Assembly (NCBI GenBank): GCA_025210455.1
Contig: JAOARQ010000049.1
Location: forward strand, 1-64,000
From: Pelagimonas sp.
Lineage (GTDB): Bacteria > Pseudomonadota > Alphaproteobacteria > Rhodobacterales > Rhodobacteraceae
DNA length: 64,000 nt
Direction of reading: 5' to 3'
Positions 1-64,000 of the stretch are shown here, in pieces (the stretch's first letter is position 1; every line of letters begins with the position of its first letter). The notes below the pieces were generated by a model. The model had not been told where the DNA came from. It did not search any database and worked only from the letters and a program-made list of their open reading frames with translations. A program made the position numbers and the translations under genes.

Positions 1-1
1 G

Positions 2-307
2 CGCTCCAAGGTGCTGGATGCGGTCGAACCAGAGGCAAACTGTTCGCTGCACCCCAAAACCCTGCGCCGACTGGGCGTTGAGCCGGGTGACATGATCCGC
101 CTCAGCACCCGCCGGGGCAGCATCGACATCATGGCCCGCGCCGACCGCGCAGTGGCCGAAGACATGGTCTTCGTCCCCTTCGCCTATGTCGAAGCCGCCG
201 CCAACATCCTCACAAACCCCGCTATCGACCCTTACGGCAAAATCCCAGAATTCAAATTCGCTGCCGTCAAAGTGGAAGCGATTTCCGGGCAGATCGCGGC
301 AGAGTAA
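2..307 (+). CDS. Formate dehydrogenase alpha subunit, C-terminal fragment (partial)
   Basis: The reading frame is open from base 2, so this is the 3' end of a gene that begins before the window. About 101 residues remain and match the C-terminal molybdopterin-dinucleotide-binding barrel of molybdopterin oxidoreductases. The segment RSKVLDAVEPEA followed by LHP, VEPGDMI and the run FVPFAYVEAAANILTNPA is typical of formate dehydrogenase alpha subunits, which oxidise formate to CO2 at a Mo/W-bis-MGD centre. A related molybdopterin oxidoreductase cannot be excluded because the Fe-S and catalytic parts lie outside the window. The stop TAA is at 305-307. Confidence 0.75.
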   Translation, partial: RSKVLDAVEPEANCSLHPKTLRRLGVEPGDMIRLSTRRGSIDIMARADRAVAEDMVFVPFAYVEAAANILTNPAIDPYGKIPEFKFAAVKVEAISGQIAAE

Positions 308-312
308 ATTTG

Positions 313-501
313 ATGAGAGTGCGGATTGGGCACTTTGCCCAAACCGCATTCTCGACTCATGATAATGAGGATGCTAAGTTTGAGCCGTCGCGCAGATATT
401 TGGCGCGGCGGTTTTATTTTTCGGGGCGCGTGCGTACGCTGCCCCCAACAGATTTAGAAAAGCTGATTGAGGTGACGAGCCCATATTTTTTAGGGGGCTA
501 A
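313..501 (+). CDS. Small hypothetical protein
   Basis: An unrecognised, Arg-rich reading frame of 62 codons that starts at ATG 313 (a TTG lies just before it at 310) and ends one base before the ATG of the lipoprotein gene. The tight spacing suggests translational coupling with that gene. It has no signal peptide, membrane segment or known motif. Its base composition is more A/T rich than the flanking core genes, as is the lipoprotein gene downstream. It could be a chance frame in the lipoprotein leader, so confidence is low. Confidence 0.3.
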   Translation: MRVRIGHFAQTAFSTHDNEDAKFEPSRRYLARRFYFSGRVRTLPPTDLEKLIEVTSPYFLGG

Positions 502-502
502 A

Positions 503-1273
503 ATGATTAAAAATGTGATTTTGTTAGGGGCGTGTCTGGCGGCGTTGGCTGCATGTACCACACGACCGGAAGGTGGGCTTGGTATTGAAACTGTGACTGT
601 GCGCACAGACCAGACACCCGCAGATGAGGGAAAAGAGATTCCGTTTTCAGGAGATGTGCTTGACAGCATGGAGGCCAAGGATGTTGTCAGGTTCAATCTT
701 GCGCTTGAGAGCAAATATCAGGATCTCGCGCGCTATGCTGATCAACTGAACCACTCGGGGAATGCCTATCTCGTTGTGTCAGCGGCGTGGATCGTTTTGT
801 CGGGCACAACCAGTGTGACCGATGAGGTTATCGGGCGGCGCACGGTAGCGGCGCTGACCGGCAATGAGATCTTTAAATATGCCAGCCCGGCAGAGCTGGC
901 CCGCGCCCTGCGGATCGCAGCCGGAGAATCCCTGTGCTTTGCAGATGTCAGCAACCGCATTGGGCTGGGGCGGGGTGGTTCGGAAGTCGTTACTGCGGCT
1001 CAAACGGCTGATGGCCAGAAAAAGACAGAGCCGCTGTTGCAGGATGCTGATCCCAAGAGCGATTTGATTATCGCCATGCGGGTGTCGCACAGCAATCTGC
1101 GTGAACGCATGTCGCGCAAACGCCAGGGGCTTTCCACTTTGCTGAATATTTTCCAGGAAAGCAAAGTGGAAGGGTTGGAAAAGGAAGATCACATCGCTTT
1201 GAAAAACAAAGTGAAGATCGCTGAGTCAGGGAAGGGCACCTATAAAGAGGCGCTCTATAAGTGTTTGGAGTAG
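503..1273 (+). CDS. Hypothetical lipoprotein
   Basis: A 256-residue predicted lipoprotein. The N-terminus MIKNVILLGACLAALAAC is a lipoprotein signal peptide with lipobox LAAC and acylated Cys18, so the mature protein should be membrane-anchored in the periplasm. The rest is a mainly helical soluble domain with no recognised family motif. The stop codon directly abuts the stop of the convergent gene at 1274. The start follows the stop of the preceding small ORF by one base. Function unknown. Confidence 0.65.
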   Translation: MIKNVILLGACLAALAACTTRPEGGLGIETVTVRTDQTPADEGKEIPFSGDVLDSMEAKDVVRFNLALESKYQDLARYADQLNHSGNAYLVVSAAWIVLSGTTSVTDEVIGRRTVAALTGNEIFKYASPAELARALRIAAGESLCFADVSNRIGLGRGGSEVVTAAQTADGQKKTEPLLQDADPKSDLIIAMRVSHSNLRERMSRKRQGLSTLLNIFQESKVEGLEKEDHIALKNKVKIAESGKGTYKEALYKCLE

Positions 1274-2281
1274 TTAGTCAAACGTCCCGGCCACCCGGCC
1301 CAGCAGCATAAAGGCGCGTGCGGTTCGGGTGGAGGCGAAAGCAGAGAGCTCTTCGTCGCTGGCTGTTTCGGCGAAATCGGCAAAGCACTGATCAAAGCGG
1401 CGCAGGAAATGATGTGTGGCGTCGCGAAAGATCGGATCTTGCTTCATGCGGCCACTGGCCAGCGCCAGAGATGATCGATCGCGCACACCGCCCAGATCTG
1501 CCACAGGGCGCCCACGTTCGCCCGCAGCAAAGGCGCGCCAGGTTTCCGGGCGCGCCATATCCGGGCGTAGATCGTCCATGTAAATACCATCTTGCGACAG
1601 CAGGGTCAGCACATCCTGTGAGGCCTGCACAAGACGCCCGACCGTGCGGCTTTTCAAAGCGCGGCGCAGCGCGGCAAAGCCTGCTTCGTCTTCGGCGGTT
1701 TCCGGGAAATGCAGGGCACGGATGAACTCTTCGTTCGACAGCGGCGGGGTCATGTCTTCGGCCGGGGTGCCAAGCGACAGGCTGGGCTGGTCCTCTTCTT
1801 TGGGCGGGGCCGGAGCGGGTTGATGGATTTCCGGCTGGCGCATACCCGCCAGCATCGCCAGCGTTGATTCCAGATTGCGCTGCGCGGCGCCCAGTTCGTC
1901 CAGCCGTTTCATTACTGCGGGGTGCGGGGGATCGCTGCGGCCGTTTTGCGCAATCGTCTGCGACTGGGTGACATAGGCCTGACGGATGGCTTCGATCGCG
2001 GCCTGTAGCCGGGCACTTTCTTCGCGCAGAATGCGTGAGGCGCGCATGGTCAGGGTTGCCACCCAGATCAGCGCCACGGGGATGACGATCACCAGCACCC
2101 CCAGCAAAAAGCGAAGATTGGTCAGGTTTTGCGGATCGCCGCTGATGAAATACCAGCTGCTCAGCAAAAGCCACAGCACGGTCAGCACTGTGGCCACAAT
2201 TTCAGAGGCCGAGATCCCCGGGCTGCTCGATTGCCCCGACAGGGCTTTGATCGGGCGGCGTGTCTGCGGGGTCTCGGACAT
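1274..2281 (-). CDS. Conserved hypothetical membrane protein, two TM segments
   Basis: A 335-residue protein with two hydrophobic helices near the N-terminus (about residues 27-47 and 57-80). A helical stretch with coiled-coil character follows (about 82-150), then a Pro-rich linker and a C-terminal soluble domain of about 160 residues. This arrangement suggests an inner-membrane protein with a large cytoplasmic part. I do not recognise a named family; similar uncharacterised proteins are common next to greA in Rhodobacteraceae. It is convergent with the lipoprotein gene and ends at the adjacent base. Upstream on the same strand lies greA, 11 bases past greA's stop, so the two may be co-transcribed. 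Confidence 0.6.
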   Translation of the reverse strand: MSETPQTRRPIKALSGQSSSPGISASEIVATVLTVLWLLLSSWYFISGDPQNLTNLRFLLGVLVIVIPVALIWVATLTMRASRILREESARLQAAIEAIRQAYVTQSQTIAQNGRSDPPHPAVMKRLDELGAAQRNLESTLAMLAGMRQPEIHQPAPAPPKEEDQPSLSLGTPAEDMTPPLSNEEFIRALHFPETAEDEAGFAALRRALKSRTVGRLVQASQDVLTLLSQDGIYMDDLRPDMARPETWRAFAAGERGRPVADLGGVRDRSSLALASGRMKQDPIFRDATHHFLRRFDQCFADFAETASDEELSAFASTRTARAFMLLGRVAGTFD

Positions 2282-2292
2282 GGTCTGAACGC

Positions 2293-2763
2293 TTATTTGT
2301 ATTCTATTTCAAGGATCTCGTAGGATTTTTCGCCACCGGGCGTGCGCACCTCGACGCTGTCCCCTTCTTCCTTGCCAATCAAGGCGCGCGCAATGGGAGA
2401 TTTGATGTTCAGCAAACCTTTTTCAACATTTGCCTCATGTTCACCGACGATCTGCCAGGTTTTTTCTTCGTCGGTGTCTTCATCCACCAGTTTGACCGTG
2501 GCCCCGAACTTGACGGCACCCGAAAGCGTGGTCGGGTCGATCACCTCGGCCAGCGAAATGACGCCTTCCAGCTCTTTGATGCGCCCTTCGATAAAGCCCT
2601 GCTTTTCGCGGGCAGAATGATATTCGGCGTTTTCCTTCAGATCGCCCAGTTCGCGTGCTTCGGCGATGGCCTGAATGATGGCGGGGCGCTCTTGGCTTTT
2701 GAGAATTTTCAACTCTGCCTCAAGCGCGGTAAAGCCCGCGCGGGTCATCGGGATCTTATCCAT
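2293..2763 (-). CDS. greA: Transcription elongation factor GreA
   Basis: GreA binds in the RNA polymerase secondary channel and stimulates cleavage of backtracked transcripts. The 156-residue product has the family's usual length. It shows the N-terminal coiled-coil with [13 protein letters not shown] and the acidic tip segment containing [18 protein letters not shown]. The C-terminal FKBP-like domain (about residues 80-156) includes GATVKL and [15 protein letters not shown] chose ATG at 2763, where GGAAAG lies just upstream; a longer frame to 2847 would add 28 atypical residues. The gene is probably co-transcribed with the membrane protein gene downstream. Confidence 0.95.
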
Positions 2764-3074
2764 TTTTTCTTTCCGTTGCTTCTGCCGACTGGTCCTGAGA
2801 CATGTCGGGTACATTTGCTCACCAATGTGCGCAAGCCTTTTGACCATTGCAACAGTTCAGTGGATCTGACTGGCATCATGCGGCGGCCTATCGCGGGTGA
2901 GTCTTTTTACTATTGCGGCCAGCAAAAGCTGGACTGCCATGAAACGATCTTGCGTCACAGCGTGGCAAGACGACGCTTTCTTAACGAGTTTCGCCGCGTT
3001 TTGATTGACCTTCGCTGCACCGCCGCGCTACGTCTTTGCGAAATCTATGATGACTCCAGCCAGGAGGGGTGAAT
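2764..3074. other. Intergenic region between divergent greA and ETF-QO
   Basis: About 311 bases without a convincing gene; the short frames here lack coding character and ribosome-binding sites. It should hold promoters for both divergent genes. A weak sigma-70-like candidate facing ETF-QO is TTGACC at 3005-3010 and TACGTC at 3029-3034, separated by 18 bases. I see no strong hairpin or operator dyad. Confidence 0.4.
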
Positions 3075-4727
3075 ATGAGCGACATCGAGCGCGAGTCAAT
3101 GGAATATGATGTGGTCATCGTGGGTGGTGGCCCCGCTGGCCTTTCGGCGGCAATCCGTCTGAAACAGCTGGATCCCAATCTGCAGGTTGTGCTGCTGGAA
3201 AAAGGGTCTGAGATCGGCGCGCATATTCTGTCTGGCGCGGTGCTTGATCCGATTGGCCTGAACAAGCTGATTCCCGACTGGAAAGAAAAAGGCGCGCCGC
3301 TCACCGTGCCTGTCAAAGAAGACAATTTCTATATGCTGGGTGAAGCTGGTTCGATCCGCGTGCCGAACTTCCCCATGCCGCCGCTGATGAACAACCACGG
3401 CAATTATATTGTCTCGATGGGCAATGTCTGCCGCTGGATGGCGGAACAGGCCGAAGAACTGGGTGTCGAGATTTTCCCGGGCATGGCCTGCTCTGAACTG
3501 GTTTACGGTGAAAATGGCGAAGTGCGCGGCGTTGTTGCCGGTGTCTTTGGTTTGGAAGAAGATGGTTCCATCGGCCCCAACACCGAACCGGGCATGGAAC
3601 TGCTGGGCAAATATGTCTTCCTTGGCGAAGGTGTGCGCGGATCGCTGTCGAAAGAGGTGATCGCCAAATACGATCTTCAGGCGGGCTATGATCCGCAGAA
3701 GTTCGGTGTTGGCATGAAAGAGATCTGGGAAATCGACCCCAAGAAGCACAAGGAAGGCACTGTCACCCATACAATGGGTTGGCCGCTGAATTCCAATGCG
3801 GGGGGTGGATCCTTCATCTATCACCTTGATAACAATCAGGTCTATGTCGGTTTCGTGGTTCACCTGAACTATGCCAACCCGCATCTTTATCCCTACATGG
3901 AATTCCAGCGCTTCAAGCATCACCCGATGGTCGCTGAGCTGCTGAAAGGCGGCAAGCGCGTGGCCTATGGCGCGCGTGCGATTTCCGAAGGTGGGTATCA
4001 GTCGATGTGCAAGATGGTGGCGCCGGGTGTGGCGTTGCTGGGCTGTTCCGTGGGTATGGTCAATGTACCGCGCATCAAAGGCAACCATAACGCGATGCTT
4101 TCCGGCATGGCCGCGGCCGAAGCGGCCTTTGCGGCGATCAAAGATGGCCGTGAAAGCGATGAGCTGAGCGATTACGAAGCTGAGGTGCGCGAAGGCGAAA
4201 TCGGTCAGGACCTCAAGAAGGTGCGCAACGTCAAACCGCTGTGGTCGAAATACGGTCTGGTGGCATCATTGGCGCTGGGTGGCATGGACATGTGGACCAA
4301 TACGCTGCTGGGCCTGTCGCTGTTTGGCACGATCAGCCACGGTAAGAACGATGCGCAGTCCACTGGCTCGGCCATGGCTTATGAGCCCATCGACTATCCC
4401 AAGCCTGACGGCGTGCTGTCGTTTGACCGTCTGACCAATGTCAGCTTCTCCTTCACCAACCATGAAGAAAGCCAGCCGGCGCACCTGAAGTTGAACGATC
4501 CCAATATTCCGATCGTGGTCAACCTGCGCCAGTTTGATGAACCGGCGCAGCGCTACTGCCCGGCGGGGGTCTATGAGGTGGTGAAAGAAGAGGGTAAAGA
4601 GCCGCGTTTCGTGGTCAACTTCCAGAACTGCGTACATTGCAAAACCTGCGATATCAAAGACCCATCGCAGAATATCACCTGGACAGTTCCGCAGGGCGGC
4701 GAAGGCCCGAACTATCCGAACATGTAA
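3075..4727 (+). CDS. Electron transfer flavoprotein-ubiquinone oxidoreductase
   Basis: ETF-QO passes electrons from electron-transferring flavoprotein, fed by acyl-CoA and other flavin dehydrogenases, to ubiquinone at the inner membrane. The 550-residue protein has an N-terminal FAD-binding motif GGGPAG at residues 17-22. The C-terminal [4Fe-4S] domain has four cysteines at about 495, 519, 522 and 525 (CPAG, then CVHCKTC). The chosen start is ATG 3075, seven bases after an AGGAGG at 3062-3067; an in-frame GTG at 3069 overlaps that site and is less likely. The gene stands alone between divergent greA and the PilZ gene. Confidence 0.95.
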   Translation: MSDIERESMEYDVVIVGGGPAGLSAAIRLKQLDPNLQVVLLEKGSEIGAHILSGAVLDPIGLNKLIPDWKEKGAPLTVPVKEDNFYMLGEAGSIRVPNFPMPPLMNNHGNYIVSMGNVCRWMAEQAEELGVEIFPGMACSELVYGENGEVRGVVAGVFGLEEDGSIGPNTEPGMELLGKYVFLGEGVRGSLSKEVIAKYDLQAGYDPQKFGVGMKEIWEIDPKKHKEGTVTHTMGWPLNSNAGGGSFIYHLDNNQVYVGFVVHLNYANPHLYPYMEFQRFKHHPMVAELLKGGKRVAYGARAISEGGYQSMCKMVAPGVALLGCSVGMVNVPRIKGNHNAMLSGMAAAEAAFAAIKDGRESDELSDYEAEVREGEIGQDLKKVRNVKPLWSKYGLVASLALGGMDMWTNTLLGLSLFGTISHGKNDAQSTGSAMAYEPIDYPKPDGVLSFDRLTNVSFSFTNHEESQPAHLKLNDPNIPIVVNLRQFDEPAQRYCPAGVYEVVKEEGKEPRFVVNFQNCVHCKTCDIKDPSQNITWTVPQGGEGPNYPNM

Positions 4728-4806
4728 GCGCTTTACCGCGTTTAAGCCCTTGTTTACCCCCTGCTGCCAGAGTGGCGGTCGGGGGTTGTTTTTGCAAAGG
4801 GCGCAT

Positions 4807-5097
4807 ATGAAACAGCGGGCGCAACGATGGCCAAGTGCCTGGACAATGGAACTGCACGGCGAAACCGGTACACATCATGTGGTGACGGTTCGAAATGTCA
4901 GTGAAACCGGGCTGTTGTTTGATGGGCAGGGTCTGTCTGTGGGCGACCATGTCAAATTGCAGGCCATGCAGCAGGTTGTGCCTGCACAGGTGGTCCGCCT
5001 GTCGGATCATGGCGGGGCTTTGGAATTTGTCAAACCCCTGTCACCCGCGCAACTGGCCAATCTGCGCCAGTTTCGCCAATCCGCGTCACCATGGTGA
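4807..5097 (+). CDS. PilZ domain protein
   Basis: A 96-residue single-domain protein. It has the two elements of c-di-GMP-binding PilZ domains: an arginine-rich N-terminal segment (KQRAQRW, matching RxxxR loosely) and NVSETG, matching [D/N]xSxxG. Such proteins act as cytoplasmic effectors of cyclic di-GMP, often on motility or exopolysaccharide. I preferred ATG 4807, preceded by AAAGGG, over an upstream ATG at 4750 that would add 19 Cys/Gly-rich residues. The EAL-domain gene at 14.6 kb is the only other c-di-GMP-related gene seen here. Binding is inferred from the motif. Confidence 0.7.
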   Translation: MKQRAQRWPSAWTMELHGETGTHHVVTVRNVSETGLLFDGQGLSVGDHVKLQAMQQVVPAQVVRLSDHGGALEFVKPLSPAQLANLRQFRQSASPW

Positions 5098-5204
5098 TCA
5101 CATAGGCGGTTTGTGGGTGCTTCACAGGGTCGTGCATCTATCTTGATTGCCATGTGGGGATACAGACCGTAACGTCACAAAAAAACCATTCGGGGAGCAT
5201 CACC

Positions 5205-6917
5205 TTGGTAGCTTGGATTGACACCTTTCGTGCGGGGATTTTGGGGCTTTCTGTGACCCTTGCCATGCCGGTTTACGCCAATGGCATTTCGGGGCCCTAT
5301 CTGGCCGCCCGTCAGGCAAGCTTTCTGGGGGATTACGACGCGGCGGCACATTATTATGGCCGCACGCTGGGGATTGATGCAACGCGGCCCGAACTGCTGG
5401 AACGCGCGGTTTTGGCGAATATTTCGCTGGGCGAATTGGAAACTGCTGCCGATCTGGCGCTGAAGATCACCGAAACAGGTCAAACCAGCGATCTGGGGCA
5501 GATGGCCCTTGTGGCACAAAAGGCGCGGGCTGCGGATTACACCACGCTTAGCGATATGACCACTTCAAAACGGGGTGTTGGTCCGCTGGCGGATGGTCTG
5601 GTCACGGCCTGGGCGCAGCTGGGGCTGGGAAACCGCAAGGAGGCCCTGAAAGAGTTTGGCAAGGTGTCGCAAATGCAGGGGCTGGGGCAGTTCGCAGCCT
5701 ATCACAAGGCGCTGGCGCTGGCCGTGGATGGCGATTTTACCGCCGCCGAAGAGGTGTTTGAAACCGGCGCTGCGGGGGGCATGGCAAATTCGCGTCGTGG
5801 CATTCTGGCGCGGGTCGAAATCCTGTCAAACCTTGGCCGCAACGAAGAGGCGACCAAGCTGATCGATGATGCTTTTGGCGTCAATCTGGATCCGATCTTA
5901 ACTGAGCTGCGCGCGAGTTTGCAGGCCGACGGGCCGGTGCCCTTTACCTTTGTTACTTCGGCGCAGGATGGTATTGCTGAGGTGTTTTATACCCTCGCAG
6001 GTGCGCTGGCAGCCGAAGGCAACGATGATCTGACCCTGCTTTACGCACGCATTGCCGAACATGTGCGCCCGGATCACATTCAGGCCAATCTGCTGGTGGC
6101 CGAGCTGCTGAGCGATCTGGAACAATATGATCTGGCAGTGAACAGCTATGCCCGCGTTCCGGTGGATCATCCGGCTTTTCACGTGGCGGAAATGGGCCGG
6201 GCCGAAGCGCTGCAGGCGCAGGACAAGCTGGATGATGCCATTTCCGTCATGGCGGATCTGACAAAAACCCACGGCGATCTGCCGCTTGTTCATGCCACGC
6301 TGGGCGATCTGCTGCGGCAAAAGCAGGATTTCGAGGGTGCAGCGGCCTCCTACACCGATGCACTGGATCTTTACGAAGACATCACCGCTCGGCAGTGGTT
6401 TCTCTATTATTCCCGCGCGATCACCTATGAACGTCAGGATCAATGGGACAAGGCCGAGGCCGATTTCCGCAAGGCACTGGAGCTGAACCCAGATCAGCCG
6501 CAGGTGTTGAATTATCTCGGTTATTCGCTGGTTCAGAAGAAAATCAAACTGGATGAAGCGCTGGATATGATTGAACGCGCTGTCGCGAAACGCCCGAATT
6601 CGGGCTATATCGTGGATAGTCTGGGTTGGGCGCTATACGGGCTGGGCCGCTACGAAGAGGCCGTTCCCCATATGGAGCGCGCGGCTGAGCTGATGTCAAT
6701 TGATCCGGTGGTCAATGATCATTTGGGCGATGTGTATTGGTCCGTGGGCCGCACGCGCGAGGCGGAATTCATGTGGAAACGTGCGCTGTCGTTCATCGAC
6801 TGGGAAGAAGCCACTGAAGACGTGGACGGTGATCGCATCCGCCGCAAGCTCGAGGTTGGGCTGGATCAGGTTCTGGCCGATGAAGGGGCCGATCCGCTGC
6901 ACGCCTCCAATGACTGA
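5205..6917 (+). CDS. Exported tetratricopeptide repeat protein
   Basis: A 570-residue TPR protein made almost entirely of helical repeats, the clearest near the C-terminus (AEADFRKALELNPDQPQVLNYLGYSL and the following units). TPR solenoids mediate protein-protein interaction. The chosen TTG start at 5205 lies eight bases after GGGGAG and gives a signal peptide ending at VYA/NG, so the protein is probably periplasmic. An in-frame GTG at 5154 would place an unusual polar extension before it. The last codons overlap the start of ispE by eight bases, implying coupling. The exact partner is unknown. Confidence 0.75.
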   Translation: MVAWIDTFRAGILGLSVTLAMPVYANGISGPYLAARQASFLGDYDAAAHYYGRTLGIDATRPELLERAVLANISLGELETAADLALKITETGQTSDLGQMALVAQKARAADYTTLSDMTTSKRGVGPLADGLVTAWAQLGLGNRKEALKEFGKVSQMQGLGQFAAYHKALALAVDGDFTAAEEVFETGAAGGMANSRRGILARVEILSNLGRNEEATKLIDDAFGVNLDPILTELRASLQADGPVPFTFVTSAQDGIAEVFYTLAGALAAEGNDDLTLLYARIAEHVRPDHIQANLLVAELLSDLEQYDLAVNSYARVPVDHPAFHVAEMGRAEALQAQDKLDDAISVMADLTKTHGDLPLVHATLGDLLRQKQDFEGAAASYTDALDLYEDITARQWFLYYSRAITYERQDQWDKAEADFRKALELNPDQPQVLNYLGYSLVQKKIKLDEALDMIERAVAKRPNSGYIVDSLGWALYGLGRYEEAVPHMERAAELMSIDPVVNDHLGDVYWSVGRTREAEFMWKRALSFIDWEEATEDVDGDRIRRKLEVGLDQVLADEGADPLHASND

Positions 6918-7728
6918 CATCCGCGTTTTTGCACCTGCAAAGGTGAACCTTGCACTGCATGTGACGGGGCAGCGCGAGGATGGTTATCACCTGCTGGATT
7001 CGCTGGTGATGTTCGCCGATTTTGGTGATTGGCTGTCTGTTGCGCCAGCTGAGGAAACATCACTGGCGGTGCAAGGCCCTTTGGCGCAGGGTGTGCCCAC
7101 GGATGCGCGCAACCTGTGTTGGCGCGCGGCAGATCTGTTTGGCGCGCCAGTTGCGATTACCCTTGAGAAACACCTGCCCCATGCAGCGGGCATCGGCGGG
7201 GGATCATCTGATGCTGCGGCGGTCCTGAATGGGTTGGATAGGCTTTATGGGTCGCGTGCCGTGGATGCCCTGGCACTTGGGGCGGATGTGCCGGTATGCC
7301 GCCTAGGGTCTGCGGCGCGGATGGCGGGGATTGGTGAACAGGTCACCGCGCTGGATCTGCCCGAACTGCACGCTGTGCTGGTCAATCCCGGTGTGGATGT
7401 ACCGACCCCGCAGGTGTTCAAGCATCTGACAAGTAAGACAAACCCTGCGCTGCCCGATATTCCTCAAGGGGGCGCACCCGGTGATGTGGTCAGCTGGCTG
7501 GCGCAGCAGCGCAATGATCTGGAAGCCCCGGCCATTGCCGCCGCACCCGTGATATCTGGCGTTCTGGATGCATTGAACGATTTGCCTGATGTCCGTTTGG
7601 CCCGTATGTCAGGATCAGGGGCAACCTGCTTTGCCTTGTTCGATACCCCTGATCAGGCTTTTAACGCGGCCAGTATTCTGGCCACGCAGCAGCCCACGTG
7701 GTGGATGCGGGCGACAGTGCTGTCCTGA
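6910..7728 (+). CDS. ispE: 4-diphosphocytidyl-2-C-methyl-D-erythritol kinase
   Basis: IspE phosphorylates CDP-methylerythritol at the 2-hydroxyl in the non-mevalonate isoprenoid pathway. The 272-residue product is a GHMP kinase. Its N-terminal signature is APAKVNLALHV, the glycine-rich phosphate loop is PHAAGIGGGSSDAAA (about residues 90-105), and the C-terminal motif is ARMSGSGATCFALF. The ATG at 6910 overlaps the end of the TPR gene. A polyprenyl diphosphate synthase lies convergently downstream, so two isoprenoid genes sit together, although on opposite strands. Confidence 0.93.
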   Translation: MTDIRVFAPAKVNLALHVTGQREDGYHLLDSLVMFADFGDWLSVAPAEETSLAVQGPLAQGVPTDARNLCWRAADLFGAPVAITLEKHLPHAAGIGGGSSDAAAVLNGLDRLYGSRAVDALALGADVPVCRLGSAARMAGIGEQVTALDLPELHAVLVNPGVDVPTPQVFKHLTSKTNPALPDIPQGGAPGDVVSWLAQQRNDLEAPAIAAAPVISGVLDALNDLPDVRLARMSGSGATCFALFDTPDQAFNAASILATQQPTWWMRATVLS

Positions 7729-7731
7729 CCC

Positions 7732-8724
7732 TTAGCTCACACGCGCAACAACGTAATCGTTCAGGTCGATCAACAGATCGCGCAGCTCTGATTGTGGCAG
7801 GCTGGCCATGGCGGTTTTGGCTTTTGCGGCCCAGGCCAGTGCCTCTTGCCGGGTGTCTTCCAGCGCGCCATGGGTGTTCAACAGCGCAAGCGCGTGCTCC
7901 AGGTCACCCTCTTGCTGGTCACCTTTTTCGATCACGCGTTTCCAGAAGGCCTGTTCATCGGCATCTGCTTTGGCATAGGCTTTGATCAGGGGCAGGGTCA
8001 GTTTGCGTTCGCGGAAATCGTCGCCGATGTTTTTACCGGTCGCGTCCGAGCCCCAGTAATCCAGCAGGTCATCCACGATCTGGAAGGAAATCCCCAGCGC
8101 ATCGCCGTAATCAAACAGCGCCTGCACCTCATTGGCGGGGCGACCGGCGATCACGCCGCCCACCTCGGTGGCGGCGGAAAATAGCGCAGCGGTCTTGCCA
8201 CGTACAACCTGCAGATAGATGTCTTCGCTGGTGGTCAGATCCTGCGCGGCACTCAGTTGCAGCACCTCGCCCTCGGCGATGGTGGCCGAGGCATCCGACA
8301 GGATATTCAACACGCGCAGGTTTTCCGTTTCGGTCATCAGCTGAAAGGCGCGGGCAAAAAGATAATCGCCCACCAGCACGCTGGATTTGTTATCCCACAG
8401 CAGGTTGGCGGTGGGGCGGCCCCGGCGCTTTGCGCTTTCGTCGACAACATCGTCATGCAGCAGCGTCGCGGTGTGAATAAATTCAACCGTGGCCGCCAGA
8501 TGCACATGGTAGGGGCCGTCATAGCCGCACAGCTTGGCCGCAGCCAATGTCAGCATCGGGCGCAGGCGCTTGCCACCAGCTTCCACCAGATGGGCGGTGA
8601 CCTCTGGAATGCGCGGGGCATGTTTCGAAGCCATCCGGTCCCGGATCAGCGCATTCACCTGATCAAGTTCCACGGCCAGCACTTCGGCCAGACGCTCATG
8701 CGGTTTTTGTGATGGTGTCAGCAT
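7732..8724 (-). CDS. Polyprenyl (octa/decaprenyl) diphosphate synthase
   Basis: A trans-polyprenyl diphosphate synthase that condenses isopentenyl units to make the ubiquinone side chain. The 330-residue protein carries both aspartate-rich motifs of the family, DDVVD at residues 91-95 and DDLLD at about 218-222, with GGKRLRP before the first. Chain length cannot be read with certainty. By context it is IspB-like; in Rhodobacteraceae the ubiquinone tail is usually Q10. It ends three bases from the stop of ispE on the other strand. Confidence 0.9.
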   Translation of the reverse strand: MLTPSQKPHERLAEVLAVELDQVNALIRDRMASKHAPRIPEVTAHLVEAGGKRLRPMLTLAAAKLCGYDGPYHVHLAATVEFIHTATLLHDDVVDESAKRRGRPTANLLWDNKSSVLVGDYLFARAFQLMTETENLRVLNILSDASATIAEGEVLQLSAAQDLTTSEDIYLQVVRGKTAALFSAATEVGGVIAGRPANEVQALFDYGDALGISFQIVDDLLDYWGSDATGKNIGDDFRERKLTLPLIKAYAKADADEQAFWKRVIEKGDQQEGDLEHALALLNTHGALEDTRQEALAWAAKAKTAMASLPQSELRDLLIDLNDYVVARVS

Positions 8725-8784
8725 GACCTATACCTCTTTGTTCCAAGGCTCGACATTTGCGCGCCCCGTCCCTACATCCCCCTT

Positions 8785-8994
8785 ATGGAAGAGCTTCTAC
8801 GCACGACAGATATAACCCTGATCCCCTACGTTAAAAGTCTTCTGGACGCGCAGGGTATAGACAGCTTTGAGATGGACGTAAACATGAGCGTTCTCGAAGG
8901 GTCGATTGGCATTTTGCCGCGCCGCCTGCTGGTGCCGCGTGCTGATCTGGCCGCCGCGCAGCGTGTGCTGATCGAAAATGAGGTGCGCCTGTGA
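8785..8994 (+). CDS. DUF2007 domain protein
   Basis: A 69-residue protein of the DUF2007 family (annotated as a putative signal-transducing small domain). It shows the pattern MEELLRTTD...SLLDAQGI...LLVPRADLAAAQRVL. The fold is a small alpha/beta module related to PII-like or ferredoxin-like proteins; its biochemical role is not established. The stop TGA overlaps the GTG start of the methyltransferase gene (GTGA), so the two are translationally coupled. The gene is divergent from the polyprenyl synthase gene with about 60 bases between them. Confidence 0.8.
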   Translation: MEELLRTTDITLIPYVKSLLDAQGIDSFEMDVNMSVLEGSIGILPRRLLVPRADLAAAQRVLIENEVRL

Positions 8995-9764
8995 GGCAGC
9001 AGCCCTTTTCCGAGGCGGATCTGAGCCGGGATGCGCTTTTGGGCGGGAAGGTGCAGTTTCATCAGCCACTTTCCGGCTATCGCGCGGGAACGGATCCGGT
9101 GCTTTTGGCGGCTTCGGTGCAGGCGGCGGCGGGGCAAAGCGTGCTGGAACTGGGCTGCGGCGCGGCGCCCGCGCTGTGCTGTCTTGGCGCGCGGGTGGCT
9201 GGTCTGACGCTTTATGGGATCGAATTGCAGGCAGGCTATGCGGATTTGGCGCGGCGCAATCTGGCGGGCAATGGGTTGCAGGGGCAGATCTGGCAGGGGG
9301 ATCTAAGCGCGCCGCCACCGGACATGAAAGCCCTCAGCTTTGATCACGTGATCGCCAACCCGCCGTATTTCGAGGCCGCTAAACGCATTGGGGCGCAGGC
9401 TGAGGATCGCGAACTGGCGCGGGCTGGGGAAACGCCGCTGGCGGATTGGGTGGCCATTGCGGCGAAACGATTGAAGCCAAAAGGCTATGCGACTTTTATT
9501 CAACGGGCGGAACGTCTGCCCGATCTTTTGTCAGCGATGAACCAGCATCTGGGATCTTTGGAACTGGCCCCGCTGGCCCCACGTCTGGGGCGGCCACCCA
9601 GATTGATTTTGGTTCGGGCGCGCAAAGATGGCCGGGCAGATTTTAAGTTCCATGCGCCACTAGTGATTCATGCAGGGGTTGAGCATGTCGAACCCGGAAA
9701 TCAATACACAGAAGTGTTCCGCAAGGTAATGGAAGAGGGCGCAGCCCTCAATTTTTCAGCCTAA
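8991..9764 (+). CDS. tRNA1(Val) adenine-N6 methyltransferase-like protein (TrmN6 family)
   Basis: A 257-residue class I SAM-dependent methyltransferase. The SAM-binding loop is VLELGCGAAP (residues 51-60). NPPY at 123-126 is the signature of N6-adenine and related amino methyltransferases. Length and the early GGKVQFHQPLSGYRAGTDPVLLAA segment match the YfiC/TrmN6 group, which methylates A37 of tRNA-Val. The GTG start overlaps the DUF2007 stop by four bases. The exact RNA substrate is inferred from family membership. Confidence 0.8.
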   Translation: MRQQPFSEADLSRDALLGGKVQFHQPLSGYRAGTDPVLLAASVQAAAGQSVLELGCGAAPALCCLGARVAGLTLYGIELQAGYADLARRNLAGNGLQGQIWQGDLSAPPPDMKALSFDHVIANPPYFEAAKRIGAQAEDRELARAGETPLADWVAIAAKRLKPKGYATFIQRAERLPDLLSAMNQHLGSLELAPLAPRLGRPPRLILVRARKDGRADFKFHAPLVIHAGVEHVEPGNQYTEVFRKVMEEGAALNFSA

Positions 9765-9878
9765 ACGTGCGACATTCCGCCTTTGTCATATTTTGTTTAA
9801 GTTTTTTCGCAGCCGCAGCGTGACAACGGCGATTTTTTTTGCTCGACTGAAATCCTATTCATCATAATGGAGGTTCCC

Positions 9879-10052
9879 ATGAGCTTGAGTTCGCACCTGC
9901 AGGAATTGAAGAAGAAGCACCAGACCCTGTCTGACGCTGTTGAGATGGCTCAACGTGCGCCCGGCACCGATGACCTGCACATCGCGGACATGAAGAAGCA
10001 GAAGCTAAGGCTCAAGGAAGAGATTGCGCGATTGTCGACCGAAGTCGCTTAA
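9879..10052 (+). CDS. YdcH/DUF465 family small protein
   Basis: A 57-residue, highly charged helical protein of the DUF465 (YdcH) family. It has the usual pattern of a heptad-rich helix, SHLQELKKKHQTL, followed by KKQKLRLKEEIARL. I chose ATG 9879, with GGAGG just upstream; an ATG at 9867 contains that ribosome-binding site and is unlikely. A good rho-independent terminator follows 15 bases after the stop, so it is a monocistronic unit. Function of the family is unknown. Confidence 0.85.
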   Translation: MSLSSHLQELKKKHQTLSDAVEMAQRAPGTDDLHIADMKKQKLRLKEEIARLSTEVA

Positions 10053-10066
10053 CTCTACCCAGGATC

Positions 10067-10097
10067 GGACCTGCCTTCGGGCGGGTCCTTTTGTTTT
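10067..10097 (+). terminator. Rho-independent terminator of the DUF465 gene
   Basis: Stem GGACC/GGTCC with inner GCC/GGC pairing around a TTCG-type loop, followed by TTTTGTTTT. It lies directly behind the DUF465 stop codon. Confidence 0.8.
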
Positions 10098-10114
10098 GGG
10101 AGAGCGTCTGCCGC

Positions 10115-11059
10115 CTATACTCCCAGCTCTTCCACAGAGATCAGCGTTTTGCCCTCCATCCCGGTGGGCAATGCCTTGATTTCCGCAAATAGCCAGTCGC
10201 GGAAGGCGGCGATATGGGGGCGGGTTTCCATGCCTTTCACACAGAGAAAACGAAAATGTGCTTTGGTGGTCAGGGCAATGTCATAGGGGCCTACCAGCTG
10301 ACCGGTGGCCAGATAGCGCTGCGCCAGCGAGGTGCGTGTCATCACAACCCCACCCCCGGCGAGGGCGGCATCCAGCGCGTGATCTGCCTGCGAAAATCGC
10401 GCGGTCGGGGCAGGGGTCTCGTCAATGCCGTTGGCGCGGAACCAACTGGCCCAATTGGCGGGAGGATCCATAAAATCGTGGGCACCGTCATGAAACAAAG
10501 GCGCATCCAGCAGGCTTTCGGGTGTGGGATACCGCGTGGCAAGGTCGGCGCGCATCATAGGATAAAGCCCCTCATCCATCAGGCGTTCTGAATGCAGCCC
10601 GATATCTGGCCCATACCCATAGCGGATTGCCACATCGACCTCGTCGCGGTCAAAATCCATCTTGCGCAACCCAGCGACAAAGCGCAGCTCGATTTCGGGA
10701 TGGGCCTGCGCGAAGGCATAGAGCCGTGGGGCAAGGCATTTGGCGGTGAAGGCTGGGCCAGCGGTGACGGACAGCGATTTGGTATCCTGAAGCCGTTTGG
10801 CGGCGGACCAGGCTGTGTGAAGGCGTTCAAATGCATCGCTGGTGCCGGGGGCAAGGGTGCGACCGGATTCAGTTAATTCCACGGCGCGGTTCAGGCGGTG
10901 AAACAGGGGCTGGCCCAGATTTTCTTCGAGGTTTTTGATCTGCAAAGACAGAGCTGCCGGGGTGACATGCAGCTCGCTTGCGGCTTTTGCAAAAGACAGA
11001 TGGCGCGCCGCAGCTTCAAAGGCACGCAGGGCATTCAGCGGGGGGAGGCGGTCTGACAT
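10115..11059 (-). CDS. LysR-family regulator, GcvA-like
   Basis: A 314-residue LysR-type transcription factor. The N-terminal winged helix-turn-helix (about residues 8-65) includes LNALRAFEAAARHLSFAKAA and VTPAALSLQIKNLEE. The remainder is a periplasmic-binding-protein-like effector domain with AIRYGYG and GGGVVMTRTSLAQRYL, the pattern of the GcvA subgroup. The effector and regulon are unknown. It is divergent from a small ORF and then the DMT permease gene, which faces the other way, so no target is obvious. Confidence 0.85.
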   Translation of the reverse strand: MSDRLPPLNALRAFEAAARHLSFAKAASELHVTPAALSLQIKNLEENLGQPLFHRLNRAVELTESGRTLAPGTSDAFERLHTAWSAAKRLQDTKSLSVTAGPAFTAKCLAPRLYAFAQAHPEIELRFVAGLRKMDFDRDEVDVAIRYGYGPDIGLHSERLMDEGLYPMMRADLATRYPTPESLLDAPLFHDGAHDFMDPPANWASWFRANGIDETPAPTARFSQADHALDAALAGGGVVMTRTSLAQRYLATGQLVGPYDIALTTKAHFRFLCVKGMETRPHIAAFRDWLFAEIKALPTGMEGKTLISVEELGV

Positions 11060-11165
11060 GATTTAGTTTTTCTTATGTGATGTGGTTTGAAGTCTCGTTT
11101 GTCAGATTAAAACCAAACACCTATGTTTTCCAGTATCAGATAATCTTAATTCCGGAGATCGGAAA

Positions 11166-11279
11166 ATGTTGGAAGCTCCACAAGACAACCGCCACCGCGA
11201 CGCATTTCGTGCGGCCCATGCCGCGCGTGGAGACATGGTTGCGAAGCTGTGGAAAGCGGTGTTTGCGCGCCGGTCCTGA
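11166..11279 (+). CDS. Small basic ORF, 37 residues
   Basis: A short reading frame beginning MLEAPQDNRHRDAFRAAHAA and ending FARRS. GGAG at 11154-11157 lies eight bases before the ATG, and an inverted-repeat terminator follows the stop by about 45 bases. The product is amphipathic and basic, without a recognised domain. Ribosome-binding site, isolated position and dedicated terminator make it more plausible than a random frame. I do not know its function. Confidence 0.45.
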   Translation: MLEAPQDNRHRDAFRAAHAARGDMVAKLWKAVFARRS

Positions 11280-11322
11280 CCGCAGATCACTCCGACGGTC
11301 CCGACCTGCAATGGTCGCAAGG

Positions 11323-11359
11323 AAACGCCTCCGAACCCTAGGGCTGCGGGGGCGTTTTC
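11323..11359. terminator. Bidirectional terminator-like inverted repeat
   Basis: AAACGCC(T)CCG and CGG(G)GGCGTTT form a stem closing on a nested palindrome CCCTAGGG. T-runs on both strands would serve the small ORF on the plus strand and the DMT permease gene on the minus strand, whose stop codon lies inside the loop. Confidence 0.65.
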
Positions 11360-12225
11360 CGTTGCTGGCGGGCGCTGCCCCAGGCGGCAAGGCCAGCGCC
11401 GCTGGCGATCAGCGCGGCGGCAAGAATCAATGTCCAGCCTGCATCCGCAAATCCTGCGAGAATCAGCACCAATGTCGACAGCAAAGGCGCCGCATAGCTG
11501 GCGGTGCCCAGCATCTGGATATCGCCGCGTTTTACCCCGATGTCCCATACATAAAAGGCCAGCCCGACTGGCCCCAGACCCAAGGCCAGAACCGAACCCC
11601 AGGCCAGAGGTGTGCTGGGCCAGAGCGTATCTTCAAAGATCAGATGCATGCCCGCAGAAAGAATGGCAGTGGCGACGCAGAAAACAGCCACAGTTTCGGT
11701 AGGCACCTCCCCCAACCTGCGCGAGATCACCGAATAACCTGACCAAGTGAGCGCACAAAAAAAGGCCAGACCAAGCCCGGGCAGAGACGCAGGATCAAAG
11801 TTTGCTCCGCCGCGCAGCACGATCAGTGCCGCCCCACCGAAGGCGACCAAGGCACCAATGACATGCAATGGACCAAGGCGTTCGCCGGGCAGGAGGCCGG
11901 AAAAGAGAACGATCAACAGCGGCCAGAGATAGGCGATCAGCCCGGCTTCGGCGGGGGGCGCAAGGCGCAGCGCGGAAAAGTACAGCGCGTGATAGCCAAA
12001 AAGGCCAAGGGTGCCAAAGGCGTAGATCTTCCAGCTTGTGTTGCGCAACTGCGCCCAACCCCCGGTGATCGTGACCCAGAGCACCCCGATGGTGCCCCCT
12101 ACAGTGAAGGTAAGGGCATTCAGCAAAAGCGGCGGCACAGGCGCAGATCCGACAGTGAACAATGCCAGCAAAGCCCAGAGCAGGACGGCGATAAACCCGA
12201 TGAAGGTGGCGGTACGGCGTGTCAT
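11338..12225 (-). CDS. DMT superfamily (EamA) transporter
   Basis: A 295-residue integral membrane protein with about ten hydrophobic helices arranged as two EamA repeats. The second half contains LGSVLALGLGPVGLAFYVWDIGVKRGD and several Gly/Ala-rich helices. This is the drug/metabolite exporter fold; substrates of such proteins include amino acids and metabolites, and none can be assigned here. I chose ATG 12225 (MTRRTATFIGF) because the upstream 52 codons are Arg/Ser rich and unlike a transporter N-terminus. No clear ribosome-binding site precedes it. Confidence 0.85.
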   Translation of the reverse strand: MTRRTATFIGFIAVLLWALLALFTVGSAPVPPLLLNALTFTVGGTIGVLWVTITGGWAQLRNTSWKIYAFGTLGLFGYHALYFSALRLAPPAEAGLIAYLWPLLIVLFSGLLPGERLGPLHVIGALVAFGGAALIVLRGGANFDPASLPGLGLAFFCALTWSGYSVISRRLGEVPTETVAVFCVATAILSAGMHLIFEDTLWPSTPLAWGSVLALGLGPVGLAFYVWDIGVKRGDIQMLGTASYAAPLLSTLVLILAGFADAGWTLILAAALIASGAGLAAWGSARQQRKTPPQP

Positions 12226-12258
12226 AGAGGTTTGGTAGAGGGTAACCGCAGGCGTGAA

Positions 12259-12288
12259 AAGCAAAAAGCGCCCCACCAAGGGGGCGCT
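12259..12288 (-). terminator. Terminator of phaB
   Basis: On the minus strand AGCGCCCC pairs with GGGGCGCT and is followed by TTTTTGCTTTT, just downstream of the acetoacetyl-CoA reductase gene. Confidence 0.8.
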
Positions 12289-12322
12289 CTTCAAGCCCTT
12301 GCGGGCTTTCCTCGCGCGGCGC

Positions 12323-13045
12323 TTAAACGAAGAACTGCGCGCCGTTGGCCGAGATGGTCGAGCCATTGATAAAGCCTGCATCGTCAGAAGCCAGGAAGGT
12401 CACGCAGCGCGCGATTTCCTCTGGCTCGCCCAGACGGCCAGCTGGGATCTGACCGATGATCGATTCACGGACTTTTTCAGGCACGGCCATAACCATTTCG
12501 GTGGCGATATAGCCGGGGCAGATTGCGTTGGCGGTGATACCCGCGCGCGCGCCTTCCTGCGCCAGCGATTTGACGATCCCCAGATCACCGGCTTTGGTGG
12601 CGGCATAGTTCACCTGCGCGAACTGGCCTTTCTGACCGTTGATCGAGCTGATCACGATGATACGGCCGAACTTGCGTTCGCGCATGCCGGGCCAGATCGG
12701 ATGAATGGTGTTGAACACGCCGGTCAGGTTGGTGTCGATCACCTCTTTCCACGCTTCTGGGGTCATCTTGTGGAAAGGCGCATCGCGGGTGATGCCAGCG
12801 TTGGCCACAACCACGTCGATGGGGCCAAGATCGGCTTCGACCTGCGCCAGACCTGCTTTTGAGGCCTCGTAATCGGCAACGTTCCATTTGTAGGTTTTGA
12901 TGCCTGTTGCTTCGGTGAAGGCTGCGGCCTTTTCATCGTTGCCCGCATAAGTGGCGGCCACTTCGTAACCTTCCGCTTTCAGCGCTTTTGAAATTGCTTC
13001 GCCGATGCCGCGGCTGCCGCCGGTCACAAGTGCTACTCTTGCCAT
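12323..13045 (-). CDS. phaB: Acetoacetyl-CoA reductase
   Basis: PhaB reduces acetoacetyl-CoA to (R)-3-hydroxybutyryl-CoA with NADPH, the second step of polyhydroxybutyrate synthesis. The 240-residue short-chain dehydrogenase has TGGSRGIG at residues 8-15, NAG at about 82, and catalytic Ser133/134, Tyr147 and Lys151 in SSINGQKGQFAQVNYAATK. GGAGG sits just upstream of the start. phaA lies upstream on the same strand, but a terminator and about 130 further bases separate them, so phaB probably also has its own promoter. Confidence 0.95.
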   Translation of the reverse strand: MARVALVTGGSRGIGEAISKALKAEGYEVAATYAGNDEKAAAFTEATGIKTYKWNVADYEASKAGLAQVEADLGPIDVVVANAGITRDAPFHKMTPEAWKEVIDTNLTGVFNTIHPIWPGMRERKFGRIIVISSINGQKGQFAQVNYAATKAGDLGIVKSLAQEGARAGITANAICPGYIATEMVMAVPEKVRESIIGQIPAGRLGEPEEIARCVTFLASDDAGFINGSTISANGAQFFV

Positions 13046-13132
13046 GGGTCTCTCCTCCAGTCAGGTGTAAGTGCTTTGGTAATGTTGTTATGCGTTGGGC
13101 GCAACCAGCGCAACAATATTGCGTGAATAAAT

Positions 13133-13147
13133 TGCCGCACTGCGGCA
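13133..13147. promoter_or_regulatory. Palindrome upstream of phaB
   Basis: A perfect 15-base dyad, TGCCGCA-C-TGCGGCA, lies about 90 bases upstream of the phaB start and downstream of the phaA terminator. A second dyad, CGCAA/TTGCG, is at 13109-13123. They are candidate operators for a PHB-cycle regulator; the identity of the regulator is inference. Confidence 0.4.
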
Positions 13148-13176
13148 GATTTTGGTTGGGGGCGGGGTCGATGCCA

Positions 13177-13204
13177 AGAAAAAGGGGCGCTCTTGGCGCC
13201 CCTC
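13177..13204 (-). terminator. Terminator of phaA
   Basis: On the minus strand GGGGCGC(C) pairs with GCGCCCC around a short loop and is followed by TTTTTCTT. It falls about 20 bases after the phaA stop and separates phaA from phaB. Confidence 0.75.
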
Positions 13205-13223
13205 TATATCCTGTTTGCCGGTC

Positions 13224-14399
13224 TTACGGGCGCTCCAGGCACATGGCCACGCCCATTCCGCCGCCGATGCATAGGGTCGCGAGACCTTTCTTGGCGTCAC
13301 GGCGCTTCATTTCGAACAGCAGGGTGTTTAGAATACGCGCACCAGAGGCACCAATCGGGTGACCGATCGCGATGGCACCACCGTTTACGTTCACGATATC
13401 CGGATTCCAGCCCATGTCTTTGTTTACGGCGCAGGCCTGCGCGGCAAAGGCTTCGTTGGCTTCGACCAGATCCAGATCTTCAGCAGTCCAGCCTGCTTTC
13501 TCCAGCGCCTTTTTCGAGGCGTGGATCGGGCCAACACCCATGATTGACGGATCAAGACCAGCGGTGGCGTAAGAGGCGATACGGGCCAGTGGCTCAATGC
13601 CGCGCTTTTCAGCTTCGTCGGCGGTCATCAGCAGGGCACCCGCCGCGCCATCGTTGAGACCCGAGGCATTGGCCGCGGTGACCGATCCCTCTTTGGTGAA
13701 GGCCGGACGCAGTTTCTGCATGGCTTCGATGGTGGCACCGTGGCGGATGTATTCGTCTTTGTCGACGATGATGTCACCTTTGCGGGTCTTCACGGTGAAA
13801 GGGATGATCTCATCTGCGAATTTGCCAGCGTTCTGAGCCGCTTCCGCCTTGTTTTGCGAGGCAACAGCAAAAACATCCTGCATCTCGCGCGAGATGTCCC
13901 ACTGATTGGCAACGTTCTCAGCGGTCTGGCCCATGTGGTAGCCATTGAACGCATCCCACAGCCCGTCTCTGATCATCGAGTCGATGTATTTCATGTCGCC
14001 CATTTTGTGGCCTGCGCGCAGGTGCGCGACATGGGGTGACAGTGTCATGTTTTCCTGACCACCGGCGCAAACGATTGAAGCATCGCCCAGCAGAATGTGC
14101 TGTGCAGCAATCGCAACCGAGCGCAGGCCCGAGCCACAGACCTGGTTGATCGACCAGGCCGAGCTTTCCTGCGGCAGGCCGGCATTGATATGTGCCTGAC
14201 GTGCGGGGTTCTGACCCTGACCAGCTGTCAGAACCTGACCAAGAATGGTTTCTGAGACCTCGCCTTTTTCGATACCCGCGCGGGCAACCAGTGCTTCCAG
14301 AACGGTGGCACCCAGATCATGTGCCGGTGTGTTTGCGAATGAACCGCTAAAGCTGCCCACGGCCGTGCGTGCAGCGCTTGCGATAACGATATTGGTCAT
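13224..14399 (-). CDS. phaA: Acetyl-CoA C-acetyltransferase (beta-ketothiolase)
   Basis: PhaA condenses two acetyl-CoA to acetoacetyl-CoA, the entry to polyhydroxybutyrate synthesis. The 391-residue thiolase has the nucleophile Cys88 in [10 protein letters not shown], His347 in GHPIGASGA and Cys377 in CIGGGMG, the three catalytic residues. ATG 14399 is preceded by GGAGG; a longer frame to 14468 adds 23 atypical residues. A PhaR-type motif lies about 106 bases upstream. A terminator separates it from phaB, so the pair is not one simple operon. Confidence 0.95.
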
Positions 14400-14504
14400 A
14401 GTTTTTCCTCCAGCCAAGCGACGTGCTTCAAAAGAAACACCGCTGATCCCGCGCTGGTGCGGAACCATTCACTTCCCGCCTGTTGACCAAAGGGATACTT
14501 TATT

Positions 14505-14515
14505 CTGCGATGCAG
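14505..14515. promoter_or_regulatory. Candidate PhaR operator upstream of phaA
   Basis: CTGCGATGCAG matches the CTGC-N3-GCAG motif reported for the PHB regulator PhaR in Rhodobacter and Paracoccus. It lies about 106 bases upstream of the phaA start. Binding is inferred. Confidence 0.5.
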
Positions 14516-14561
14516 AAGAAGAGACTTTCTGTCTCATGCTGAAAGAGTAAGCAAATGCCCG

Positions 14562-15389
14562 TCAGGCCTGTTTCAGATCTCGATCTTCGCGCCAGTGTGG
14601 GCGCACGACCGGGGCCCCAAAGTAATAGCCTTGCAGGCAATTCAGGCCAAGGGCCTGTAATGTCAGGGCGTCCTGTTCATTTTCAACGAACTCAGCCACG
14701 GTGAACATGTCGAACTGTTCGGCGATTTTTACCATTGCTGAGACCAGAACCTGATTGTCCGGGTCGGTGCTGATTCCCCGTGCAAATGTGCCGTCAATTT
14801 TCAGCACGTCAAAGCTGAAATCTTTGAAATGGCGCAATGCAGTATAGCCTGCGCCAAAGTCATCCATGGCAAAAGTGATTCCCCGCATTTGCAGATCATC
14901 CATGAAACTGACCACCAGTTCGGGGATGGTCATGGCAGATTGTTCGGTGATCTCAAGAATCAGGCGTTCGGCAATTGTAGGATCCTGTTTCAAACCGCGA
15001 TTCAGCGTATTCATCCACTTTTTATACCCGACAGAGCGCGCAGACATATTGATGGACAGGCGCAGATCGGGCACCCGGGCAAGTTCCTTGAGGCCCATAT
15101 CAAGGGCCAGACAATCCAGCAGCCGCCCGTATTCAGTGTCTTCGACTGCGCCGATGAATTCGGCGGCAGGGATAACCCGGCCGGTTTCATCCAGAACGCG
15201 AATCAAGCCCTCATAGAAAGCGACACGGTTGAAAGCGCCGGCTTGTACGACAGGTTGGAAAGCCAGTAGAACCTGGCGGTGTTTGATTGCGCGGCGCACC
15301 ATGTCCATGATATTGGCATCACGGCTTTGGACTGCGTGATCCAGCGCGTTCCGGGCGCCCCCTGTCATTTCTTTACTCATATTGGCCAC
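14562..15389 (-). CDS. EAL domain protein (putative c-di-GMP phosphodiesterase)
   Basis: A 275-residue single EAL domain without an attached GGDEF, sensor or membrane segment. Most catalytic residues are visible: NMSARS, EITEQ, AMDDFGAGY, LKIDGTF, AEFVENE and LQGYYFG. The signature EAL itself reads EGL in FYEGLIRV. Such enzymes hydrolyse c-di-GMP to pGpG; activity here is likely but unproven. A GTG at 15389, five bases after GGAGG, gives the best start; ATG 15380 is three codons downstream. Confidence 0.8.
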   Translation of the reverse strand: MANMSKEMTGGARNALDHAVQSRDANIMDMVRRAIKHRQVLLAFQPVVQAGAFNRVAFYEGLIRVLDETGRVIPAAEFIGAVEDTEYGRLLDCLALDMGLKELARVPDLRLSINMSARSVGYKKWMNTLNRGLKQDPTIAERLILEITEQSAMTIPELVVSFMDDLQMRGITFAMDDFGAGYTALRHFKDFSFDVLKIDGTFARGISTDPDNQVLVSAMVKIAEQFDMFTVAEFVENEQDALTLQALGLNCLQGYYFGAPVVRPHWREDRDLKQA

Positions 15390-15501
15390 AAGTGCCTCCG
15401 TTCCCAACCACCCTCTGTTTTGCCAGCAAGGGTTTAAGCGAGCCTTAAAACCTGAATTTGCGTTGAATTGTTGATATTGACGCCTGCGGCCCGCTCTGGG
15501 C

Positions 15502-15529
15502 TTGACTCTGGTTCCACGCCCCGTATAAG
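15502..15529 (+). promoter_or_regulatory. Sigma-70 promoter of rpsD
   Basis: TTGACT at 15502-15507 and TATAAG at 15524-15529 are separated by 16 bases, a strong housekeeping promoter. Transcription should begin near 15536, leaving a leader of about 200 bases before rpsD. Confidence 0.75.
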
Positions 15530-15535
15530 CGCGCT

Positions 15536-15736
15536 TCGTTGGTGTTGGAGGCCCCCGCAAGGGGATGCCTGTCGTTCTGGCCAAAAGCCAGGGAGAGGAC
15601 AACGCCCTTTACAACGGCTCAAGGCCCCTTTGGGCCGGGACACACGTCGGGGCAGTGCGCGGATGCGATGTTGACCCAAACCGTGGGAACCGGATTTCAG
15701 GGATGGCTGGAAAGCCCATTATAAAGGAGATCAGCC
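15536..15736 (+). ncRNA. Structured rpsD leader RNA
   Basis: The leader can fold into a three-way junction. The outer stem is CGTTG (15537-15541) with CAACG (15600-15604). One arm is AGGC-CCCC closed by a GCAA tetraloop with GGGG-GCCT (15549-15570). The second arm is CTGGC/GCCAG (15577-15591). A further hairpin GGCCC/GGGCC follows at about 15623-15636. No ORF with a ribosome-binding site is present. By analogy with S4-repressed operons it may mediate autoregulation; that is inference. Confidence 0.5.
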
Positions 15737-16357
15737 GTGACCAAACGCACGTCTGCCAAGTACAAAATCGACCGCCGCATGGGCGAAAACATCTGGGGCC
15801 GTCCAAAGTCGCCAGTAAACCGCCGCGAATATGGCCCCGGCCAGCACGGTCAGCGCCGCAAGGGCAAACTGTCTGACTTCGGTCTGCAGCTGCGCGCCAA
15901 GCAGAAGCTGAAAGGCTACTACGGCGACCTGACTGAAAAACAGTTCCGCCGCATCTATGCCGAAGCTGAGCGCCTGAAAGGCGATACCGGCGAAAACCTG
16001 ATCGGTCTGCTGGAGCGCCGTCTGGATGCGGTTGTTTACCGCGCCAAGTTCGTTGCCACCGTTTTCGCGGCCCGCCAGTTCGTGAACCACGGCCACGTCA
16101 CCGTAAACGGCAAGCGCGTGAACATTCCTTCGTACCGCGTCAAAGAAGGTGACGTGATCGAAGTGCGCGACAAGTCCAAGCAGATGGTTGCTCTGCTGGA
16201 AGCTGTTGCTCTGCCTGAGCGTGACGTTCCTGACTATGTCGAAGCAGATCACTCGAAAATGAAAGCCACTTTCGTGCGTACACCGGGCCTGTCGGACGTT
16301 CCGTACCCGGTTGTTATGGAGCCGAATCTGGTTATCGAATACTACGCTCAGAACTAA
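15737..16357 (+). CDS. rpsD: 30S ribosomal protein S4
   Basis: S4 nucleates assembly of the 30S body on 16S rRNA and in several bacteria represses its own translation. The 206-residue protein begins [20 protein letters not shown] and has the S4 RNA-binding domain at about residues 94-155 ([12 protein letters not shown]...[15 protein letters not shown]). The GTG start at 15737 has AAAGGAG at 15723-15729. It is monocistronic, with a strong promoter, long structured leader and terminator. Confidence 0.97.
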
Positions 16358-16376
16358 ATCTGAGCCGACCGATGCG

Positions 16377-16403
16377 AAAGGCCGCCCTTGGGGCGGCCTT
16401 TTT
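16377..16403 (+). terminator. Terminator of rpsD
   Basis: AGGCCGCCC pairs with GGGCGGCC(T) across a two-base-slipped loop, followed by TTTTT. It lies 20 bases after the rpsD stop. Confidence 0.85.
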
Positions 16404-16417
16404 GTATGTACAGCGGG

Positions 16418-17269
16418 CTACAAACAGGTGCGCAGCACAGTCTCGATCGGTGTTGGTTTGAACCCCGGTAAAAGGCTGTTGAAACGCTTGGCCGACAGGG
16501 CGTGATCTGTGTGCCAGAGATAGCGCATTTCCATCAGTTCTCGGGCCAGTTCCCAAAAGGGGGCGGTCAGGGTCAGAGCCCACCAAGGGAATGACTCAAA
16601 GCGCAAAGGCCGTTGCAAAATCTGTTCCAGATGTACCTTCAGATCTTCTCCGCTCAGCGTATGGCCGGGGAAGGGGATGTCTTCGAAAGCTGCCAATGAA
16701 CTGCGCATGTCAGCCAGTTCAGCAGCGGCGCGGGCCCAGTCAGGCAGATAGCAAGCGGCCTGACGCACGTCTTCAGGGCCGGGCAACATGATTTTTCCTT
16801 TTGTGATATGACGCAGATAGATCAGTGAAAATACGTCATCGCCCTGATCTGGGTCGATAAAATTCCCTGCCCGTAACACAATGGTCTGCACGCCGCTATC
16901 ACGATAGCTTTGCTCCATTTGCAACCGAATCCGTCCCTTGCGGCTGACAGGGTTGGGCGGGGTCGTTTCCGACCATACCCCGGGCTGATCGCCAAAATGA
17001 TAGACATTTCCGGGCAGAACGACCGTTGCACCATGAGCCTGCGCCGCGTCAATGATCTGCGCCGTATACTGGGGAAGCAGCTCTGCCCAGTTGTGGTAGT
17101 TTGGCGGGTTAAAGCCATTTACGATCACATCCACCCCGCGCGCGGCTTGCATAAGGGTGTCTGTGGCGCGATTGAAACGGCGTATATGCCAACCTGCAGT
17201 TGCAAAAGACTGCGCGCTGTGACGCCCGATCTTTCCCGAAGCGCCAAGTATGAGGGCGGTCTGTGTCAT
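16418..17269 (-). CDS. NAD(P)-binding epimerase/dehydratase-like protein
   Basis: A 283-residue extended short-chain dehydrogenase-like protein. The N-terminal nucleotide loop is GASGKIG (residues 9-15), and VDVIVNGFNPP and VVLPGNVYHFGD follow. The canonical YxxxK is altered: the region reads RKGRIRLQMEQSYRDSG, so a true epimerase activity is uncertain and an NmrA-like or reductase role is possible. It is divergent from a LysR gene across a short region with a perfect palindrome, which suggests that the LysR protein controls it. Confidence 0.7.
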   Translation of the reverse strand: MTQTALILGASGKIGRHSAQSFATAGWHIRRFNRATDTLMQAARGVDVIVNGFNPPNYHNWAELLPQYTAQIIDAAQAHGATVVLPGNVYHFGDQPGVWSETTPPNPVSRKGRIRLQMEQSYRDSGVQTIVLRAGNFIDPDQGDDVFSLIYLRHITKGKIMLPGPEDVRQAACYLPDWARAAAELADMRSSLAAFEDIPFPGHTLSGEDLKVHLEQILQRPLRFESFPWWALTLTAPFWELARELMEMRYLWHTDHALSAKRFNSLLPGFKPTPIETVLRTCL

Positions 17270-17300
17270 ATGATGCTCCTTGTGATTTGTGATCGGATAT

Positions 17301-17320
17301 AGTTCATTCGAAAATGAACT
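17301..17320. promoter_or_regulatory. LysR operator palindrome
   Basis: AGTTCATT-CGAA-AATGAACT is a perfect 20-base palindrome midway between the divergent epimerase and LysR genes, flanked by ATAT on both sides. Position and symmetry fit a LysR-type binding site. Confidence 0.6.
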
Positions 17321-17355
17321 GATATTTACCGTTATCGTTTAATGGATATTCAATA

Positions 17356-18261
17356 ATGAATGATCGCATGCAGGATCTTGATTGGAGCTACATCCGTTCG
17401 TTTGTTGCTGTGGCAGACACCGGATCGCTTTCGGCAGCGGCACGCAGGTTGCGACAAAGCCAGCCCACTCTCGGTCGCCACATAAAAGCTGCCGAGGCGG
17501 CACTGGGGGCAGAACTGTTCGTTCGGAGTGCTGTTGGTTTCACACTGACGGATTTCGGGCTGGCGCTTTTGCCCCATGCGCAACAGATGGCAGAGGCGTC
17601 AGCCAGGCTTCAGACTATGGCGGCGGGGCAGGATCACCAGCTTGCAGGGACGGTTCGGCTGACCGCAAGTGTGGTAGTGTCAAACTATATCCTGCCAAGG
17701 ATCATAGCCGAAATCCGCAGTAAGGAACCTGAGATTGAAATCGAACTGGTGCCTTCGGATGCCTCAGAGAATCTGCTTTACCGTGAGGCGGATATTGCCG
17801 TGCGTATGTACCGGCCGACACAGCTTGATATGATCACCCGCCATCTTGGGGATCAGCCAATCGCGCTGTACGCAACGCCAGAGCTGTTGGAACAAACTGG
17901 GCAGCCTCAGGCGCTGGAGGATCTCGGCGCGCTCCCCTTCGTCGGATTTGATCGCTCTGACATGATTATCCGCGCCATGCGCGAGATGTCGTTTCCGGTT
18001 GATCGCCATTTCTTTGGTGTGCGCTGTGATGATCAGGCAGTGTACTGGCAGCTGATCTGTGCTGGCTCCGGTGTGGGGGCGATGCAGACCGTGATTGGCG
18101 ATGCAGATCCCCGTGTGATCCGGCTGGCATTTCAGCCTGCATTGCCCGCCCTTCCTGTCTGGCTGGTGGCCCCGGACGCCCTGCGCACCAATGCCCGAAT
18201 CAAGCGTGTTTGGGATTTGCTGGCGCAAAAACTGCCAGGGCCGACTGCATCCCACCCCTAA
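17356..18261 (+). CDS. LysR-family transcriptional regulator
   Basis: A 301-residue LysR-type regulator with the N-terminal helix-turn-helix at about residues 10-68 (IRSFVAVADTGSLSAAARRL, SQPTLGRHIKAAE). The effector domain contains ADIAVRMYRPTQLDMITRHLGD. It is divergent from the epimerase-like gene; the intergenic palindrome suggests autoregulation and control of that neighbour. The effector is unknown. Its stop overlaps a doubtful small minus-strand frame by four bases. Confidence 0.85.
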   Translation: MNDRMQDLDWSYIRSFVAVADTGSLSAAARRLRQSQPTLGRHIKAAEAALGAELFVRSAVGFTLTDFGLALLPHAQQMAEASARLQTMAAGQDHQLAGTVRLTASVVVSNYILPRIIAEIRSKEPEIEIELVPSDASENLLYREADIAVRMYRPTQLDMITRHLGDQPIALYATPELLEQTGQPQALEDLGALPFVGFDRSDMIIRAMREMSFPVDRHFFGVRCDDQAVYWQLICAGSGVGAMQTVIGDADPRVIRLAFQPALPALPVWLVAPDALRTNARIKRVWDLLAQKLPGPTASHP

Positions 18262-18437
18262 AAGAAAAACGCTGTGCGATAGGCGTTCAGGGGAACGGTG
18301 ACCCGTGGCGGATTGGGGGCATGGGCGCGTAGATCTGCTGATCTGGGGGCTTTGGCGCCGTGCCGCGCTCTGCCTAAGGCAAAGATGCTTTCAAACAAAG
18401 CTGCGAAAATTGATGTGCCTGAGTGTGACGAGGACAT
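18258..18437 (-). CDS. Doubtful small ORF, 59 residues
   Basis: A minus-strand frame beginning MSSSHSGTSIFAALFESIFA, with GGAG nine bases upstream. It fills the otherwise empty region between the LysR and phnC genes. It has a short hydrophobic stretch and a basic, Pro-rich tail and matches no family I recognise. The remaining bases up to 18550 hold only a weak hairpin (CACCC/GGGTG at 18477-18497). It may be a chance frame. Confidence 0.22.
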   Translation of the reverse strand: MSSSHSGTSIFAALFESIFALGRARHGAKAPRSADLRAHAPNPPRVTVPLNAYRTAFFF

Positions 18438-18580
18438 GGAAAGTACTCCGTAACTTGATACGCTCTCCTTTGTGGGCACCCTCCCTTTTTGCGGGTGTTT
18501 CTGTGTTGCGATGTGCCCAAATCTATTACGCCAGCCAGATGTTAACTGAAGCTTCATAAAACCCCGCTGACGAATGGTGA

Positions 18581-18620
18581 GCTTCATAAAACTTTAGAAA
18601 TACCGTCACACAACGTTCAA
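18581..18620 (+). promoter_or_regulatory. Tandem PHO box upstream of phnC
   Basis: Four 7-base units recur with 11-base spacing: GCTTCAT (18581), CTTTAGA (18592), CCGTCAC (18603) and CGTTCAA (18614), separated by AAAA, AATA and ACAA. This is the geometry of PhoB boxes (CTGTCAT-N4 repeats), though individual units are imperfect. A further GCTTCATAAAAC copy is at 18551. It lies 43 bases before the phnC start. Confidence 0.6.
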
Positions 18621-18662
18621 CGGCAGCCCTTAGCAAATGCGCAAGAAATCTGGGGGTGGCCT

Positions 18663-19472
18663 GTGCTGCACATTGAAAATCTAACCAAGCGTTTCGGCGC
18701 GAATGTAGCTGTAGACAACGCATCGTTTGTCGTGGATCGTCCGATGATGATCGGCATCATCGGGGCGTCAGGCGCAGGTAAATCCACTCTGCTGCGCATG
18801 ATGAACCGTCTGAGCGACGCGTCCGATGGCTCGATCATCTTCAAAGATCGCGACGTGACCCGCCTGCAGGGCAAGGCCAAGCGCGAATGGCAGTCTGAAT
18901 GTGCGATGATCTTTCAGCAGTTCAATCTGGTGCCGCGCATGGATGTGGTGTCGAACGTGCTGCATGGCACGTTGAACAAGCGCTCTACCATGGCGACCCT
19001 GTTCAATCTGTACCCGACCGAAGACATTCACCGCGCGATTGAAATTCTTGATCGTCTGGGCATCGCAGAACATGCGCCCAAACGCGCCGAAGCCCTGTCA
19101 GGTGGTCAGCAGCAGCGCGTCGCCATTGCCCGCGCGCTGATGCAGGATCCGCAGATCATTCTGGCTGATGAACCCATCGCCTCGCTGGATCCGATGAATG
19201 CGCAGATCGTGATGGAAGCCTTGCGCCGTATCTTCGAAGAAGACGGTCGCACCGTGATCGCCAACCTGCACACATTGGACACCGCGCGCCGCTACTGTGA
19301 CCGCGTGATTGGTATGCGCCAGGGGCGTATCGTGTTTGACGGCACCCCCGACCAGCTGACCACAGGTGTGGCCCGCGACATCTATGGGGCCGGTGCCGAA
19401 TTTTCCGAAGAAGCGACCTCAACCGAAATCGGCGCGCTGGATCGCCCAGCCCGCACCCTTGAGGCCGTCTGA
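18663..19472 (+). CDS. phnC: Phosphonate ABC transporter ATP-binding protein
   Basis: PhnC is the cytoplasmic ATPase of the PhnCDE phosphonate importer. The 269-residue protein shows Walker [10 protein letters not shown] (about residues 37-45), Q-loop FQQFN, signature LSGGQQQR and Walker B with ILADEP. The GTG start at 18663 is preceded by GGGGTGG. It is the first gene of phnCDE1E2-acetyltransferase, and a PHO-box-like array lies directly upstream, so it should be induced by phosphate starvation. Confidence 0.95.
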
Positions 19473-19539
19473 ACCCATTCCCGAATTTTCATCAGCCCTT
19501 CCGCATGACTGGCGGGGGCATCAATCAAAGAGGAAGACG

Positions 19540-20445
19540 ATGAAAAAGATCCTTGCAGCTCTCGTGGCAACCACCGCACTGGCAGCTCCTGCCATGGCAG
19601 AAGAAATCAAAGAGTTCCGCATCGGCCTGCTGGGCGGCGAAAACGCTCAGGACCGTCTGAACAACAACGAATGCCTGCGCACCTATGCAGAAGAAGCGCT
19701 GGGCGTTCCCACCAAACTGTTTGCCCCTGCGGATTACGCTGGTGTGATCCAGGGCCTGGTTGGCGGCACTCTGGATATGGCATGGCTGGGCGCTTCGTCT
19801 TATGCGGCGACCTATCTGCAAGATCCCGAAGCTGTTGAGCCGGTGCTGGTTAAAATCAACCTGGATGGCTCTTACGGCTACCACTCGATCGGTTTTGCCC
19901 GCAAAGACAGCGGCATCACCAATCTGGACCAGATGGAAGGCAAAGTCTTTGGCTTTGGTGACCCGAACTCGACCTCTGGCTACCTGATCCCCTCCATCGA
20001 GATCCCGACATACAAAGACGGCATCACCATGGAATCCGGCAAGTACTTTGGCGAAGTTAAGTTCACCGGCGGTCACGAGCAGACCATCGTTGCTGTGAAC
20101 AACGGCGACATCGACGGCGGTGTGACCTGGGCCGACGGTCAGGGCGCATGGGAAGATGGCTATAACTCGGGCGCGCTGCGCCGCGCGGTTGACGCTGGTC
20201 TGGTTGACATGAACGATCTGGTTCAGATCTGGAAATCCAAGCCGATCCCGGAAGGCCCGATTGTTCTGCGCAAGTCTCTGCCAGCAGACGTAAAAGCCAA
20301 AATGACCGCTCTGGTTGACACCCTGCACGAAGACGACGCGGATTGCGCCTATGGCGTGTTTGCCGGTGAATCGCTGGGTGCGGCTCCGATCACTCATGAC
20401 GCCTATGTGTCTATCGTAGAAGCACGTAAGGCGAAGTCGCAGTAA
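19540..20445 (+). CDS. phnD: Phosphonate-binding periplasmic protein
   Basis: PhnD binds phosphonates in the periplasm and delivers them to the PhnE permeases. The 301-residue protein has a cleavable signal peptide (MKKILAALVATTALAAPAMA, cut before EEI). The mature domain is a type II binding fold with MAWLGASSYAA and the FGDPNSTSGYLIPS motif that contacts the phosphonate group in this family. AGGAAG precedes ATG 19540. A terminator-like hairpin follows the stop, so PhnD should be made in excess over the permeases. Confidence 0.95.
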   Translation: MKKILAALVATTALAAPAMAEEIKEFRIGLLGGENAQDRLNNNECLRTYAEEALGVPTKLFAPADYAGVIQGLVGGTLDMAWLGASSYAATYLQDPEAVEPVLVKINLDGSYGYHSIGFARKDSGITNLDQMEGKVFGFGDPNSTSGYLIPSIEIPTYKDGITMESGKYFGEVKFTGGHEQTIVAVNNGDIDGGVTWADGQGAWEDGYNSGALRRAVDAGLVDMNDLVQIWKSKPIPEGPIVLRKSLPADVKAKMTALVDTLHEDDADCAYGVFAGESLGAAPITHDAYVSIVEARKAKSQ

Positions 20446-20457
20446 GCGATTTTGATC

Positions 20458-20490
20458 GAAGACGGTTCCCGCAAGGGGGCCGTCTTTTTC
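20458..20490 (+). terminator. Intra-operon terminator/attenuator between phnD and phnE
   Basis: AAGACGG pairs with CCGTCTT around TTCCC-GCAA-GGGGG, followed by TTTTT. Two further hairpins follow before phnE: CTCTCC/GGAGAG near 20570-20586 and CCGGCA/TGCCGG near 20598-20610. Such structures commonly lower permease expression relative to the binding protein. Confidence 0.7.
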
Positions 20491-20649
20491 TATGGGTCGC
20501 TGATCTGCAAGACCCTGTTGCAGCAGCCCCATCTGATGTCTGCGGGCATCGTATTCCCCACCAAGATACTCTCCCACGGGGAGAGACAGGCGCGGTCCGG
20601 CAGTGCCGGGCAGGGCAGGTTCCCGCGCCGATTCTTCCAAGAGGCATCC

Positions 20650-21528
20650 ATGGCCGATCTGACCCAAAACCCACCCGACCGGGTGAACGATATCCAGGCC
20701 CAATATATGGCCATGGCCCATACCAAGAGGCTCTATTCCGGGATCACCATGCTGATCTTTGTGTTGCTGATGGTGTCGGGCTTCAATCTGGCCTCTGACC
20801 GCAATGGCGGCAGTTTCTGGGGCGGGATCGGCAATTTCTTTGACTACCCGGCCGAGGTGGTTTCAGAAGCCGCAGGCAAAGCCGCCGAGCTGCCCGCGCA
20901 TTTTGTGACTTTCTTTCCGGCGCTGATCGAGACCGTGAATATCGCCGCCGTTGCCACCCTTGTGGGGGCGTTGGGTGCGGTGATCATGTCACTGCTGGCC
21001 ACCCGTGGACTGGCGCGCTTTCCCCGGCTGATCGGCCTGTTCCGCCGCATGATGGACATCATGCGCGCCGTGCCGGAAATCGTGATCGCACTGATCCTGA
21101 TCTTTGTGCTGGGCGGTGGCCCGGTGCCTGCGATGATCGCCATCGCCTTTCACACCGTCGGCGCGCTGGGCAAGCTGTTCTCGGAAGTGAATGAAAACGC
21201 CTCTCTCAAGCCATTGGAAGGGCTGGAAAGCGTAGGTGCGAACTGGTCGCAGCGTATGGCGCTGGGCGTTGTTCCACAGGTTGCGCCCAACTGGCTCAGC
21301 TATGCTTTGCTGCGCTTCGAGGTCAATATCCGCGCCTCGGCCATCCTTGGCTTTGTCGGTGCTGGCGGTCTTGGCTATGAGCTTAAGGTTGCGATCCAAT
21401 GGGGGCAGGGCAAATTCGACGAAGCCGCCGCCATGTTCATCATGCTCTTCCTGACCATCGTTGTTGTCGACCAGATCAGCAGCCACGTCCGCAATCGCCT
21501 GGTGCATGGCGCCAAAGGCAAGGAGTAA
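20650..21528 (+). CDS. phnE: Phosphonate ABC transporter permease PhnE1
   Basis: A 292-residue inner-membrane permease of the PhnE family with about six hydrophobic helices. The cytoplasmic coupling loop reads KLFSEVNENASLKPLEGLESVGA, the EAA-like motif that docks on PhnC. ATG 20650 is preceded by GAGG; the longer frame upstream runs through the hairpin-rich region and is not coding. It is followed after five bases by a second, larger permease. Confidence 0.93.
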   Translation: MADLTQNPPDRVNDIQAQYMAMAHTKRLYSGITMLIFVLLMVSGFNLASDRNGGSFWGGIGNFFDYPAEVVSEAAGKAAELPAHFVTFFPALIETVNIAAVATLVGALGAVIMSLLATRGLARFPRLIGLFRRMMDIMRAVPEIVIALILIFVLGGGPVPAMIAIAFHTVGALGKLFSEVNENASLKPLEGLESVGANWSQRMALGVVPQVAPNWLSYALLRFEVNIRASAILGFVGAGGLGYELKVAIQWGQGKFDEAAAMFIMLFLTIVVVDQISSHVRNRLVHGAKGKE

Positions 21529-21533
21529 TCCCA

Positions 21534-22856
21534 ATGACCATGCTTGATGCCAATGCGGATCTGCGCGGCCAGACTGAAACCCTGTTTCGCCGCAAACGCC
21601 TGTTTACCTTTGCCATTCCTGCGGTGATTGTCGCCTATCTGGCCTACATCTTCTTTGCCTTTGACATGCCCGGCCTCTGGGCGCGTGCCAGCGCCGATAA
21701 TGCGCGCGCGCTGGTGGCGGATACCTATAGCTATAAAACCCATGTCACACGCGACAATCGCTCGGGCAATGTGACTGTCGCCATCGAAGGCGAGAAGAAA
21801 GGCCGTTACCCCGAAGGCACAGCCCCCGATTGGGTGAGCATGGGCGAGGTGACAACCATTGATCTGGGCGACGGCCACACCGTCACCTATGGCCCTGATA
21901 CCATCACCTATGATGTGCCTGATTTTGGCCTGATGAGCTTTCAGGTCTCGCGCTCGAAAGGGGTGGTGGCAGACTATCCCGTGCCAGCGGATCAGCTGCC
22001 GGACTGGATCAATGCCTCAAAGAACCGTGTGGCGATCACCACCGAGGCAGGCCGCCTGACCGTCACCCGCAACCGCACCGAAGTGTTCCGCTACTTCACC
22101 GGATGGGAGCTGTTCTTCTTTGGTCTGACCTCTGACTATCATGATCTGAGCTGGGGGCAGGTGGGTGCCAGGTTCTTTGGTGGCGAAGCCGGTGCGATCC
22201 TGTCGGATTTCTGGAACAACCCGATGTGGCTGCACAAAGATGTCGCCTGGGCGATGTTTGAAACCGTGCTGATGGCCTTTTTGGGCACCATGGGGGCGGC
22301 CATCGTGGCGCTGCCGCTGTCCTTTCTGGCCGCGCGCAACTTTACCCCGCTGCAATCGGTTAAGTTTGGTGTGCGACGTCTGTTTGACTTTGTCCGCGGC
22401 GTCGATGCGCTGATCTGGACCATCATTCTGACCCGTGCCTTTGGCCTTGGCCCGCTGACCGGCGCTTTGGCGATCCTGATCACGGATACCGGATCTTTCG
22501 GCAAGCTGTTCTCAGAGGCGCTGGAAAACGTGGATGAAAAGCAGATCGAAGGCATCCGCTCTACCGGGGCGCGCCCGATCCAGCGCCACCGCTTTGGGGT
22601 GATCCCGCAGATCACACCGGTGTTGCTGTCGCAGGTGCTGTATTTCCTTGAATCCAACACCCGCTCTGCCACCATTATCGGTGCGATCACCGGGGGCGGT
22701 ATTGGTCTTCTGCTGACGCAGGCGATGATCACCCAGAAAGACTGGGAAGAGGTCACCTATTACATCGTGCTGGTGGTGTTGATGGTTATCCTGATGGACT
22801 GGCTGTCGGGCATGCTGCGCCGCCGCCTGATCAAAGGAGGGGAAGGGGGGCACTGA
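21534..22856 (+). CDS. phnE: Phosphonate ABC transporter permease PhnE2 with large periplasmic insert
   Basis: A second PhnE-family permease of 440 residues, about 150 longer than PhnE1. The first helix (about residues 22-44) is followed by roughly 160 mostly beta-rich hydrophilic residues, predicted periplasmic, before the permease core. The core carries the loop KLFSEALENVDEKQIEGIRSTGA that couples to PhnC. AGGAG lies eight bases before ATG 21534. PhnE1 and PhnE2 presumably form a heterodimeric channel. The role of the insert is unknown. Confidence 0.9.
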   Translation: MTMLDANADLRGQTETLFRRKRLFTFAIPAVIVAYLAYIFFAFDMPGLWARASADNARALVADTYSYKTHVTRDNRSGNVTVAIEGEKKGRYPEGTAPDWVSMGEVTTIDLGDGHTVTYGPDTITYDVPDFGLMSFQVSRSKGVVADYPVPADQLPDWINASKNRVAITTEAGRLTVTRNRTEVFRYFTGWELFFFGLTSDYHDLSWGQVGARFFGGEAGAILSDFWNNPMWLHKDVAWAMFETVLMAFLGTMGAAIVALPLSFLAARNFTPLQSVKFGVRRLFDFVRGVDALIWTIILTRAFGLGPLTGALAILITDTGSFGKLFSEALENVDEKQIEGIRSTGARPIQRHRFGVIPQITPVLLSQVLYFLESNTRSATIIGAITGGGIGLLLTQAMITQKDWEEVTYYIVLVVLMVILMDWLSGMLRRRLIKGGEGGH

Positions 22857-22879
22857 CCCCTGACCTTGAGGAACCAAAC

Positions 22880-23494
22880 ATGAGCAAACTCACCTCAGAC
22901 GGCGCAGTCATTCACCCTGACTGCGCCATTACCGATAGCCACTTTGAGGCCTATACCGAAGTCGGGCAGGGCAGTCGTGTGGCCTATTCCAGCTTTGGTG
23001 CCTATTCCTACTGTGATCGTATGTGCGATATTGCCAATGCTGAGATCGGCAAATTTTCAAACATCGCCAGCTTTGTACGTGTCGGCGCAACCGACCACCC
23101 GCTGGATCGCGCCAGCCTGCACCACTTCCTCTATCGGTCGGCCTCATACTGGGAAGACGCCGAGGATCATGCGGAATGGTTCGAAAAACGCCGCGCCCGC
23201 CGCGCCACTATTGGCCATGACACCTGGATTGGCCACAATGCGCAGATCAAACCCGAAATCACCATCGGCACCGGCGCAGTGGTCGCTTCGGGCGCCGTGG
23301 TCACAAAAGACGTCGCCCCCTACACGATCGTCGCCGGAGTGCCCGCCGCACCCGTGCGCCAGCGGTTGAAGGCAGATTTGGCAGATCGCATGATGGCGCT
23401 GGCCTGGTGGGATTGGCCACATGACCAGCTGCGCGCAGCCCTGGAAGACTTCCGGGCGCTTCCCGTTGAAGCTTTTCTAGAGAAATATGAATAA
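22880..23494 (+). CDS. Phosphonate-cluster hexapeptide-repeat acetyltransferase
   Basis: A 204-residue left-handed beta-helix acyltransferase (chloramphenicol acetyltransferase/LpxA type). Hexapeptide repeats include IGKFSNIASFVRVGA, IGHDTWIGHNAQIKP and ITIGTGAVVASGAVVT, ending PYTIVAGVPA. A family of this kind is specifically linked to phosphonate operons (the phn hexapeptide transferase family). It may acetylate aminophosphonates, as the unrelated PhnO does elsewhere; that role is inferred. It is last in the phnCDE transcription unit, before a strong terminator. Confidence 0.85.
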   Translation: MSKLTSDGAVIHPDCAITDSHFEAYTEVGQGSRVAYSSFGAYSYCDRMCDIANAEIGKFSNIASFVRVGATDHPLDRASLHHFLYRSASYWEDAEDHAEWFEKRRARRATIGHDTWIGHNAQIKPEITIGTGAVVASGAVVTKDVAPYTIVAGVPAAPVRQRLKADLADRMMALAWWDWPHDQLRAALEDFRALPVEAFLEKYE

Positions 23495-23528
23495 AGCCAC
23501 CCGGTGGGGAAGTGCGTCTGAATGAAAT

Positions 23529-23555
23529 CGGGCGGCTCGAAGGCCGCCCTTTTTG
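23529..23555 (+). terminator. Terminator of the phnCDE unit
   Basis: GGGCGGC pairs with GCCGCCC around TCGAAG, followed by TTTTT. It ends the transcription unit starting at phnC. Confidence 0.85.
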
Positions 23556-23715
23556 GTGCTAAAATGCTTTGATTTCAGATGCGGTGTGAAATGGCTTGTG
23601 CTTATTCAGCGATGTGAGCCGCTGCAAAATCAGCTTAGATCCGTCTTATGACAGTGACGTGTCGTGTAGATTAATCCATTGTGAACAAGGGGCGCCCCCC
23701 GGATGCATCGCTGAA

Positions 23716-24897
23716 CTACTCCGCTGCCAGTCGCAGATCACCGCGTGCGCCCAGAAAGCGTCGCGCGGCTTCGCCGATAAGATGAGTGATGCGCCCTTCG
23801 CATAGGGTGGCTTCGATCACGCGGGTCTCTTTGTTGATCACAACCAGATCCGCGCGGCGACCATAATCAATCACACCCCGATCCGGCAGACGCAGGATCG
23901 AAGCCGGGGTGGTCGAAATCATCGCCCAGGCCTGTTCCAGCGACATCAGCCCATCATCCACCAGTCGGAATGCCGCCTGCGACAGCGCCGGATAGTAGTA
24001 ATCCGAGACCAGCACATCACAAAGCTGCGCTGAAATCAGATCACTGGCCGAAATATTCCCCGATTGCGACCCGCCGCGTACCACATTCGGTGCCCCCATA
24101 AGGATCGGATCCCCCACAGCACGGGCCAGCGCAGCCGCTGCGCGCCGGGTCGGGAATTCACAGATCTTGGCGCCAATCATCGAATAGCGTTCACGGGTTT
24201 CACCATCGCCATCATCGTGACTGCCATAGGTGACACCCAATGTGTCAAAGGCTTCGGCCAGACGGCACAGGTAACGGGGCACATCGCGGGCCTGCTTTTC
24301 GGCCTCTTTGATCTGCGCCAGATGGCTTTCCGGGCTGCGGCCCACCTGATGTGCCCAGGCCGCCAGCCGCGCCGGATCGGTGACAGCCATCTGCCGCGCC
24401 TCTTCCAGATGATCGTTGAAGACAACGTAATCCACCTGATGTCGCCGCACAGTGGCCAGAAGGCGTTCCATCGTGTCGACCGTATGGGTTTCACACCGGA
24501 TCTGCACCCGCAGATCGGTCAGCGCTTCGGGGCGATAGTTGTCAAGCGCCGACAAAAAGGCCTCGGCTGCGTCTGGGCTGCGATACCCGCCTTCCCAGCT
24601 CCAGCTGTGGGCCATCCATGCGGTGGTCACCCCATTGGCGGCCGCATCCCGATCCGTGGCACGCAGCGCGCTTTGGGTTGGAAACGGGGCCGAAGGGCGT
24701 GGGGCCATATGCCGTTCAAAGGCATCCCCATGCAGATCAATAATGCCGGGTAGAATGTAATATCCGCGCAGATCGACCTCGGGCAGCGGGCCTTTGGAAA
24801 TCCGCCCGTCCTCGATTGCGACAGACCGACGGCACAGGGCACCGTCACGCAAGACTTGCGCGCCCGTCAGGCGCAGGGAGGAAGGAAGGCGTGTCAT
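23716..24897 (-). CDS. phnM: PhnM-family amidohydrolase (divergent copy)
   Basis: PhnM hydrolyses alpha-D-ribose 1-methylphosphonate 5-triphosphate to the 5-phosphate and pyrophosphate in the C-P lyase pathway. The 393-residue protein is an amidohydrolase with metal motif LHGDAFERH (His56, Asp58), GSHDDGDGE, MGAPNVVRGGSQSGN and SDYYYPA. E. coli-type PhnM has HTDN at the first motif, so this copy is divergent; a canonical second copy is at 32146-33312. It lies downstream of phnF on the same strand, 85 bases away, and may have a specialised substrate. Confidence 0.85.
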   Translation of the reverse strand: MTRLPSSLRLTGAQVLRDGALCRRSVAIEDGRISKGPLPEVDLRGYYILPGIIDLHGDAFERHMAPRPSAPFPTQSALRATDRDAAANGVTTAWMAHSWSWEGGYRSPDAAEAFLSALDNYRPEALTDLRVQIRCETHTVDTMERLLATVRRHQVDYVVFNDHLEEARQMAVTDPARLAAWAHQVGRSPESHLAQIKEAEKQARDVPRYLCRLAEAFDTLGVTYGSHDDGDGETRERYSMIGAKICEFPTRRAAAALARAVGDPILMGAPNVVRGGSQSGNISASDLISAQLCDVLVSDYYYPALSQAAFRLVDDGLMSLEQAWAMISTTPASILRLPDRGVIDYGRRADLVVINKETRVIEATLCEGRITHLIGEAARRFLGARGDLRLAAE

Positions 24898-24982
24898 GAA
24901 TCTACTGCTCGGGTTCGAGTATCTATGCGCTGCGTATAGTTTCGTTTTGTGTCGGGCGAATGACAGGGGGCGGGTTGCGGGC

Positions 24983-25705
24983 CTATATCTCAGTGGTTGA
25001 GGGTGAAAATGTCAGCGTCACACGATCACCGGCCATCCAGGTGGTGCCAAATTCGATCGGGTGCCCGTTGGGATCGACGCTGACGCTGGTGGTGCGCAGA
25101 ATCGAGGCGTTTTCCGCGATGCGCAGATGGCTGGCCTGAGTCGCAGTGGCCAGCATGGCGTTGATCCGGGTCGAGGACCGGGTGTAATCCGCAACGCCGC
25201 ACTCTTTCAGCGCTTTGGTGATCGAAAGGTTCAGGCGCAACGCCTCAAGCAATCCGGGCACCCGCGAAGCAGGAAAGATGCTGCGCCCCAGCATGATCGG
25301 CTGCCCATCGGCAAAGGCCAGGGTCTCAAAGGCATGCACCTGTTCGCCCGAATCAATCTGTAACAGCTCGGCCTCTTTGGCGGATGCATGTCGGGTTTCG
25401 GACATCAGAATTTTGCGCCCCGGCACCCGCCCAGCGGCTTCAAGATTCTGGTGAAAGCGCACCCGTTTTCCAATGGGATAATCCGTGGGTTTTGAGGCCA
25501 CAAACACCCCGGCCCCCCGGCGCGCGCGGATCAGCCCCCGGTCAGACATTTCCGACAGCGCCCGCCTAACCGTATGACGATTAACGCCAAATCTTTGTGA
25601 CAGTTCGGCCTCGGTGGGCAGCTTATCCCCGGGGGCATAATGATCGGCGCCGATCTCTGTGGTCAGCGTGTCAGCGATGGTTTTCCATAGGGCTGTGCGG
25701 GCCAT
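24983..25705 (-). CDS. phnF: Phosphonate metabolism transcriptional regulator PhnF (GntR/HutC family)
   Basis: A 240-residue GntR-family repressor of the HutC subgroup. The N-terminal winged helix is at about residues 5-72 (GDKLPTEAELSQRFGVNRHTVRRAL, SDRGLIRARRGAGVFV). A UTRA effector domain covers about 90-235. PhnF proteins typically repress phn genes and release DNA in response to a pathway metabolite. It is divergent from phnG; a long inverted repeat between them is a candidate operator. A PHO box overlaps its start codon. Confidence 0.9.
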   Translation of the reverse strand: MARTALWKTIADTLTTEIGADHYAPGDKLPTEAELSQRFGVNRHTVRRALSEMSDRGLIRARRGAGVFVASKPTDYPIGKRVRFHQNLEAAGRVPGRKILMSETRHASAKEAELLQIDSGEQVHAFETLAFADGQPIMLGRSIFPASRVPGLLEALRLNLSITKALKECGVADYTRSSTRINAMLATATQASHLRIAENASILRTTSVSVDPNGHPIEFGTTWMAGDRVTLTFSPSTTEI

Positions 25706-25721
25706 GTCATGAAACTTTCAC
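25704..25721 (+). promoter_or_regulatory. PHO box upstream of phnG
   Basis: ATGTCAT-GAAA-CTTTCAC matches CTGTCAT-N4-CTGTCAT at six and five of seven positions, with a weaker third unit AATGAAT in phase at 25726. It overlaps the phnF start codon and faces phnG, about 86 bases before its ATG. Confidence 0.55.
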
Positions 25722-25759
25722 TCTAAATGAATTGCGCGGATCCGGCGCGCCATATAGAT

Positions 25760-25791
25760 ATTTGTCTAGTTGTATAGTTAAACAGACAAAT
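25760..25791. promoter_or_regulatory. Candidate PhnF operator in the phnF-phnG region
   Basis: A perfect 8-base inverted repeat, ATTTGTCT (25760-25767) and AGACAAAT (25784-25791), encloses a 16-base AT-rich centre containing TTGTATAG. It lies 16 bases before the phnG start, well placed for repression of the phnG operon. Assignment to PhnF is inference from position. Confidence 0.5.
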
Positions 25792-25806
25792 CCGCAAGGT
25801 GTCTAG

Positions 25807-26247
25807 ATGAGCGACCAAGCCGCAAGAAAAGAATGGATGAGCCTGTTGGCGAAAGCCCCGCCAACAGCCTTGCAGGCCCTCTGGGCCGACCGTGACGTAT
25901 TGGGCTGGAGCTGGCTGCGCGCGCCTGAGATTGGCTCGGCCATGGTGCGCGGACGCATGGGGGGCAATGGCGCGCCTTTTAATCTGGGTGAAATGACCGT
26001 CACCCGCTGTTCGCTGAAGCTGGCGGATGGCACTGTGGGTCATGCCTATGTGCAGGGCCGCGACAAGGCCCATGCGGAGCGCGCGGCACTGGTGGATGCG
26101 CTGATGCAGACCGCGCTGGCCAAAGATATTTCGGACGCCATCCTGAGCCCGTTGCGCGGGCAGATGTCAGACGCAGCCGAAAAGCGCGCGGCCAAAGCGG
26201 CCGCCACGAAGGTGGATTTCTTTACCATGGTCCGAGGAGAAGACTGA
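25807..26247 (+). CDS. phnG: C-P lyase subunit PhnG
   Basis: PhnG is part of the PhnGHIJ core complex; with PhnI, PhnH and PhnL it replaces adenine of ATP by methylphosphonate. The 146-residue protein has the family's length and the conserved stretches VRGRMGGNGAPFNLGEMTVTRC and GHAYVQGRDKAHAERAALVDA. It is the first gene of the phnGHI-HAD-JKLN run. Its stop TGA overlaps the phnH ATG by one base. Confidence 0.95.
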   Translation: MSDQAARKEWMSLLAKAPPTALQALWADRDVLGWSWLRAPEIGSAMVRGRMGGNGAPFNLGEMTVTRCSLKLADGTVGHAYVQGRDKAHAERAALVDALMQTALAKDISDAILSPLRGQMSDAAEKRAAKAAATKVDFFTMVRGED

Positions 26248-26819
26248 TGCAGGCAGATGTCTTAACAGGTGGCTTCGCAAATGCGCCGGTCGATTCAGCC
26301 CATGCGTTTCGCGCGGTGATGACGGCCATGGCCCGTCCGGGGCATATCGAAACCGTTCGCGGGGCGCAGCCCCCGGCACCGCTGTCAGTCGCCACAGGGG
26401 TTTTGATCCTGACGCTGTGTGACCCTGAAACCGGGGTGTACCTGGCGGGCGCGGCAGACACGCAGGCGGTGCGCGACTGGATCACCTTTCACGCCGGCGC
26501 GCCCATTGTCTCGGCGGACCGATGTGATTTTGCCATAGGCAGCTGGGGCGATCTGGCCCCGCTTGGGGCCTACCGCATTGGCACCTCGGAGTATCCTGAT
26601 CGCTCGGCCACGTTGGTTGTCGAAACCCCATCTTTGGGCGCAGGGGCCATTCTGCGTGGTCCGGGGATCAAAGACACGGCAACACTCAATTTGCCGGAAA
26701 TCGACGCGTTTCGGGACAACGCCAGCCGCTTTCCGCTGGGATGGGATGCGTATTTCTGCGCGGGCGACCAATTGGCTGCTCTGCCGCGCAGCACCAAAGT
26801 TACACAGCAAGAGGGCTGA
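26247..26819 (+). CDS. phnH: C-P lyase subunit PhnH
   Basis: PhnH, a subunit of the PhnGHIJ complex required for the nucleosidase step. The 190-residue product shows the family segments AFRAVMTAMARPG near the N-terminus and FPLGWDAYFCAGDQLAALPRST at the C-terminus. The protein folds like a PLP-dependent transferase domain but is not known to bind PLP. It is coupled to phnG by a one-base overlap and spaced three bases from phnI. Confidence 0.95.
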   Translation: MQADVLTGGFANAPVDSAHAFRAVMTAMARPGHIETVRGAQPPAPLSVATGVLILTLCDPETGVYLAGAADTQAVRDWITFHAGAPIVSADRCDFAIGSWGDLAPLGAYRIGTSEYPDRSATLVVETPSLGAGAILRGPGIKDTATLNLPEIDAFRDNASRFPLGWDAYFCAGDQLAALPRSTKVTQQEG

Positions 26820-26822
26820 CGC

Positions 26823-27908
26823 ATGTATGTAGCTGTAAAAGGCGGCGAACGCGCCATTGACAATGCTCATGCCTGGCTGGCTGAAGAACGCCGGGGCGAT
26901 CAATCCATAGATGAAATGTCGGTGGCGCAGATCCGCGAGCAACTGGCACTGGCGATCAATCGCGTCATGGCCGAAGGATCACTTTATGATCCGGATCTGG
27001 CGGCGCTGGCGATCAAACAATCGCGCGGGGATCTGATCGAAGCGATTTTTCTGATGCGCGCCTATCGCACCACCTTGCCTCGGTTTGGCGGCACCCTGCC
27101 AGTTGAGACCGACAGGATGTCCTGCATTCGCCGCATTTCCGCGACCTTCAAAGATGCGCCGGGTGGGCAGGTGCTTGGGCCAACGTTTGACTACACCCAC
27201 CGTCTGCTGGATTTCAAACTGGCCGCAGATGGCGAGGTGCCAGAGGCCCCGATGGGTGACCCGCGCACAGAAGACACGCCCAAGATCCTTGGGTTCCTGA
27301 ACCGCGAAGGCCTGATCGAAGAAGAAAAGCAGGGTGAAGATACCCCGCCGGATCTGACCCGCGAACCGATGGAACTGCCCGCCAACCGCGCGCTGCGTCT
27401 GCAGGCGCTGACCCGTGGTGACGAGGGCTTTGTTCTGGGCATGGCCTATTCCACACAGCGAGGCTATGCGCGCAACCACGCCTTTGTGGGCGAATTGCGC
27501 ATCGGTCAATGTGCGGTGGAAATGGAAATCCCAGAGCTGGGCTTTGCCATTGAAATCGGTGAGATCGAACTGACCGAATGTGAGACCGTGAACCAGTTCA
27601 CCGGATCAAAGACAGAGCCGCCGCAGTTTACCCGCGGCTATGGTCTGGTCTTTGGGCAGACCGAACGCAAGGCCATCGCCATGGCGCTGGTGGATCGCGC
27701 GCTGCGCTGGAAAGAACTGGGCGAAGACAATATGGGCGCGCCGGTTCAGGACGAAGAATTTGTTCTGATGCACGCTGATAATATTCAGGCCACAGGGTTC
27801 CTCGAACATATCAAACTGCCGCATTACGTTGATTTCCAATCTGAATTGGAACTGGTGCGCAAGCTGCGCCGCGAAGCGGAAGCCCATCAGGCGGAGGCCG
27901 CAGAATGA
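26823..27908 (+). CDS. phnI: C-P lyase subunit PhnI
   Basis: PhnI is the catalytic component of the nucleosidase step that installs the phosphonate at C1 of ribose triphosphate. The 361-residue protein begins MYVAVKGGERAIDNAHAWL, typical of PhnI. It contains RMSCIRRISATFKDAPGGQ and, near the end, DEEFVLMHADNIQATGFLEH. It overlaps the following HAD phosphatase gene by four bases (ATGA), evidence for translation as part of the same operon. Confidence 0.95.
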   Translation: MYVAVKGGERAIDNAHAWLAEERRGDQSIDEMSVAQIREQLALAINRVMAEGSLYDPDLAALAIKQSRGDLIEAIFLMRAYRTTLPRFGGTLPVETDRMSCIRRISATFKDAPGGQVLGPTFDYTHRLLDFKLAADGEVPEAPMGDPRTEDTPKILGFLNREGLIEEEKQGEDTPPDLTREPMELPANRALRLQALTRGDEGFVLGMAYSTQRGYARNHAFVGELRIGQCAVEMEIPELGFAIEIGEIELTECETVNQFTGSKTEPPQFTRGYGLVFGQTERKAIAMALVDRALRWKELGEDNMGAPVQDEEFVLMHADNIQATGFLEHIKLPHYVDFQSELELVRKLRREAEAHQAEAAE

Positions 27909-28507
27909 CCCCTTCAGTTGTTGTTTTTGATATTGGCGGTGTGCTGGTGGACTGGCAGCCGCATCTGGCTTGGTCTGATGAGTTTGCCTCTCAGGCTGAA
28001 GCCGAGGCCTTTATGCAGCGCAGCGATTTCATAGCGCGCAATCTGCGCGGCGATGCGGGTGAACGCTTTTCCGATATGGCGCTGGAACTGGATGATCCGG
28101 AAGATCAGCGCCGCTTTGCCGCCTATGTGGCGAACTTCGCCCAGACCGTGCGCCATGCGGTGCCGGGCACATGGGAGCTGGTGGATCGGCTGAAACAGCG
28201 CGGCGTGCCCATTCATGGCATCACCAACTGGTCAGCGGAAACCTGGCCCGAGGGGCTGAAATCGCACCCACGATTGGGCGAGATCTTTGGCACGCTGGTG
28301 ATTTCCGGTGTTGAAAAGATCATCAAGCCCGACGCACGCATCTTTGAGATGCTCTGCGCCCGCGCCGGGGTGTTGCCCGCTGACTGCGTTTTCATTGATG
28401 ACAGTCTGAAAAACGTCGAAGGGGCCCGTGCTGCTGGCATGGACGCCATTCATTTCACCTCAGCCGATGCGCTGGAACAGGCACTGCAAGAGCGGGGGCT
28501 GCTATGA
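27905..28507 (+). CDS. HAD-superfamily hydrolase inserted between phnI and phnJ
   Basis: A 200-residue HAD subfamily IA hydrolase. Motif I is FDIGGVLVDW with nucleophile Asp9 and Gly in place of the second Asp, as in YihX and soluble-epoxide-hydrolase N-domain phosphatases. Motif II is HGITNWS, the conserved Lys is in EKIIKPDARIF, and motif IV is FIDDSLKN. It overlaps phnI and phnJ by four bases each, so it is embedded in the C-P lyase core operon. A sugar-phosphate phosphatase role within the pathway is plausible but not shown. Confidence 0.88.
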   Translation: MTPSVVVFDIGGVLVDWQPHLAWSDEFASQAEAEAFMQRSDFIARNLRGDAGERFSDMALELDDPEDQRRFAAYVANFAQTVRHAVPGTWELVDRLKQRGVPIHGITNWSAETWPEGLKSHPRLGEIFGTLVISGVEKIIKPDARIFEMLCARAGVLPADCVFIDDSLKNVEGARAAGMDAIHFTSADALEQALQERGLL

Positions 28508-29370
28508 GCGACTACAACTTTGCCTATCTGGATGAACAGACCAAACGCATGATCCGCCGCGCAATCCTGAAAGGTCTGGCCATTCCGGGCTATCAGGTGC
28601 CTTTTGCCTCGCGCGAGATGCCTATGCCTTATGGCTGGGGTACTGGCGGGGTGCAGGTTTCGGCAGCAACGCTGACCCCCGATGACACCTTTAAGGTGAT
28701 TGATCAGGGGGCAGATGACACCACCAATGCGGTGTCGATCCGCAAGTTCTTTGAACGTACCGCAGGGGTGACCACAACCGAGGAAACCACGCAGGCCAGC
28801 GTGATCCAGACCCGCCACCGCATCCCCGAAGCCGAGCTGCGCGAGGATCAGATCCTTGTCTATCAGGTGCCGATCCCGGAACCGCTGCGCTTTCTGGAGC
28901 CCTCTGAGGTGGAAACCCGCAAGATGCACAGCCTTGAGGAATATGGTCTGATGCATGTGAAGCTTTATGAAGACATCGCCCGCCACGGCGCGATTGCCAC
29001 CTCATATGCCTATCCGGTCAAGGTAGAGGGGCGCTATGTGATGGACCCGTCACCGATCCCGAAATTCGATAATCCTAAAATGGAAATGCCCGCCATCCAG
29101 CTGTTTGGCGCGGGTCGGGAACAGCGGATCTATGCCCTGCCGCCTTACACACAGGTTGTCAGTCTTGATTTCGATGACTTCCCCTTTGAAGCTTCAAAGG
29201 CGGATTCAGCATGTGATTTGTGCGGGGCGGAAGACAGCTATCTGGATGAAGTCATTGTGGATGATGCCGGGGGTCGAATGTTTGTCTGCTCGGATACCGA
29301 TTATTGCCGCTGCCGTCGCGAGGCGGGTTTTCAGGGCAAACAGCTTGCCGCAGCAGGAGAGGTGGCGTGA
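28504..29370 (+). CDS. phnJ: C-P lyase PhnJ (radical SAM)
   Basis: PhnJ cleaves the carbon-phosphorus bond, releasing methane from ribose 1-methylphosphonate 5-phosphate and leaving the 1,2-cyclic phosphate. The 288-residue protein has cysteines at about 237, 240, 262 and 268. This C-x2-C-x21-C-x5-C spacing equals that of E. coli PhnJ, where three ligate the 4Fe-4S cluster and the fourth forms the thiyl radical. It overlaps the HAD gene (ATGA) and phnK (one base). Confidence 0.96.
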   Translation: MSDYNFAYLDEQTKRMIRRAILKGLAIPGYQVPFASREMPMPYGWGTGGVQVSAATLTPDDTFKVIDQGADDTTNAVSIRKFFERTAGVTTTEETTQASVIQTRHRIPEAELREDQILVYQVPIPEPLRFLEPSEVETRKMHSLEEYGLMHVKLYEDIARHGAIATSYAYPVKVEGRYVMDPSPIPKFDNPKMEMPAIQLFGAGREQRIYALPPYTQVVSLDFDDFPFEASKADSACDLCGAEDSYLDEVIVDDAGGRMFVCSDTDYCRCRREAGFQGKQLAAAGEVA

Positions 29371-30146
29371 TGGATCAGAGACCATTGTTTTCAGTCCGTG
29401 GGGTCAACAAGTTCTACGGCACGCGCATCGGCTGCGCCGATGTGTCATTCGATCTTTATCCCGGTGAGGTGATGGGGATCGTCGGCGAAAGTGGCTCGGG
29501 GAAATCGACGCTGCTGAACTGTCTGGCCGGTCATCTGGCCCCCGACGCGGGTGAGGTGCTGTTTGATACCAGAGCCGATGGGATGAAAGACACGGTGACC
29601 ATGTCCGAGCCGGAACGCCGGATGTTGTCGCGCACGGATTGGGCCTTCGTGCATCAGCATGCCCGCGATGGGCTGCGGATGAACGTCAGCGCGGGCGGCA
29701 ATGTGGGTGAACGCCTGATGGCGGTTGGTGCGCGTCACTACGGTGACATTCGCGAAACCGCGATTGACTGGTTGGGCCGGGTTGAGATCAGTGAGACCCG
29801 TGTTGACGACCGCCCCAGCGCCTTTTCCGGTGGGATGCAGCAGCGCCTGCAGATCGCCCGCAATCTGGTGACTGGGCCGAGGCTGGTCTTTATGGATGAG
29901 CCGACCGGGGGGCTGGATGTATCGGTGCAGGCACGTCTGCTGGATCTGCTGCGCAGCCTTGTGCGCGAAATGGGGCTGAGCGCCATCATCGTCACCCATG
30001 ATCTGGCGGTTGTGCGCCTGTTGGCGGATCGCCTGATGGTGATGAAAGACGGACATGTGGTGGAGAACGGGCTGACTGATCAGGTGCTGGACGATCCACA
30101 GCATGCCTATACACAGTTGCTGGTGTCCAGCGTGCTGCAAGTTTGA
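29370..30146 (+). CDS. phnK: C-P lyase ATP-binding protein PhnK
   Basis: PhnK is an ABC-type ATPase without a permease that binds the PhnGHIJ core. The 258-residue protein has Walker A GESGSGKST, signature FSGGMQQR and Walker B LVFMDEPTGGLD. The ATG overlaps the phnJ stop by one base; an upstream extension would run into phnJ. A palindromic intergenic element separates it from phnL. Confidence 0.94.
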   Translation: MDQRPLFSVRGVNKFYGTRIGCADVSFDLYPGEVMGIVGESGSGKSTLLNCLAGHLAPDAGEVLFDTRADGMKDTVTMSEPERRMLSRTDWAFVHQHARDGLRMNVSAGGNVGERLMAVGARHYGDIRETAIDWLGRVEISETRVDDRPSAFSGGMQQRLQIARNLVTGPRLVFMDEPTGGLDVSVQARLLDLLRSLVREMGLSAIIVTHDLAVVRLLADRLMVMKDGHVVENGLTDQVLDDPQHAYTQLLVSSVLQV

Positions 30147-30147
30147 T

Positions 30148-30201
30148 GTGGGAGGCTGGGGCTCTGCCCCAGACCCCGAGGTATTTATGGACCAAAGAAA
30201 C
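30148..30201. repeat. Palindromic extragenic element between phnK and phnL
   Basis: A GC-rich hairpin CTGGGGC-TCT-GCCCCAG (30156-30172) is followed by AGACCCCGAGGTATTT and ACCAAAGAAA. This composition resembles repetitive extragenic hairpin sequences that I recall from Rhodobacteraceae genomes. It fills the only gap inside the phnG-N run. Confidence 0.45.
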
Positions 30202-30202
30202 C

Positions 30203-30886
30203 ATGATTGAGATTTCGAACGTGTCGAAGACCTTTACGCTGCACAATCAGGGCAGTGCGGTTATTCGGGTGATGGAGGGGGCCACGCTGAGTGTGGCACC
30301 CGGGGAATGTGTTGCGTTGACCGGTGAGTCAGGTGCTGGGAAATCAACGCTGATGCGGATGATCTATGGCAACTATCTGGCGGCTTCGGGCAGGATCGTG
30401 ATTGGGGATGTGGATGTGGCGCAGGCTGAGCCGCGTGAGATCATCCGTCTGCGGCGCGAAGTCTTGGGCTATGTCAGCCAGTTCCTGCGGGTGGTGCCCC
30501 GTGTGCCAACGCTGGATGTTGTGGCTGAGCCTTTGCTGGCACTGGGTCGTGATCCGGGCGAGGCGCGGGAGGTGGCGCGGGATTTGTTGGAGCGTCTGCG
30601 CATCCCCGAACGCCTTTGGGGGTTGTCCCCCACAACCTTTTCTGGGGGCGAGCAGCAGCGGGTGAATATTGCCCGTGGCTTTGCCCATGGCTATCCCGCG
30701 ATGTTGCTGGATGAACCCACTGCCTCTTTGGATGCGCAGAATCGCGAGACAGTGCTGAGCCTGATCGAAGAGGCCAAGGGCCGTGGGGCAGCGATCATTG
30801 GTATTTTCCATGACGAGGCGGCGCGGGATCGTGTTTGCGATCGCGAAGTGAATGTGTCGGGCTTTACCCCCGGGATGGCCGCATGA
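30203..30886 (+). CDS. phnL: C-P lyase ATP-binding protein PhnL
   Basis: PhnL is the second ABC-type ATPase of the pathway, implicated with PhnGHI in attaching phosphonate to ribose. The 227-residue protein begins MIEISNVSKTFTLHNQG and has Walker A GESGAGKST, signature FSGGEQQR and Walker B with LLDEPTASLD. I chose ATG 30203, since the frame upstream translates the extragenic palindrome. The stop overlaps the phnN ATG (ATGA). Confidence 0.93.
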   Translation: MIEISNVSKTFTLHNQGSAVIRVMEGATLSVAPGECVALTGESGAGKSTLMRMIYGNYLAASGRIVIGDVDVAQAEPREIIRLRREVLGYVSQFLRVVPRVPTLDVVAEPLLALGRDPGEAREVARDLLERLRIPERLWGLSPTTFSGGEQQRVNIARGFAHGYPAMLLDEPTASLDAQNRETVLSLIEEAKGRGAAIIGIFHDEAARDRVCDREVNVSGFTPGMAA

Positions 30887-31437
30887 GACCGAAGCAGGCT
30901 CGGGGTCGGTTCATTGCCGTTGTTGGTCCCTCTGGGGTTGGTAAGGATAGCGTCATGATGGCGCTAGCCGAGATGGGCAATTTTGCGCTGTTGCGCCGGG
31001 TGATCACACGGGATCCTGATGCGGGTGGCGAGGATTATATCCCCATTGATCTTGCGCGCTTTGAGGCGATGGAGGCGGAAGGCGCTTTTGCGCTGAGCTG
31101 GCGGGCGCATGGTCTGGCCTATGGGGTGCCTGTTTCGGTGTGCGAACAATTGGATAAAGGTGTGGATGTGCTGGTGAACTTGTCGCGGACTGTTCTGGAA
31201 GAGGCGCGTGATAAGTTTCCGGGGTTTGTAACGCTGCTTTTGACAGCCCCGGCAGAGGTGCTGGCGGCGCGGTTGGCCGGTCGCGGGCGCGAAAGCACAG
31301 AGGAAATCGCGCGCCGTCTTGAGCGGGCCGAATTCACCTTGGCGTCGGGCTTGCCGGTTATTGAGGTGTCAAATGACGGCCCGCTAGAGCAGACCGTTGT
31401 GCGCATTCTTGATGCGCTTCAGGCTGAGAGGGTGTAG
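30883..31437 (+). CDS. phnN: Ribose 1,5-bisphosphate phosphokinase PhnN
   Basis: PhnN phosphorylates ribose 1,5-bisphosphate to PRPP, returning the sugar to nucleotide metabolism. The 184-residue guanylate-kinase-like protein has the P-loop GPSGVGKDS and the conserved RRVITRDPDAGGEDY. ATG 30883 overlaps the phnL stop by four bases. Its last 19 bases overlap the 3' end of the antisense DUF1045 gene. Confidence 0.92.
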   Translation: MRPKQARGRFIAVVGPSGVGKDSVMMALAEMGNFALLRRVITRDPDAGGEDYIPIDLARFEAMEAEGAFALSWRAHGLAYGVPVSVCEQLDKGVDVLVNLSRTVLEEARDKFPGFVTLLLTAPAEVLAARLAGRGRESTEEIARRLERAEFTLASGLPVIEVSNDGPLEQTVVRILDALQAERV

Positions 31438-32105
31438 CGGTGCAATTCGTGGAACATGCCGTTTTCGTCTTCTCCGCACAGGGTCAGCGCGTCGATCACG
31501 AAGGGTTTGGGCAAGAGAGGCGTCAGCACCGGTTGCAGTGCAGTTTCAACCTGCAGGGTCTGGGCTTTGGGCAGTTTGCCGGTCAATGTGAGGTGGAATT
31601 TGAATTCCTCCATCACATAAGGATAGCCCCATTGCATCAGCAGTTCATCCTGGCGCGGGGTCAGGTTCGCCGCACGGCGGCGTTCCAGATCAGCCGGGGT
31701 CAGGGGCGCGCGAAACGGGTCGAGCGCTTTGACCGTATTGGCGGCCAGATCGGCAAGCGGCGTCTGATCGCCGGCAATGGTCAGGGCCAGAAAACGCCCC
31801 AGCCGGGTCAGTTCAAGACCGTCCAGCGCAAAGGCGCTTTGCTGGGCGCAAAAGATTTTGAACCCGTCCTTGAGGGTTTCAAATGTTTGCCCCTGCGCCA
31901 GACGAAATGGCGGTTTGATCGTGCCGTGCAGCCCGTATTTACGCGGGGTGGCGGTGATCTCATGGGCAGGCGCAGGCAGCCCATCAATAAGTGGCGCGTT
32001 GGGGCGTTCGCCGGTGGCGGCATTCCAGCCCAGCCAGGCAGCGCCAAATTCGGACAACGGCCCTTTGGGCAAAGTGAAATAGATCGCATATCTGGAGAAT
32101 GTCAT
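31419..32105 (-). CDS. DUF1045 phosphonate-cluster protein, 2H phosphoesterase-like
   Basis: A 228-residue DUF1045 protein, a family tied to phosphonate operons. It has two H-x-T motifs, HGT at residues 60-62 and HLT at 171-173, the arrangement of the 2H phosphoesterase superfamily that opens cyclic phosphodiesters. This suits hydrolysis of phosphoribosyl 1,2-cyclic phosphate, the PhnP step, and no phnP is seen here; that role is inferred. It is read opposite to its neighbours: its 3' end overlaps phnN by 19 bases and its start codon overlaps a possible phnM start at 32104. Confidence 0.88.
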   Translation of the reverse strand: MTFSRYAIYFTLPKGPLSEFGAAWLGWNAATGERPNAPLIDGLPAPAHEITATPRKYGLHGTIKPPFRLAQGQTFETLKDGFKIFCAQQSAFALDGLELTRLGRFLALTIAGDQTPLADLAANTVKALDPFRAPLTPADLERRRAANLTPRQDELLMQWGYPYVMEEFKFHLTLTGKLPKAQTLQVETALQPVLTPLLPKPFVIDALTLCGEDENGMFHELHRYTLSA

Positions 32106-32145
32106 GACAACCTTGCTTTCTAGGGGCTCTGTTTCTGAGGGGCCT

Positions 32146-33312
32146 ATGCCGGATGAGGGTAACGCTGGCGTGACAAACGCCTTTACATTGGCGAATGCCA
32201 TGCTGGTTCTGCCAAAGACAACCCATCTTGGCTGGGTCCGGGTGGAAAATGGCCTGATTGCCGAGATGGGGCAGGGAGCGGAGGTGCCCAAAGGCGCGAT
32301 TGACTGCGGTGGAGATTACGTCGCGCCTGGTCTGATCGAATTGCACACCGACAATCTGGAGCGCCATATTGAACCGCGTCCGGGTGTGGACTGGCCCCAT
32401 GCTGCCGCCATTGTGGCCCATGACGCCGAGCTGGCCTCGACCGGGATCACCACGGTGTTTGATGCGATGCGTGTCGGATCCATACCCAGCGGCAAGGGGC
32501 GCTATATCAAATATGCGCGTGCGCTGACTTCTGAGCTGCTGGAGCTGCGCGAAAAAGACATGCTCAAGATCAGTCACTATCTGCACCTGCGCGCAGAAAT
32601 CTGTTCCGAGACACTGGCCGAGGAACTGGCTGAGTTTGGGCCCGAAGATCGCGTTGGTATTGTGTCGATGATGGATCACACACCGGGGCAGCGGCAGTTC
32701 CGCGACATCAATAAGCTAGAGCAATACGTGAAGTCCAAGCGGGGCATGTCTGACGCGGAGTTTCAGGACCATGTGGTCAATCTGAAAGAGCTGCGTGTGC
32801 GCAATGGCGACAGGCACGAGGCGGCAACGGTTTCTGAGGCAGCGCGGTTTGGGGCCACTTTGGCCAGCCATGATGATACCACCCGCGCGCAGGTGGAAAC
32901 ATCGGCCGGGTATGGCATCCATCTGGCGGAATTCCCCACCACGGTAGATGCAGCGCAGGCCTGTCACGATCACGGGATTGCGGTGATGATGGGCGCGCCC
33001 AATCTGATCCGTGGGGGATCGCATTCAGGCAATGTGGCCGCAAGCGAACTGGCCGAGCTGGGGCTGCTGGATATTGTTTCGTCTGATTATGTGCCCGCAG
33101 CGCTGTTGCTGGCGGCGATCAAGCTGGGTGAGATCTGGGAAGATATGCCGCGCGGGATCGCCACAGTGACCAGCACACCGGCCAAGGCGGTTGGCCTGAC
33201 GGATCGCGGTACACTTGCGCAGGGATTGCGCGCGGATCTGGTGCGGTTTGGGGTCAGCGCCCATGTGCCGCTGCTGCGCGGGGTCTGGTCGCGCGGCAAT
33301 CAGGTCGCCTGA
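32146..33312 (+). CDS. phnM: Alpha-D-ribose 1-methylphosphonate 5-triphosphate diphosphatase (canonical copy)
   Basis: PhnM removes pyrophosphate from ribose 1-methylphosphonate 5-triphosphate before the PhnJ step. The 388-residue protein has the canonical motif LHTDNLERH (His67, Asp69 from this start), ASHDDTT, MGAPNLIRGGSHSGN and SSDYVPAALL. I placed the start at ATG 32146, five bases after GAGGGG. An in-frame ATG at 32104 with GGAG upstream is also possible and would overlap the antisense DUF1045 start codon. Confidence 0.92.
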   Translation: MPDEGNAGVTNAFTLANAMLVLPKTTHLGWVRVENGLIAEMGQGAEVPKGAIDCGGDYVAPGLIELHTDNLERHIEPRPGVDWPHAAAIVAHDAELASTGITTVFDAMRVGSIPSGKGRYIKYARALTSELLELREKDMLKISHYLHLRAEICSETLAEELAEFGPEDRVGIVSMMDHTPGQRQFRDINKLEQYVKSKRGMSDAEFQDHVVNLKELRVRNGDRHEAATVSEAARFGATLASHDDTTRAQVETSAGYGIHLAEFPTTVDAAQACHDHGIAVMMGAPNLIRGGSHSGNVAASELAELGLLDIVSSDYVPAALLLAAIKLGEIWEDMPRGIATVTSTPAKAVGLTDRGTLAQGLRADLVRFGVSAHVPLLRGVWSRGNQVA

Positions 33313-33316
33313 ATAA

Positions 33317-33358
33317 AAGACCAGCCCCAACCGGAAAGAGTGTTGGGGCTGGTCCGTC
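33317..33358. terminator. Bidirectional terminator between phnM and the barrel gene
   Basis: A perfect 13-base stem, GACCAGCCCCAAC (33319-33331) with GTTGGGGCTGGTC (33342-33354), closes a 10-base loop. A-rich and T-rich flanks on either side let it stop convergent phnM and barrel-protein transcripts. Confidence 0.85.
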
Positions 33359-33387
33359 TTTGCGCCTGCGAGGATTGGGCGCAGAGA

Positions 33388-34056
33388 TCAGAACTGGAAG
33401 CGCAAACCAAAGTTCACATTGGCGCGGCTCAGGTCATCGCTGACCCGGGCGGTGGTGCCATTGGGGGCGGTGCGGGTGCTTTCCACATCAAAGCTGCGCA
33501 GGAACCGCACATCTGAAAACAGCGATACACCGTCGCTGACTTCATAGGCCCCGCCCACGATCAGCTGGGCCGCCAGAGCTTCGTCCTGACCGGTGATGGT
33601 GACATTTCGGCCATAGGAAATGCCGTGATCAACAAAATCCACACCCAGACCGGCGCCGACATAGGGCGTCAGGCGCGACTGGGTTTTGAAATCTGCCAGC
33701 ACATTGGCAAACAACCGTGTTGAGCGAATGTCACCCCCCACATTGCCTTCGTTGCCGACACCATTGCCGGAAAAGTCGACTGTATTTGCCTCGTTCCGGC
33801 TAAAGGATAGTTCGACTTCGCCGCGCAGCGCATAGGTGTCATTCGAGAGGCCCGAGAAGTACCGCCCGATTGACACACCTGCGGAATAGCCGTCGTCAAA
33901 ACCTGTATCGACCGTGCGGTTTGCACCACCGATGGTGCCGGAAAACGTGCTGTCCTGCAGGCGGTCAAAGCCGCCGTAAACCTGACCATAAAAATCCTGA
34001 GCCGCAACCGGCGCGGCAACTGTCAGCGCAAGCGCGGCAACTGTCCATTTCAACAT
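33388..34056 (-). CDS. Outer-membrane beta-barrel protein
   Basis: A 222-residue small porin-like barrel (OmpA/Opa-type beta-barrel). It has a signal peptide (MLKWTVAALALTVAAPVAAQ), alternating hydrophobic strands throughout (for example TPYVGAGLGVDFVDHG and VNFGLRFQF) and a C-terminal phenylalanine required by the Bam machinery. It probably spans the outer membrane with eight strands; no ligand can be predicted. It is convergent with phnM across a strong terminator. Confidence 0.8.
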   Translation of the reverse strand: MLKWTVAALALTVAAPVAAQDFYGQVYGGFDRLQDSTFSGTIGGANRTVDTGFDDGYSAGVSIGRYFSGLSNDTYALRGEVELSFSRNEANTVDFSGNGVGNEGNVGGDIRSTRLFANVLADFKTQSRLTPYVGAGLGVDFVDHGISYGRNVTITGQDEALAAQLIVGGAYEVSDGVSLFSDVRFLRSFDVESTRTAPNGTTARVSDDLSRANVNFGLRFQF

Positions 34057-34417
34057 TGGGGTAACCTTTCAACAGAGGGAGTAGAGAGAGATGCGCCCCT
34101 TGTGCCTGCCGGGCTGGGCAGGGTCACTTAAACTATGCTCACGCGGCAGTCGGCGGTTGTGATCGCATAGTTTGCGCCGCTCACGCGTTGGGGCGCGCTG
34201 AGGGCGCTGAGGGCAGGGAATTCCCACTTGCACAGGCGTCAGAACCGTCACAGCCTGTGCACGCATTTGAGAGGACAGGTTTTGAAAGGTACAGAAAATA
34301 TCTGGCACGATGACCTTTTGGGGTTCCAGGACATCGGCCATAGCTTTGGCAATCTTGTGCGCAGCTTTGACGAATCGCGGGCGATTTCAATCGAGGCTAG
34401 ATTTCAGAAGGTCAGGC
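34057..34417. other. Intergenic region without a clear gene
   Basis: About 360 bases. It contains the repeat GAGGGCGCTGAGGGC near 34198-34212. A plus-strand frame after about 34275 looks partly protein-like (GFQDIGHSFGNLVRSF) but has no convincing start and runs into the antisense gene. It could be a gene remnant. No tRNA or terminator was seen. Confidence 0.35.
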
Positions 34418-34933
34418 TTAGCCTACGCTGTGAGCCTCCAACGCTTCCTTAAGGGCCTGATGCGCCTTTTCGATCTGCTGTTCAGTCAAGCCATCAGCCG
34501 CAGTAATCCGCCTGTCCCCGAACTCAAGATAGACCCGGTAGAACACCGCAGACCAGCTGCCGCTTTTCTCCCATCCGATCCCTTCGATGTCTTCTCGGGC
34601 GTAGAGCTTGCTATCAATCTCTACTCCGGTATCTGAAACAACGATTTTGCGCTCGGTCTTCTTTGTTGCGAAGCGGCGGGTGCCGTACAAACCAAGCGCG
34701 GACAAGAGAAAGACAACTGCGCCGCCTGTACGCATTTGCCCGCCGATTGCCCGACTGTCAAAAAGCCCGGCAAGAAAGGCAAAGCTGGAAATTGCCAATG
34801 CAACGCCAAACACAACAAGCGGGATCATCGCCACTAAAGACCGTGTTTGTGATGCACACAGAATATGAACAACACTGGCGTTTTCGGTGGTTTCAATGGA
34901 AATATCGCGTGTGGCGCGCAATGGTTCAGACAT
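34418..34933 (-). CDS. Hypothetical membrane protein
   Basis: A 171-residue protein with two hydrophobic helices at about residues 33-57 and 70-84. They are flanked by a short cytoplasmic N-terminus and a soluble C-terminal domain of about 85 residues containing VSDTGVEIDSKLYAREDIEGI. The C-terminal part resembles small PH-like domains of bacterial membrane proteins, but the family is not certain. AAGGA lies upstream of ATG 34933. It sits upstream of rpsA on the opposite strand, where cmk is found in many proteobacteria. Confidence 0.6.
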   Translation of the reverse strand: MSEPLRATRDISIETTENASVVHILCASQTRSLVAMIPLVVFGVALAISSFAFLAGLFDSRAIGGQMRTGGAVVFLLSALGLYGTRRFATKKTERKIVVSDTGVEIDSKLYAREDIEGIGWEKSGSWSAVFYRVYLEFGDRRITAADGLTEQQIEKAHQALKEALEAHSVG

Positions 34934-35056
34934 GTCAAATCCTTGAAAGAACAGCTGCTGCGAAGCTACTAAAAGAAGGAACAGCTGACAACTGAAAGGG
35001 TCAGTTTACAAGGCGCATTCTGGTCCGTGCGAAGCCTGCCCGTTCTTTCGCAATGC

Positions 35057-35085
35057 TTGACCTACGAGCGGCCTTCCCGTATACG
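35057..35085 (+). promoter_or_regulatory. Sigma-70 promoter of rpsA
   Basis: TTGACC at 35057-35062 and TATACG at 35080-35085 are separated by 17 bases. The start of transcription would be near 35092, giving a leader of about 185 bases. Confidence 0.7.
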
Positions 35086-35091
35086 CGCGCC

Positions 35092-35276
35092 TGTTGATAA
35101 GGTGAAAACACCACAACACATGGTCGATGGGCAGGGTCGGGAGTCACTCCGGCCCTCTTTGTTTTGTGTGTGCCGCACGATCATGGTGGTGAACGGCCCA
35201 GTCAACCAACGCTAACCCAAGACCGGTGGAGACAACCGCCCGGCCAGAAAAACCTTTGCAAAGGATTAAACGCCAC
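35092..35276 (+). ncRNA. rpsA leader RNA with attenuator-like hairpin
   Basis: The leader carries a small hairpin GGTG-AAAA-CACC at 35101-35112. A terminator-like hairpin follows at 35134-35155 (GGGTC, GGAG-TCA-CTCC, GGCCC with one bulge), then TCTTTGTTTT. About 110 unstructured-looking bases remain before rpsA. It could act as an attenuator or yield a short RNA of about 75 nt. No leader ORF with a ribosome-binding site was found. Confidence 0.45.
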
Positions 35277-36956
35277 ATGGCTAATGCAACTATGGAAGAA
35301 TTCGAAGCCCTCCTGAATGAGAGCCTCGAAATGGACACACCGGACGAAGGTTCGGTTGTCAAAGGCAAGGTTATCGCAATTGAAGCGGGCCAGGCCATCA
35401 TCGACGTAGGCTATAAAATGGAAGGCCGCGTCGAGCTGAAAGAATTCGCAGAACCCGGCGAAGCCCCAGCTGTTGAAGTAGGTGACACCGTAGAAGTGTA
35501 CCTGCGCGCAGCAGAAAACGCCCGCGGCGAAGCTGTTATCTCGCGTGAGATGGCGCGCCGTGAAGAAGCATGGGACCGCCTGGAAAAAGCATACGCAGAC
35601 GATGCGCGCGTCGATGGCGCGATCTTCGGCCGCGTCAAAGGTGGCTTTACCGTGGATCTGGGTGGCGCAGTTGCCTTCCTGCCCGGTTCGCAGGTTGACG
35701 TACGCCCCGTACGTGACGCTGGCCCGCTGATGGGTCTGAAGCAGCCGTTCCAGATCCTGAAAATGGACCGCCGCCGTGGCAACATCGTGGTATCGCGTCG
35801 CGCGATCCTCGAAGAGTCACGCGCAGAACAGCGCGCCGAAGTGATCGGCAAGCTGCAGGAAGGCGATTCGGTTGACGGTGTGGTCAAGAACATCACCGAA
35901 TACGGTGCCTTCGTTGACCTGGGCGGCGTTGACGGCCTGCTGCACGTCACCGACATGGCATGGCGCCGTGTGAACCACCCAAGCGAGATCCTGACCATTG
36001 GCGAAACCGTCAAGGTTCAGGTTATCAAGATCAACAAAGAAACCCACCGCATCAGCCTGGGCATGAAACAGCTGCAGGAAGATCCATGGGATCTGGTTGG
36101 CGTCAAGTACCCGCTGGGTTCGGTGCACAAAGGCCGCGTCACCAACATCACCGATTACGGTGCCTTTGTTGAGCTGGAAGCCGGTGTTGAAGGTCTGGTT
36201 CACGTCTCCGAGATGTCCTGGACCAAGAAAAACGTACACCCCGGCAAGATCGTTTCGACCTCGCAGGAAGTTGACGTCATGGTTCTGGAAATCGACGGTG
36301 GCAAGCGCCGCGTTTCCCTGGGCCTCAAGCAGACCCAGCGCAACCCATGGGAAGTCTTCGCGGAATCCAACCCGGAAGGCACTCAGGTCGAAGGCGAAGT
36401 CAAGAACATCACCGAATTCGGTCTGTTCATCGGCCTCGACGGCGACATCGACGGCATGGTTCACCTCTCCGACCTGTCCTGGGACGAGCGCGGCGAAGAT
36501 GCGATCCAGAACTACCGCAAAGGCGACATGGTTTCGGCCGTTGTCTCTGAGGTCGACATCGAGAAAGAGCGTATCTCGCTCTCGATCAAAGCTCTGGGTG
36601 GCGACAAGTTCGCAGAAGCGACCGGCGGCGTGAAGCGCGGCTCGATCGTGACCGTTGAAGTGACCGCAATCGAAGATGGCGGCATCGAAGTGGAATACGA
36701 AGGCATGAAGTCCTTCATCCGCCGTTCCGACCTGTCGCGCGACCGCGCAGAGCAGCGTCCGGAGCGCTTCAACGAAGGCGACAAGCTGGACGTTCGCGTC
36801 ACCAACATCGACAGCAAGACCCGTCGTCTGGGCCTGTCGATCAAGGCACGCGAGATCGCAGAAGAGAAAGAGGCCGTGGAACAGTACGGTTCCTCCGACT
36901 CGGGCGCATCGCTGGGCGATATCCTTGGCGCAGCTCTGAAGGGCGGCGACGAGTAA
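35277..36956 (+). CDS. rpsA: 30S ribosomal protein S1
   Basis: S1 binds mRNA upstream of the start codon and promotes initiation on structured messages. The 559-residue protein has six OB-fold S1 repeats; the clearest are VDGVVKNITEYGAFVDLGG, HKGRVTNITDYGAFVELEA and VEGEVKNITEFGLFIGLDG. ATG 35277 begins MANATMEEFEALLNES, as in related species; the AAGGA before it is weakly spaced. It precedes ihfB as in many proteobacteria, but behind its own terminator. Confidence 0.97.
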   Translation: MANATMEEFEALLNESLEMDTPDEGSVVKGKVIAIEAGQAIIDVGYKMEGRVELKEFAEPGEAPAVEVGDTVEVYLRAAENARGEAVISREMARREEAWDRLEKAYADDARVDGAIFGRVKGGFTVDLGGAVAFLPGSQVDVRPVRDAGPLMGLKQPFQILKMDRRRGNIVVSRRAILEESRAEQRAEVIGKLQEGDSVDGVVKNITEYGAFVDLGGVDGLLHVTDMAWRRVNHPSEILTIGETVKVQVIKINKETHRISLGMKQLQEDPWDLVGVKYPLGSVHKGRVTNITDYGAFVELEAGVEGLVHVSEMSWTKKNVHPGKIVSTSQEVDVMVLEIDGGKRRVSLGLKQTQRNPWEVFAESNPEGTQVEGEVKNITEFGLFIGLDGDIDGMVHLSDLSWDERGEDAIQNYRKGDMVSAVVSEVDIEKERISLSIKALGGDKFAEATGGVKRGSIVTVEVTAIEDGGIEVEYEGMKSFIRRSDLSRDRAEQRPERFNEGDKLDVRVTNIDSKTRRLGLSIKAREIAEEKEAVEQYGSSDSGASLGDILGAALKGGDE

Positions 36957-36980
36957 TCGTTTCCAACAAAGATCTATGCG

Positions 36981-37014
36981 AAAGCCCCGCCATCAGGTGG
37001 GGCTTTTTGCTTTT
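36981..37014 (+). terminator. Terminator of rpsA
   Basis: AAGCCCCGCC pairs with GGTGGGGCTT around ATCA, followed by TTTTTGCTTTT. Confidence 0.85.
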
Positions 37015-37284
37015 GTACCCCTGTTGGTGGGCAGGTGCGCGCGGTTTTGATTCTGCACAAGTGATCTGCGCCAGCGTCGAATCACGATACCGAGAGCCGC
37101 AGCCAGAAGCGGGTTTGACCTTTTCTTGACGTCAACCGGCACCGGAAATGACCTTCTCACCGCTCAACGGGCTGCAAAATATGGTGAAATTCAAGAGACC
37201 TGTTGTTTTTGATCTCGGGGTCTGCTGATATGTCTTCAATAAATATAATGAAAACCGATAAATACCTTCGGGGGGAAATAGGTC

Positions 37285-37566
37285 ATGATCAGATCAGAAC
37301 TGATCCAGAAGATTGCAGATGAGAACCCACATCTGTATCAGCGTGACGTAGAAAGAATCGTGAATACGATTTTTGAGGAAATCACCGATGCCATGTCCCG
37401 GGGCGACCGGGTCGAATTGCGCGGTTTCGGGGCGTTCTCGGTCAAGAAACGGGACGCACGTGTGGGACGGAACCCCAGAACCGGGGATTCTGTGGAAGTC
37501 GAAGAAAAACACGTGCCCTTCTTCAAGACCGGTAAGCTGTTGCGGGACCGTCTGAACGGAAATTAA
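37285..37566 (+). CDS. ihfB: Integration host factor subunit beta
   Basis: IHF-beta pairs with IHF-alpha to bend DNA sharply in recombination, replication and transcription. The 93-residue protein has the family length, beginning [17 protein letters not shown]. The beta-arm contains [12 protein letters not shown] with the conserved Arg-Asn-Pro that intercalates into DNA. GGGGG lies about 12 bases upstream of ATG 37285. About 270 bases without a gene separate it from the rpsA terminator and presumably hold its promoter. The lapA-like gene follows after three bases. Confidence 0.95.
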
Positions 37567-37569
37567 TCG

Positions 37570-37929
37570 ATGCGTTATATTCGCTATGCCTTCCTTGCAG
37601 CACTGGCGCTGGTCCTGATCGTAGGTGCGCTGGCCAACCGCGATATGGTTGAGCTGAACACTCTGCCAGCCGTCCTGGATACTGCGCCGGTTCTTGGTGC
37701 ATTTGCCTTTTCGATTCAGGTGCCGCTGTTTGTGGTGATTTTCGCCAGCCTTATGGCAGGGGCTGCGCTGGGGTTCGCCTGGGAATGGCTGCGCGAACAT
37801 AAGTTCCGTGCCGAAGCCAACCGTAAAACCGGCGAGGTTCGTAAACTGGAACGCGAACTGAAGAAAACGCAAAATGAGCGCGATAAAGACAAGGATGAGG
37901 TGCTGGCGATCCTCGATCAGGCCAGCTGA
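37570..37929 (+). CDS. LapA domain (DUF1049) membrane protein
   Basis: A 119-residue inner-membrane protein with two hydrophobic helices (about residues 4-22 and 44-66) and a charged helical C-terminus predicted to form a coiled coil (RKLERELKKTQNERDKD). This matches the LapA/DUF1049 family, which in E. coli works with LapB in lipopolysaccharide assembly control. It is three bases after ihfB, the usual partner, and is followed by a terminator. Confidence 0.85.
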   Translation: MRYIRYAFLAALALVLIVGALANRDMVELNTLPAVLDTAPVLGAFAFSIQVPLFVVIFASLMAGAALGFAWEWLREHKFRAEANRKTGEVRKLERELKKTQNERDKDKDEVLAILDQAS

Positions 37930-37953
37930 TCACACCAACCATTCTTGACACCG

Positions 37954-37982
37954 GGAAGCGCCTCGTAGGGCGCTTCTTTTTT
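37954..37982 (+). terminator. Terminator of ihfB-lapA
   Basis: GAAGCGCC pairs with GGGCGCTTC around TCGTA, followed by TTTTTT. Confidence 0.85.
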
Positions 37983-38011
37983 GCACAACAGACTGACAAA
38001 GCAGGACAAAG

Positions 38012-38674
38012 ATGGCTGAGGTTCGGGTAAAGATCTGCGGTTTGCGCAGCGAGGCAGATATGCAGGCGGTGGCCGATGCGGGTGCCAGCTATGCCGGGCT
38101 GGTGTTCTTTGCCAAAAGCCCGCGCAATGTTTCCATCGCTGAGGCACGTGATGTGGCGCTGGCGGCCCCTGTGGGGGTGGCCAAGGTGGGGCTGGTGGTG
38201 AATCCGACTGATGCCACCCTCGAAGAGATCCTGCACGATGTACCTTTGGATATCTTGCAACTGCATGGCAGCGAATCCCCCGAACGTGTGGCCGAAGTGC
38301 GGGCCAGATTTGGCTTGCCAGTGATGAAGGCCATAGGTGTCGCTGACGAGGAAGATCTGGGCAAGCTGACCGCGTATGGGGCGGTGGCCGATCAGATCCT
38401 TGTGGATGCCAAACCGCCTAAGAACGCAGATCTGCCTGGCGGCAATGGGCTGGCCTTTGACTGGCGCCTGATCGCCGGCAAGCGGTGGTTTATGCCCTGG
38501 ATGCTTGCGGGCGGATTGAACCCCGAAAACGTGGCGCAGGCGGTGGCCATGACCGGAGCGGCGCAGGTGGATGTGTCCTCAGGGGTGGAACGCGCGCCAG
38601 GGGTGAAAGACGCGGCCAAGATCGCGGCCTTTGTGGCGGCAGCAAAAGGCGCGACCGTACCGCCGCGCCTTTGA
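38012..38674 (+). CDS. trpF: Phosphoribosylanthranilate isomerase
   Basis: TrpF isomerises phosphoribosylanthranilate in tryptophan synthesis. The 220-residue TIM barrel has [11 protein letters not shown] with the catalytic Cys near the N-terminus, [17 protein letters not shown] and the C-terminal phosphate loop [12 protein letters not shown] followed by [14 protein letters not shown]. It begins 30 bases after the ihfB-lapA terminator and is convergent with arsC, 9 bases apart. Confidence 0.95.
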
Positions 38675-38683
38675 TTGTAGATC

Positions 38684-39022
38684 CTAGATAATCTCCAGAA
38701 CCTTTTCCGGGGGGCGGCCCAGTGCGGCACGTTCCCCGTTGATCAGGATGGGACGTTCGATCAGTTTGGGTGTTGTCGCCATGGCGGCCAGCAACACCTC
38801 ATCGCTATCGGTTTTTGACAGGCCTTGCTCTTTGAACTCGGATTCTTTCGGGCGCATCATGTCAACCGCCGAGCAGCCCAAAGCCGCCTGAACCGCGCGC
38901 AGCTCATCCACAGAGGGGGCTGCCTCCAGATATTTACGCACCTCGACAGTCACGCCCTTTTCCTCAAGCAAAGCAAGAGTTTGACGTGATTTCGAACAGC
39001 GTGGATTATGCCAAAGGATCAT
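38684..39022 (-). CDS. arsC: ArsC-family arsenate reductase-like protein
   Basis: A 112-residue thioredoxin-fold protein with the ArsC active-site segment [12 protein letters not shown] (Cys9) and the anion-binding arginine in KLIERPILI. It would reduce arsenate with glutaredoxin, but no ars regulator or efflux gene is nearby, so it may be a YfgD-type homologue with another role. ATG 39022 follows GAGGAG and overlaps the pyrD stop (ATGA). A GTG at 39028 is the alternative. Confidence 0.85.
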
Positions 39023-40077
39023 AGCCACTCCTCTCGTCCTGTGCCAACGGCCTGCGCCACAGTGTCAAAGCCATCCCGTTCCAGAAGCTTTTCCAGCCCG
39101 GCCAGAATTTCGGCCCCCAGCGTCAGCCCACTATAGACCAGCGCCGTGTATAGTTGCACCGCAGAGGCCCCGGCGCGGATCTTTGCATAGGCCTGTTCCG
39201 CATTGCCCACGCCGCCCACTCCGATGATCGGCAATTTGGCATCGGTGAGTGTCGACAGCTGCGCCAGCACGCGGGTGGATTTCTCAAACAGGGGCTGACC
39301 AGACAATCCGCCAGCTTCGCCCGCGTGTTTGCTGCGCAGCCCCTCGCGTGACAGGGTGGTGTTGGTGGCGATCACACCGGCGACGCCGGATGTCAGCGCC
39401 ACTTCGGCCACATCTTCGATGCCCTGCTCGTCCAGATCAGGGGCGATTTTTAAAAAGACCGGGATCGGGCGTTCCAGTTCGGCACGGGTCTGCATCACCC
39501 CTGCCAGCAGCGCCGAGAGCGCCTCTTTGCCCTGCAGATCCCGCAGCTTTTCGGTGTTGGGTGAACTCACGTTTACCGTGGCGAAATCCAGATAAGGCCC
39601 GCAATGGGCCAGCACTTTGGCGAAATCAGCGGCGCGGTCTTCGCTGTCTTTATTTGCGCCCAGATTCAGTCCCAACACCATGTCATGCGGCCGCCGGGCC
39701 AGACGGGCGCCGATGGCCTGCATGCCGTCGTTGTTAAAGCCAAAGCGATTGATCGCAGCCTGATCTTCGGTCAGGCGAAACAGACGCGGCTTTGGGTTAC
39801 CGGGCTGCGCGCGCGGCGTGGCAGCCCCCACCTCGATAAAGCCAAAGCCTGACCGTTGCAGCGGTTTCAGCACTTCGGCGTTTTTGTCGAACCCAGCGGC
39901 GATGCCCAGCGGATTGGGAAGGTCCAGCCCCGCCACAGTGGTGCGCAAGCGATCAGATGTGACACATCCCGGCAAAGGGGCGATCCCACTGCGCAGGGCG
40001 CGCAATGCCGCTCCATGCGCCTGTTCCGGGTCCAAACGGTACAGAAGGGCCATTCCGGCCTTTTCAAGAAGTTTCAT
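39019..40077 (-). CDS. pyrD: Dihydroorotate dehydrogenase (quinone), class 2
   Basis: PyrD oxidises dihydroorotate to orotate at the inner membrane with ubiquinone as acceptor. The 352-residue length and the N-terminal helix are those of class 2 enzymes. FMN-binding and catalytic segments include [32 protein letters not shown] with the catalytic Ser, and IIGVGGV. It is coupled to arsC by a four-base overlap. Confidence 0.95.
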
Positions 40078-40090
40078 TCAAAGGCATTCC

Positions 40091-40135
40091 TGTCTCAAGC
40101 TGGCCCGTCTTAAGCTGGCCTGTCTCAAGCTGGTC
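40091..40135. repeat. Three tandem 15-bp repeats
   Basis: TGTCTCAAGCTGGCC, CGTCTTAAGCTGGCC and TGTCTCAAGCTGGTC follow directly one after another, just upstream of the pyrD start codon (40077) on its strand. Only two or three bases differ between units. Confidence 0.8.
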
Positions 40136-40241
40136 TGATCTGGCCAGCCGCGAATCTTGCATCACTGTTTCGCGATGCGCTCTGGGCTGGCATAGTCGAA
40201 CCTGCCCAGCAGGGCAAACCCTGACCCCAGCCCAATGCGGT

Positions 40242-40580
40242 TCATGCGAAATGCGCGGGGAAGGCGTGGCCTGCGTCGCTGACGGGCAGGGGGGCCGCTT
40301 CGATCATATCAGCCAACCGCAGGGGGCCGTAAAGATGTGGAAACAGATCCCCTCCGCGTGAGGGTTCCCATTTGATCAGATCCCCCAGCTTTTCGCTGTC
40401 ATAGGTCAGCAGCATCAGCCCCTCGACCCCGGCAAAATACTTGGCCGCTGTTTCGCGTGCCTGTTTGTCGGTGGAAAAGTGGATATAGCCGTCAGTGACG
40501 TCGATTGGCGCACCTTGGGTCTCGCCCTCGGATTGCAAGGCGGCCCATTCGTCCGCGCGTAGAATTTTATAGATCAGCAT
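40242..40580 (-). CDS. DUF952 family protein
   Basis: A 112-residue DUF952 protein. Typical features are the N-terminal IYKILRADEW, GYIHFSTDKQARETAAKYF and the C-terminal FPHLYGPL. The fold resembles ADP-ribosyltransferase-like or RNA 2'-phosphotransferase domains, and the function is unknown. It lies upstream of pyrD on the same strand, with about 165 bases and the 15-bp repeats between them. Confidence 0.85.
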   Translation of the reverse strand: MLIYKILRADEWAALQSEGETQGAPIDVTDGYIHFSTDKQARETAAKYFAGVEGLMLLTYDSEKLGDLIKWEPSRGGDLFPHLYGPLRLADMIEAAPLPVSDAGHAFPAHFA

Positions 40581-40898
40581 GGGCCTGTTGTTGCCTTTTG
40601 CCCTGCGCAGGTCAAGGTGCCGGGCAGGGGGTTTTGGGTTGTATCGACCACAGGAAAACGCCGCTTTTATCAGGCTTTGCGACAGGCGGTCGAATCCATT
40701 TGACTGGCCAGAATAATCTTTTAATCGGGGAATTCAGCAACCACCACTGCCGCAACAGTCAGATGTCAGCCCGCTCCGAAATACCAGCCACCATCGGTCG
40801 CCGACCGGGGCACCCTTACAAAAAGGCCTATGACTGGTGGCCACCCCCTCATGCGATCTGAGCCTTTTCCTCCCAACACTCAGACCACAGAGAACAAA
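40581..40898. other. Intergenic region without a clear gene
   Basis: About 318 bases between divergent DUF952 and the dioxygenase gene. No ORF with a ribosome-binding site or strong palindrome is visible. It presumably carries both promoters; I cannot assign them. Confidence 0.4.
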
Positions 40899-42026
40899 AT
40901 GTCTACACAAACGCTTGCTCAACCGGTTCAGATAGATCTGGCCGATACCCATATCCGTGTCACCTGGTCGGACCACATGTCAGGGGATTTTCCCTTTATC
41001 TGGCTGCGCGAAAACGATCCGGCTGGCTTTCACCCGCAAACTCAGGAACGGTTGACTGATCTCACAGCGATCGCGCTGGATATCAAAGCCGTCAATGCCA
41101 CCCAGGAAGGCAATGATCTGCATGTCTTCTGGTCAGAATCCGACGCCCCAAGCCAATTCGATCTGGACTGGCTGCGGGCACATCGCCCGGGGCAGCCGGT
41201 ATTTGATGCGGCGGATACCGGCTTTGTCACCTGGCGGTCTGACCTGTCGGCCAATGGTATTCCGCGCGCCAATGCCGGTGGCGTTCTGGAACAGGACACT
41301 GCGCTGAAAGACTGGCTGGTTGCCTCGCGCCAGTACGGTCTGAGCATTGTCGATCACCTTGCCGACACCACAGAAGCTGGGATGGATGTGGCGCGCCGCA
41401 TTGGATTTTTGCGCGAAACAAACTTTGGCAAGACCTTTGAGGTCAAATCCAAGCCGAACCCCAACAATCTGGCCTATACTCCCGTGGCACTGCCGTTGCA
41501 CACCGATCTGACCAATCAGGAACTGCCGCCCGGTTTTCAGTTCCTGCATTGCCTCGCCAACGAGGCAGAAGGCGGGGAATCGCTGTTCTGTGATGGCTAT
41601 GCAGTGGCCGAAGATCTAAAGCTGGAAGATCCGGATGCCTTTGCTGCGCTGTGCGATATTTCGATCCCGTTCCGTTTTCACGATGATCAGACAGACATCC
41701 GTTCGCGCAAGCGGGTGATCACCTGTGATGAAAATGGTGATGTGATCGAGATCTGCTTTAACGCGCATCTTGCGGACTTCCTCGATATCGCCCCGGATCT
41801 GATGCCGCGCTATTACCGTGCCTATCAAAAGTTCATGGCCATGACGCGGGATCCGAAATACATCCTCAACCTGAAATTGAAGGGTGGCGAAATGGTTGTG
41901 TTCGATAACCGCCGTGTTTTGCACGGGCGGTCGGCCTTTGATCCAAACACCGGGCGGCGCCACCTGCACGGCTGCTATGTGGATCGGGGTGAATTCGAGA
42001 GCCGCCTGCGCATGCTGTCGCGCTAA
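40899..42026 (+). CDS. Gamma-butyrobetaine dioxygenase-like protein
   Basis: A 375-residue Fe(II)/2-oxoglutarate oxygenase of the gamma-butyrobetaine/trimethyllysine hydroxylase family, which makes carnitine. The iron ligands are visible as LHTDLTN (HxD) and VLHGRSAF, with the 2-oxoglutarate arginine in TGRRHLHG. The N-terminal DUF971-like domain aligns at FPFIWLRENDP but lacks the cysteines that bind zinc in GBBH. Substrate is therefore uncertain. It is monocistronic, with a terminator behind it. Confidence 0.85.
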   Translation: MSTQTLAQPVQIDLADTHIRVTWSDHMSGDFPFIWLRENDPAGFHPQTQERLTDLTAIALDIKAVNATQEGNDLHVFWSESDAPSQFDLDWLRAHRPGQPVFDAADTGFVTWRSDLSANGIPRANAGGVLEQDTALKDWLVASRQYGLSIVDHLADTTEAGMDVARRIGFLRETNFGKTFEVKSKPNPNNLAYTPVALPLHTDLTNQELPPGFQFLHCLANEAEGGESLFCDGYAVAEDLKLEDPDAFAALCDISIPFRFHDDQTDIRSRKRVITCDENGDVIEICFNAHLADFLDIAPDLMPRYYRAYQKFMAMTRDPKYILNLKLKGGEMVVFDNRRVLHGRSAFDPNTGRRHLHGCYVDRGEFESRLRMLSR

Positions 42027-42044
42027 GACACCAGAGAAAAAGAT

Positions 42045-42080
42045 GAAAAGCGGCCTTGGTTCAAAGCCGCTTTTTTGTTT
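42045..42080 (+). terminator. Terminator of the dioxygenase gene
   Basis: AAAAGCGGC pairs with GCCGCTTTT around an 11-base loop, followed by TTTTTTG. Confidence 0.85.
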
Positions 42081-42139
42081 GCCAAGCCCCACGATGCCAT
42101 CAGTTCGGGATGGCCAAAAATCAGGCGCAGGGCCCGAAA

Positions 42140-42157
42140 CTGTCATGATACTGTCGC
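42140..42157 (+). promoter_or_regulatory. PHO box upstream of the 5'-nucleotidase gene
   Basis: CTGTCAT-GATA-CTGTCGC is a near-perfect PhoB box, two CTGTCAT units 11 bases apart. It lies about 95 bases before the 5'-nucleotidase start. Confidence 0.75.
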
Positions 42158-42251
42158 GAGATTTTGCCAGACGTGATGTCAGCCTTTGACTCTCCGGGCT
42201 GGCAGAGTCTTTAATCTTGTTAGAAAAAAATAGTGACAGAGAGGTATCCCC

Positions 42252-43817
42252 ATGTCGATCCGCCTGCTGACCAGTGCTGCTGCGCTGGCCTTGACTGCTG
42301 GCGCAGCCAGCGCTGACTACAAGCTGAATATCATCCACATCAATGATCTGCACAGCCGCATTGAGCCGATCAATAAATACGATTCGACCTGCAAGCCGGC
42401 CGACAATGCCGAAGGTAAATGCTTTGGCGGTTATGCCCGCGTGGCGACAAAAATTGCAGAACTGCGTGAACAGCTGAAAGACGAAAACGTCATCGTGCTG
42501 GACGCGGGCGATCAGTACCAGGGCTCATTGATGTACACCACCTACAAGGGTGACGTGGAAATCGAGATGATGGAAAAGATCGGCTTTGACGTCATGGCCG
42601 TGGGCAACCACGAATTTGACGACGGCGACGAAGGTCTGCTGAAACTGGTGGATGGCGTGTCCTTCCCGGTGATTGCAGGCAACCTGGATGTCAGCCAGAC
42701 GAAGATGCTGGGCGGCAAGGTTCAGAACCATGTGGTTCTGGAAGTTGGCGGTCAGAAAATCGGTGTGATCTCGGCGCTGGCCGTCGATACATCGGAAACA
42801 TCCTCACCAAGCGCCGAAGTTGTCTTCCAGGACGAAATCCAGTCGCTGCAGGCGGATGTGGATGCTTTGATGGCCGAAGGTGTCGATAAGATCATCGCCC
42901 TGAACCACGTGGGCGTGAAGAAAGACATGGAAATCGCTGGCGCGGTCAAAGGTGTTGATGCGGTTGTGGGTGGTCACTCGCACACCAAATTCTCGAACAC
43001 CGAAGAAGGCGCAATGGCCTATCCAACCATGGTTGGTGATGTGCCGGTTGTGTCGGCCTATGCCTATTCGAAATATGTTGGTCACCTGACCCTGATGTTT
43101 GACGACGCCGGCAATGTGACCTCGGCTACTGGCGACACCATCCTGCTGGACGCCTCGGTTGCCGAAGATCCGGCGATTGTAGCGCGCGTGGCTGAGCTGG
43201 CAGGCCCGATCGACGAAATGAAAAACCGCGTTGTGGCCTCGACCGAAGCGGCCATCGACGGTGAGCGTGGCTCGTGCCGGGCGATGGAATGCGCCATGGG
43301 CAATCTGGTTGCAGGCGCTATGCTGGACCGCGTGAAGGATCAGGGCGTTGAAATCGCGATCCAGAACGGTGGTGGTCTGCGTGCCTCGATTGATGCGGGC
43401 GAAGTGACCATGGGCGAAGTGCTGACCGTGCTGCCGTTCCAGAACACCCTGTCGACTTTCGAAGTCACCGGTGCAACCATCGTTGCCGCGCTGGAAAATG
43501 GCGTGTCCAAAATCGAAGAGGGCGCAGGCCGCTTCCCGCAGGTTGCAGGCATGACCTTCACCGTTGACCCAGCCGCCGAAGCAGGCAGCCGTGTGTCAGA
43601 CGTTATGGTTGGCGGTGCGCCGATTGATCTGGAAAAGGTCTATGGCGTTGTGTCGAACAACTATGTGCGCAACGGCGGTGACGGCTACAAAATGTTCCGC
43701 GACGCGCAGAACGCCTATGACTATGGCCCGGATCTGGCAGACGTCACTGCCGAATATATCGCCGCGCAGGGCGGTGTGGTTCCGGCTCTGGATGGCCGCA
43801 TCAAGATCAAGCAGTAA
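42252..43817 (+). CDS. Periplasmic 5'-nucleotidase (UshA family)
   Basis: A 521-residue exported bimetallic nucleotidase/phosphoesterase that dephosphorylates nucleotides in the periplasm. A signal peptide (SIRLLTSAAALALTAGAASA) is followed by the calcineurin-like metal motifs INDLHSR, DAGDQYQG, GNHEFDDG and GGHSHTK. The C-terminal substrate domain has NGGGLRASI and FPQVAGM. AGAGAGG precedes the ATG. The upstream PHO box predicts induction by phosphate starvation, consistent with the phn cluster in this window. Confidence 0.93.
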   Translation: MSIRLLTSAAALALTAGAASADYKLNIIHINDLHSRIEPINKYDSTCKPADNAEGKCFGGYARVATKIAELREQLKDENVIVLDAGDQYQGSLMYTTYKGDVEIEMMEKIGFDVMAVGNHEFDDGDEGLLKLVDGVSFPVIAGNLDVSQTKMLGGKVQNHVVLEVGGQKIGVISALAVDTSETSSPSAEVVFQDEIQSLQADVDALMAEGVDKIIALNHVGVKKDMEIAGAVKGVDAVVGGHSHTKFSNTEEGAMAYPTMVGDVPVVSAYAYSKYVGHLTLMFDDAGNVTSATGDTILLDASVAEDPAIVARVAELAGPIDEMKNRVVASTEAAIDGERGSCRAMECAMGNLVAGAMLDRVKDQGVEIAIQNGGGLRASIDAGEVTMGEVLTVLPFQNTLSTFEVTGATIVAALENGVSKIEEGAGRFPQVAGMTFTVDPAAEAGSRVSDVMVGGAPIDLEKVYGVVSNNYVRNGGDGYKMFRDAQNAYDYGPDLADVTAEYIAAQGGVVPALDGRIKIKQ

Positions 43818-43836
43818 AAGCTGGATCACGAGAAAA

Positions 43837-43868
43837 AGAAACGGCGGGCCAAAAGCCCGCCGTTTTTG
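43837..43868 (+). terminator. Terminator of the 5'-nucleotidase gene
   Basis: A perfect 11-base stem AAACGGCGGGC/GCCCGCCGTTT with a CAAAA loop, followed by TT; it can work in both directions and also bounds the convergent CAP gene. Confidence 0.85.
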
Positions 43869-43880
43869 CTTTCAGGGCCG

Positions 43881-44387
43881 TCAGGGTTGCTCTGACCCAA
43901 GCACCAGAACCCAATGAGTATTTGCACCTGTCCCGGCTTTGGCCAGGGCAAAATCGTTGAAACTTGGGTTGATGTTATTGGCGTGGTGGCCGGGTGAATT
44001 TGTCCAGTCCCGCATGGCTTCGCTTTCTGATCGCTGACCGCGGGCGATGTTTTCGCCAATTGACCGCCAATTGTATCCCGCGCGGGTGGCCCGCACGCCC
44101 ACCGTTGATCCGTCAGATCCGGTGTGGCTGAAGAACCCGTTGTTGTTCATGTCATCGGCATGAACCTGCGCAGCCTGGGCAAGACGGCTGTCAAAAGTCA
44201 CGTTCTGAGCGCCATTTTGCGCACGCACATTGTTCAAAAGATTGCCAAACGTGGTGTTGTCCGCGCTGGTCGGCGTGCTGGAACTTGTTGATGTTACTGG
44301 ACTATTTGTTGTTGTGCTGGGGGCGGTGCCGCTGCTGCAGGCCGCCATTGCTGTCAGGGAAAGCATCCCAAAAACGAGTCTCATCAT
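43881..44387 (-). CDS. CAP/SCP domain lipoprotein
   Basis: A 168-residue lipoprotein: signal peptide with lipobox MAAC (Cys17), then a Ser/Thr-rich linker of about 27 residues. A CAP (cysteine-rich secretory protein/PR-1) domain follows, with VRAQNG, HADDMNNNGFFSHTG and GENIARGQ. CAP domains are secreted or surface proteins of varied function. The long low-complexity linker suggests display away from the membrane. It is divergent, 62 bases away, from a Slam-like outer-membrane gene that could export it; that link is inferred. Confidence 0.85.
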   Translation of the reverse strand: MMRLVFGMLSLTAMAACSSGTAPSTTTNSPVTSTSSSTPTSADNTTFGNLLNNVRAQNGAQNVTFDSRLAQAAQVHADDMNNNGFFSHTGSDGSTVGVRATRAGYNWRSIGENIARGQRSESEAMRDWTNSPGHHANNINPSFNDFALAKAGTGANTHWVLVLGSEQP

Positions 44388-44449
44388 TGTTGGTTTCCCC
44401 TTGATTGATTTGGTGCCATGCTGTTGTCCTCATCCGTTGGAGCAGCATC

Positions 44450-45685
44450 ATGACAAACTGGTTTTCTTGTCAAAACCATTCTTGGATCAAGCGGAATTTC
44501 GGCAAGATTGCTCTGGTTTTCTGCGTGTTGAGCAGTTCCTTGCAGGCGCAGCCTATTTCGTCGGATGGCCAGGCGCAGTCGGTTTTACAGGCTTTTCAAC
44601 AAGCCGAGGATCTGCCTAGCCGCTTTGAACTGGCGCGGCAGATGGCGGCGATCCGCTATGATCAGGGGCGTTTGATGGCCGCACAGTGGTGGCTGCGGCG
44701 GGCGGCGAACTATGCGCCTGATCGTACGCGGGCAGATGAAAACCGCGCGGATTTCCAGAAAATTCGTGGTCAGGCGCGGTTTCGGCCCAGTCTGTCGTTC
44801 AATGCGCGCCCATCAAGCAATATCAACAATGGCGCCGAAGATCGGATTCTTTCGCTGGGCAATATCATTTTGGTATTTCCCTCAAGTGCTCTGGCGCTGT
44901 CGGGAATCGAATACACCGGCCGCGCCACGCTGGAATGGCGCCTGTCGGAAAGCGCGCGACAGCGCAGTTTTGTCGATCTGGATTTTTACGGCCGCACCTA
45001 TTCCCTTTCCCCCGACGCCAAGCGCCTTGCGCCACGGGCACGCGGGCGGGATTATGCGCTGACGCAACTGGCGGTGGGGGTTAGCCATCTGCGCCAGCTG
45101 CACCCGGATCTGGGGCCTACCCGCCTGCGGTTCAGCATAGGTCAGGTGCGGTCAGGCGGTCAGGATCTGCGCAGCTTCCGACGACTGGATCTGGGGCAGT
45201 CCTTTCGCCTGTCACAGCGCACCGAGGCGCTGGTGTCAGCCTATGTCGAAAACCAGATCCCGCTGCGCAGTGATCAGCCACGGGCAGTGTTGCGGGGGCT
45301 GCGTGGTGAAACACTGATGCGGTTGCAGGGCGGTGACAGCCTGCGGGTCAGTCTGGATCATCAAAACTATGACGCCAGCATTCGCACCTCATCGTTTCGG
45401 GAAAGCCAGCTGCATGTCACCTATGCTCTGGCCAAGCCGATCCTGACTGTTGGGGTCTCTGTCTTTGGCGCGGCGTCGCGCAAGCGCTATGATGAGTTTT
45501 CGCTTTCGCTGGATGGGCGTCGTGATCAACGGTTTGAAATCGGCGCGACCTTTGTGTTCAACGAAGCCACCTTTTTGGGGTTTTCCCCCAATCTGACAGT
45601 CTCGGCCCATCGCACCAGTTCGAATGTCGATCTGTTCGATTCGCGGGGTGCCTCGGTCAGTATGGGGTTCCAGTCGCGGTTTTAA
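44450..45685 (+). CDS. Slam-like surface lipoprotein assembly modifier (DUF560-type barrel)
   Basis: A 411-residue outer-membrane protein. After a signal-anchor-like N-terminus (ending SLQAQP) come about 75 helical TPR-like residues (FELARQMAAIRYDQGRLMAA), then a C-terminal barrel of roughly 300 residues ending in F. The barrel's last strands (RRDQRFEIGATF, FSPNLTVSAHRTSSNVDLF, VSMGFQSRF) resemble Slam/DUF560 proteins that move lipoproteins to the cell surface. GGAG lies seven bases before ATG 44450. The divergent CAP lipoprotein is a candidate client. Four bases overlap the convergent ABC gene. Confidence 0.65.
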   Translation: MTNWFSCQNHSWIKRNFGKIALVFCVLSSSLQAQPISSDGQAQSVLQAFQQAEDLPSRFELARQMAAIRYDQGRLMAAQWWLRRAANYAPDRTRADENRADFQKIRGQARFRPSLSFNARPSSNINNGAEDRILSLGNIILVFPSSALALSGIEYTGRATLEWRLSESARQRSFVDLDFYGRTYSLSPDAKRLAPRARGRDYALTQLAVGVSHLRQLHPDLGPTRLRFSIGQVRSGGQDLRSFRRLDLGQSFRLSQRTEALVSAYVENQIPLRSDQPRAVLRGLRGETLMRLQGGDSLRVSLDHQNYDASIRTSSFRESQLHVTYALAKPILTVGVSVFGAASRKRYDEFSLSLDGRRDQRFEIGATFVFNEATFLGFSPNLTVSAHRTSSNVDLFDSRGASVSMGFQSRF

Positions 45686-47484
45686 TGCGCGTCGCCCGCA
45701 CCGGCGGTGAACTGCAAACGTGCCAGCCGGGCATAAAGTCCGTCCTGTGCTACCAGTTCCTCATGGGTGCCGGTGGCGGTGATGCGACCCTTGTCCATGA
45801 CAACAATCCGGTCGGCCTTTTTCACCGTTGCCAGACGGTGCGCCACGATCAGGGTGGTGCGGCCCTGCGCCAGCGTATCAACCGCCTGCTGCACCGCCTG
45901 TTCGCTGGCCGCATCCAACGCGCTGGTGGCTTCGTCCAGTAGCAGAACCGGGCTGTCGCGCAGAATGGCGCGGGCGATGGCGACGCGCTGTTTTTGCCCG
46001 CCTGACAGCATCACACCGCGTTCACCCAGCCATGTGTCATAGCCGTCTTTCAGATCCATCAGGAAATCATGGGCCGCGGCGGCATGGGCGGCGGCCTCGA
46101 TTTCCGCGTCCGTTGCATCGGGGCGGCCAAAGCGGATGTTGTCGCGGGCCGATGCGGCAAAGATTACCGGATCCTGGGGTACCAGCGCGATATGGCGGCG
46201 GAACTCGGCCCGTGTCATCTGGGGCAGGGCAATGCCATCCAGCCGGATTGCGCCTTTGTTCGGATCATAAAAGCGCTGGATCATCTGGATAATCGTGGTC
46301 TTGCCCGCGCCGGAAGGGCCCACAAAGGCCACGGTTTCACCAGGGGAAATTGTCAGATTGACCTCATTGAGCGCCGAGACATCCGGGCGCGCCGGATAGG
46401 CAAAGGACACAGCGTCAAAGGTGATTTCGCCACGCACCGGGCTGGCCAGTGACTGTGGTTGGGCTGGGTCTTTGACGGTGTCTTCTGCGTTCAGTAGCTC
46501 TACCAGACGTTCTGTGGCGCCAGCGGCGCGCTGCAGTTCGCCGATGATTTCCGACAGTGACCCAACAGCCCCGGCCACCAGCACCGCAAGGATCACGAAC
46601 TGCACCAGCTCACCTGGCATCATTGTGCCCGCGCGCACGTCCGAGGCCCCGACCCAAAGCACGCCCACAACCCCGGTAAACACAAGGAAGATCACAATCG
46701 CGGTCATGACCGCGCGGGTCCAGATGCGCTGTTGGGCCGAGCCAAAGCTCTTTTCGGTGATCTCGCCAAAAACTGACCGCGACCGAGCCTCATGGGTATA
46801 GGCCTGCACGGTCTGCACCGCCCCAAGCGCCTCTGACGCATTGCCCGAGCTTTCCGCAATCCAATCCTGATTTTCACGGCTCAGCTTGCGCAGCCTGCGC
46901 CCCAGAACGGCAATCGGCACGATCACGGCGGGAACGATCAGCAGCACCAGCCCCGTCAGCTTAAGCGAGGTCAGCAGCAACAGGATCATGCCCCCAAAGA
47001 ACATCAGCACATTGCGCAGCGCGACCGAAACAGACGATCCGATCACCGACAGGATTAGCGTGGTATCGGTGGTGATCCGGCTAAGGACTTCGCCGGTCAG
47101 GGTCTTTTCATAGAAACTGGGGGACAGGCCGATCACCTTGTCAAACACCGCCTTGCGAATATCGGCGACAACCCGTTCGCCAAAGCGCGTGACCAGCGCA
47201 TAGCGCAGCGCCGTGCCCACAGCCAAAGCCCCGGCAATCGCCAGTGCTGCGCCGAAATACTGATCAAGGATCGCGCCATTTTCCACGTTGAAGTTATCCA
47301 CCACCCGGCGCACCGCCAGCGGCAAGATCAGCGACAGGCTGGCAGTGACGGTCAGCGCGATCAGCGCCGCGACCATCTGCAGGCGATAGGGGCGCATAAA
47401 GGGCCAGAGTGCGCGCAACGATCCCAATTGGCGCGATGTTTCGCGATCCGTTTCGGCTTTGCTCAGGGTCGTTCCACGGGCCAT
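45682..47484 (-). CDS. ABC exporter, fused permease and ATPase (MsbA/LipA-like)
   Basis: A 600-residue half-transporter. About six transmembrane helices occupy residues 30-330, followed by a nucleotide-binding domain with Walker A GPSGAGKTT, signature LSGGQKQR and Walker B LLLDEATSALD. Two copies would form a lipid or drug exporter; the substrate is unknown. ATG 47484 follows GAGGAG closely; a GTG two codons upstream is possible. It is convergent with the Slam-like gene, stop codons overlapping. Confidence 0.9.
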   Translation of the reverse strand: MARGTTLSKAETDRETSRQLGSLRALWPFMRPYRLQMVAALIALTVTASLSLILPLAVRRVVDNFNVENGAILDQYFGAALAIAGALAVGTALRYALVTRFGERVVADIRKAVFDKVIGLSPSFYEKTLTGEVLSRITTDTTLILSVIGSSVSVALRNVLMFFGGMILLLLTSLKLTGLVLLIVPAVIVPIAVLGRRLRKLSRENQDWIAESSGNASEALGAVQTVQAYTHEARSRSVFGEITEKSFGSAQQRIWTRAVMTAIVIFLVFTGVVGVLWVGASDVRAGTMMPGELVQFVILAVLVAGAVGSLSEIIGELQRAAGATERLVELLNAEDTVKDPAQPQSLASPVRGEITFDAVSFAYPARPDVSALNEVNLTISPGETVAFVGPSGAGKTTIIQMIQRFYDPNKGAIRLDGIALPQMTRAEFRRHIALVPQDPVIFAASARDNIRFGRPDATDAEIEAAAHAAAAHDFLMDLKDGYDTWLGERGVMLSGGQKQRVAIARAILRDSPVLLLDEATSALDAASEQAVQQAVDTLAQGRTTLIVAHRLATVKKADRIVVMDKGRITATGTHEELVAQDGLYARLARLQFTAGAGDAH

Positions 47485-47587
47485 GTCCACTCCTCACATC
47501 GTCTGGAGCCGGGTTTTGACAGGTCAGACGGTTTGGTCAAGCCAGAATTCGCCGAAAGCAACGGTAAGACGCAGTGTTTGTCGGGAT

Positions 47588-47661
47588 TGGAGCGGGCAGC
47601 GGGAATCGAACCCGCACCAAGAGCTTGGAAGGCTCGTGTGATACCATTTCACCATGCCCGC
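47588..47661 (-). tRNA. tRNA-Gly (anticodon TCC)
   Basis: A 74-base cloverleaf on the minus strand with encoded CCA. The acceptor stem is GCGGGCA/TGCCCGC, the anticodon loop is CTTCCAA giving TCC, and the T-loop is TTCGATTC. It reads GGA (and by wobble GGG) codons. Confidence 0.96.
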
Positions 47662-47673
47662 GCTGTGGGAGCA

Positions 47674-47702
47674 CACTTAGGATAGGTGCCCGGCGGCGTC
47701 AA
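47674..47702 (-). promoter_or_regulatory. Promoter of tRNA-Gly
   Basis: On the minus strand TTGACG (47702-47697) and TAAGTG (47679-47674) are 17 bases apart, about 12 bases upstream of the mature tRNA. Confidence 0.55.
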
Positions 47703-47713
47703 GCACCTGAGGT

Positions 47714-47746
47714 TGAAAAAAGGCCGCCCTATGAAAGGGCGGCCTG
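47714..47746 (-). terminator. Terminator of rpiB
   Basis: On the minus strand AGGCCGCCCT pairs with AGGGCGGCCT across a short loop, followed by TTTTTT. It separates rpiB from the tRNA gene. Confidence 0.85.
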
Positions 47747-47782
47747 CAATGGTTTTTATCATCGCGCCAAAGTGTTGCAGGC

Positions 47783-48232
47783 TTACCCTTCGATGGCGGT
47801 GATCATATCCACGCGGGTGCCGTGGCGACCCCCTTCGAATTCGGACTCAAGAAAGGCATCCACAATCGACATTGCCAGGCTTTCCCCTACGACGCGCGCG
47901 CCGATTGACAGGATATTGGCGTTATTGTGCTGGCGGATCATGCGGGCGGAAAATTCATCTGAACAGACACCGCAGCGAATGCCTTTGACCTTATTGGCGG
48001 CCATCATGATGCCCTGACCTGTGCCGCACAGGATGATCCCAAGGGCACAGTCCCCTGAAGCCACACGCTTTGCGGCGGCTTCGCCATGGGTTGGGTAATG
48101 GGTGCTTTCCGGCGAAGTCGGGCCGATATCGACCGCCTCCCAGCCTTTGGCAGTGATATGTTCGGCAATCGCCTGACGCATTGCGATTGCGGCGTGGTCG
48201 CTTGACAGGACAATACGTTTGTTGCTGGTCAT
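47783..48232 (-). CDS. rpiB: Ribose 5-phosphate isomerase B
   Basis: RpiB interconverts ribose 5-phosphate and ribulose 5-phosphate. The 149-residue protein has RIVLSSDHAAIAMRQAI, DIGPTSPESTHYP, the active-site GIILCGTGQGIMMAANK with catalytic Cys, and HNNANILSIGARV. ATG 48232 is the chosen start, with GGGGG upstream; an ATG five codons earlier is less well placed. It is monocistronic with a terminator. Confidence 0.93.
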   Translation of the reverse strand: MTSNKRIVLSSDHAAIAMRQAIAEHITAKGWEAVDIGPTSPESTHYPTHGEAAAKRVASGDCALGIILCGTGQGIMMAANKVKGIRCGVCSDEFSARMIRQHNNANILSIGARVVGESLAMSIVDAFLESEFEGGRHGTRVDMITAIEG

Positions 48233-48447
48233 CGAAGAAGCCCCCATCCAAAGGCAGTTGTAGACAGGTGCCTTGGAACAGGTGAGGTGCGATTTGTCAA
48301 ATTATCCTGCGCTTGGGTGGTCTGAGCGTTGGAAAACCGCGTAATGGCAGGCCTGCTGTGGCCAGCCGCCCAACTTTTGCCATGATCGCGGCATAGTAAA
48401 CGCCTTATGAACATCAGGTGGGGGCCTGTGTTGGTTAAGGAACTGTC

Positions 48448-48783
48448 ATGCGCTATTCTGGTCTTGTTGCTGCCCTTGCTTGCGGTGTTGTGGCCGCGCC
48501 GCTCTTTGCTGCCGATCATACGGTGACATTGACGGGCGGTGGATTCTTCCCTGATCGCATTCATCCGCAAATTGGCGATACCGTGATTTTTGTGAACCGC
48601 ACCGACGAAGTGCTTTCGGCGGCGGCCACGGATGGATCATGGCAGACGGGCAGTCTTCAGCCCGATCAGGAATACCGCCTGCCCATCGCACAGGGTATGA
48701 CGCAAAGCTTTAGCGATGGCGGCGAAGGCACCGGGTTTATCGACTATAACAACCCGGCAGATGTGGCGTTGGGATCGAACTGA
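48448..48783 (+). CDS. Exported cupredoxin-like protein lacking copper ligands
   Basis: A 111-residue protein with a signal peptide (cut after PLFA). Its beta-sandwich domain resembles cupredoxins/plastocyanins: VTLTGGGFFPDRIHPQIGDTV and FVNRTDEV align with the family's strands. The copper-binding Cys and the usual C-terminal His/Met pair are missing, so copper binding is doubtful. Its final 40 bases overlap the antisense SRAP gene. Function unknown. Confidence 0.6.
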   Translation: MRYSGLVAALACGVVAAPLFAADHTVTLTGGGFFPDRIHPQIGDTVIFVNRTDEVLSAAATDGSWQTGSLQPDQEYRLPIAQGMTQSFSDGGEGTGFIDYNNPADVALGSN

Positions 48784-49460
48784 TCTTCGTCGAAAGGTTC
48801 GATGACCTCTTCGATCAGCTCGGGCCCTGTGGCGCGGTTTGAGTTGACCTTTGGGCTGACCCGGTGAAACTTCAGATCGCCTTCTGGCGCGGCCTTCATC
48901 AGTGTGGCGGCGCCAAAGCCCTGTTCCCCCAGCCACTTGCCCCAGTTTTCCTGCGCGATCAGAACAGGCATCCGGTGATGGATTGCTGACATCTGCGTAT
49001 TGGCGGCGGTGGTGACGATGGCGCAAGTGCGTAAAGGCTGATCTGCTTTGGTCCAGTCCTGCCAGACCCCGGCAAAGGCAAAGGGGGTCTGATCGTGGGT
49101 TTGAATATACCATGGCAGGCGGTTGCCTTTTGCGTCCTTTGTCCATTCATAGAATCCGGTTGCGGGAATAAGACAGCGGCGCTGGTGGCAGGCCTCGCGA
49201 AAGGCGGGTTTCTCGGCAATGGTCTCCGCGCGGGCATTGATCAGTAGCGGGCCAGAACTGGGGGTATCGTACCAATGGGGCAAAAACCCCCACCGCATGC
49301 TGACCAACTGCCGTTGACCGTCCGGGTTCAGAACCACATGGATATTTGTGGTGGGACAGACATTGTAATTGGGCACATCGGGCAGATCATTTGCCGGGCG
49401 GGCAGAGAACATCTGCGCCATGGCATCATTGGGCAGGGTGACAGCAAGGCGACCGCACAT
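48744..49460 (-). CDS. SOS response-associated peptidase (SRAP, YedK/HMCES family)
   Basis: SRAP proteins form a stable thiazolidine crosslink to abasic sites in single-stranded DNA through Cys2, protecting replication forks. The 238-residue protein starts MCGR, exposing Cys2 after Met removal. It also has LINARAETI, CLIPATGFYEW and the catalytic HHRMPV. The 3' end overlaps the convergent cupredoxin-like gene by 40 bases. No LexA site was identified. Confidence 0.93.
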   Translation of the reverse strand: MCGRLAVTLPNDAMAQMFSARPANDLPDVPNYNVCPTTNIHVVLNPDGQRQLVSMRWGFLPHWYDTPSSGPLLINARAETIAEKPAFREACHQRRCLIPATGFYEWTKDAKGNRLPWYIQTHDQTPFAFAGVWQDWTKADQPLRTCAIVTTAANTQMSAIHHRMPVLIAQENWGKWLGEQGFGAATLMKAAPEGDLKFHRVSPKVNSNRATGPELIEEVIEPFDEDQFDPNATSAGLL

Positions 49461-49525
49461 ATGGGACCCTATCGGATAAAATTCAACGGCTTGTGTTTCG
49501 CCTCAGCTTGGCCCTATCTCGGGGC

Positions 49526-50080
49526 ATGACACAAGCCTCGATCTGCATTCCGTATTTTTCCGACACCGGTCACACCAAAGCGCTGGCGCAGGCCATTGCC
49601 CAGGGGGCCGGGCGCGGGCATCTGATGGATGTTACGCAGCTAAGTGAACCGGATTGGGCGCTGCTGGATCAGGCCGACATGATCGTGATGGGCGCGCCAA
49701 CCTATATGGGATCGACGGCGGCGCGGTTTGACATGTTTCTGGAACAGGCGGCTGAACGCTGGCTGGATCAGCAATGGCGGGACAAGATGGCCGCAGGGTT
49801 TACCGTGGCAATCCACCCGTCGGGCGATAAGCTGGTGGCCCTGCAACGCCTGTCGACCTTTGCGGCGCAGATGGGCATGATCTGGGTGGGCAACGCTTGC
49901 ATCGGCGCACCTGCGCGGCCTGAAAACGGGCCGATCAATCGCGATGGTAGCTGGCTGGGGCTGATGGCAACAGCAACCGGGGGTGAAACGCTTGTGTCGC
50001 AGGGGGATCAGGAAACAGCCCGGATCTTTGGCGCGCGTCTGGCCCAATCAGCAGATCGCTGGCGGCGCGGAGCCACCTGA
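49526..50080 (+). CDS. Flavodoxin/WrbA-like NAD(P)H-dependent oxidoreductase
   Basis: A 184-residue flavodoxin-fold protein. The FMN phosphate loop is YFSDTGHTKALAQAI, and DMIVMGAPTYMGSTAARFDMFLEQ covers the second loop. The family includes WrbA-type quinone reductases and flavodoxins, which need FMN. ATG 49526 is chosen over an upstream frame. It ends two bases before the convergent AsnC gene's stop. Confidence 0.8.
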   Translation: MTQASICIPYFSDTGHTKALAQAIAQGAGRGHLMDVTQLSEPDWALLDQADMIVMGAPTYMGSTAARFDMFLEQAAERWLDQQWRDKMAAGFTVAIHPSGDKLVALQRLSTFAAQMGMIWVGNACIGAPARPENGPINRDGSWLGLMATATGGETLVSQGDQETARIFGARLAQSADRWRRGAT

Positions 50081-50082
50081 CG

Positions 50083-50499
50083 CTAGCGCAGTGTCTTCAA
50101 AATCAGGTTTGAGGTCGAACTGGCGATCAAAGGGCTGCTGCCAACAGTGTCGTTCAAGGCCGCAAGCCGCGCAGCATCGGGCAGCGCGCATCTGACCAGC
50201 GCGTCGGTGTCCCCTGACAGCGACAGAACCTCTTGCACGCCCGGCAGCCCGCGCAGCCATGTCAAAGCCCGGTCACAGGGCCGTTCGGCAATCGTCACAA
50301 ACAGTACAGCACGGACCAATCCGTCCCACTCTGGGGCAATATGGGCATGGTAGCCGGTGATCACGCCCGATGTCTCAAGCCGGGTCAGACGATCCTGCAC
50401 CGCCGTGCGCGACAGACCGATCCGCCGCCCGATTTCCGCTGCGCTGATCCGCGCGTTGTGCTCCAGAACCGCCAGTATGTGCTTGTCTGTCTGATCCAA
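50083..50499 (-). CDS. Lrp/AsnC family transcriptional regulator
   Basis: A 138-residue Lrp/AsnC regulator. The N-terminal helix-turn-helix spans about residues 4-60 (ILAVLEHNARISAAEIGRRIGLSRTAVQDRLTRLE, read in parts) and an AsnC ligand-binding alpha/beta domain follows. These proteins form octamers and sense amino acids. It is divergent from a cupin gene with 115 bases between, which may be a target. Confidence 0.9.
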   Translation of the reverse strand: MDQTDKHILAVLEHNARISAAEIGRRIGLSRTAVQDRLTRLETSGVITGYHAHIAPEWDGLVRAVLFVTIAERPCDRALTWLRGLPGVQEVLSLSGDTDALVRCALPDAARLAALNDTVGSSPLIASSTSNLILKTLR

Positions 50500-50614
50500 G
50501 TGACATTCCCCCGTTTGGCAGGCCGATAACGTCGAAACGCAACTGTCCGCGTTTTTGTAGCGCGGCTAGCATCTCCGCATGAATCTATCGACACAGATCT
50601 AGTTAGGCGAAACC

Positions 50615-50926
50615 ATGCAAAAGATCACCGCAAAAGACTTCACCGGCCAAACAGCCTGGGAGGCATTGGATATTGAGCGCATCGAAGGCGCGACAGTGCG
50701 GCTGCATTGGACGGATGCGCCCTATAAATGGCATATCAATGATGGCCCCGAAGTCTTTGTGGTTCTGGAGGGTGAGGTGGACATGCACCTGCGCAAAGAG
50801 GGCAGGGAACAGGTCTGGCGCCTGCGGCCCGGCGATATTTTTCACGCCGAAGATGGCGATGAACATGTGGCCCATCCTGATGGCCCTGCGAGGGTTCTGG
50901 TGATTGAAAAAGAAGGCAGTGTCTAA
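50615..50926 (+). CDS. Small cupin-domain protein
   Basis: A 103-residue cupin with the core pattern YKWHINDGPEVFVVLEGEVDMH and LRPGDIFHAEDGDEHVAHP, a single conserved beta-barrel with probable metal-binding His residues. Many such proteins are sensors or isomerases and the role is unknown. It is divergent from the AsnC regulator, suggesting joint regulation, and is convergent with the broken DUF1992 gene, two bases away. Confidence 0.85.
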   Translation: MQKITAKDFTGQTAWEALDIERIEGATVRLHWTDAPYKWHINDGPEVFVVLEGEVDMHLRKEGREQVWRLRPGDIFHAEDGDEHVAHPDGPARVLVIEKEGSV

Positions 50927-50928
50927 AA

Positions 50929-51230
50929 TCAGCCCGCCTTGCGCGCGATTTCGATCTTGGCTTCGAGCAGCGAAATATCCTGCATCACCCGCCGACGCTC
51001 CGTGCGATCTGCGGTCTCCAGCAGCTCTTGTCGCAGTTTGGCCAGCTCTTGTGAAAGCGACACAAAGGCGGGCACCGCGCCATTGTCTTTCATGATCCGG
51101 TTGATCACCGCGTTTTCCGGATCGTCGCAGGCGGGCAGGGGTTGGCCAGCCCCTTGAGATTGTCAAAGGCACCGTCTTTTTCAGCCGCCTGAATGCGGGC
51201 GTTGATCAGGTCTATCAGCGGATGATCCAT
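50929..51230 (-). pseudogene. DUF1992 (DnaJ-related) gene with frameshift
   Basis: Read on the minus strand from ATG 51230, the frame gives MDHPLIDLINARIQAAEKDG...LKG and then breaks. In a shifted frame it continues as QPLPACDDPENAVINRIMKD...QELAKLRQELLE and ends at TGA 50929. The two halves together match the DUF1992 family (GAGKPLP region). The break falls at a run of four Gs (51150-51153); one extra G restores a 100-residue protein. It is either a recent pseudogene or a sequencing error. Confidence 0.75.
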
Positions 51231-51387
51231 GGGGGATTGGTGCCACGGCTGCGGCGGTCAATCAATCCCTTGCCTTGGCGGCAGGGGGAACGCAGCGTTA
51301 ATCTTCAGTGTCGCAGCGTTGGTCCCCTTGCATGAAACCCTGATCCGCCTCAAAATGTCGCAAAGAAAAAACGGGAGGAGACTGCAT

Positions 51388-53277
51388 ATGGCCTATGATG
51401 GCATTCGGGACCGCGATGCAATTCAAGCGGAAATGCCTTGGGAAGAGCGGAGCGTGCCCGATACCCTGTGGGAACAGATCTGCATGACAGCGGAGAAATT
51501 CCCCAAACGTCCGGCCTTTAGCTATCAGCTGCTCTCTGGTCCGACCGACAAGGCCGAAACCCTGAGCTGGGAAGACGTGCGTGACATGACAGCCCAAAGC
51601 GCGAACCTGTTTCGCAGCCTTGGGGTCAAGGAAAATGACGTCATCGCCTATGTGCTGCCAAATGCCAGCGAAACCATTGTCACCCTGCTGGGCGGTGCGG
51701 TTGCTGGTATCGTCAACCCGATCAACCCGCTGCTGGAGCCGGAACAGATTGGGGCGATCCTGCGCGAAACCAACGCCAAGGTGGTGGTAACGCTCAAACC
51801 CTTCCCAAAAACCGATATCGCGGAAAAAGTGGCCGAAGCCGTGCGCCACGCACCCCATGTACACACCATTTTACAGGTGGATCTGAACCGCTATCTGACC
51901 CCGCCGAAATCCTGGATTGTACCGCTGATCCGCCCCAAAATGCCGGGCAACACCCATGCGGAAATCAAGGATTTCAACAAAGAGCGCAAAAAGCAGCCCA
52001 AGACCCTGCAGTTTGAAAATGTGAAACAGGATCGCGTTGCGGCCTATTTCCACACCGGCGGCACCACCGGTATGCCCAAGGTGGCGCAGCATAAATATTC
52101 GGGGATGCTCTACAACGGCTGGCTTGGCTCGAAACTGCTGTTCACCGAAGAAGACAACATCATGTGTCCGCTGCCGTTGTTCCACGTCTTTGCGGTGCAT
52201 GTGATTGTGATGGCGGCGATCCGTTCCGGCGCGCGCGTGGTCTTTCCAACCCCGGCGGGCTATCGTGGTGATGGGGTGATGGATAACTTCTGGAAGCTCT
52301 GCGAGCGCTGGAAGATCTCTTTTATCATCACCGTGCCCACCGCGGTGGCGGCGCTGATGCAGCGCAAGGTGGATGCGGATATTTCCACGGTCAAAACCGC
52401 CTTTTCCGGCTCAGCCCCCATGCCGATGGAGCTGTTTAAACGCTTTAGCGATACCTGCGGTGTGACCATCTGCGAAGGCTATGGCCTGACCGAAGCCACC
52501 TGTCTGGTGTCCGTCAACCCGCCGGATGGCGAAAAGAAAGTGGGCTCAACCGGGATCCCGCTGCCTTATTGTGATGTGAAGATTGTCAATGTGGTCGATG
52601 GGGCGCCTGTGGAATGCGCGACCGATGAAATCGGCGAAATCTGCATTTCCAATCCCGGCGTTTTTGCAGGCAACACCTATACCGAGGCCGATAAGAACGT
52701 CGATCTCTATCATTTTGACACCTATCTGCGCACAGGGGATCTGGGGCGTCTGGATGCCGAAGGTTATCTGTGGATCACCGGTCGGGCCAAGGATCTGATC
52801 ATTCGCGGCGGTCATAATATTGATCCAGCGGAAATCGAAGAGGCGCTGCAAACCCACCCGGCGGTGGCCTTTGCCGGTGCCATTGGCCAGCCAGATGCCT
52901 ATTCGGGCGAATTGCCCTGCGCCTATGTCGAACTGGTTGAAGGCGGTGAAGTCAGCGAACAGGAATTGCTGGACTATGCCTCGGTGCATGTGCACGAACG
53001 CGCGGCACATCCCAAGCATATGACCATTCTGCCTGAACTGCCCAAAACAGCGGTGGGCAAAGTGTTCAAGCCCGATCTGCGCAAAATGGCGATCACCCGT
53101 GTGTATAATGAGGCACTGGAAAAAGCCGGTTGCGCCGCGCGTGTCGTTTCGGTGCTGGACGATAAAAAGCGCGGCCTTATCGCAGAAGTGCAGGCCAATG
53201 GCGCAAGTGTCGAACAGGTCGGCGAGGTGCTTGGTAGCTATACCCGGCCTTGGGAATGGGCCGAAGCCGCAGCATAA
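51388..53277 (+). CDS. Acyl-CoA synthetase (AMP-forming)
   Basis: A 629-residue AMP-dependent synthetase/ligase that activates a carboxylic acid through an acyl-adenylate to the CoA thioester. The P-loop-like motif is YFHTGGTTGMPK, the adenylate region GYGLTEATC, and the hinge TGRAKDLIIRGG; the catalytic Lys is in KTAVGKVFK. Acids activated cannot be read from the sequence. ATG 51388 follows GGGAGGAG. It is monocistronic with a terminator. Confidence 0.9.
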   Translation: MAYDGIRDRDAIQAEMPWEERSVPDTLWEQICMTAEKFPKRPAFSYQLLSGPTDKAETLSWEDVRDMTAQSANLFRSLGVKENDVIAYVLPNASETIVTLLGGAVAGIVNPINPLLEPEQIGAILRETNAKVVVTLKPFPKTDIAEKVAEAVRHAPHVHTILQVDLNRYLTPPKSWIVPLIRPKMPGNTHAEIKDFNKERKKQPKTLQFENVKQDRVAAYFHTGGTTGMPKVAQHKYSGMLYNGWLGSKLLFTEEDNIMCPLPLFHVFAVHVIVMAAIRSGARVVFPTPAGYRGDGVMDNFWKLCERWKISFIITVPTAVAALMQRKVDADISTVKTAFSGSAPMPMELFKRFSDTCGVTICEGYGLTEATCLVSVNPPDGEKKVGSTGIPLPYCDVKIVNVVDGAPVECATDEIGEICISNPGVFAGNTYTEADKNVDLYHFDTYLRTGDLGRLDAEGYLWITGRAKDLIIRGGHNIDPAEIEEALQTHPAVAFAGAIGQPDAYSGELPCAYVELVEGGEVSEQELLDYASVHVHERAAHPKHMTILPELPKTAVGKVFKPDLRKMAITRVYNEALEKAGCAARVVSVLDDKKRGLIAEVQANGASVEQVGEVLGSYTRPWEWAEAAA

Positions 53278-53278
53278 C

Positions 53279-53305
53279 AAAAGGGGGCCTTGGCCCCCTT
53301 TTTTC
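53279..53305 (+). terminator. Terminator of the acyl-CoA synthetase gene
   Basis: AAAGGGGGCC pairs with GGCCCCCTTT around a minimal loop, followed by TTTT. Confidence 0.85.
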
Positions 53306-53400
53306 TGAGTATGCCGTGTGAAGTGGAAACCTGTCTTGCGCGTTTCCACATGCGATATCGAGAGACAGAGCACGCGACCGGCCTCAAGGTGGCCTGCAAC

Positions 53401-53429
53401 AAAAGTCGCTTAGGTGAAATTCGACTTTT
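53401..53429. repeat. Inverted repeat beside the phosphoesterase gene
   Basis: AAAAGTCG (53401-53408) and CGACTTTT (53422-53429) form an 8-base stem over a 13-base loop, downstream of the phosphoesterase gene. It may be a terminator or an insertion scar. Confidence 0.4.
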
Positions 53430-53462
53430 GCCGCGACTGCACTTATGTCGACCGAACTGATC

Positions 53463-54395
53463 TTAGCTTAGCTCAAGCAACACAATTTCAGGGGGAACTC
53501 CGAACCTGACCGGAGCGATTGAGCATCCCAGGCCGCCAGACACCAATAGATCGCAAACACCCCCGTCTGGGCGTGTTTCTGCAACGTGACCGTATGCGTA
53601 CCTGTTCCCATATCGCGAAGGCACGACCGGTGAATGGCCGAAAACACGAAACTGGCCGCCGTGTGTATGGCCAGAGACAGTTATCGTAACGTGGGTCTTG
53701 GCAGTTAAAACCTTGGGGAAAATATCAGGTTCATGTGCCATTAGGATGATTGGTTCATTTTGAGGCACTGAATCTATGGTCCGCGGAAGGTCGTCCATAC
53801 CTTGCCAGTTTGTTCGACCATATTCGCGCCTGGGCAAAAGCGCGAGTTGATCGCCTAGCCCGGCCAACCAGAATGGATTGCCGTTGTGCAAAAGACGGAC
53901 AGACTGATTTTCGAGAACCGGTACGCCCGCATTTTCTAAGGCAAGCTGTCCGAAAGTCGGGCCATGCCCCTGTTTTTGAGCGGTTTTGTCTTCCCACCAG
54001 TCGTGGTTTCCAAGAACCGCATATCGTCCAAGCGGCGCTTCGAGCTTAGCCAAGACTGGCGCCCAGTCACGCGAATGGACATAAGAGGTTACAAACCGCG
54101 AAGAGATGCCTGCTGAAAAATCACCAAGCAATAGTGTAAGATCAGGTTTTAAGGCATTTGTTCGTTCTACTATTCGTTCGATACGATCAATGCTCATCCA
54201 AGGATTGCAAGCGTGAATATCCGCTATGATAGCGACTTTGAGCTTTAGACCGCGTGTCCAATTTGCGGGTTGCAGCGCGTACTGTGTAACCACCAGCCGC
54301 CAAAGTGGCTCAATTGCAAAGGCATATGAGGCCAATGCTGCACCAGACACGGCACTTAATCCCAGCGTTCTCAAAAACGTTCGTCGGCTAATCAA
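53463..54395 (-). CDS. Tat-exported metallophosphoesterase
   Basis: A 310-residue calcineurin-like phosphoesterase. The N-terminus ISRRTFLRTLGLSAVSGAAL is a Tat signal. Metal motifs are IADIHACNPW, LLGDFSAG, GNHDWWED, MAHEPD and GHTHGGQ. Related YaeI-type enzymes act on phosphodiesters at the membrane. The gene and its flanks are more A/T rich in codon use than neighbours, and it stands alone between core catabolic genes, so it may have been acquired. Substrate unknown. Confidence 0.88.
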   Translation of the reverse strand: MISRRTFLRTLGLSAVSGAALASYAFAIEPLWRLVVTQYALQPANWTRGLKLKVAIIADIHACNPWMSIDRIERIVERTNALKPDLTLLLGDFSAGISSRFVTSYVHSRDWAPVLAKLEAPLGRYAVLGNHDWWEDKTAQKQGHGPTFGQLALENAGVPVLENQSVRLLHNGNPFWLAGLGDQLALLPRREYGRTNWQGMDDLPRTIDSVPQNEPIILMAHEPDIFPKVLTAKTHVTITVSGHTHGGQFRVFGHSPVVPSRYGNRYAYGHVAETRPDGGVCDLLVSGGLGCSIAPVRFGVPPEIVLLELS

Positions 54396-54640
54396 CTGGA
54401 GACCACCCTTTTCAAATGCCGGAACCCTCTTTGAAGAGTCACGGGTGTGGAATTCTAAATAATTTTTGGAAAACAGATATCGGTAGCCGTAAGCAAACTC
54501 AATTGCGAAGGGGGCCTTAATTTGGCGCGCAGCATTGAGATGTCTGGACTCTGAGCCAGTTTCCGCCGCGCATTGCGCGAATGGCGGGTTTCACGCGGGC
54601 GCGTTGTTTCGCTATGATTTTGCTTGTTGCCGGACGGAAA

Positions 54641-56056
54641 TTATAAGGTCACGTTGGGATTGATTGGTGTCATTGGCCCACCCAAAGCTTGCTCAAAGTG
54701 ATGGGCAATCTGCAACAGGCGGGCTTCGCCACGGGGCGGGCCGATCAGTTGCAGCCCAACCGGAAGGCCCGCTTGTGTGTGTCCGATCGGCAGGGACAGC
54801 GCAGGCAGGCCGCAAAGTGTCGCCAGAAAGGCAAAGCGCAGCCAGTCCAGATAGTCGCGGCTGGGGATGCCATTGATTTCCGGGGGATATTCGATCTCAA
54901 CCGGTAGGGGCGCGATGCCTGTCACCGGGCAGGCCAGCACGTCGTGATGCTCAAAGAACCCCTGCATGGCATCATACAGCCGGGTGCGCGCGACTTCGGC
55001 ATCGCCCAACTGATCCAGCGTCAGGGCTTTGCCGTCCTGAATGTTCTGCTTCAGGGTTGGCTTGTAGTGATCCGAAATCGCGGTAGGCGTGTGCCGGAAA
55101 CTGGTCCACATCGCAAAAGCGCGCAGGGCGCGGAAGCTGCTGTCGACACTTTTGATCTTTGGGCTGGTCTCGGTGATATCCACTGTGGGCGATTGCAGCC
55201 TCTCAACCCCGCTGCGCAGGATCTGTGCCATCTCAGGGGTCACGGGGGCCAGCCCGTTCAGGTCAGGTGAAAACCCGATGCGGATCCGGCCCGGATCTTG
55301 CAGGCAGGTGCCGAGATAACCGGTTGTATCCGCCGGATAGGACAGGGGCCAGACAGGGTTATAACCGGTCATCGCATCCAGAAAGAGCGCGCAATCTGCC
55401 ACATTGCGCGCCATCGGGCCTTCGACAGGCATGGCACTAAAAGACATGGTGGCATAGCTGCCGCCCACCAGACCGGGGGACGGGCGCAGGCCGACGATGC
55501 CGCAGAAACTGGCCGGCGTGCGCAAAGAGCCACCCAGATCAGAGCCGTGGCTGAGCCAGACCTCACCTGCCGCAAGACCCGCCGCCGCCCCACCGGAAGA
55601 GCCACCGGCATTCATGCGCGTATCCCAAGGGTTGCGGGTCGGGCCGAAAACCGCGTTAAAGGTATTGGCCCCAGCGCCCATCTCTGGCGTGTTGGTTTTG
55701 CCGATCACCACAGCACCCCGCCGTTCCAGCGTCTCAACCAGCGGGTCGGACTGGGCGGGGATGTGATTTGTCAAACCGGGGGTGCCAAAGGTGCTGCGCA
55801 CATCTTTGACCGGGGTCAGATCTTTGATGCCGATGGGCAGCCCCGCCAGCGGGCTATCCGCTGTCACCTGTTGCGCCGCCTCATGGGCGCGATCCGGGCA
55901 GGTGGTGATCATGGCGTTGATGGCCGGGCTGGTCTGTTCGATGCGCGCGACGCTCGCCTCGATCAGATCTTGTGGGGTGATCTCGCCCTTGCGCAGCAGA
56001 TCCACGGCCGCGCGCGCTGTCAAAGCGCACAGCTCTGGCCCATCAAACCCTGGCAT
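54641..56056 (-). CDS. Amidase (amidase signature family)
   Basis: A 471-residue amidase-signature hydrolase with the Ser-cisSer-Lys triad: Lys in GIKDLTPV, the glycine-rich NAGGSSGGAAAG with the cis-Ser, and the nucleophile in GSDLGGSLRTPASF. It resembles amidases acting on small amides; the substrate is not clear. ATG 56056 follows AAGGTG. Starts at 56077 or 56113 would overlap the arsR gene. It lies directly downstream of a two-cysteine ArsR regulator on the same strand. Confidence 0.85.
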   Translation of the reverse strand: MPGFDGPELCALTARAAVDLLRKGEITPQDLIEASVARIEQTSPAINAMITTCPDRAHEAAQQVTADSPLAGLPIGIKDLTPVKDVRSTFGTPGLTNHIPAQSDPLVETLERRGAVVIGKTNTPEMGAGANTFNAVFGPTRNPWDTRMNAGGSSGGAAAGLAAGEVWLSHGSDLGGSLRTPASFCGIVGLRPSPGLVGGSYATMSFSAMPVEGPMARNVADCALFLDAMTGYNPVWPLSYPADTTGYLGTCLQDPGRIRIGFSPDLNGLAPVTPEMAQILRSGVERLQSPTVDITETSPKIKSVDSSFRALRAFAMWTSFRHTPTAISDHYKPTLKQNIQDGKALTLDQLGDAEVARTRLYDAMQGFFEHHDVLACPVTGIAPLPVEIEYPPEINGIPSRDYLDWLRFAFLATLCGLPALSLPIGHTQAGLPVGLQLIGPPRGEARLLQIAHHFEQALGGPMTPINPNVTL

Positions 56057-56063
56057 GGGCACC

Positions 56064-56399
56064 TTAGCTGTTGCCATTGGGGGCTGCGCAGAACATGTCG
56101 TAAAGCAGGCCAATCACCCGGCTGGTATTGTCATTGGCCAGACTGTAATAAATCGTCTTGCCTTCCCGGCGGGTGAGTACAAGCCCCTCTTCGCGCAGCC
56201 GCGCCAGCATCTGGCTGACTGCGGCCTGACGGATCTGCAAAAGGCCCTCAAGTTCGCCTACGGATTTTTCCCCCGACCCCAGATGACATAAGATCATTAA
56301 CCGACCTTCATGGGCCAGCGTCTTGAGAAAGGCGGCGGCATTCTGGGCGTTTGAGGCCATTTCGCCTGGGGGTGCAGGGGGGGCTTGCAAATCGTTCAT
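56064..56399 (-). CDS. ArsR-family regulator with two conserved Cys (BigR/SqrR-like)
   Basis: A 111-residue winged-helix repressor of the ArsR family: FLKTLAHEGRLMILCHLGSGEKS, the recognition helix in QAAVSQMLARLREEGLV, and the wing RREGKTIYYSL. Cys38 and Cys104 are 66 residues apart, the same spacing as the persulfide-sensing pair of SqrR and BigR. No metal-binding CxC motif is present. ATG 56399 follows AAGAGA. It is directly upstream of the amidase gene and may regulate it; sulfide sensing is inferred. Confidence 0.82.
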   Translation of the reverse strand: MNDLQAPPAPPGEMASNAQNAAAFLKTLAHEGRLMILCHLGSGEKSVGELEGLLQIRQAAVSQMLARLREEGLVLTRREGKTIYYSLANDNTSRVIGLLYDMFCAAPNGNS

Positions 56400-56454
56400 C
56401 GACATCTCTTGGACATTTTTCGCAATTATAAAGCCTTTGTCACAAAAAGCGAGA

Positions 56455-57687
56455 TCACGATTTCTTGGGGGGGGCTCCGCCTGCAAAACTGTTGCCATTG
56501 ACGTAATCGCAGGGCGCATCCTGCATCTGAAGATGCAGCCCGTCATCTTCGTAAGGATGCGCGCGGGCCAGATCTTCGTCGACCTCAATGCCCAGCCCGG
56601 GGGCCGTGGGGGCAGTGACAAAACCGCCTTCAACCCGGATCGAGGATTTGATCAACCCAGCATGGAACGGTGTTTCGATGGTTTCGGCGATCAGCAGATT
56701 GGGGATAGAGACGCCCAGCTGGATATTGGCAGCCCATTCGATGGGGCCTGCATACAAGTGAGGGGCCATTTCCGCGTTGAAGCTTTGGGCCAGAGCAGAA
56801 AGCTTACGCATTTCCCAGATGCCACCGGCGCGGCCAAGGGCGGGTTGCAGGATTTTGGCGCCGCCGCTGCGTAAGACGGAGGCAAATTCCGCGCGGGTAC
56901 ACAGGCGTTCACCGGTGGCAATGGGAATGCGAACCGCGCGGGCAACCTCTTGGTATTCCAGCAGGTTGTCGGGTGGTACTGGTTCTTCGAACCAGAGCGG
57001 CAGATAGGGTTCGATAGCCTGCCCCAGCCGGATGGCCCCGGCGGTGGTGAATTGCCCATGGGTGCCAAACAGCAGATCCGCCCTGTCGCCCACCGCGTCG
57101 CGGATGGCCCGGCAAAAGGCCACGGATTGGGTGATGTCGGACATGGCAGGCTGATGGCCGCCGCGCATGGTGTAGGGGCCAGCGGGGTCGAATTTCACCG
57201 CAGTATAGCCCTGGTCGACATAGGCGCTGGCCGCTTCGGCCGCCATCTGCGGTGACGTCCAGAAGCTGTCGATTTCATGTTGGGGCTGCGGGTACAGATA
57301 GGTATAGGCGCGGATGCGCTCGTTCATCATCCCCCCCAGCAAGGCCCAGACAGGGCGGTCACGATCTTTGCCCAGAATGTCCCAGCAGGCAATCTCCAAC
57401 CCTGAGAAAGCCCCCATAACCGTCAGATCCGGGCGCTGGGTAAAGCCCGAGGAATAGCAGCGCCGGAAAAGCCGTTCGATGTTTTCGGGATTTTCACCCG
57501 CAAAGTAGCGTTCAAACAGGTCGTGAATGACATGTTCCATGGCCTGCGGCCCCACCGAGGAGGCATAGCATTCCCCCCAACCGGTGATGCCTGTGTCGGT
57601 GGTCAGCTTGACCAAAATCCAATAGCGCCCACCCCAGCCCGGGGCCGGTGGGGCGGTGATGATGATGTCGAGGTCTTGCAGTTTCAT
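56455..57687 (-). CDS. Mandelate racemase/muconate lactonizing enzyme-family dehydratase
   Basis: A 410-residue enolase-superfamily member. Metal and catalytic segments are AVKFDPAGPY, FEEPVPPDNLLE, ATGERLCTRAEF and MAPHLYAGPIEWAA, the pattern of acid-sugar dehydratases such as galactonate or gluconate dehydratase. The substrate is inferred only loosely. It lies downstream of an alcohol dehydrogenase gene on the same strand, with a palindromic spacer between them, and 55 bases upstream of the arsR gene. Confidence 0.85.
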   Translation of the reverse strand: MKLQDLDIIITAPPAPGWGGRYWILVKLTTDTGITGWGECYASSVGPQAMEHVIHDLFERYFAGENPENIERLFRRCYSSGFTQRPDLTVMGAFSGLEIACWDILGKDRDRPVWALLGGMMNERIRAYTYLYPQPQHEIDSFWTSPQMAAEAASAYVDQGYTAVKFDPAGPYTMRGGHQPAMSDITQSVAFCRAIRDAVGDRADLLFGTHGQFTTAGAIRLGQAIEPYLPLWFEEPVPPDNLLEYQEVARAVRIPIATGERLCTRAEFASVLRSGGAKILQPALGRAGGIWEMRKLSALAQSFNAEMAPHLYAGPIEWAANIQLGVSIPNLLIAETIETPFHAGLIKSSIRVEGGFVTAPTAPGLGIEVDEDLARAHPYEDDGLHLQMQDAPCDYVNGNSFAGGAPPKKS

Positions 57688-57714
57688 GGGCGATCTCCGC
57701 TGGGGTTTCTTCGG

Positions 57715-57748
57715 CCCTGCGGGCCTCGTCGCGAGGACGTCCGCAGGG
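57715..57748. repeat. Palindromic extragenic element between adh and enolase genes
   Basis: CCCTGCGG (57715-57722) pairs with CCGCAGGG (57741-57748), with an inner stem CCTC/GAGG. Such long GC-rich hairpins in operon spacers resemble repetitive extragenic elements and may stabilise transcripts. Confidence 0.5.
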
Positions 57749-57762
57749 CGGATCGAGCAGGG

Positions 57763-58842
57763 TCAGAACAAGATGACGTTGCGCCTTGCCCCCCCGGTCT
57801 TTGTGTCGGCGATGGCCTCATTGATCTGCTCCAGTGACCAGCGACCTGACACCAGTTCATCCAGTTTCAATCGCCCCTGATCATAAAGGTCCGCCATCCA
57901 AGGGATATCCCGCTGGATTACCACATCACCCATTTTGGAACCGATCATTTTCTGCCCCATGAAAGCGGGGATCACCGGCTCATATCGCGCGGTTTCCCCG
58001 CCGTGGGGCATGCCGACCATAATCATTCGCCCGCCATAGCCCATATAGCGCATCGCATCCTCATAGGCGGGGATGGCCCCGACGGTCACGGCCACCACAT
58101 CAGCGCCACGGCCCAGGGCCTTGAACGCGGCTTTCCATGGGGCCCTGGAAGTGCCCAGCACGCCATGCGTGGCTCCGAATTCCTTCGCGATTTCGAGTTT
58201 CTCTTCACTCATATCAACCGCAACGATGCGGCGCGCGCCTGCGATTTTGGCCCCTTGGATGGCATTCAACCCGACACCGCCAGCCCCAATCACCACCACA
58301 TCTTCGCCCGGGCGCAGATCGCCCGCGTGGATCACCGCGCCGATGCCGGTGATCACGCCGCAGGCCAGCAGGCAGACGCTTTCGGCGGGCATATTGTCTG
58401 GCAAGGGCACGATCTGGCTGGTCGAGACCACGACTTTTTCGGCAAATGCACCGCAGTGCATGGCCTGTTCCACCGGTGTGCCGTCGTCCAGCGTCAGGGC
58501 TGTGGGGCGTGGGGTCTGGTTTTCGCAGATGGTGGGTTTGCCGCTAAGACAGTTTGGGCAGGCACCGCAGGACTTGATCAGGGTCACCACCACCCGCTGC
58601 CCTTCGGACAGGGTGCTTACGCCCGGTCCAACTGCGGTGATCCGGCCAGAGGCCTCGTGTCCGTAAAGCGCGGGCAGGGATCCGCCCCAGCCCCCGTCGA
58701 TAAAAGAGATATCTGAATGGCAGATGGCCACTGCCTCCAGCGTGACTTCGACCTCGCCCTCAATTGGCGCGCGCAGGTTGATTTCTTCGATGCTGAGCGG
58801 CGCGCCAAATTCCCGGCAGATAGCGGCTTTGATCTTTGCCAT
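57763..58842 (-). CDS. Zinc-dependent alcohol dehydrogenase
   Basis: A 359-residue medium-chain dehydrogenase. Catalytic zinc residues are in AICHSD and GHEASG; the structural zinc set is CGACPNCLSGKPTIC (four Cys). The NAD loop is VIGAGGVGLNAIQGA. It resembles class III-like and Rxyl-type alcohol dehydrogenases; the alcohol is unknown. It lies between an MFS transporter gene and the enolase-family gene on the same strand, suggesting one catabolic unit. Confidence 0.9.
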   Translation of the reverse strand: MAKIKAAICREFGAPLSIEEINLRAPIEGEVEVTLEAVAICHSDISFIDGGWGGSLPALYGHEASGRITAVGPGVSTLSEGQRVVVTLIKSCGACPNCLSGKPTICENQTPRPTALTLDDGTPVEQAMHCGAFAEKVVVSTSQIVPLPDNMPAESVCLLACGVITGIGAVIHAGDLRPGEDVVVIGAGGVGLNAIQGAKIAGARRIVAVDMSEEKLEIAKEFGATHGVLGTSRAPWKAAFKALGRGADVVAVTVGAIPAYEDAMRYMGYGGRMIMVGMPHGGETARYEPVIPAFMGQKMIGSKMGDVVIQRDIPWMADLYDQGRLKLDELVSGRWSLEQINEAIADTKTGGARRNVILF

Positions 58843-58916
58843 GGTTTTCCTCCCTCATTTTGGCTCAGCCTGCGGGGCGGATCTGAGACATTCAAGCGTG
58901 AAAACGACATGCGCTG

Positions 58917-60122
58917 TCAGGTGACGTTACGGGCCTGACGTTTTGGAGCCAGAAATAACCCCAGCGCGGCAAAGGCCAGAGCCAGCGCCAGCAGGAAGGG
59001 CGCACCGGGAAAATAGACAGGCGCATCTTCATTGGTGAAGTGAAAGAAGCTCCAGGTCATGATGAGGGGCGAGATCACCATGGCCACCGCGTTGGTCGAG
59101 GCAAACACCCCTTGCAACTCACCCTGCCGGGCGTCGGTGACAGATTGGCTCATCAGGGCTTGGATCGCGGGGGTAAAGACACCGCCCAAAGCGGCCAGCG
59201 GGATCAGCAGCATGGTCAGCCAGCCCAGAGGGATGATCGCAGTCAGACCAAAGGCGATACAGACAAAGATCAGTCCGAACAGCACCGCGCCACGTTCCCC
59301 CGTGTGATTGATGATCACCCGGATCAACCCGGCCTGCACCAAAGCCATCGAGATCCCAAAGACGGCCAGAGACGTGCCCACCAGACGCGGGCCCCAGTCA
59401 AAGCGTTCCTGCGTAAAATAAGGCCAGATCGCCGGGTAGACGCTATAGGCCAGCTGGTAAAGAAACAGCACCGCCAAAAGCCGCCCGACGCTGGTGAAAT
59501 GCGATAGGGACAGCAGGGCGCTAAAGGGGTTCGCGCGCCGAAAACTGAAGCTGCCAGAGCGGCTTGGGTTGGTTTCGGGAAAGGCAAAATAGCCTAAAAT
59601 AAGATTTGCCAGTGTCAGGGCTGCCGCCGCCCAAAAGGGCGCGCGCGTGTCCAGCGCACCCAGATAGCCGCCAATCACAGGCCCCAGAACAAAGCCCAAT
59701 CCAAAGGCGGCCCCGATCAGGCCAAAGCCCTGTGCGCGCTCTTCCTTGGTGGACAGATCCGCCATGGCGGCATTGGCGGTGCTATGGGTGGCAGCGGTGA
59801 TCCCGCCGATGGCGCGCACAATGATCAGCAGCCACAGAACCTGTGTCACGGCCATGACGATATAGTCGACGGCCATGGCGGCCAGCGAAATCAGCAAGAC
59901 AGGGCGGCGCCCGTAAAGATCGCTCAGATGGCCCAGAAGTGGCGCGCAGAGGAACTGCATCAGCGCAAAGATAGCGGCCAGAATGCCGCCCCAAAGCGCG
60001 GCTTGGGACAGATCGCCGCCGGTGACCTGTTTGATCAGATCGGGCATTACCGGCACGATTAGTGAAATGCCCATGGCGTCGATGGCCACGGTGATCATCA
60101 GGAAAAGAACCGGCAGGCGCAT
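58917..60122 (-). CDS. MFS transporter, TetA/TCR-like
   Basis: A 401-residue major facilitator with 12 hydrophobic helices. The cytoplasmic loop GHLSDLYGRRPVLL between helices 2 and 3 is the MFS signature; the N-terminus VAIDAMGISLIVPVMPDL is typical of TetA-like drug/H+ antiporters. Tetracycline resistance is not implied. It starts three bases downstream of the pcaB stop codon, so it is probably co-transcribed, possibly as an efflux or uptake system for a pathway compound. Confidence 0.88.
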   Translation of the reverse strand: MRLPVLFLMITVAIDAMGISLIVPVMPDLIKQVTGGDLSQAALWGGILAAIFALMQFLCAPLLGHLSDLYGRRPVLLISLAAMAVDYIVMAVTQVLWLLIIVRAIGGITAATHSTANAAMADLSTKEERAQGFGLIGAAFGLGFVLGPVIGGYLGALDTRAPFWAAAALTLANLILGYFAFPETNPSRSGSFSFRRANPFSALLSLSHFTSVGRLLAVLFLYQLAYSVYPAIWPYFTQERFDWGPRLVGTSLAVFGISMALVQAGLIRVIINHTGERGAVLFGLIFVCIAFGLTAIIPLGWLTMLLIPLAALGGVFTPAIQALMSQSVTDARQGELQGVFASTNAVAMVISPLIMTWSFFHFTNEDAPVYFPGAPFLLALALAFAALGLFLAPKRQARNVT

Positions 60123-60125
60123 GGG

Positions 60126-61454
60126 TTACACGACCTCAGCCACGCTTTGGACAAAATGCAGCGCTTCGGCGGGGGCGGTGCCCAGGCGGGTGCGGCTGTC
60201 AAAGAAGTCGGTGGGCAGATCGGGCAGGGCGGCACGGGCGGTGGTCTCAAGCGGTTCGCCGTTTTCGCGGGCCGTCGCACAAAGCGCTTTGACCTGCGCC
60301 TGTGCCTCTGGGCGGGGCTGGGACTTTGCCAGTTCGAACGACAGCGCCTCGGCCAGGATCAACCCGCCTGTATCGGTCAGATGTTGTGCCATGGCCTGCG
60401 CGTCTGGGGCGATGCTTTCTGCCAGCGACTGCGCATGGACCAATGCCGAAGAGGCTGTCAGGACAAGCTGCGGCAGGGTCAGCCATTCGGTGAACCAGGC
60501 TGCCCCATCGCGCTGCCAGCGGTGCAGGCTGGCCCCTTGCAGTGTTGCATTCAGACCCTGCGCATGGCGTGCCAGCGCGACCAGCGCCGATGGGGCCACG
60601 GGGTTTTGCTTTTGCGGCATGGTGGACGAGGCCCCGGTGCCGCCCAGGGCGACCTCGGAGAGGCCGGATTGGGTGGCGAGCACCAGATCTTCGCCCATTT
60701 TTCCGGCGGCAAGGGCGCTGCGCGTAAACCAGTCGGTCAGTTTCAAAAGCGGGCTGCGATCAGAATGCCAGCTGCGTTTGGGATCCTTCAGCCCCAGTTT
60801 TGTGGCCAGATCTGCACGGATCGCCGCTGGATCAGTGCCCAGTTCTGATCCGGTGCCCGCTGCGCCCGACAAAGACACCAGAAGACAGGTTTCCCGCAAG
60901 GTTTCAATCTCTTGCAAGGCATTGATCAGCGGCCAGCCCCAGGCGGCCACCTGAGCGCCAAAGCTGGTGGGGGTGGCGTGCTGGCCATAGGTGCGCGCGG
61001 CCATTGGCGTGTCAGCATGGGCTTTGGCCAGATCTGAGATCGCGGTCAAAGTGGCTTTGATCCGGCTTTCCTGATGCGACAGCGCCTGACGCAGGCGAAG
61101 CATCTGGCCCGTGTCCTGAATGTCTTGCGAGGTTGCCCCCCAGTGCAGGTATTGCGCATGTTCCGGGGCCTGCATTTCTGCGCGGAACTGCGTCACCAGC
61201 GCGGGCGTGCAAACGCCGTTCTGGCCGGTGGCTTTGGCCAGGGCACCCGGATCAATCTGGATTTCAAGCCCGGCGCGGTGAATGGCATCGGCGCTGTCTT
61301 GCGGGATAACACCATGGGCCGCCTGCACCTGCGCCAGCGCGCCTTCCACCAGCATCATGGCGCGGATTTCCGCGGTGTCAGAAAAAAGACGCCCGGTGTC
61401 GTTGGTGGGGAAAAGCTGGTGCAGATGGGCGCTGTCAAAGGGGGTGGCGGTCAT
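60126..61454 (-). CDS. pcaB: 3-carboxy-cis,cis-muconate cycloisomerase
   Basis: PcaB lactonises 3-carboxy-cis,cis-muconate in the protocatechuate branch of the beta-ketoadipate pathway. The 442-residue protein belongs to the fumarase/aspartase superfamily and shows its signature SSTMPQKQNP, plus HWGATSQDIQDTGQML and ARTYGQHATPTSFG. It starts 63 bases downstream of the pcaD stop codon. The usual pcaC, pcaH and pcaG are not in this window. Confidence 0.92.
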   Translation of the reverse strand: MTATPFDSAHLHQLFPTNDTGRLFSDTAEIRAMMLVEGALAQVQAAHGVIPQDSADAIHRAGLEIQIDPGALAKATGQNGVCTPALVTQFRAEMQAPEHAQYLHWGATSQDIQDTGQMLRLRQALSHQESRIKATLTAISDLAKAHADTPMAARTYGQHATPTSFGAQVAAWGWPLINALQEIETLRETCLLVSLSGAAGTGSELGTDPAAIRADLATKLGLKDPKRSWHSDRSPLLKLTDWFTRSALAAGKMGEDLVLATQSGLSEVALGGTGASSTMPQKQNPVAPSALVALARHAQGLNATLQGASLHRWQRDGAAWFTEWLTLPQLVLTASSALVHAQSLAESIAPDAQAMAQHLTDTGGLILAEALSFELAKSQPRPEAQAQVKALCATARENGEPLETTARAALPDLPTDFFDSRTRLGTAPAEALHFVQSVAEVV

Positions 61455-61517
61455 GGGGATCTCGTGTTGTGAGGGGGCGCGGTGCCCCTTTTTCAGCCGT
61501 TGCGGGCTGTCATCGGG

Positions 61518-62309
61518 TTAGTGGCCGTGACCCTGCGCGGCGAAGAAATCGCTGAGCAGGCGGGCGTATTCAGTGGGGTTTTCGACGCAGGGCAGGTGGC
61601 CTGCACTGCGGATCAGTTCCATGCGTGAACCGGGGATGAGATCAACGGTTTCGCGCACGAGATCGGGCGGGGTTGAGCCATCTTCGGTGCCCGCAATGCC
61701 CAGCGTAGGCAGGCGTAACCCGCTGGTTGATGAGATGAAATCCGTGCCTGCAATGGCCGAGGCGCAGCCTGTCCAGCCATCGGCAGGGGTGGTGAGAAAC
61801 ATATTGCGCCAGGCGGGAAAGGCGCTGGATTTATGGAAAGGTTTTGAAAACCAGCGGTCCATTGTCGGATCGGCGATGGCCTGAAGGCCACCCGCTTTGA
61901 CGCTTTCAATACGGTCTTGCCACATGCCGCGGGTGCCGATTTTGGCCGCGGTGTTTGACAGCACAAGGGCGCGCACCAGATCGAGACGCTTGGCTGCCAG
62001 CCCCTGGGCGATCATGCCACCAATCGAGAGGCCGACAAAGATGGCATTGCGAAAGCCCGCCAGATCCATCAACTGTTCTACATCACGCACCAATGCGCCC
62101 ATGGAATAGGGGCCGGGGGGCACGTCTGACAGGCCGTGGCCGCGTTTGTCAAACCGCAGGATGCGCAACCCATCGGGAAGCAGCGGCAGGATATCATCCC
62201 ACAGCCGCATATCAGTGCCCAGAGAATTGGCAAAAACCACCGGTGTGCCATCATCGGGGCCGGTGATTTTATAGTGCAGGCGGATATCGCCAGTCTGAGA
62301 CATCTGCAT
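61518..62309 (-). CDS. pcaD: 3-oxoadipate enol-lactonase
   Basis: PcaD hydrolyses 3-oxoadipate enol-lactone to 3-oxoadipate. The 263-residue alpha/beta hydrolase has the oxyanion region NSLGTDMRLWD, nucleophile Ser in VGLSIGGMIA, and the His in SAGHLPCVENP. It is first in the pcaD-pcaB-MFS-adh-enolase order, upstream of which lies the palindromic mobile-element remnant. An ATG two codons downstream (62303) is an alternative start. Confidence 0.92.
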   Translation of the reverse strand: MQMSQTGDIRLHYKITGPDDGTPVVFANSLGTDMRLWDDILPLLPDGLRILRFDKRGHGLSDVPPGPYSMGALVRDVEQLMDLAGFRNAIFVGLSIGGMIAQGLAAKRLDLVRALVLSNTAAKIGTRGMWQDRIESVKAGGLQAIADPTMDRWFSKPFHKSSAFPAWRNMFLTTPADGWTGCASAIAGTDFISSTSGLRLPTLGIAGTEDGSTPPDLVRETVDLIPGSRMELIRSAGHLPCVENPTEYARLLSDFFAAQGHGH

Positions 62310-62379
62310 TGTAAACCTCTTTCGTTAAAATGAGGTTTACCGCGTTGTCGTCAGCCGCGAAAGCCGCCTTGTTGCCTTA

Positions 62380-62561
62380 GGGTCTGTTGACATCCAGCGC
62401 GCGCCCCCGGCGCGAGACGAATTTTGCTCGGCGCTAGGCATTTTGACCGCTGCGATCTGGTTGATCACGAGGGAAAAATAACGCCGCGATGGGCAAAATT
62501 CGCCGCGTCTCTTCGAGATTTGGCCAAAATCCGGGGGTGCGAGGTGAATGTCAACAGACCC
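62380..62561. mobile_element. MITE-like palindromic element flanked by TA
   Basis: A 182-base non-coding element has perfect 14-base ends, GGGTCTGTTGACAT at 62380-62393 and its complement at 62548-62561; with mismatches the ends extend to about 31 bases (CACCCCCGG region). An internal inverted copy of CGAATTTTGC occurs on each arm. TA flanks both sides (62378-62379 and 62562-62563), fitting a 2-bp target duplication of an IS630 or IS5-group element. The FKBP stop codon TAG is formed from the flanking TA plus the element's terminal G. Confidence 0.65.
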
Positions 62562-62989
62562 TAGTTGATCGAGACGATTTCGAAATCAAAGGTCAGCGCC
62601 TTGCCTGCCAGAGGGTGGTTTGCGTCAAGGGTGACTTCGGTGTCTGTCACGTCGATCACGGTGACCATGATGATTTCACCCGTGGGCGATTGCATCTGCA
62701 GCTGTGTGCCCAGATCTAGCGGAATGTCAGCCGGGATTTCGGCGCGCGGAATGGCCTGACGGGCCTCTTCGTGGACGGGGCCATAGGCCTCTTCCGGGGC
62801 GATATCGACCTTTTTCTTTTCACCCACTTCCATGCCGGGCAGGGCCTTGTCGAGACCGGGAATGATCTGACCGGAACCCACTGTAAATTCAAGGGGATCG
62901 CGCCCCTCTGAGCTGTCGAAAACCGATCCGTCTTCGAGGGTGCCGGTGTAGTGAATGCGCACGGTGTCGCCGGATTTGACCTGCGTCAT
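62561..62989 (-). CDS. FKBP-type peptidyl-prolyl isomerase (SlyD-like)
   Basis: A 142-residue FKBP isomerase of the SlyD group, with GDTVRIHYTGTLEDGSVFDSS, DPLEFTVGSGQIIPGLDKAL and a flap-insert (about residues 66-125). The C-terminus ANHPLAGKALTFDFEIVSIN is typical of intact family members. It would assist protein folding. ATG 62989 (MTQVKSG) is chosen over a longer upstream frame. Its stop codon sits on the boundary of the palindromic element. Confidence 0.92.
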   Translation of the reverse strand: MTQVKSGDTVRIHYTGTLEDGSVFDSSEGRDPLEFTVGSGQIIPGLDKALPGMEVGEKKKVDIAPEEAYGPVHEEARQAIPRAEIPADIPLDLGTQLQMQSPTGEIIMVTVIDVTDTEVTLDANHPLAGKALTFDFEIVSIN

Positions 62990-63138
62990 GAGAATACCTG
63001 TTGTTTGGGGAAATGGATGAGGCCGGTGGTCTGTCGGATCCGGGTTCTCGGGGTGCGCTGCCTTTTTAGCGGTCAATCGGCCCCATTGCAAACGCGGGCG
63101 CGGGGTGATCAGATCGGCGCAGGTTTACGGAGAGTTTT

Positions 63139-63966
63139 ATGCCCAAGTTTCAAACATCTGACGGGATTTCACTGCATTATGAGGATGAAGGCGAAGGGCT
63201 GCCTGTGCTGTGCCTGTCGGGGTTGACGCGCACGGTGGGGGACTTCGCCTATGTCGCGCCGCACCTTGAAGGGGTGCGCCTGATCCGCATGGATTATCGC
63301 GGGCGGGGGCAGTCGGACTGGGCTGCGCATGAGACCTATACCATCCCGGTGGAAGGTCGCGATGCTGTTGAATTGCTTGATTTTCTGGGGATTGAACAGG
63401 CGGCGATCTTGGGAACATCGCGCGGTGGTCTGATCGCCATGGGGCTGGCCGCGACAGTGAAACAGCGGCTGCTGGGGGTGGCGCTGAACGATATTGGGCC
63501 GGTGATTGATCCGGCGGGGTTGAAGGTGATTGAAGGCTATCTGGGGCGCAATCCCAGCTGGCAAACCCTTGAAGAAGCAGAAGAAAAGCGGGCGCAGGTG
63601 ATGGCGGGGTTTGCCAATGTGCCGCAAAGCCGCTGGCGTGAAGAGGTCCGGCTGCATTACCGCGAAACCGAAGGCGGCCTGCAGATCACCTATGACCCGA
63701 AACTGCGCGATGCGGTTTTGGGGGCTGGTGCGCAGCAAGTGCCTGATCTCTGGCCGTTTTTCGATGCTTTTGCGGGGTTGCCGCTATGCTGTATTCGTGG
63801 GGAGAATTCAGATCTGCTGAGCGTGGAAACGCTGGCTGAGATGACGCACCGCCGCCCGGATATGATCGTGGCCGAGGTGGCGGATCGCGGCCATGTGCCC
63901 TTTCTGGATGAGCTGGAATCCCTGACAGCGCTGCAGGCATGGCTGGGGATGTTGCGCCAATCGTAA
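63139..63966 (+). CDS. Alpha/beta hydrolase
   Basis: A 275-residue alpha/beta hydrolase fold protein. The nucleophile elbow is GTSRGG, the N-terminal segment contains DYRGRGQSD, and the catalytic His is in DRGHVPFLDE. It resembles the group that includes haloperoxidase-like and lactone hydrolases; no substrate is evident. It is divergent from the FKBP gene. After its stop come 34 bases with a short GGGG/CCCC hairpin and a possible next start ATG at 63982, too short to judge. Confidence 0.88.
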   Translation: MPKFQTSDGISLHYEDEGEGLPVLCLSGLTRTVGDFAYVAPHLEGVRLIRMDYRGRGQSDWAAHETYTIPVEGRDAVELLDFLGIEQAAILGTSRGGLIAMGLAATVKQRLLGVALNDIGPVIDPAGLKVIEGYLGRNPSWQTLEEAEEKRAQVMAGFANVPQSRWREEVRLHYRETEGGLQITYDPKLRDAVLGAGAQQVPDLWPFFDAFAGLPLCCIRGENSDLLSVETLAEMTHRRPDMIVAEVADRGHVPFLDELESLTALQAWLGMLRQS

Positions 63967-64000
63967 AGGGGGGAAACCCCGATGCACAATCCATGCACAT

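Follow-up and report, generated by a model that had tools for sequence, protein, structure and literature searches.

A shortened MITE at the stop codon of a Pelagimonas FKBP gene and its relation to a twin-hairpin element family of Pseudomonadota

What is the long palindrome that separates two genes of a Pelagimonas sp. genome, and why does one of its edges coincide with a stop codon? The locus lies in a stretch of 64,000 nucleotides (contig JAOARQ010000049.1 of assembly GCA_025210455.1, positions 1 to 64,000; hereafter the window), for which coordinates below carry no strand unless one is given. A gene for an FKBP-type peptidyl-prolyl isomerase of 142 amino acids (62561..62989, minus strand, ATG at 62989) has its stop on the boundary of the element, and 3' of it lies an alpha/beta hydrolase gene (61518..62309, minus strand) that is putatively pcaD-like, a name taken from an earlier sequence-only reading of this DNA, and whose start codon is 69 nt from the element. 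That reading had described a TA-flanked palindrome with terminal inverted repeats (TIRs) and an internal inverted repeat, all of which we recover. The element spans 62378..62563, coordinates that proved correct and amount to 186 bp counting both TAs or 182 bp without them, with the target duplication represented by a left TA (62378..62379) and a right TA (62562..62563). Its TIR, GGGTCTGTTGACAT, has 14 perfectly matched bp, or 16 with the TA, and the longer imperfect arms (62378-62410 and 62531-62563) proved to be 33 nt long and 88% complementary, forming a terminal stem; the internal inverted repeat pairs 62413-62434 with 62486-62507. Allowing up to 3 mismatches, the TIR pattern occurs twice in the 64-kb window, at the two ends of the element, compared to 0.01 expected occurrences. 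RNA folding of the element gives -101 kcal/mol versus -63.4 +/- 4.1 for shuffled sequences (z -9.25). The element contains no transposase gene and, at 186 bp, is too short for one.

The same reading had proposed a non-autonomous miniature inverted-repeat transposable element (MITE) that should recur elsewhere in the genome, and whole-genome blastn indeed found nine related copies at different sites. These copies, here called family A, comprise seven of 270/271 bp, the 186-bp copy of the window, and one of 112 bp (C24:66102). In the full-length plan, a terminal stem some 33 bp long encloses a 97-nt hairpin in sense orientation, an 11-nt mini-hairpin, and a 97-nt hairpin in antisense orientation. 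The window copy is a deletion derivative of this plan that is without about 85 bp and keeps family positions 1-155 and 239-271: its first 155 bp are 95% identical to the copy at C28:86460 and are joined to the final 33 bp of the consensus of the family, and the breakpoints of the deletion share the dinucleotide CC. It consequently retains the left 33-nt arm of the terminal stem (62378..62410, plus strand), in which the perfect TIR occupies the outer 16 nt (TAGGGTCTGTTGACAT), an intact copy of the conserved sense hairpin (hairpin 1, 97 nt, 62411..62507, plus strand), the central 11-nt mini-hairpin TCTC-TTC-GAGA (62508..62518; helix 5, with 100% of cells paired), and the right arm with its TIR (62531..62563, minus strand), as delimited by comparison with the family copies. 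Of hairpin 2 only a remnant is left (62519..62530), whose deletion junction, placed by comparison with full-length copies, lies at the CC common to both breakpoints. The 112-bp copy has lost the DNA between two ATTTTGG repeats, and each of these two derivatives occurs once. Elsewhere in the genome, a lone right end of family A (TGAATGCCAACAGGACCTA; L059, G000:C31:72505-72534) is apparently a remnant.

The claim that the element completes the FKBP stop codon holds in part. The stop TAG (62563-62561, minus strand) does consist of the flanking TA, which supplies its first two bases, plus the first G of the element, but joining the flanks of the window site with one TA gives ...ATC AAC TAA, so the stop predates the insertion and was changed from TAA to TAG rather than created. 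Comparison of the FKBP 3' end with that of a relative points the same way: in one congener (G001) an FKBP gene (88% identical) and pcaD follow each other in the same order, the element is absent from this orthologous junction, and the stop lies at the same codon, where it reads TGA and is followed by sequence that differs from that of the window. In place of the element, the congener has a GC-rich hairpin and a T-run. Together with the very stable fold of the element and its position between two genes of the same direction, this arrangement would be compatible with an insert that serves mainly for transcript termination or RNA processing between FKBP and pcaD, and the tail-to-tail bias of MITE-like repeats in Pseudomonas fluorescens has been interpreted as terminator avoidance (PMC2718517). 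We nevertheless consider such a regulatory role improbable: no T-run follows the hairpin of the element, a terminator search found none inside it, hairpin 2 is missing from the window copy, and other copies lie at many unrelated sites. The earlier suggestion that the hairpin ends transcripts thus has no direct support.

Landing on a stop codon turned out to be recurrent. Over 84 distinct insertion sites of such elements, the target consensus is YTAR with a 2-bp TA duplication, and at most of these sites the TA is preceded by C or T and followed by G or A. Where open reading frames of at least 200 codons meet element ends, the boundary TAG is in frame (frame 0) at 35 ends, compared to 5 and 4 ends for frames 1 and 2 (p = 4e-10 for a comparison among the three reading frames at element ends). 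The rebuilt empty site already reads TAG or TAA at 41 of 43 frame-0 ends (open reading frames of at least 120 codons), and a gene stop codon is found at one end or more in 35 of the 84 sites and at both ends in 5. This recurrence follows from the YTAR target together with element ends that read TAG. Since the elements read TAG inward from either side, a TAA or TAG stop that is hit becomes a TAG stop and the protein remains unaltered, as demonstrated by the sequences and the frame statistics. YTAR targeting and selection against insertions within genes may wholly explain the pattern, and such harmless landing accounts for a recurrent annotation oddity. At one locus of the host genome (L247 near 1470, G000:C51), two ends of a second element family, family B, abut as CCTGACCCTAGGGTCTGG and thereby create a new CTAG, so that one element may serve as a target for another.

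Which transposase could move an element that encodes none? A scan of 84,980 genomes with a 19-nt TIR pattern produced over 115 matching stretches, from Alpha-, Beta-, and Gammaproteobacteria, Nitrospira, and Entotheonella. Many pairs of ends are spaced about 270 bp, and others, spaced 848-875 bp, enclose a frameshifted IS5-family transposase. The full-length insertion sequences (ISs) with the same ends that a non-autonomous element leads one to expect were found in other bacteria: at four loci (L089, L091, L100, and L135), TA-flanked ISs of 848-875 bp have the TIR of the element and contain a frameshifted IS5 transposase (NF033580, PF13340). IS427-group ISs of Paracoccus (e.g., IS1248 and ISPpa2) are 832-865 bp long with mostly 2-bp direct repeats and two overlapping open reading frames (PMC3281130). 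In the host genome, a relic at C39 that begins TAGGTCGTGTTGACATTCA and an 864-bp IS at C54 have family A-like ends, and both look decayed from their sequence; a search of this genome found no complete, clearly active IS with exact family A ends. The number of copies, their TA flanks and target, the ends in common with ISs, and the element-free congener junction strongly suggest that IS427-group transposases would mobilize the element in trans, and the copies elsewhere in the genome, the congener, and the same-ended ISs support the non-autonomous MITE of the initial reading. A static intergenic repeat of the REP, ERIC, or CIR kind would likewise be palindromic, short, extragenic, and multicopy. 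We see hardly any prospect that the element is of this sort rather than transposable, given TIRs that match transposase-bearing ISs, TA flanks at YTAR, copies at different sites, and a patchy presence (18 of 295 genomes of the host's family, a lower bound), with the congener lacking the element; CIR, moreover, is about 110 bp long with two arms and no TIR (PMC2229807). Also noted were a 164-bp element with the same TIR and a single long hairpin (L133 3387-3550) and shorter TIR pairs of 74-96 bp at three loci (L081, L107, and L114). A scan of viral contigs with the TIR pattern gave four ends, with a hairpin match at none of them.

The interior of the element extends further than its ends. An earlier phylum-wide search for paired TIRs demanded one exact TIR and reached two genomes only; we therefore used R1, a covariance model of the 97-nt hairpin, for scans within Pseudomonadota. 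R1 scores the window's hairpin 1 at 83.5 bits (E about 1e-16) and, in the host genome, also finds the hairpin in three more element families with the ends TAGGGTCAGGATGCATTAA, TAGGGTCAGGACCCATTAG, and TAGGGCCTGTTCACACTAT. The host genome thus contains four TIR families (A-D) carrying the core, three of which match different resident IS5-family elements: besides the A-like ISs, the ends of an 836-bp IS5-family IS at C22 (TAGGCTCAGGATGCATTGA / TAGGGTCAGGATTCATAAC) resemble family B, and those of an 871-bp one at C26 (TAGGCTCAGGCCTCATAAC / TAGGCTCAGGACCCATTGA) resemble family C. R1 found no hairpin in the ISs examined here, and for one element family of another genome (G751) no IS with matching ends was found. 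At least 114 of 398 sampled Pseudomonadota genomes and at least 18 of 295 genomes of the host's family have R1 matches, both counts being lower bounds with few candidates scored per genome. Element length is 266-275 bp at 69 of the 84 insertion sites, with many unrelated TIRs. When R1 was run on 193 kb of largely unrelated DNA, it returned the window copy, one true copy in another genome (L217 in G004), two weak matches, and no unexplained strong match. A weak match in the window itself (12269-12353, plus strand; 20.9 bits, E 0.03-0.05) is probably chance or a degraded hairpin, and two R1 matches 1.2 kb apart on a short contig of the host genome (L249 and L251, G000:C38:159 and 1353) are possibly a tandem duplication or an assembly repeat. 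Plasmid searches with the host consensus and two other families gave no matches; a fourth family is present on Pseudomonas and Azotobacter plasmids, with no feature annotated under the matches. One such twin-hairpin element (L317 1501-1769, NZ_CP017294.1) lies unannotated on a conjugative IncP plasmid of Pseudomonas aeruginosa, is 78% identical to an element at a further locus (L302), and has relatives on the Azotobacter plasmids.

Elements of different bacteria have little internal sequence in common and the same fold plan: the 33/97/11/97/33 geometry and the +/- order of the hairpins are kept across Alpha-, Beta-, and Gammaproteobacteria, and hairpin 2, when read backward, has the same fold as hairpin 1 read forward. 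Of 36 hairpin pairs, 35 have the sense copy before the antisense one, and 22 have a spacer of 11 nt. An alignment of seven host copies and four relatives has double compensatory changes in 41 of 101 pairs, compared to 20.2 +/- 2.7 in shuffled and 6-10 in slid controls. Covariation is seen at 25 of 26 pairs among 25 aligned hairpins, and 93% of cells are paired among 107 hairpins versus 55% in shuffles. In a non-redundant set of 51 hairpins, the stems carry all pair types near saturation and the internal-loop bases (CAAGGC / AACGC) are near fixed (alignment columns A28 in 46, G29 in 47, C90 in 43, and G91 in 45 of the 51). An excess of G-T over A-C pairs would indicate folding of the sense strand; the excess seen lies chiefly in two columns, without which the counts are 35 versus 24, or 17 versus 5 at stricter redundancy, and it does not discriminate between selection on RNA or a single strand and selection on the double strand. 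The only element with both hairpins in the same orientation (-,-) is from Solimonas aquatica (L082 6817-7087), and two family D elements of 309 bp in the host genome (L246 and L248, G000:C28:16124 and C32:89252) have a spacer of 51 nt, not 11 nt.

Covariation and the covariance model together show that the twin-hairpin architecture has been conserved across Pseudomonadota despite the turnover of stem sequences and TIRs. Paired changes need not mean function, since template switching can correct palindromes and yield compensatory changes without selection. On this basis the element could be an ordinary MITE, i.e., a deletion derivative of an IS5-family IS whose palindromes are a by-product of such correction and whose fold does nothing; its ends and target fit IS427-group ISs, and the asymmetry of G-T over A-C pairs sits mainly in two columns. 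We judge this account unlikely, though it deserves to be taken seriously, because the core resembles no IS interior (R1 has no match in the ISs found), is common to elements with unrelated TIRs, and has kept its geometry and hairpin order across three classes. The conserved loop bases and fixed lengths, next to stems near saturation, are likewise harder to explain by template switching than the paired changes are. As candidates from other mechanisms, attC sites, REP/RAYT, and IS200/IS605-type hairpins were set aside: a DDE transposase is in keeping with the ends, the TA duplication, and the YTAR target, and the +/- order of the hairpins does not match single-strand transposition signals.

We thus favor an explanation in which IS5-family transposases of the IS427 group would move the element in trans by acting on its TIRs, inserting it at YTAR and duplicating the TA. 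The shortened window copy would have landed in the FKBP stop codon and regenerated a TAG stop, the hairpin, either in RNA or in DNA that is single-stranded or cruciform, would help the element persist or move, and the core would swap or adapt its ends so that any IS427-group IS at hand could be exploited. Taken as a whole, this combination of a trans-mobilized, shortened MITE, a stop-codon landing, a conserved functional fold, and exchangeable ends is very probably correct. Within it, the exchange of ends between cores is suggested by one core behind unrelated TIRs, and the putative function of the fold would lie in the element's own spread or tolerance. More tentative, and in our estimate slightly more doubtful than probable, is the stronger proposal that the hairpin is a functional structured RNA or single-stranded DNA defining one ancient, phylum-wide lineage in which an inverted pair of hairpins repeatedly changed its ends to parasitize IS427-group transposases, so that the fold, not the ends, is inherited.

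Considered as a MITE, the window copy is unremarkable. It belongs to a core family that is widespread in Proteobacteria and apparently undescribed: at the Rfam gathering score neither the element nor 12 loci with relatives had a match, and a literature search for the TIR and element type found no description, while members may be listed in ISfinder under single names. Present at about 270 bp in no fewer than 29% of the Pseudomonadota genomes sampled, the core is likely a missing entry among structured RNAs or DNAs. It also offers an accessible system, with one hairpin, many copies, and matched ISs in the same genome. Bacterial MITEs are usually viewed as IS ends around leftover DNA, whereas in this family it is the folded core that persists and the ends that change.

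Among known systems, the elements most resemble bacterial MITEs of the IS5 family (IS427 group), being short, non-coding, and multicopy with IS-shared TIRs and TA duplication at YTAR, but their core is a conserved twin-hairpin fold behind unrelated TIRs and not an IS remnant. The ISs that share the element's ends match IS427-group ISs (PMC3281130) in size, 2-bp duplication, and frameshifted transposase; unlike the window element, which is a passenger, these ISs encode transposase, and those examined contain no R1 hairpin. CIR elements of Caulobacter and Brucella (PMC2229807) are likewise alphaproteobacterial and have two stem-loop arms with a linker and TA termini, but they are about 110 bp long and have no TIR and a GANTC in the loop, whereas the elements described here have 270 bp and a TIR. 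In Pseudomonas fluorescens, the inverted repeats of R0 and R2 match resident ISs and insertion is tail-to-tail between genes (PMC2718517), yet these repeats have 89-110 bp; the distinction rests on these smaller repeats, R200 having 320 bp. Finally, Correia/NEMIS, ERIC, and RUP are MITE-like as well, being palindromic repeats that end in TA and fold stably as RNA, but they have a single stem in about 100-160 bp, RUP rides IS630, and none of them has the 33/97/11/97/33 plan that characterizes the elements described here.
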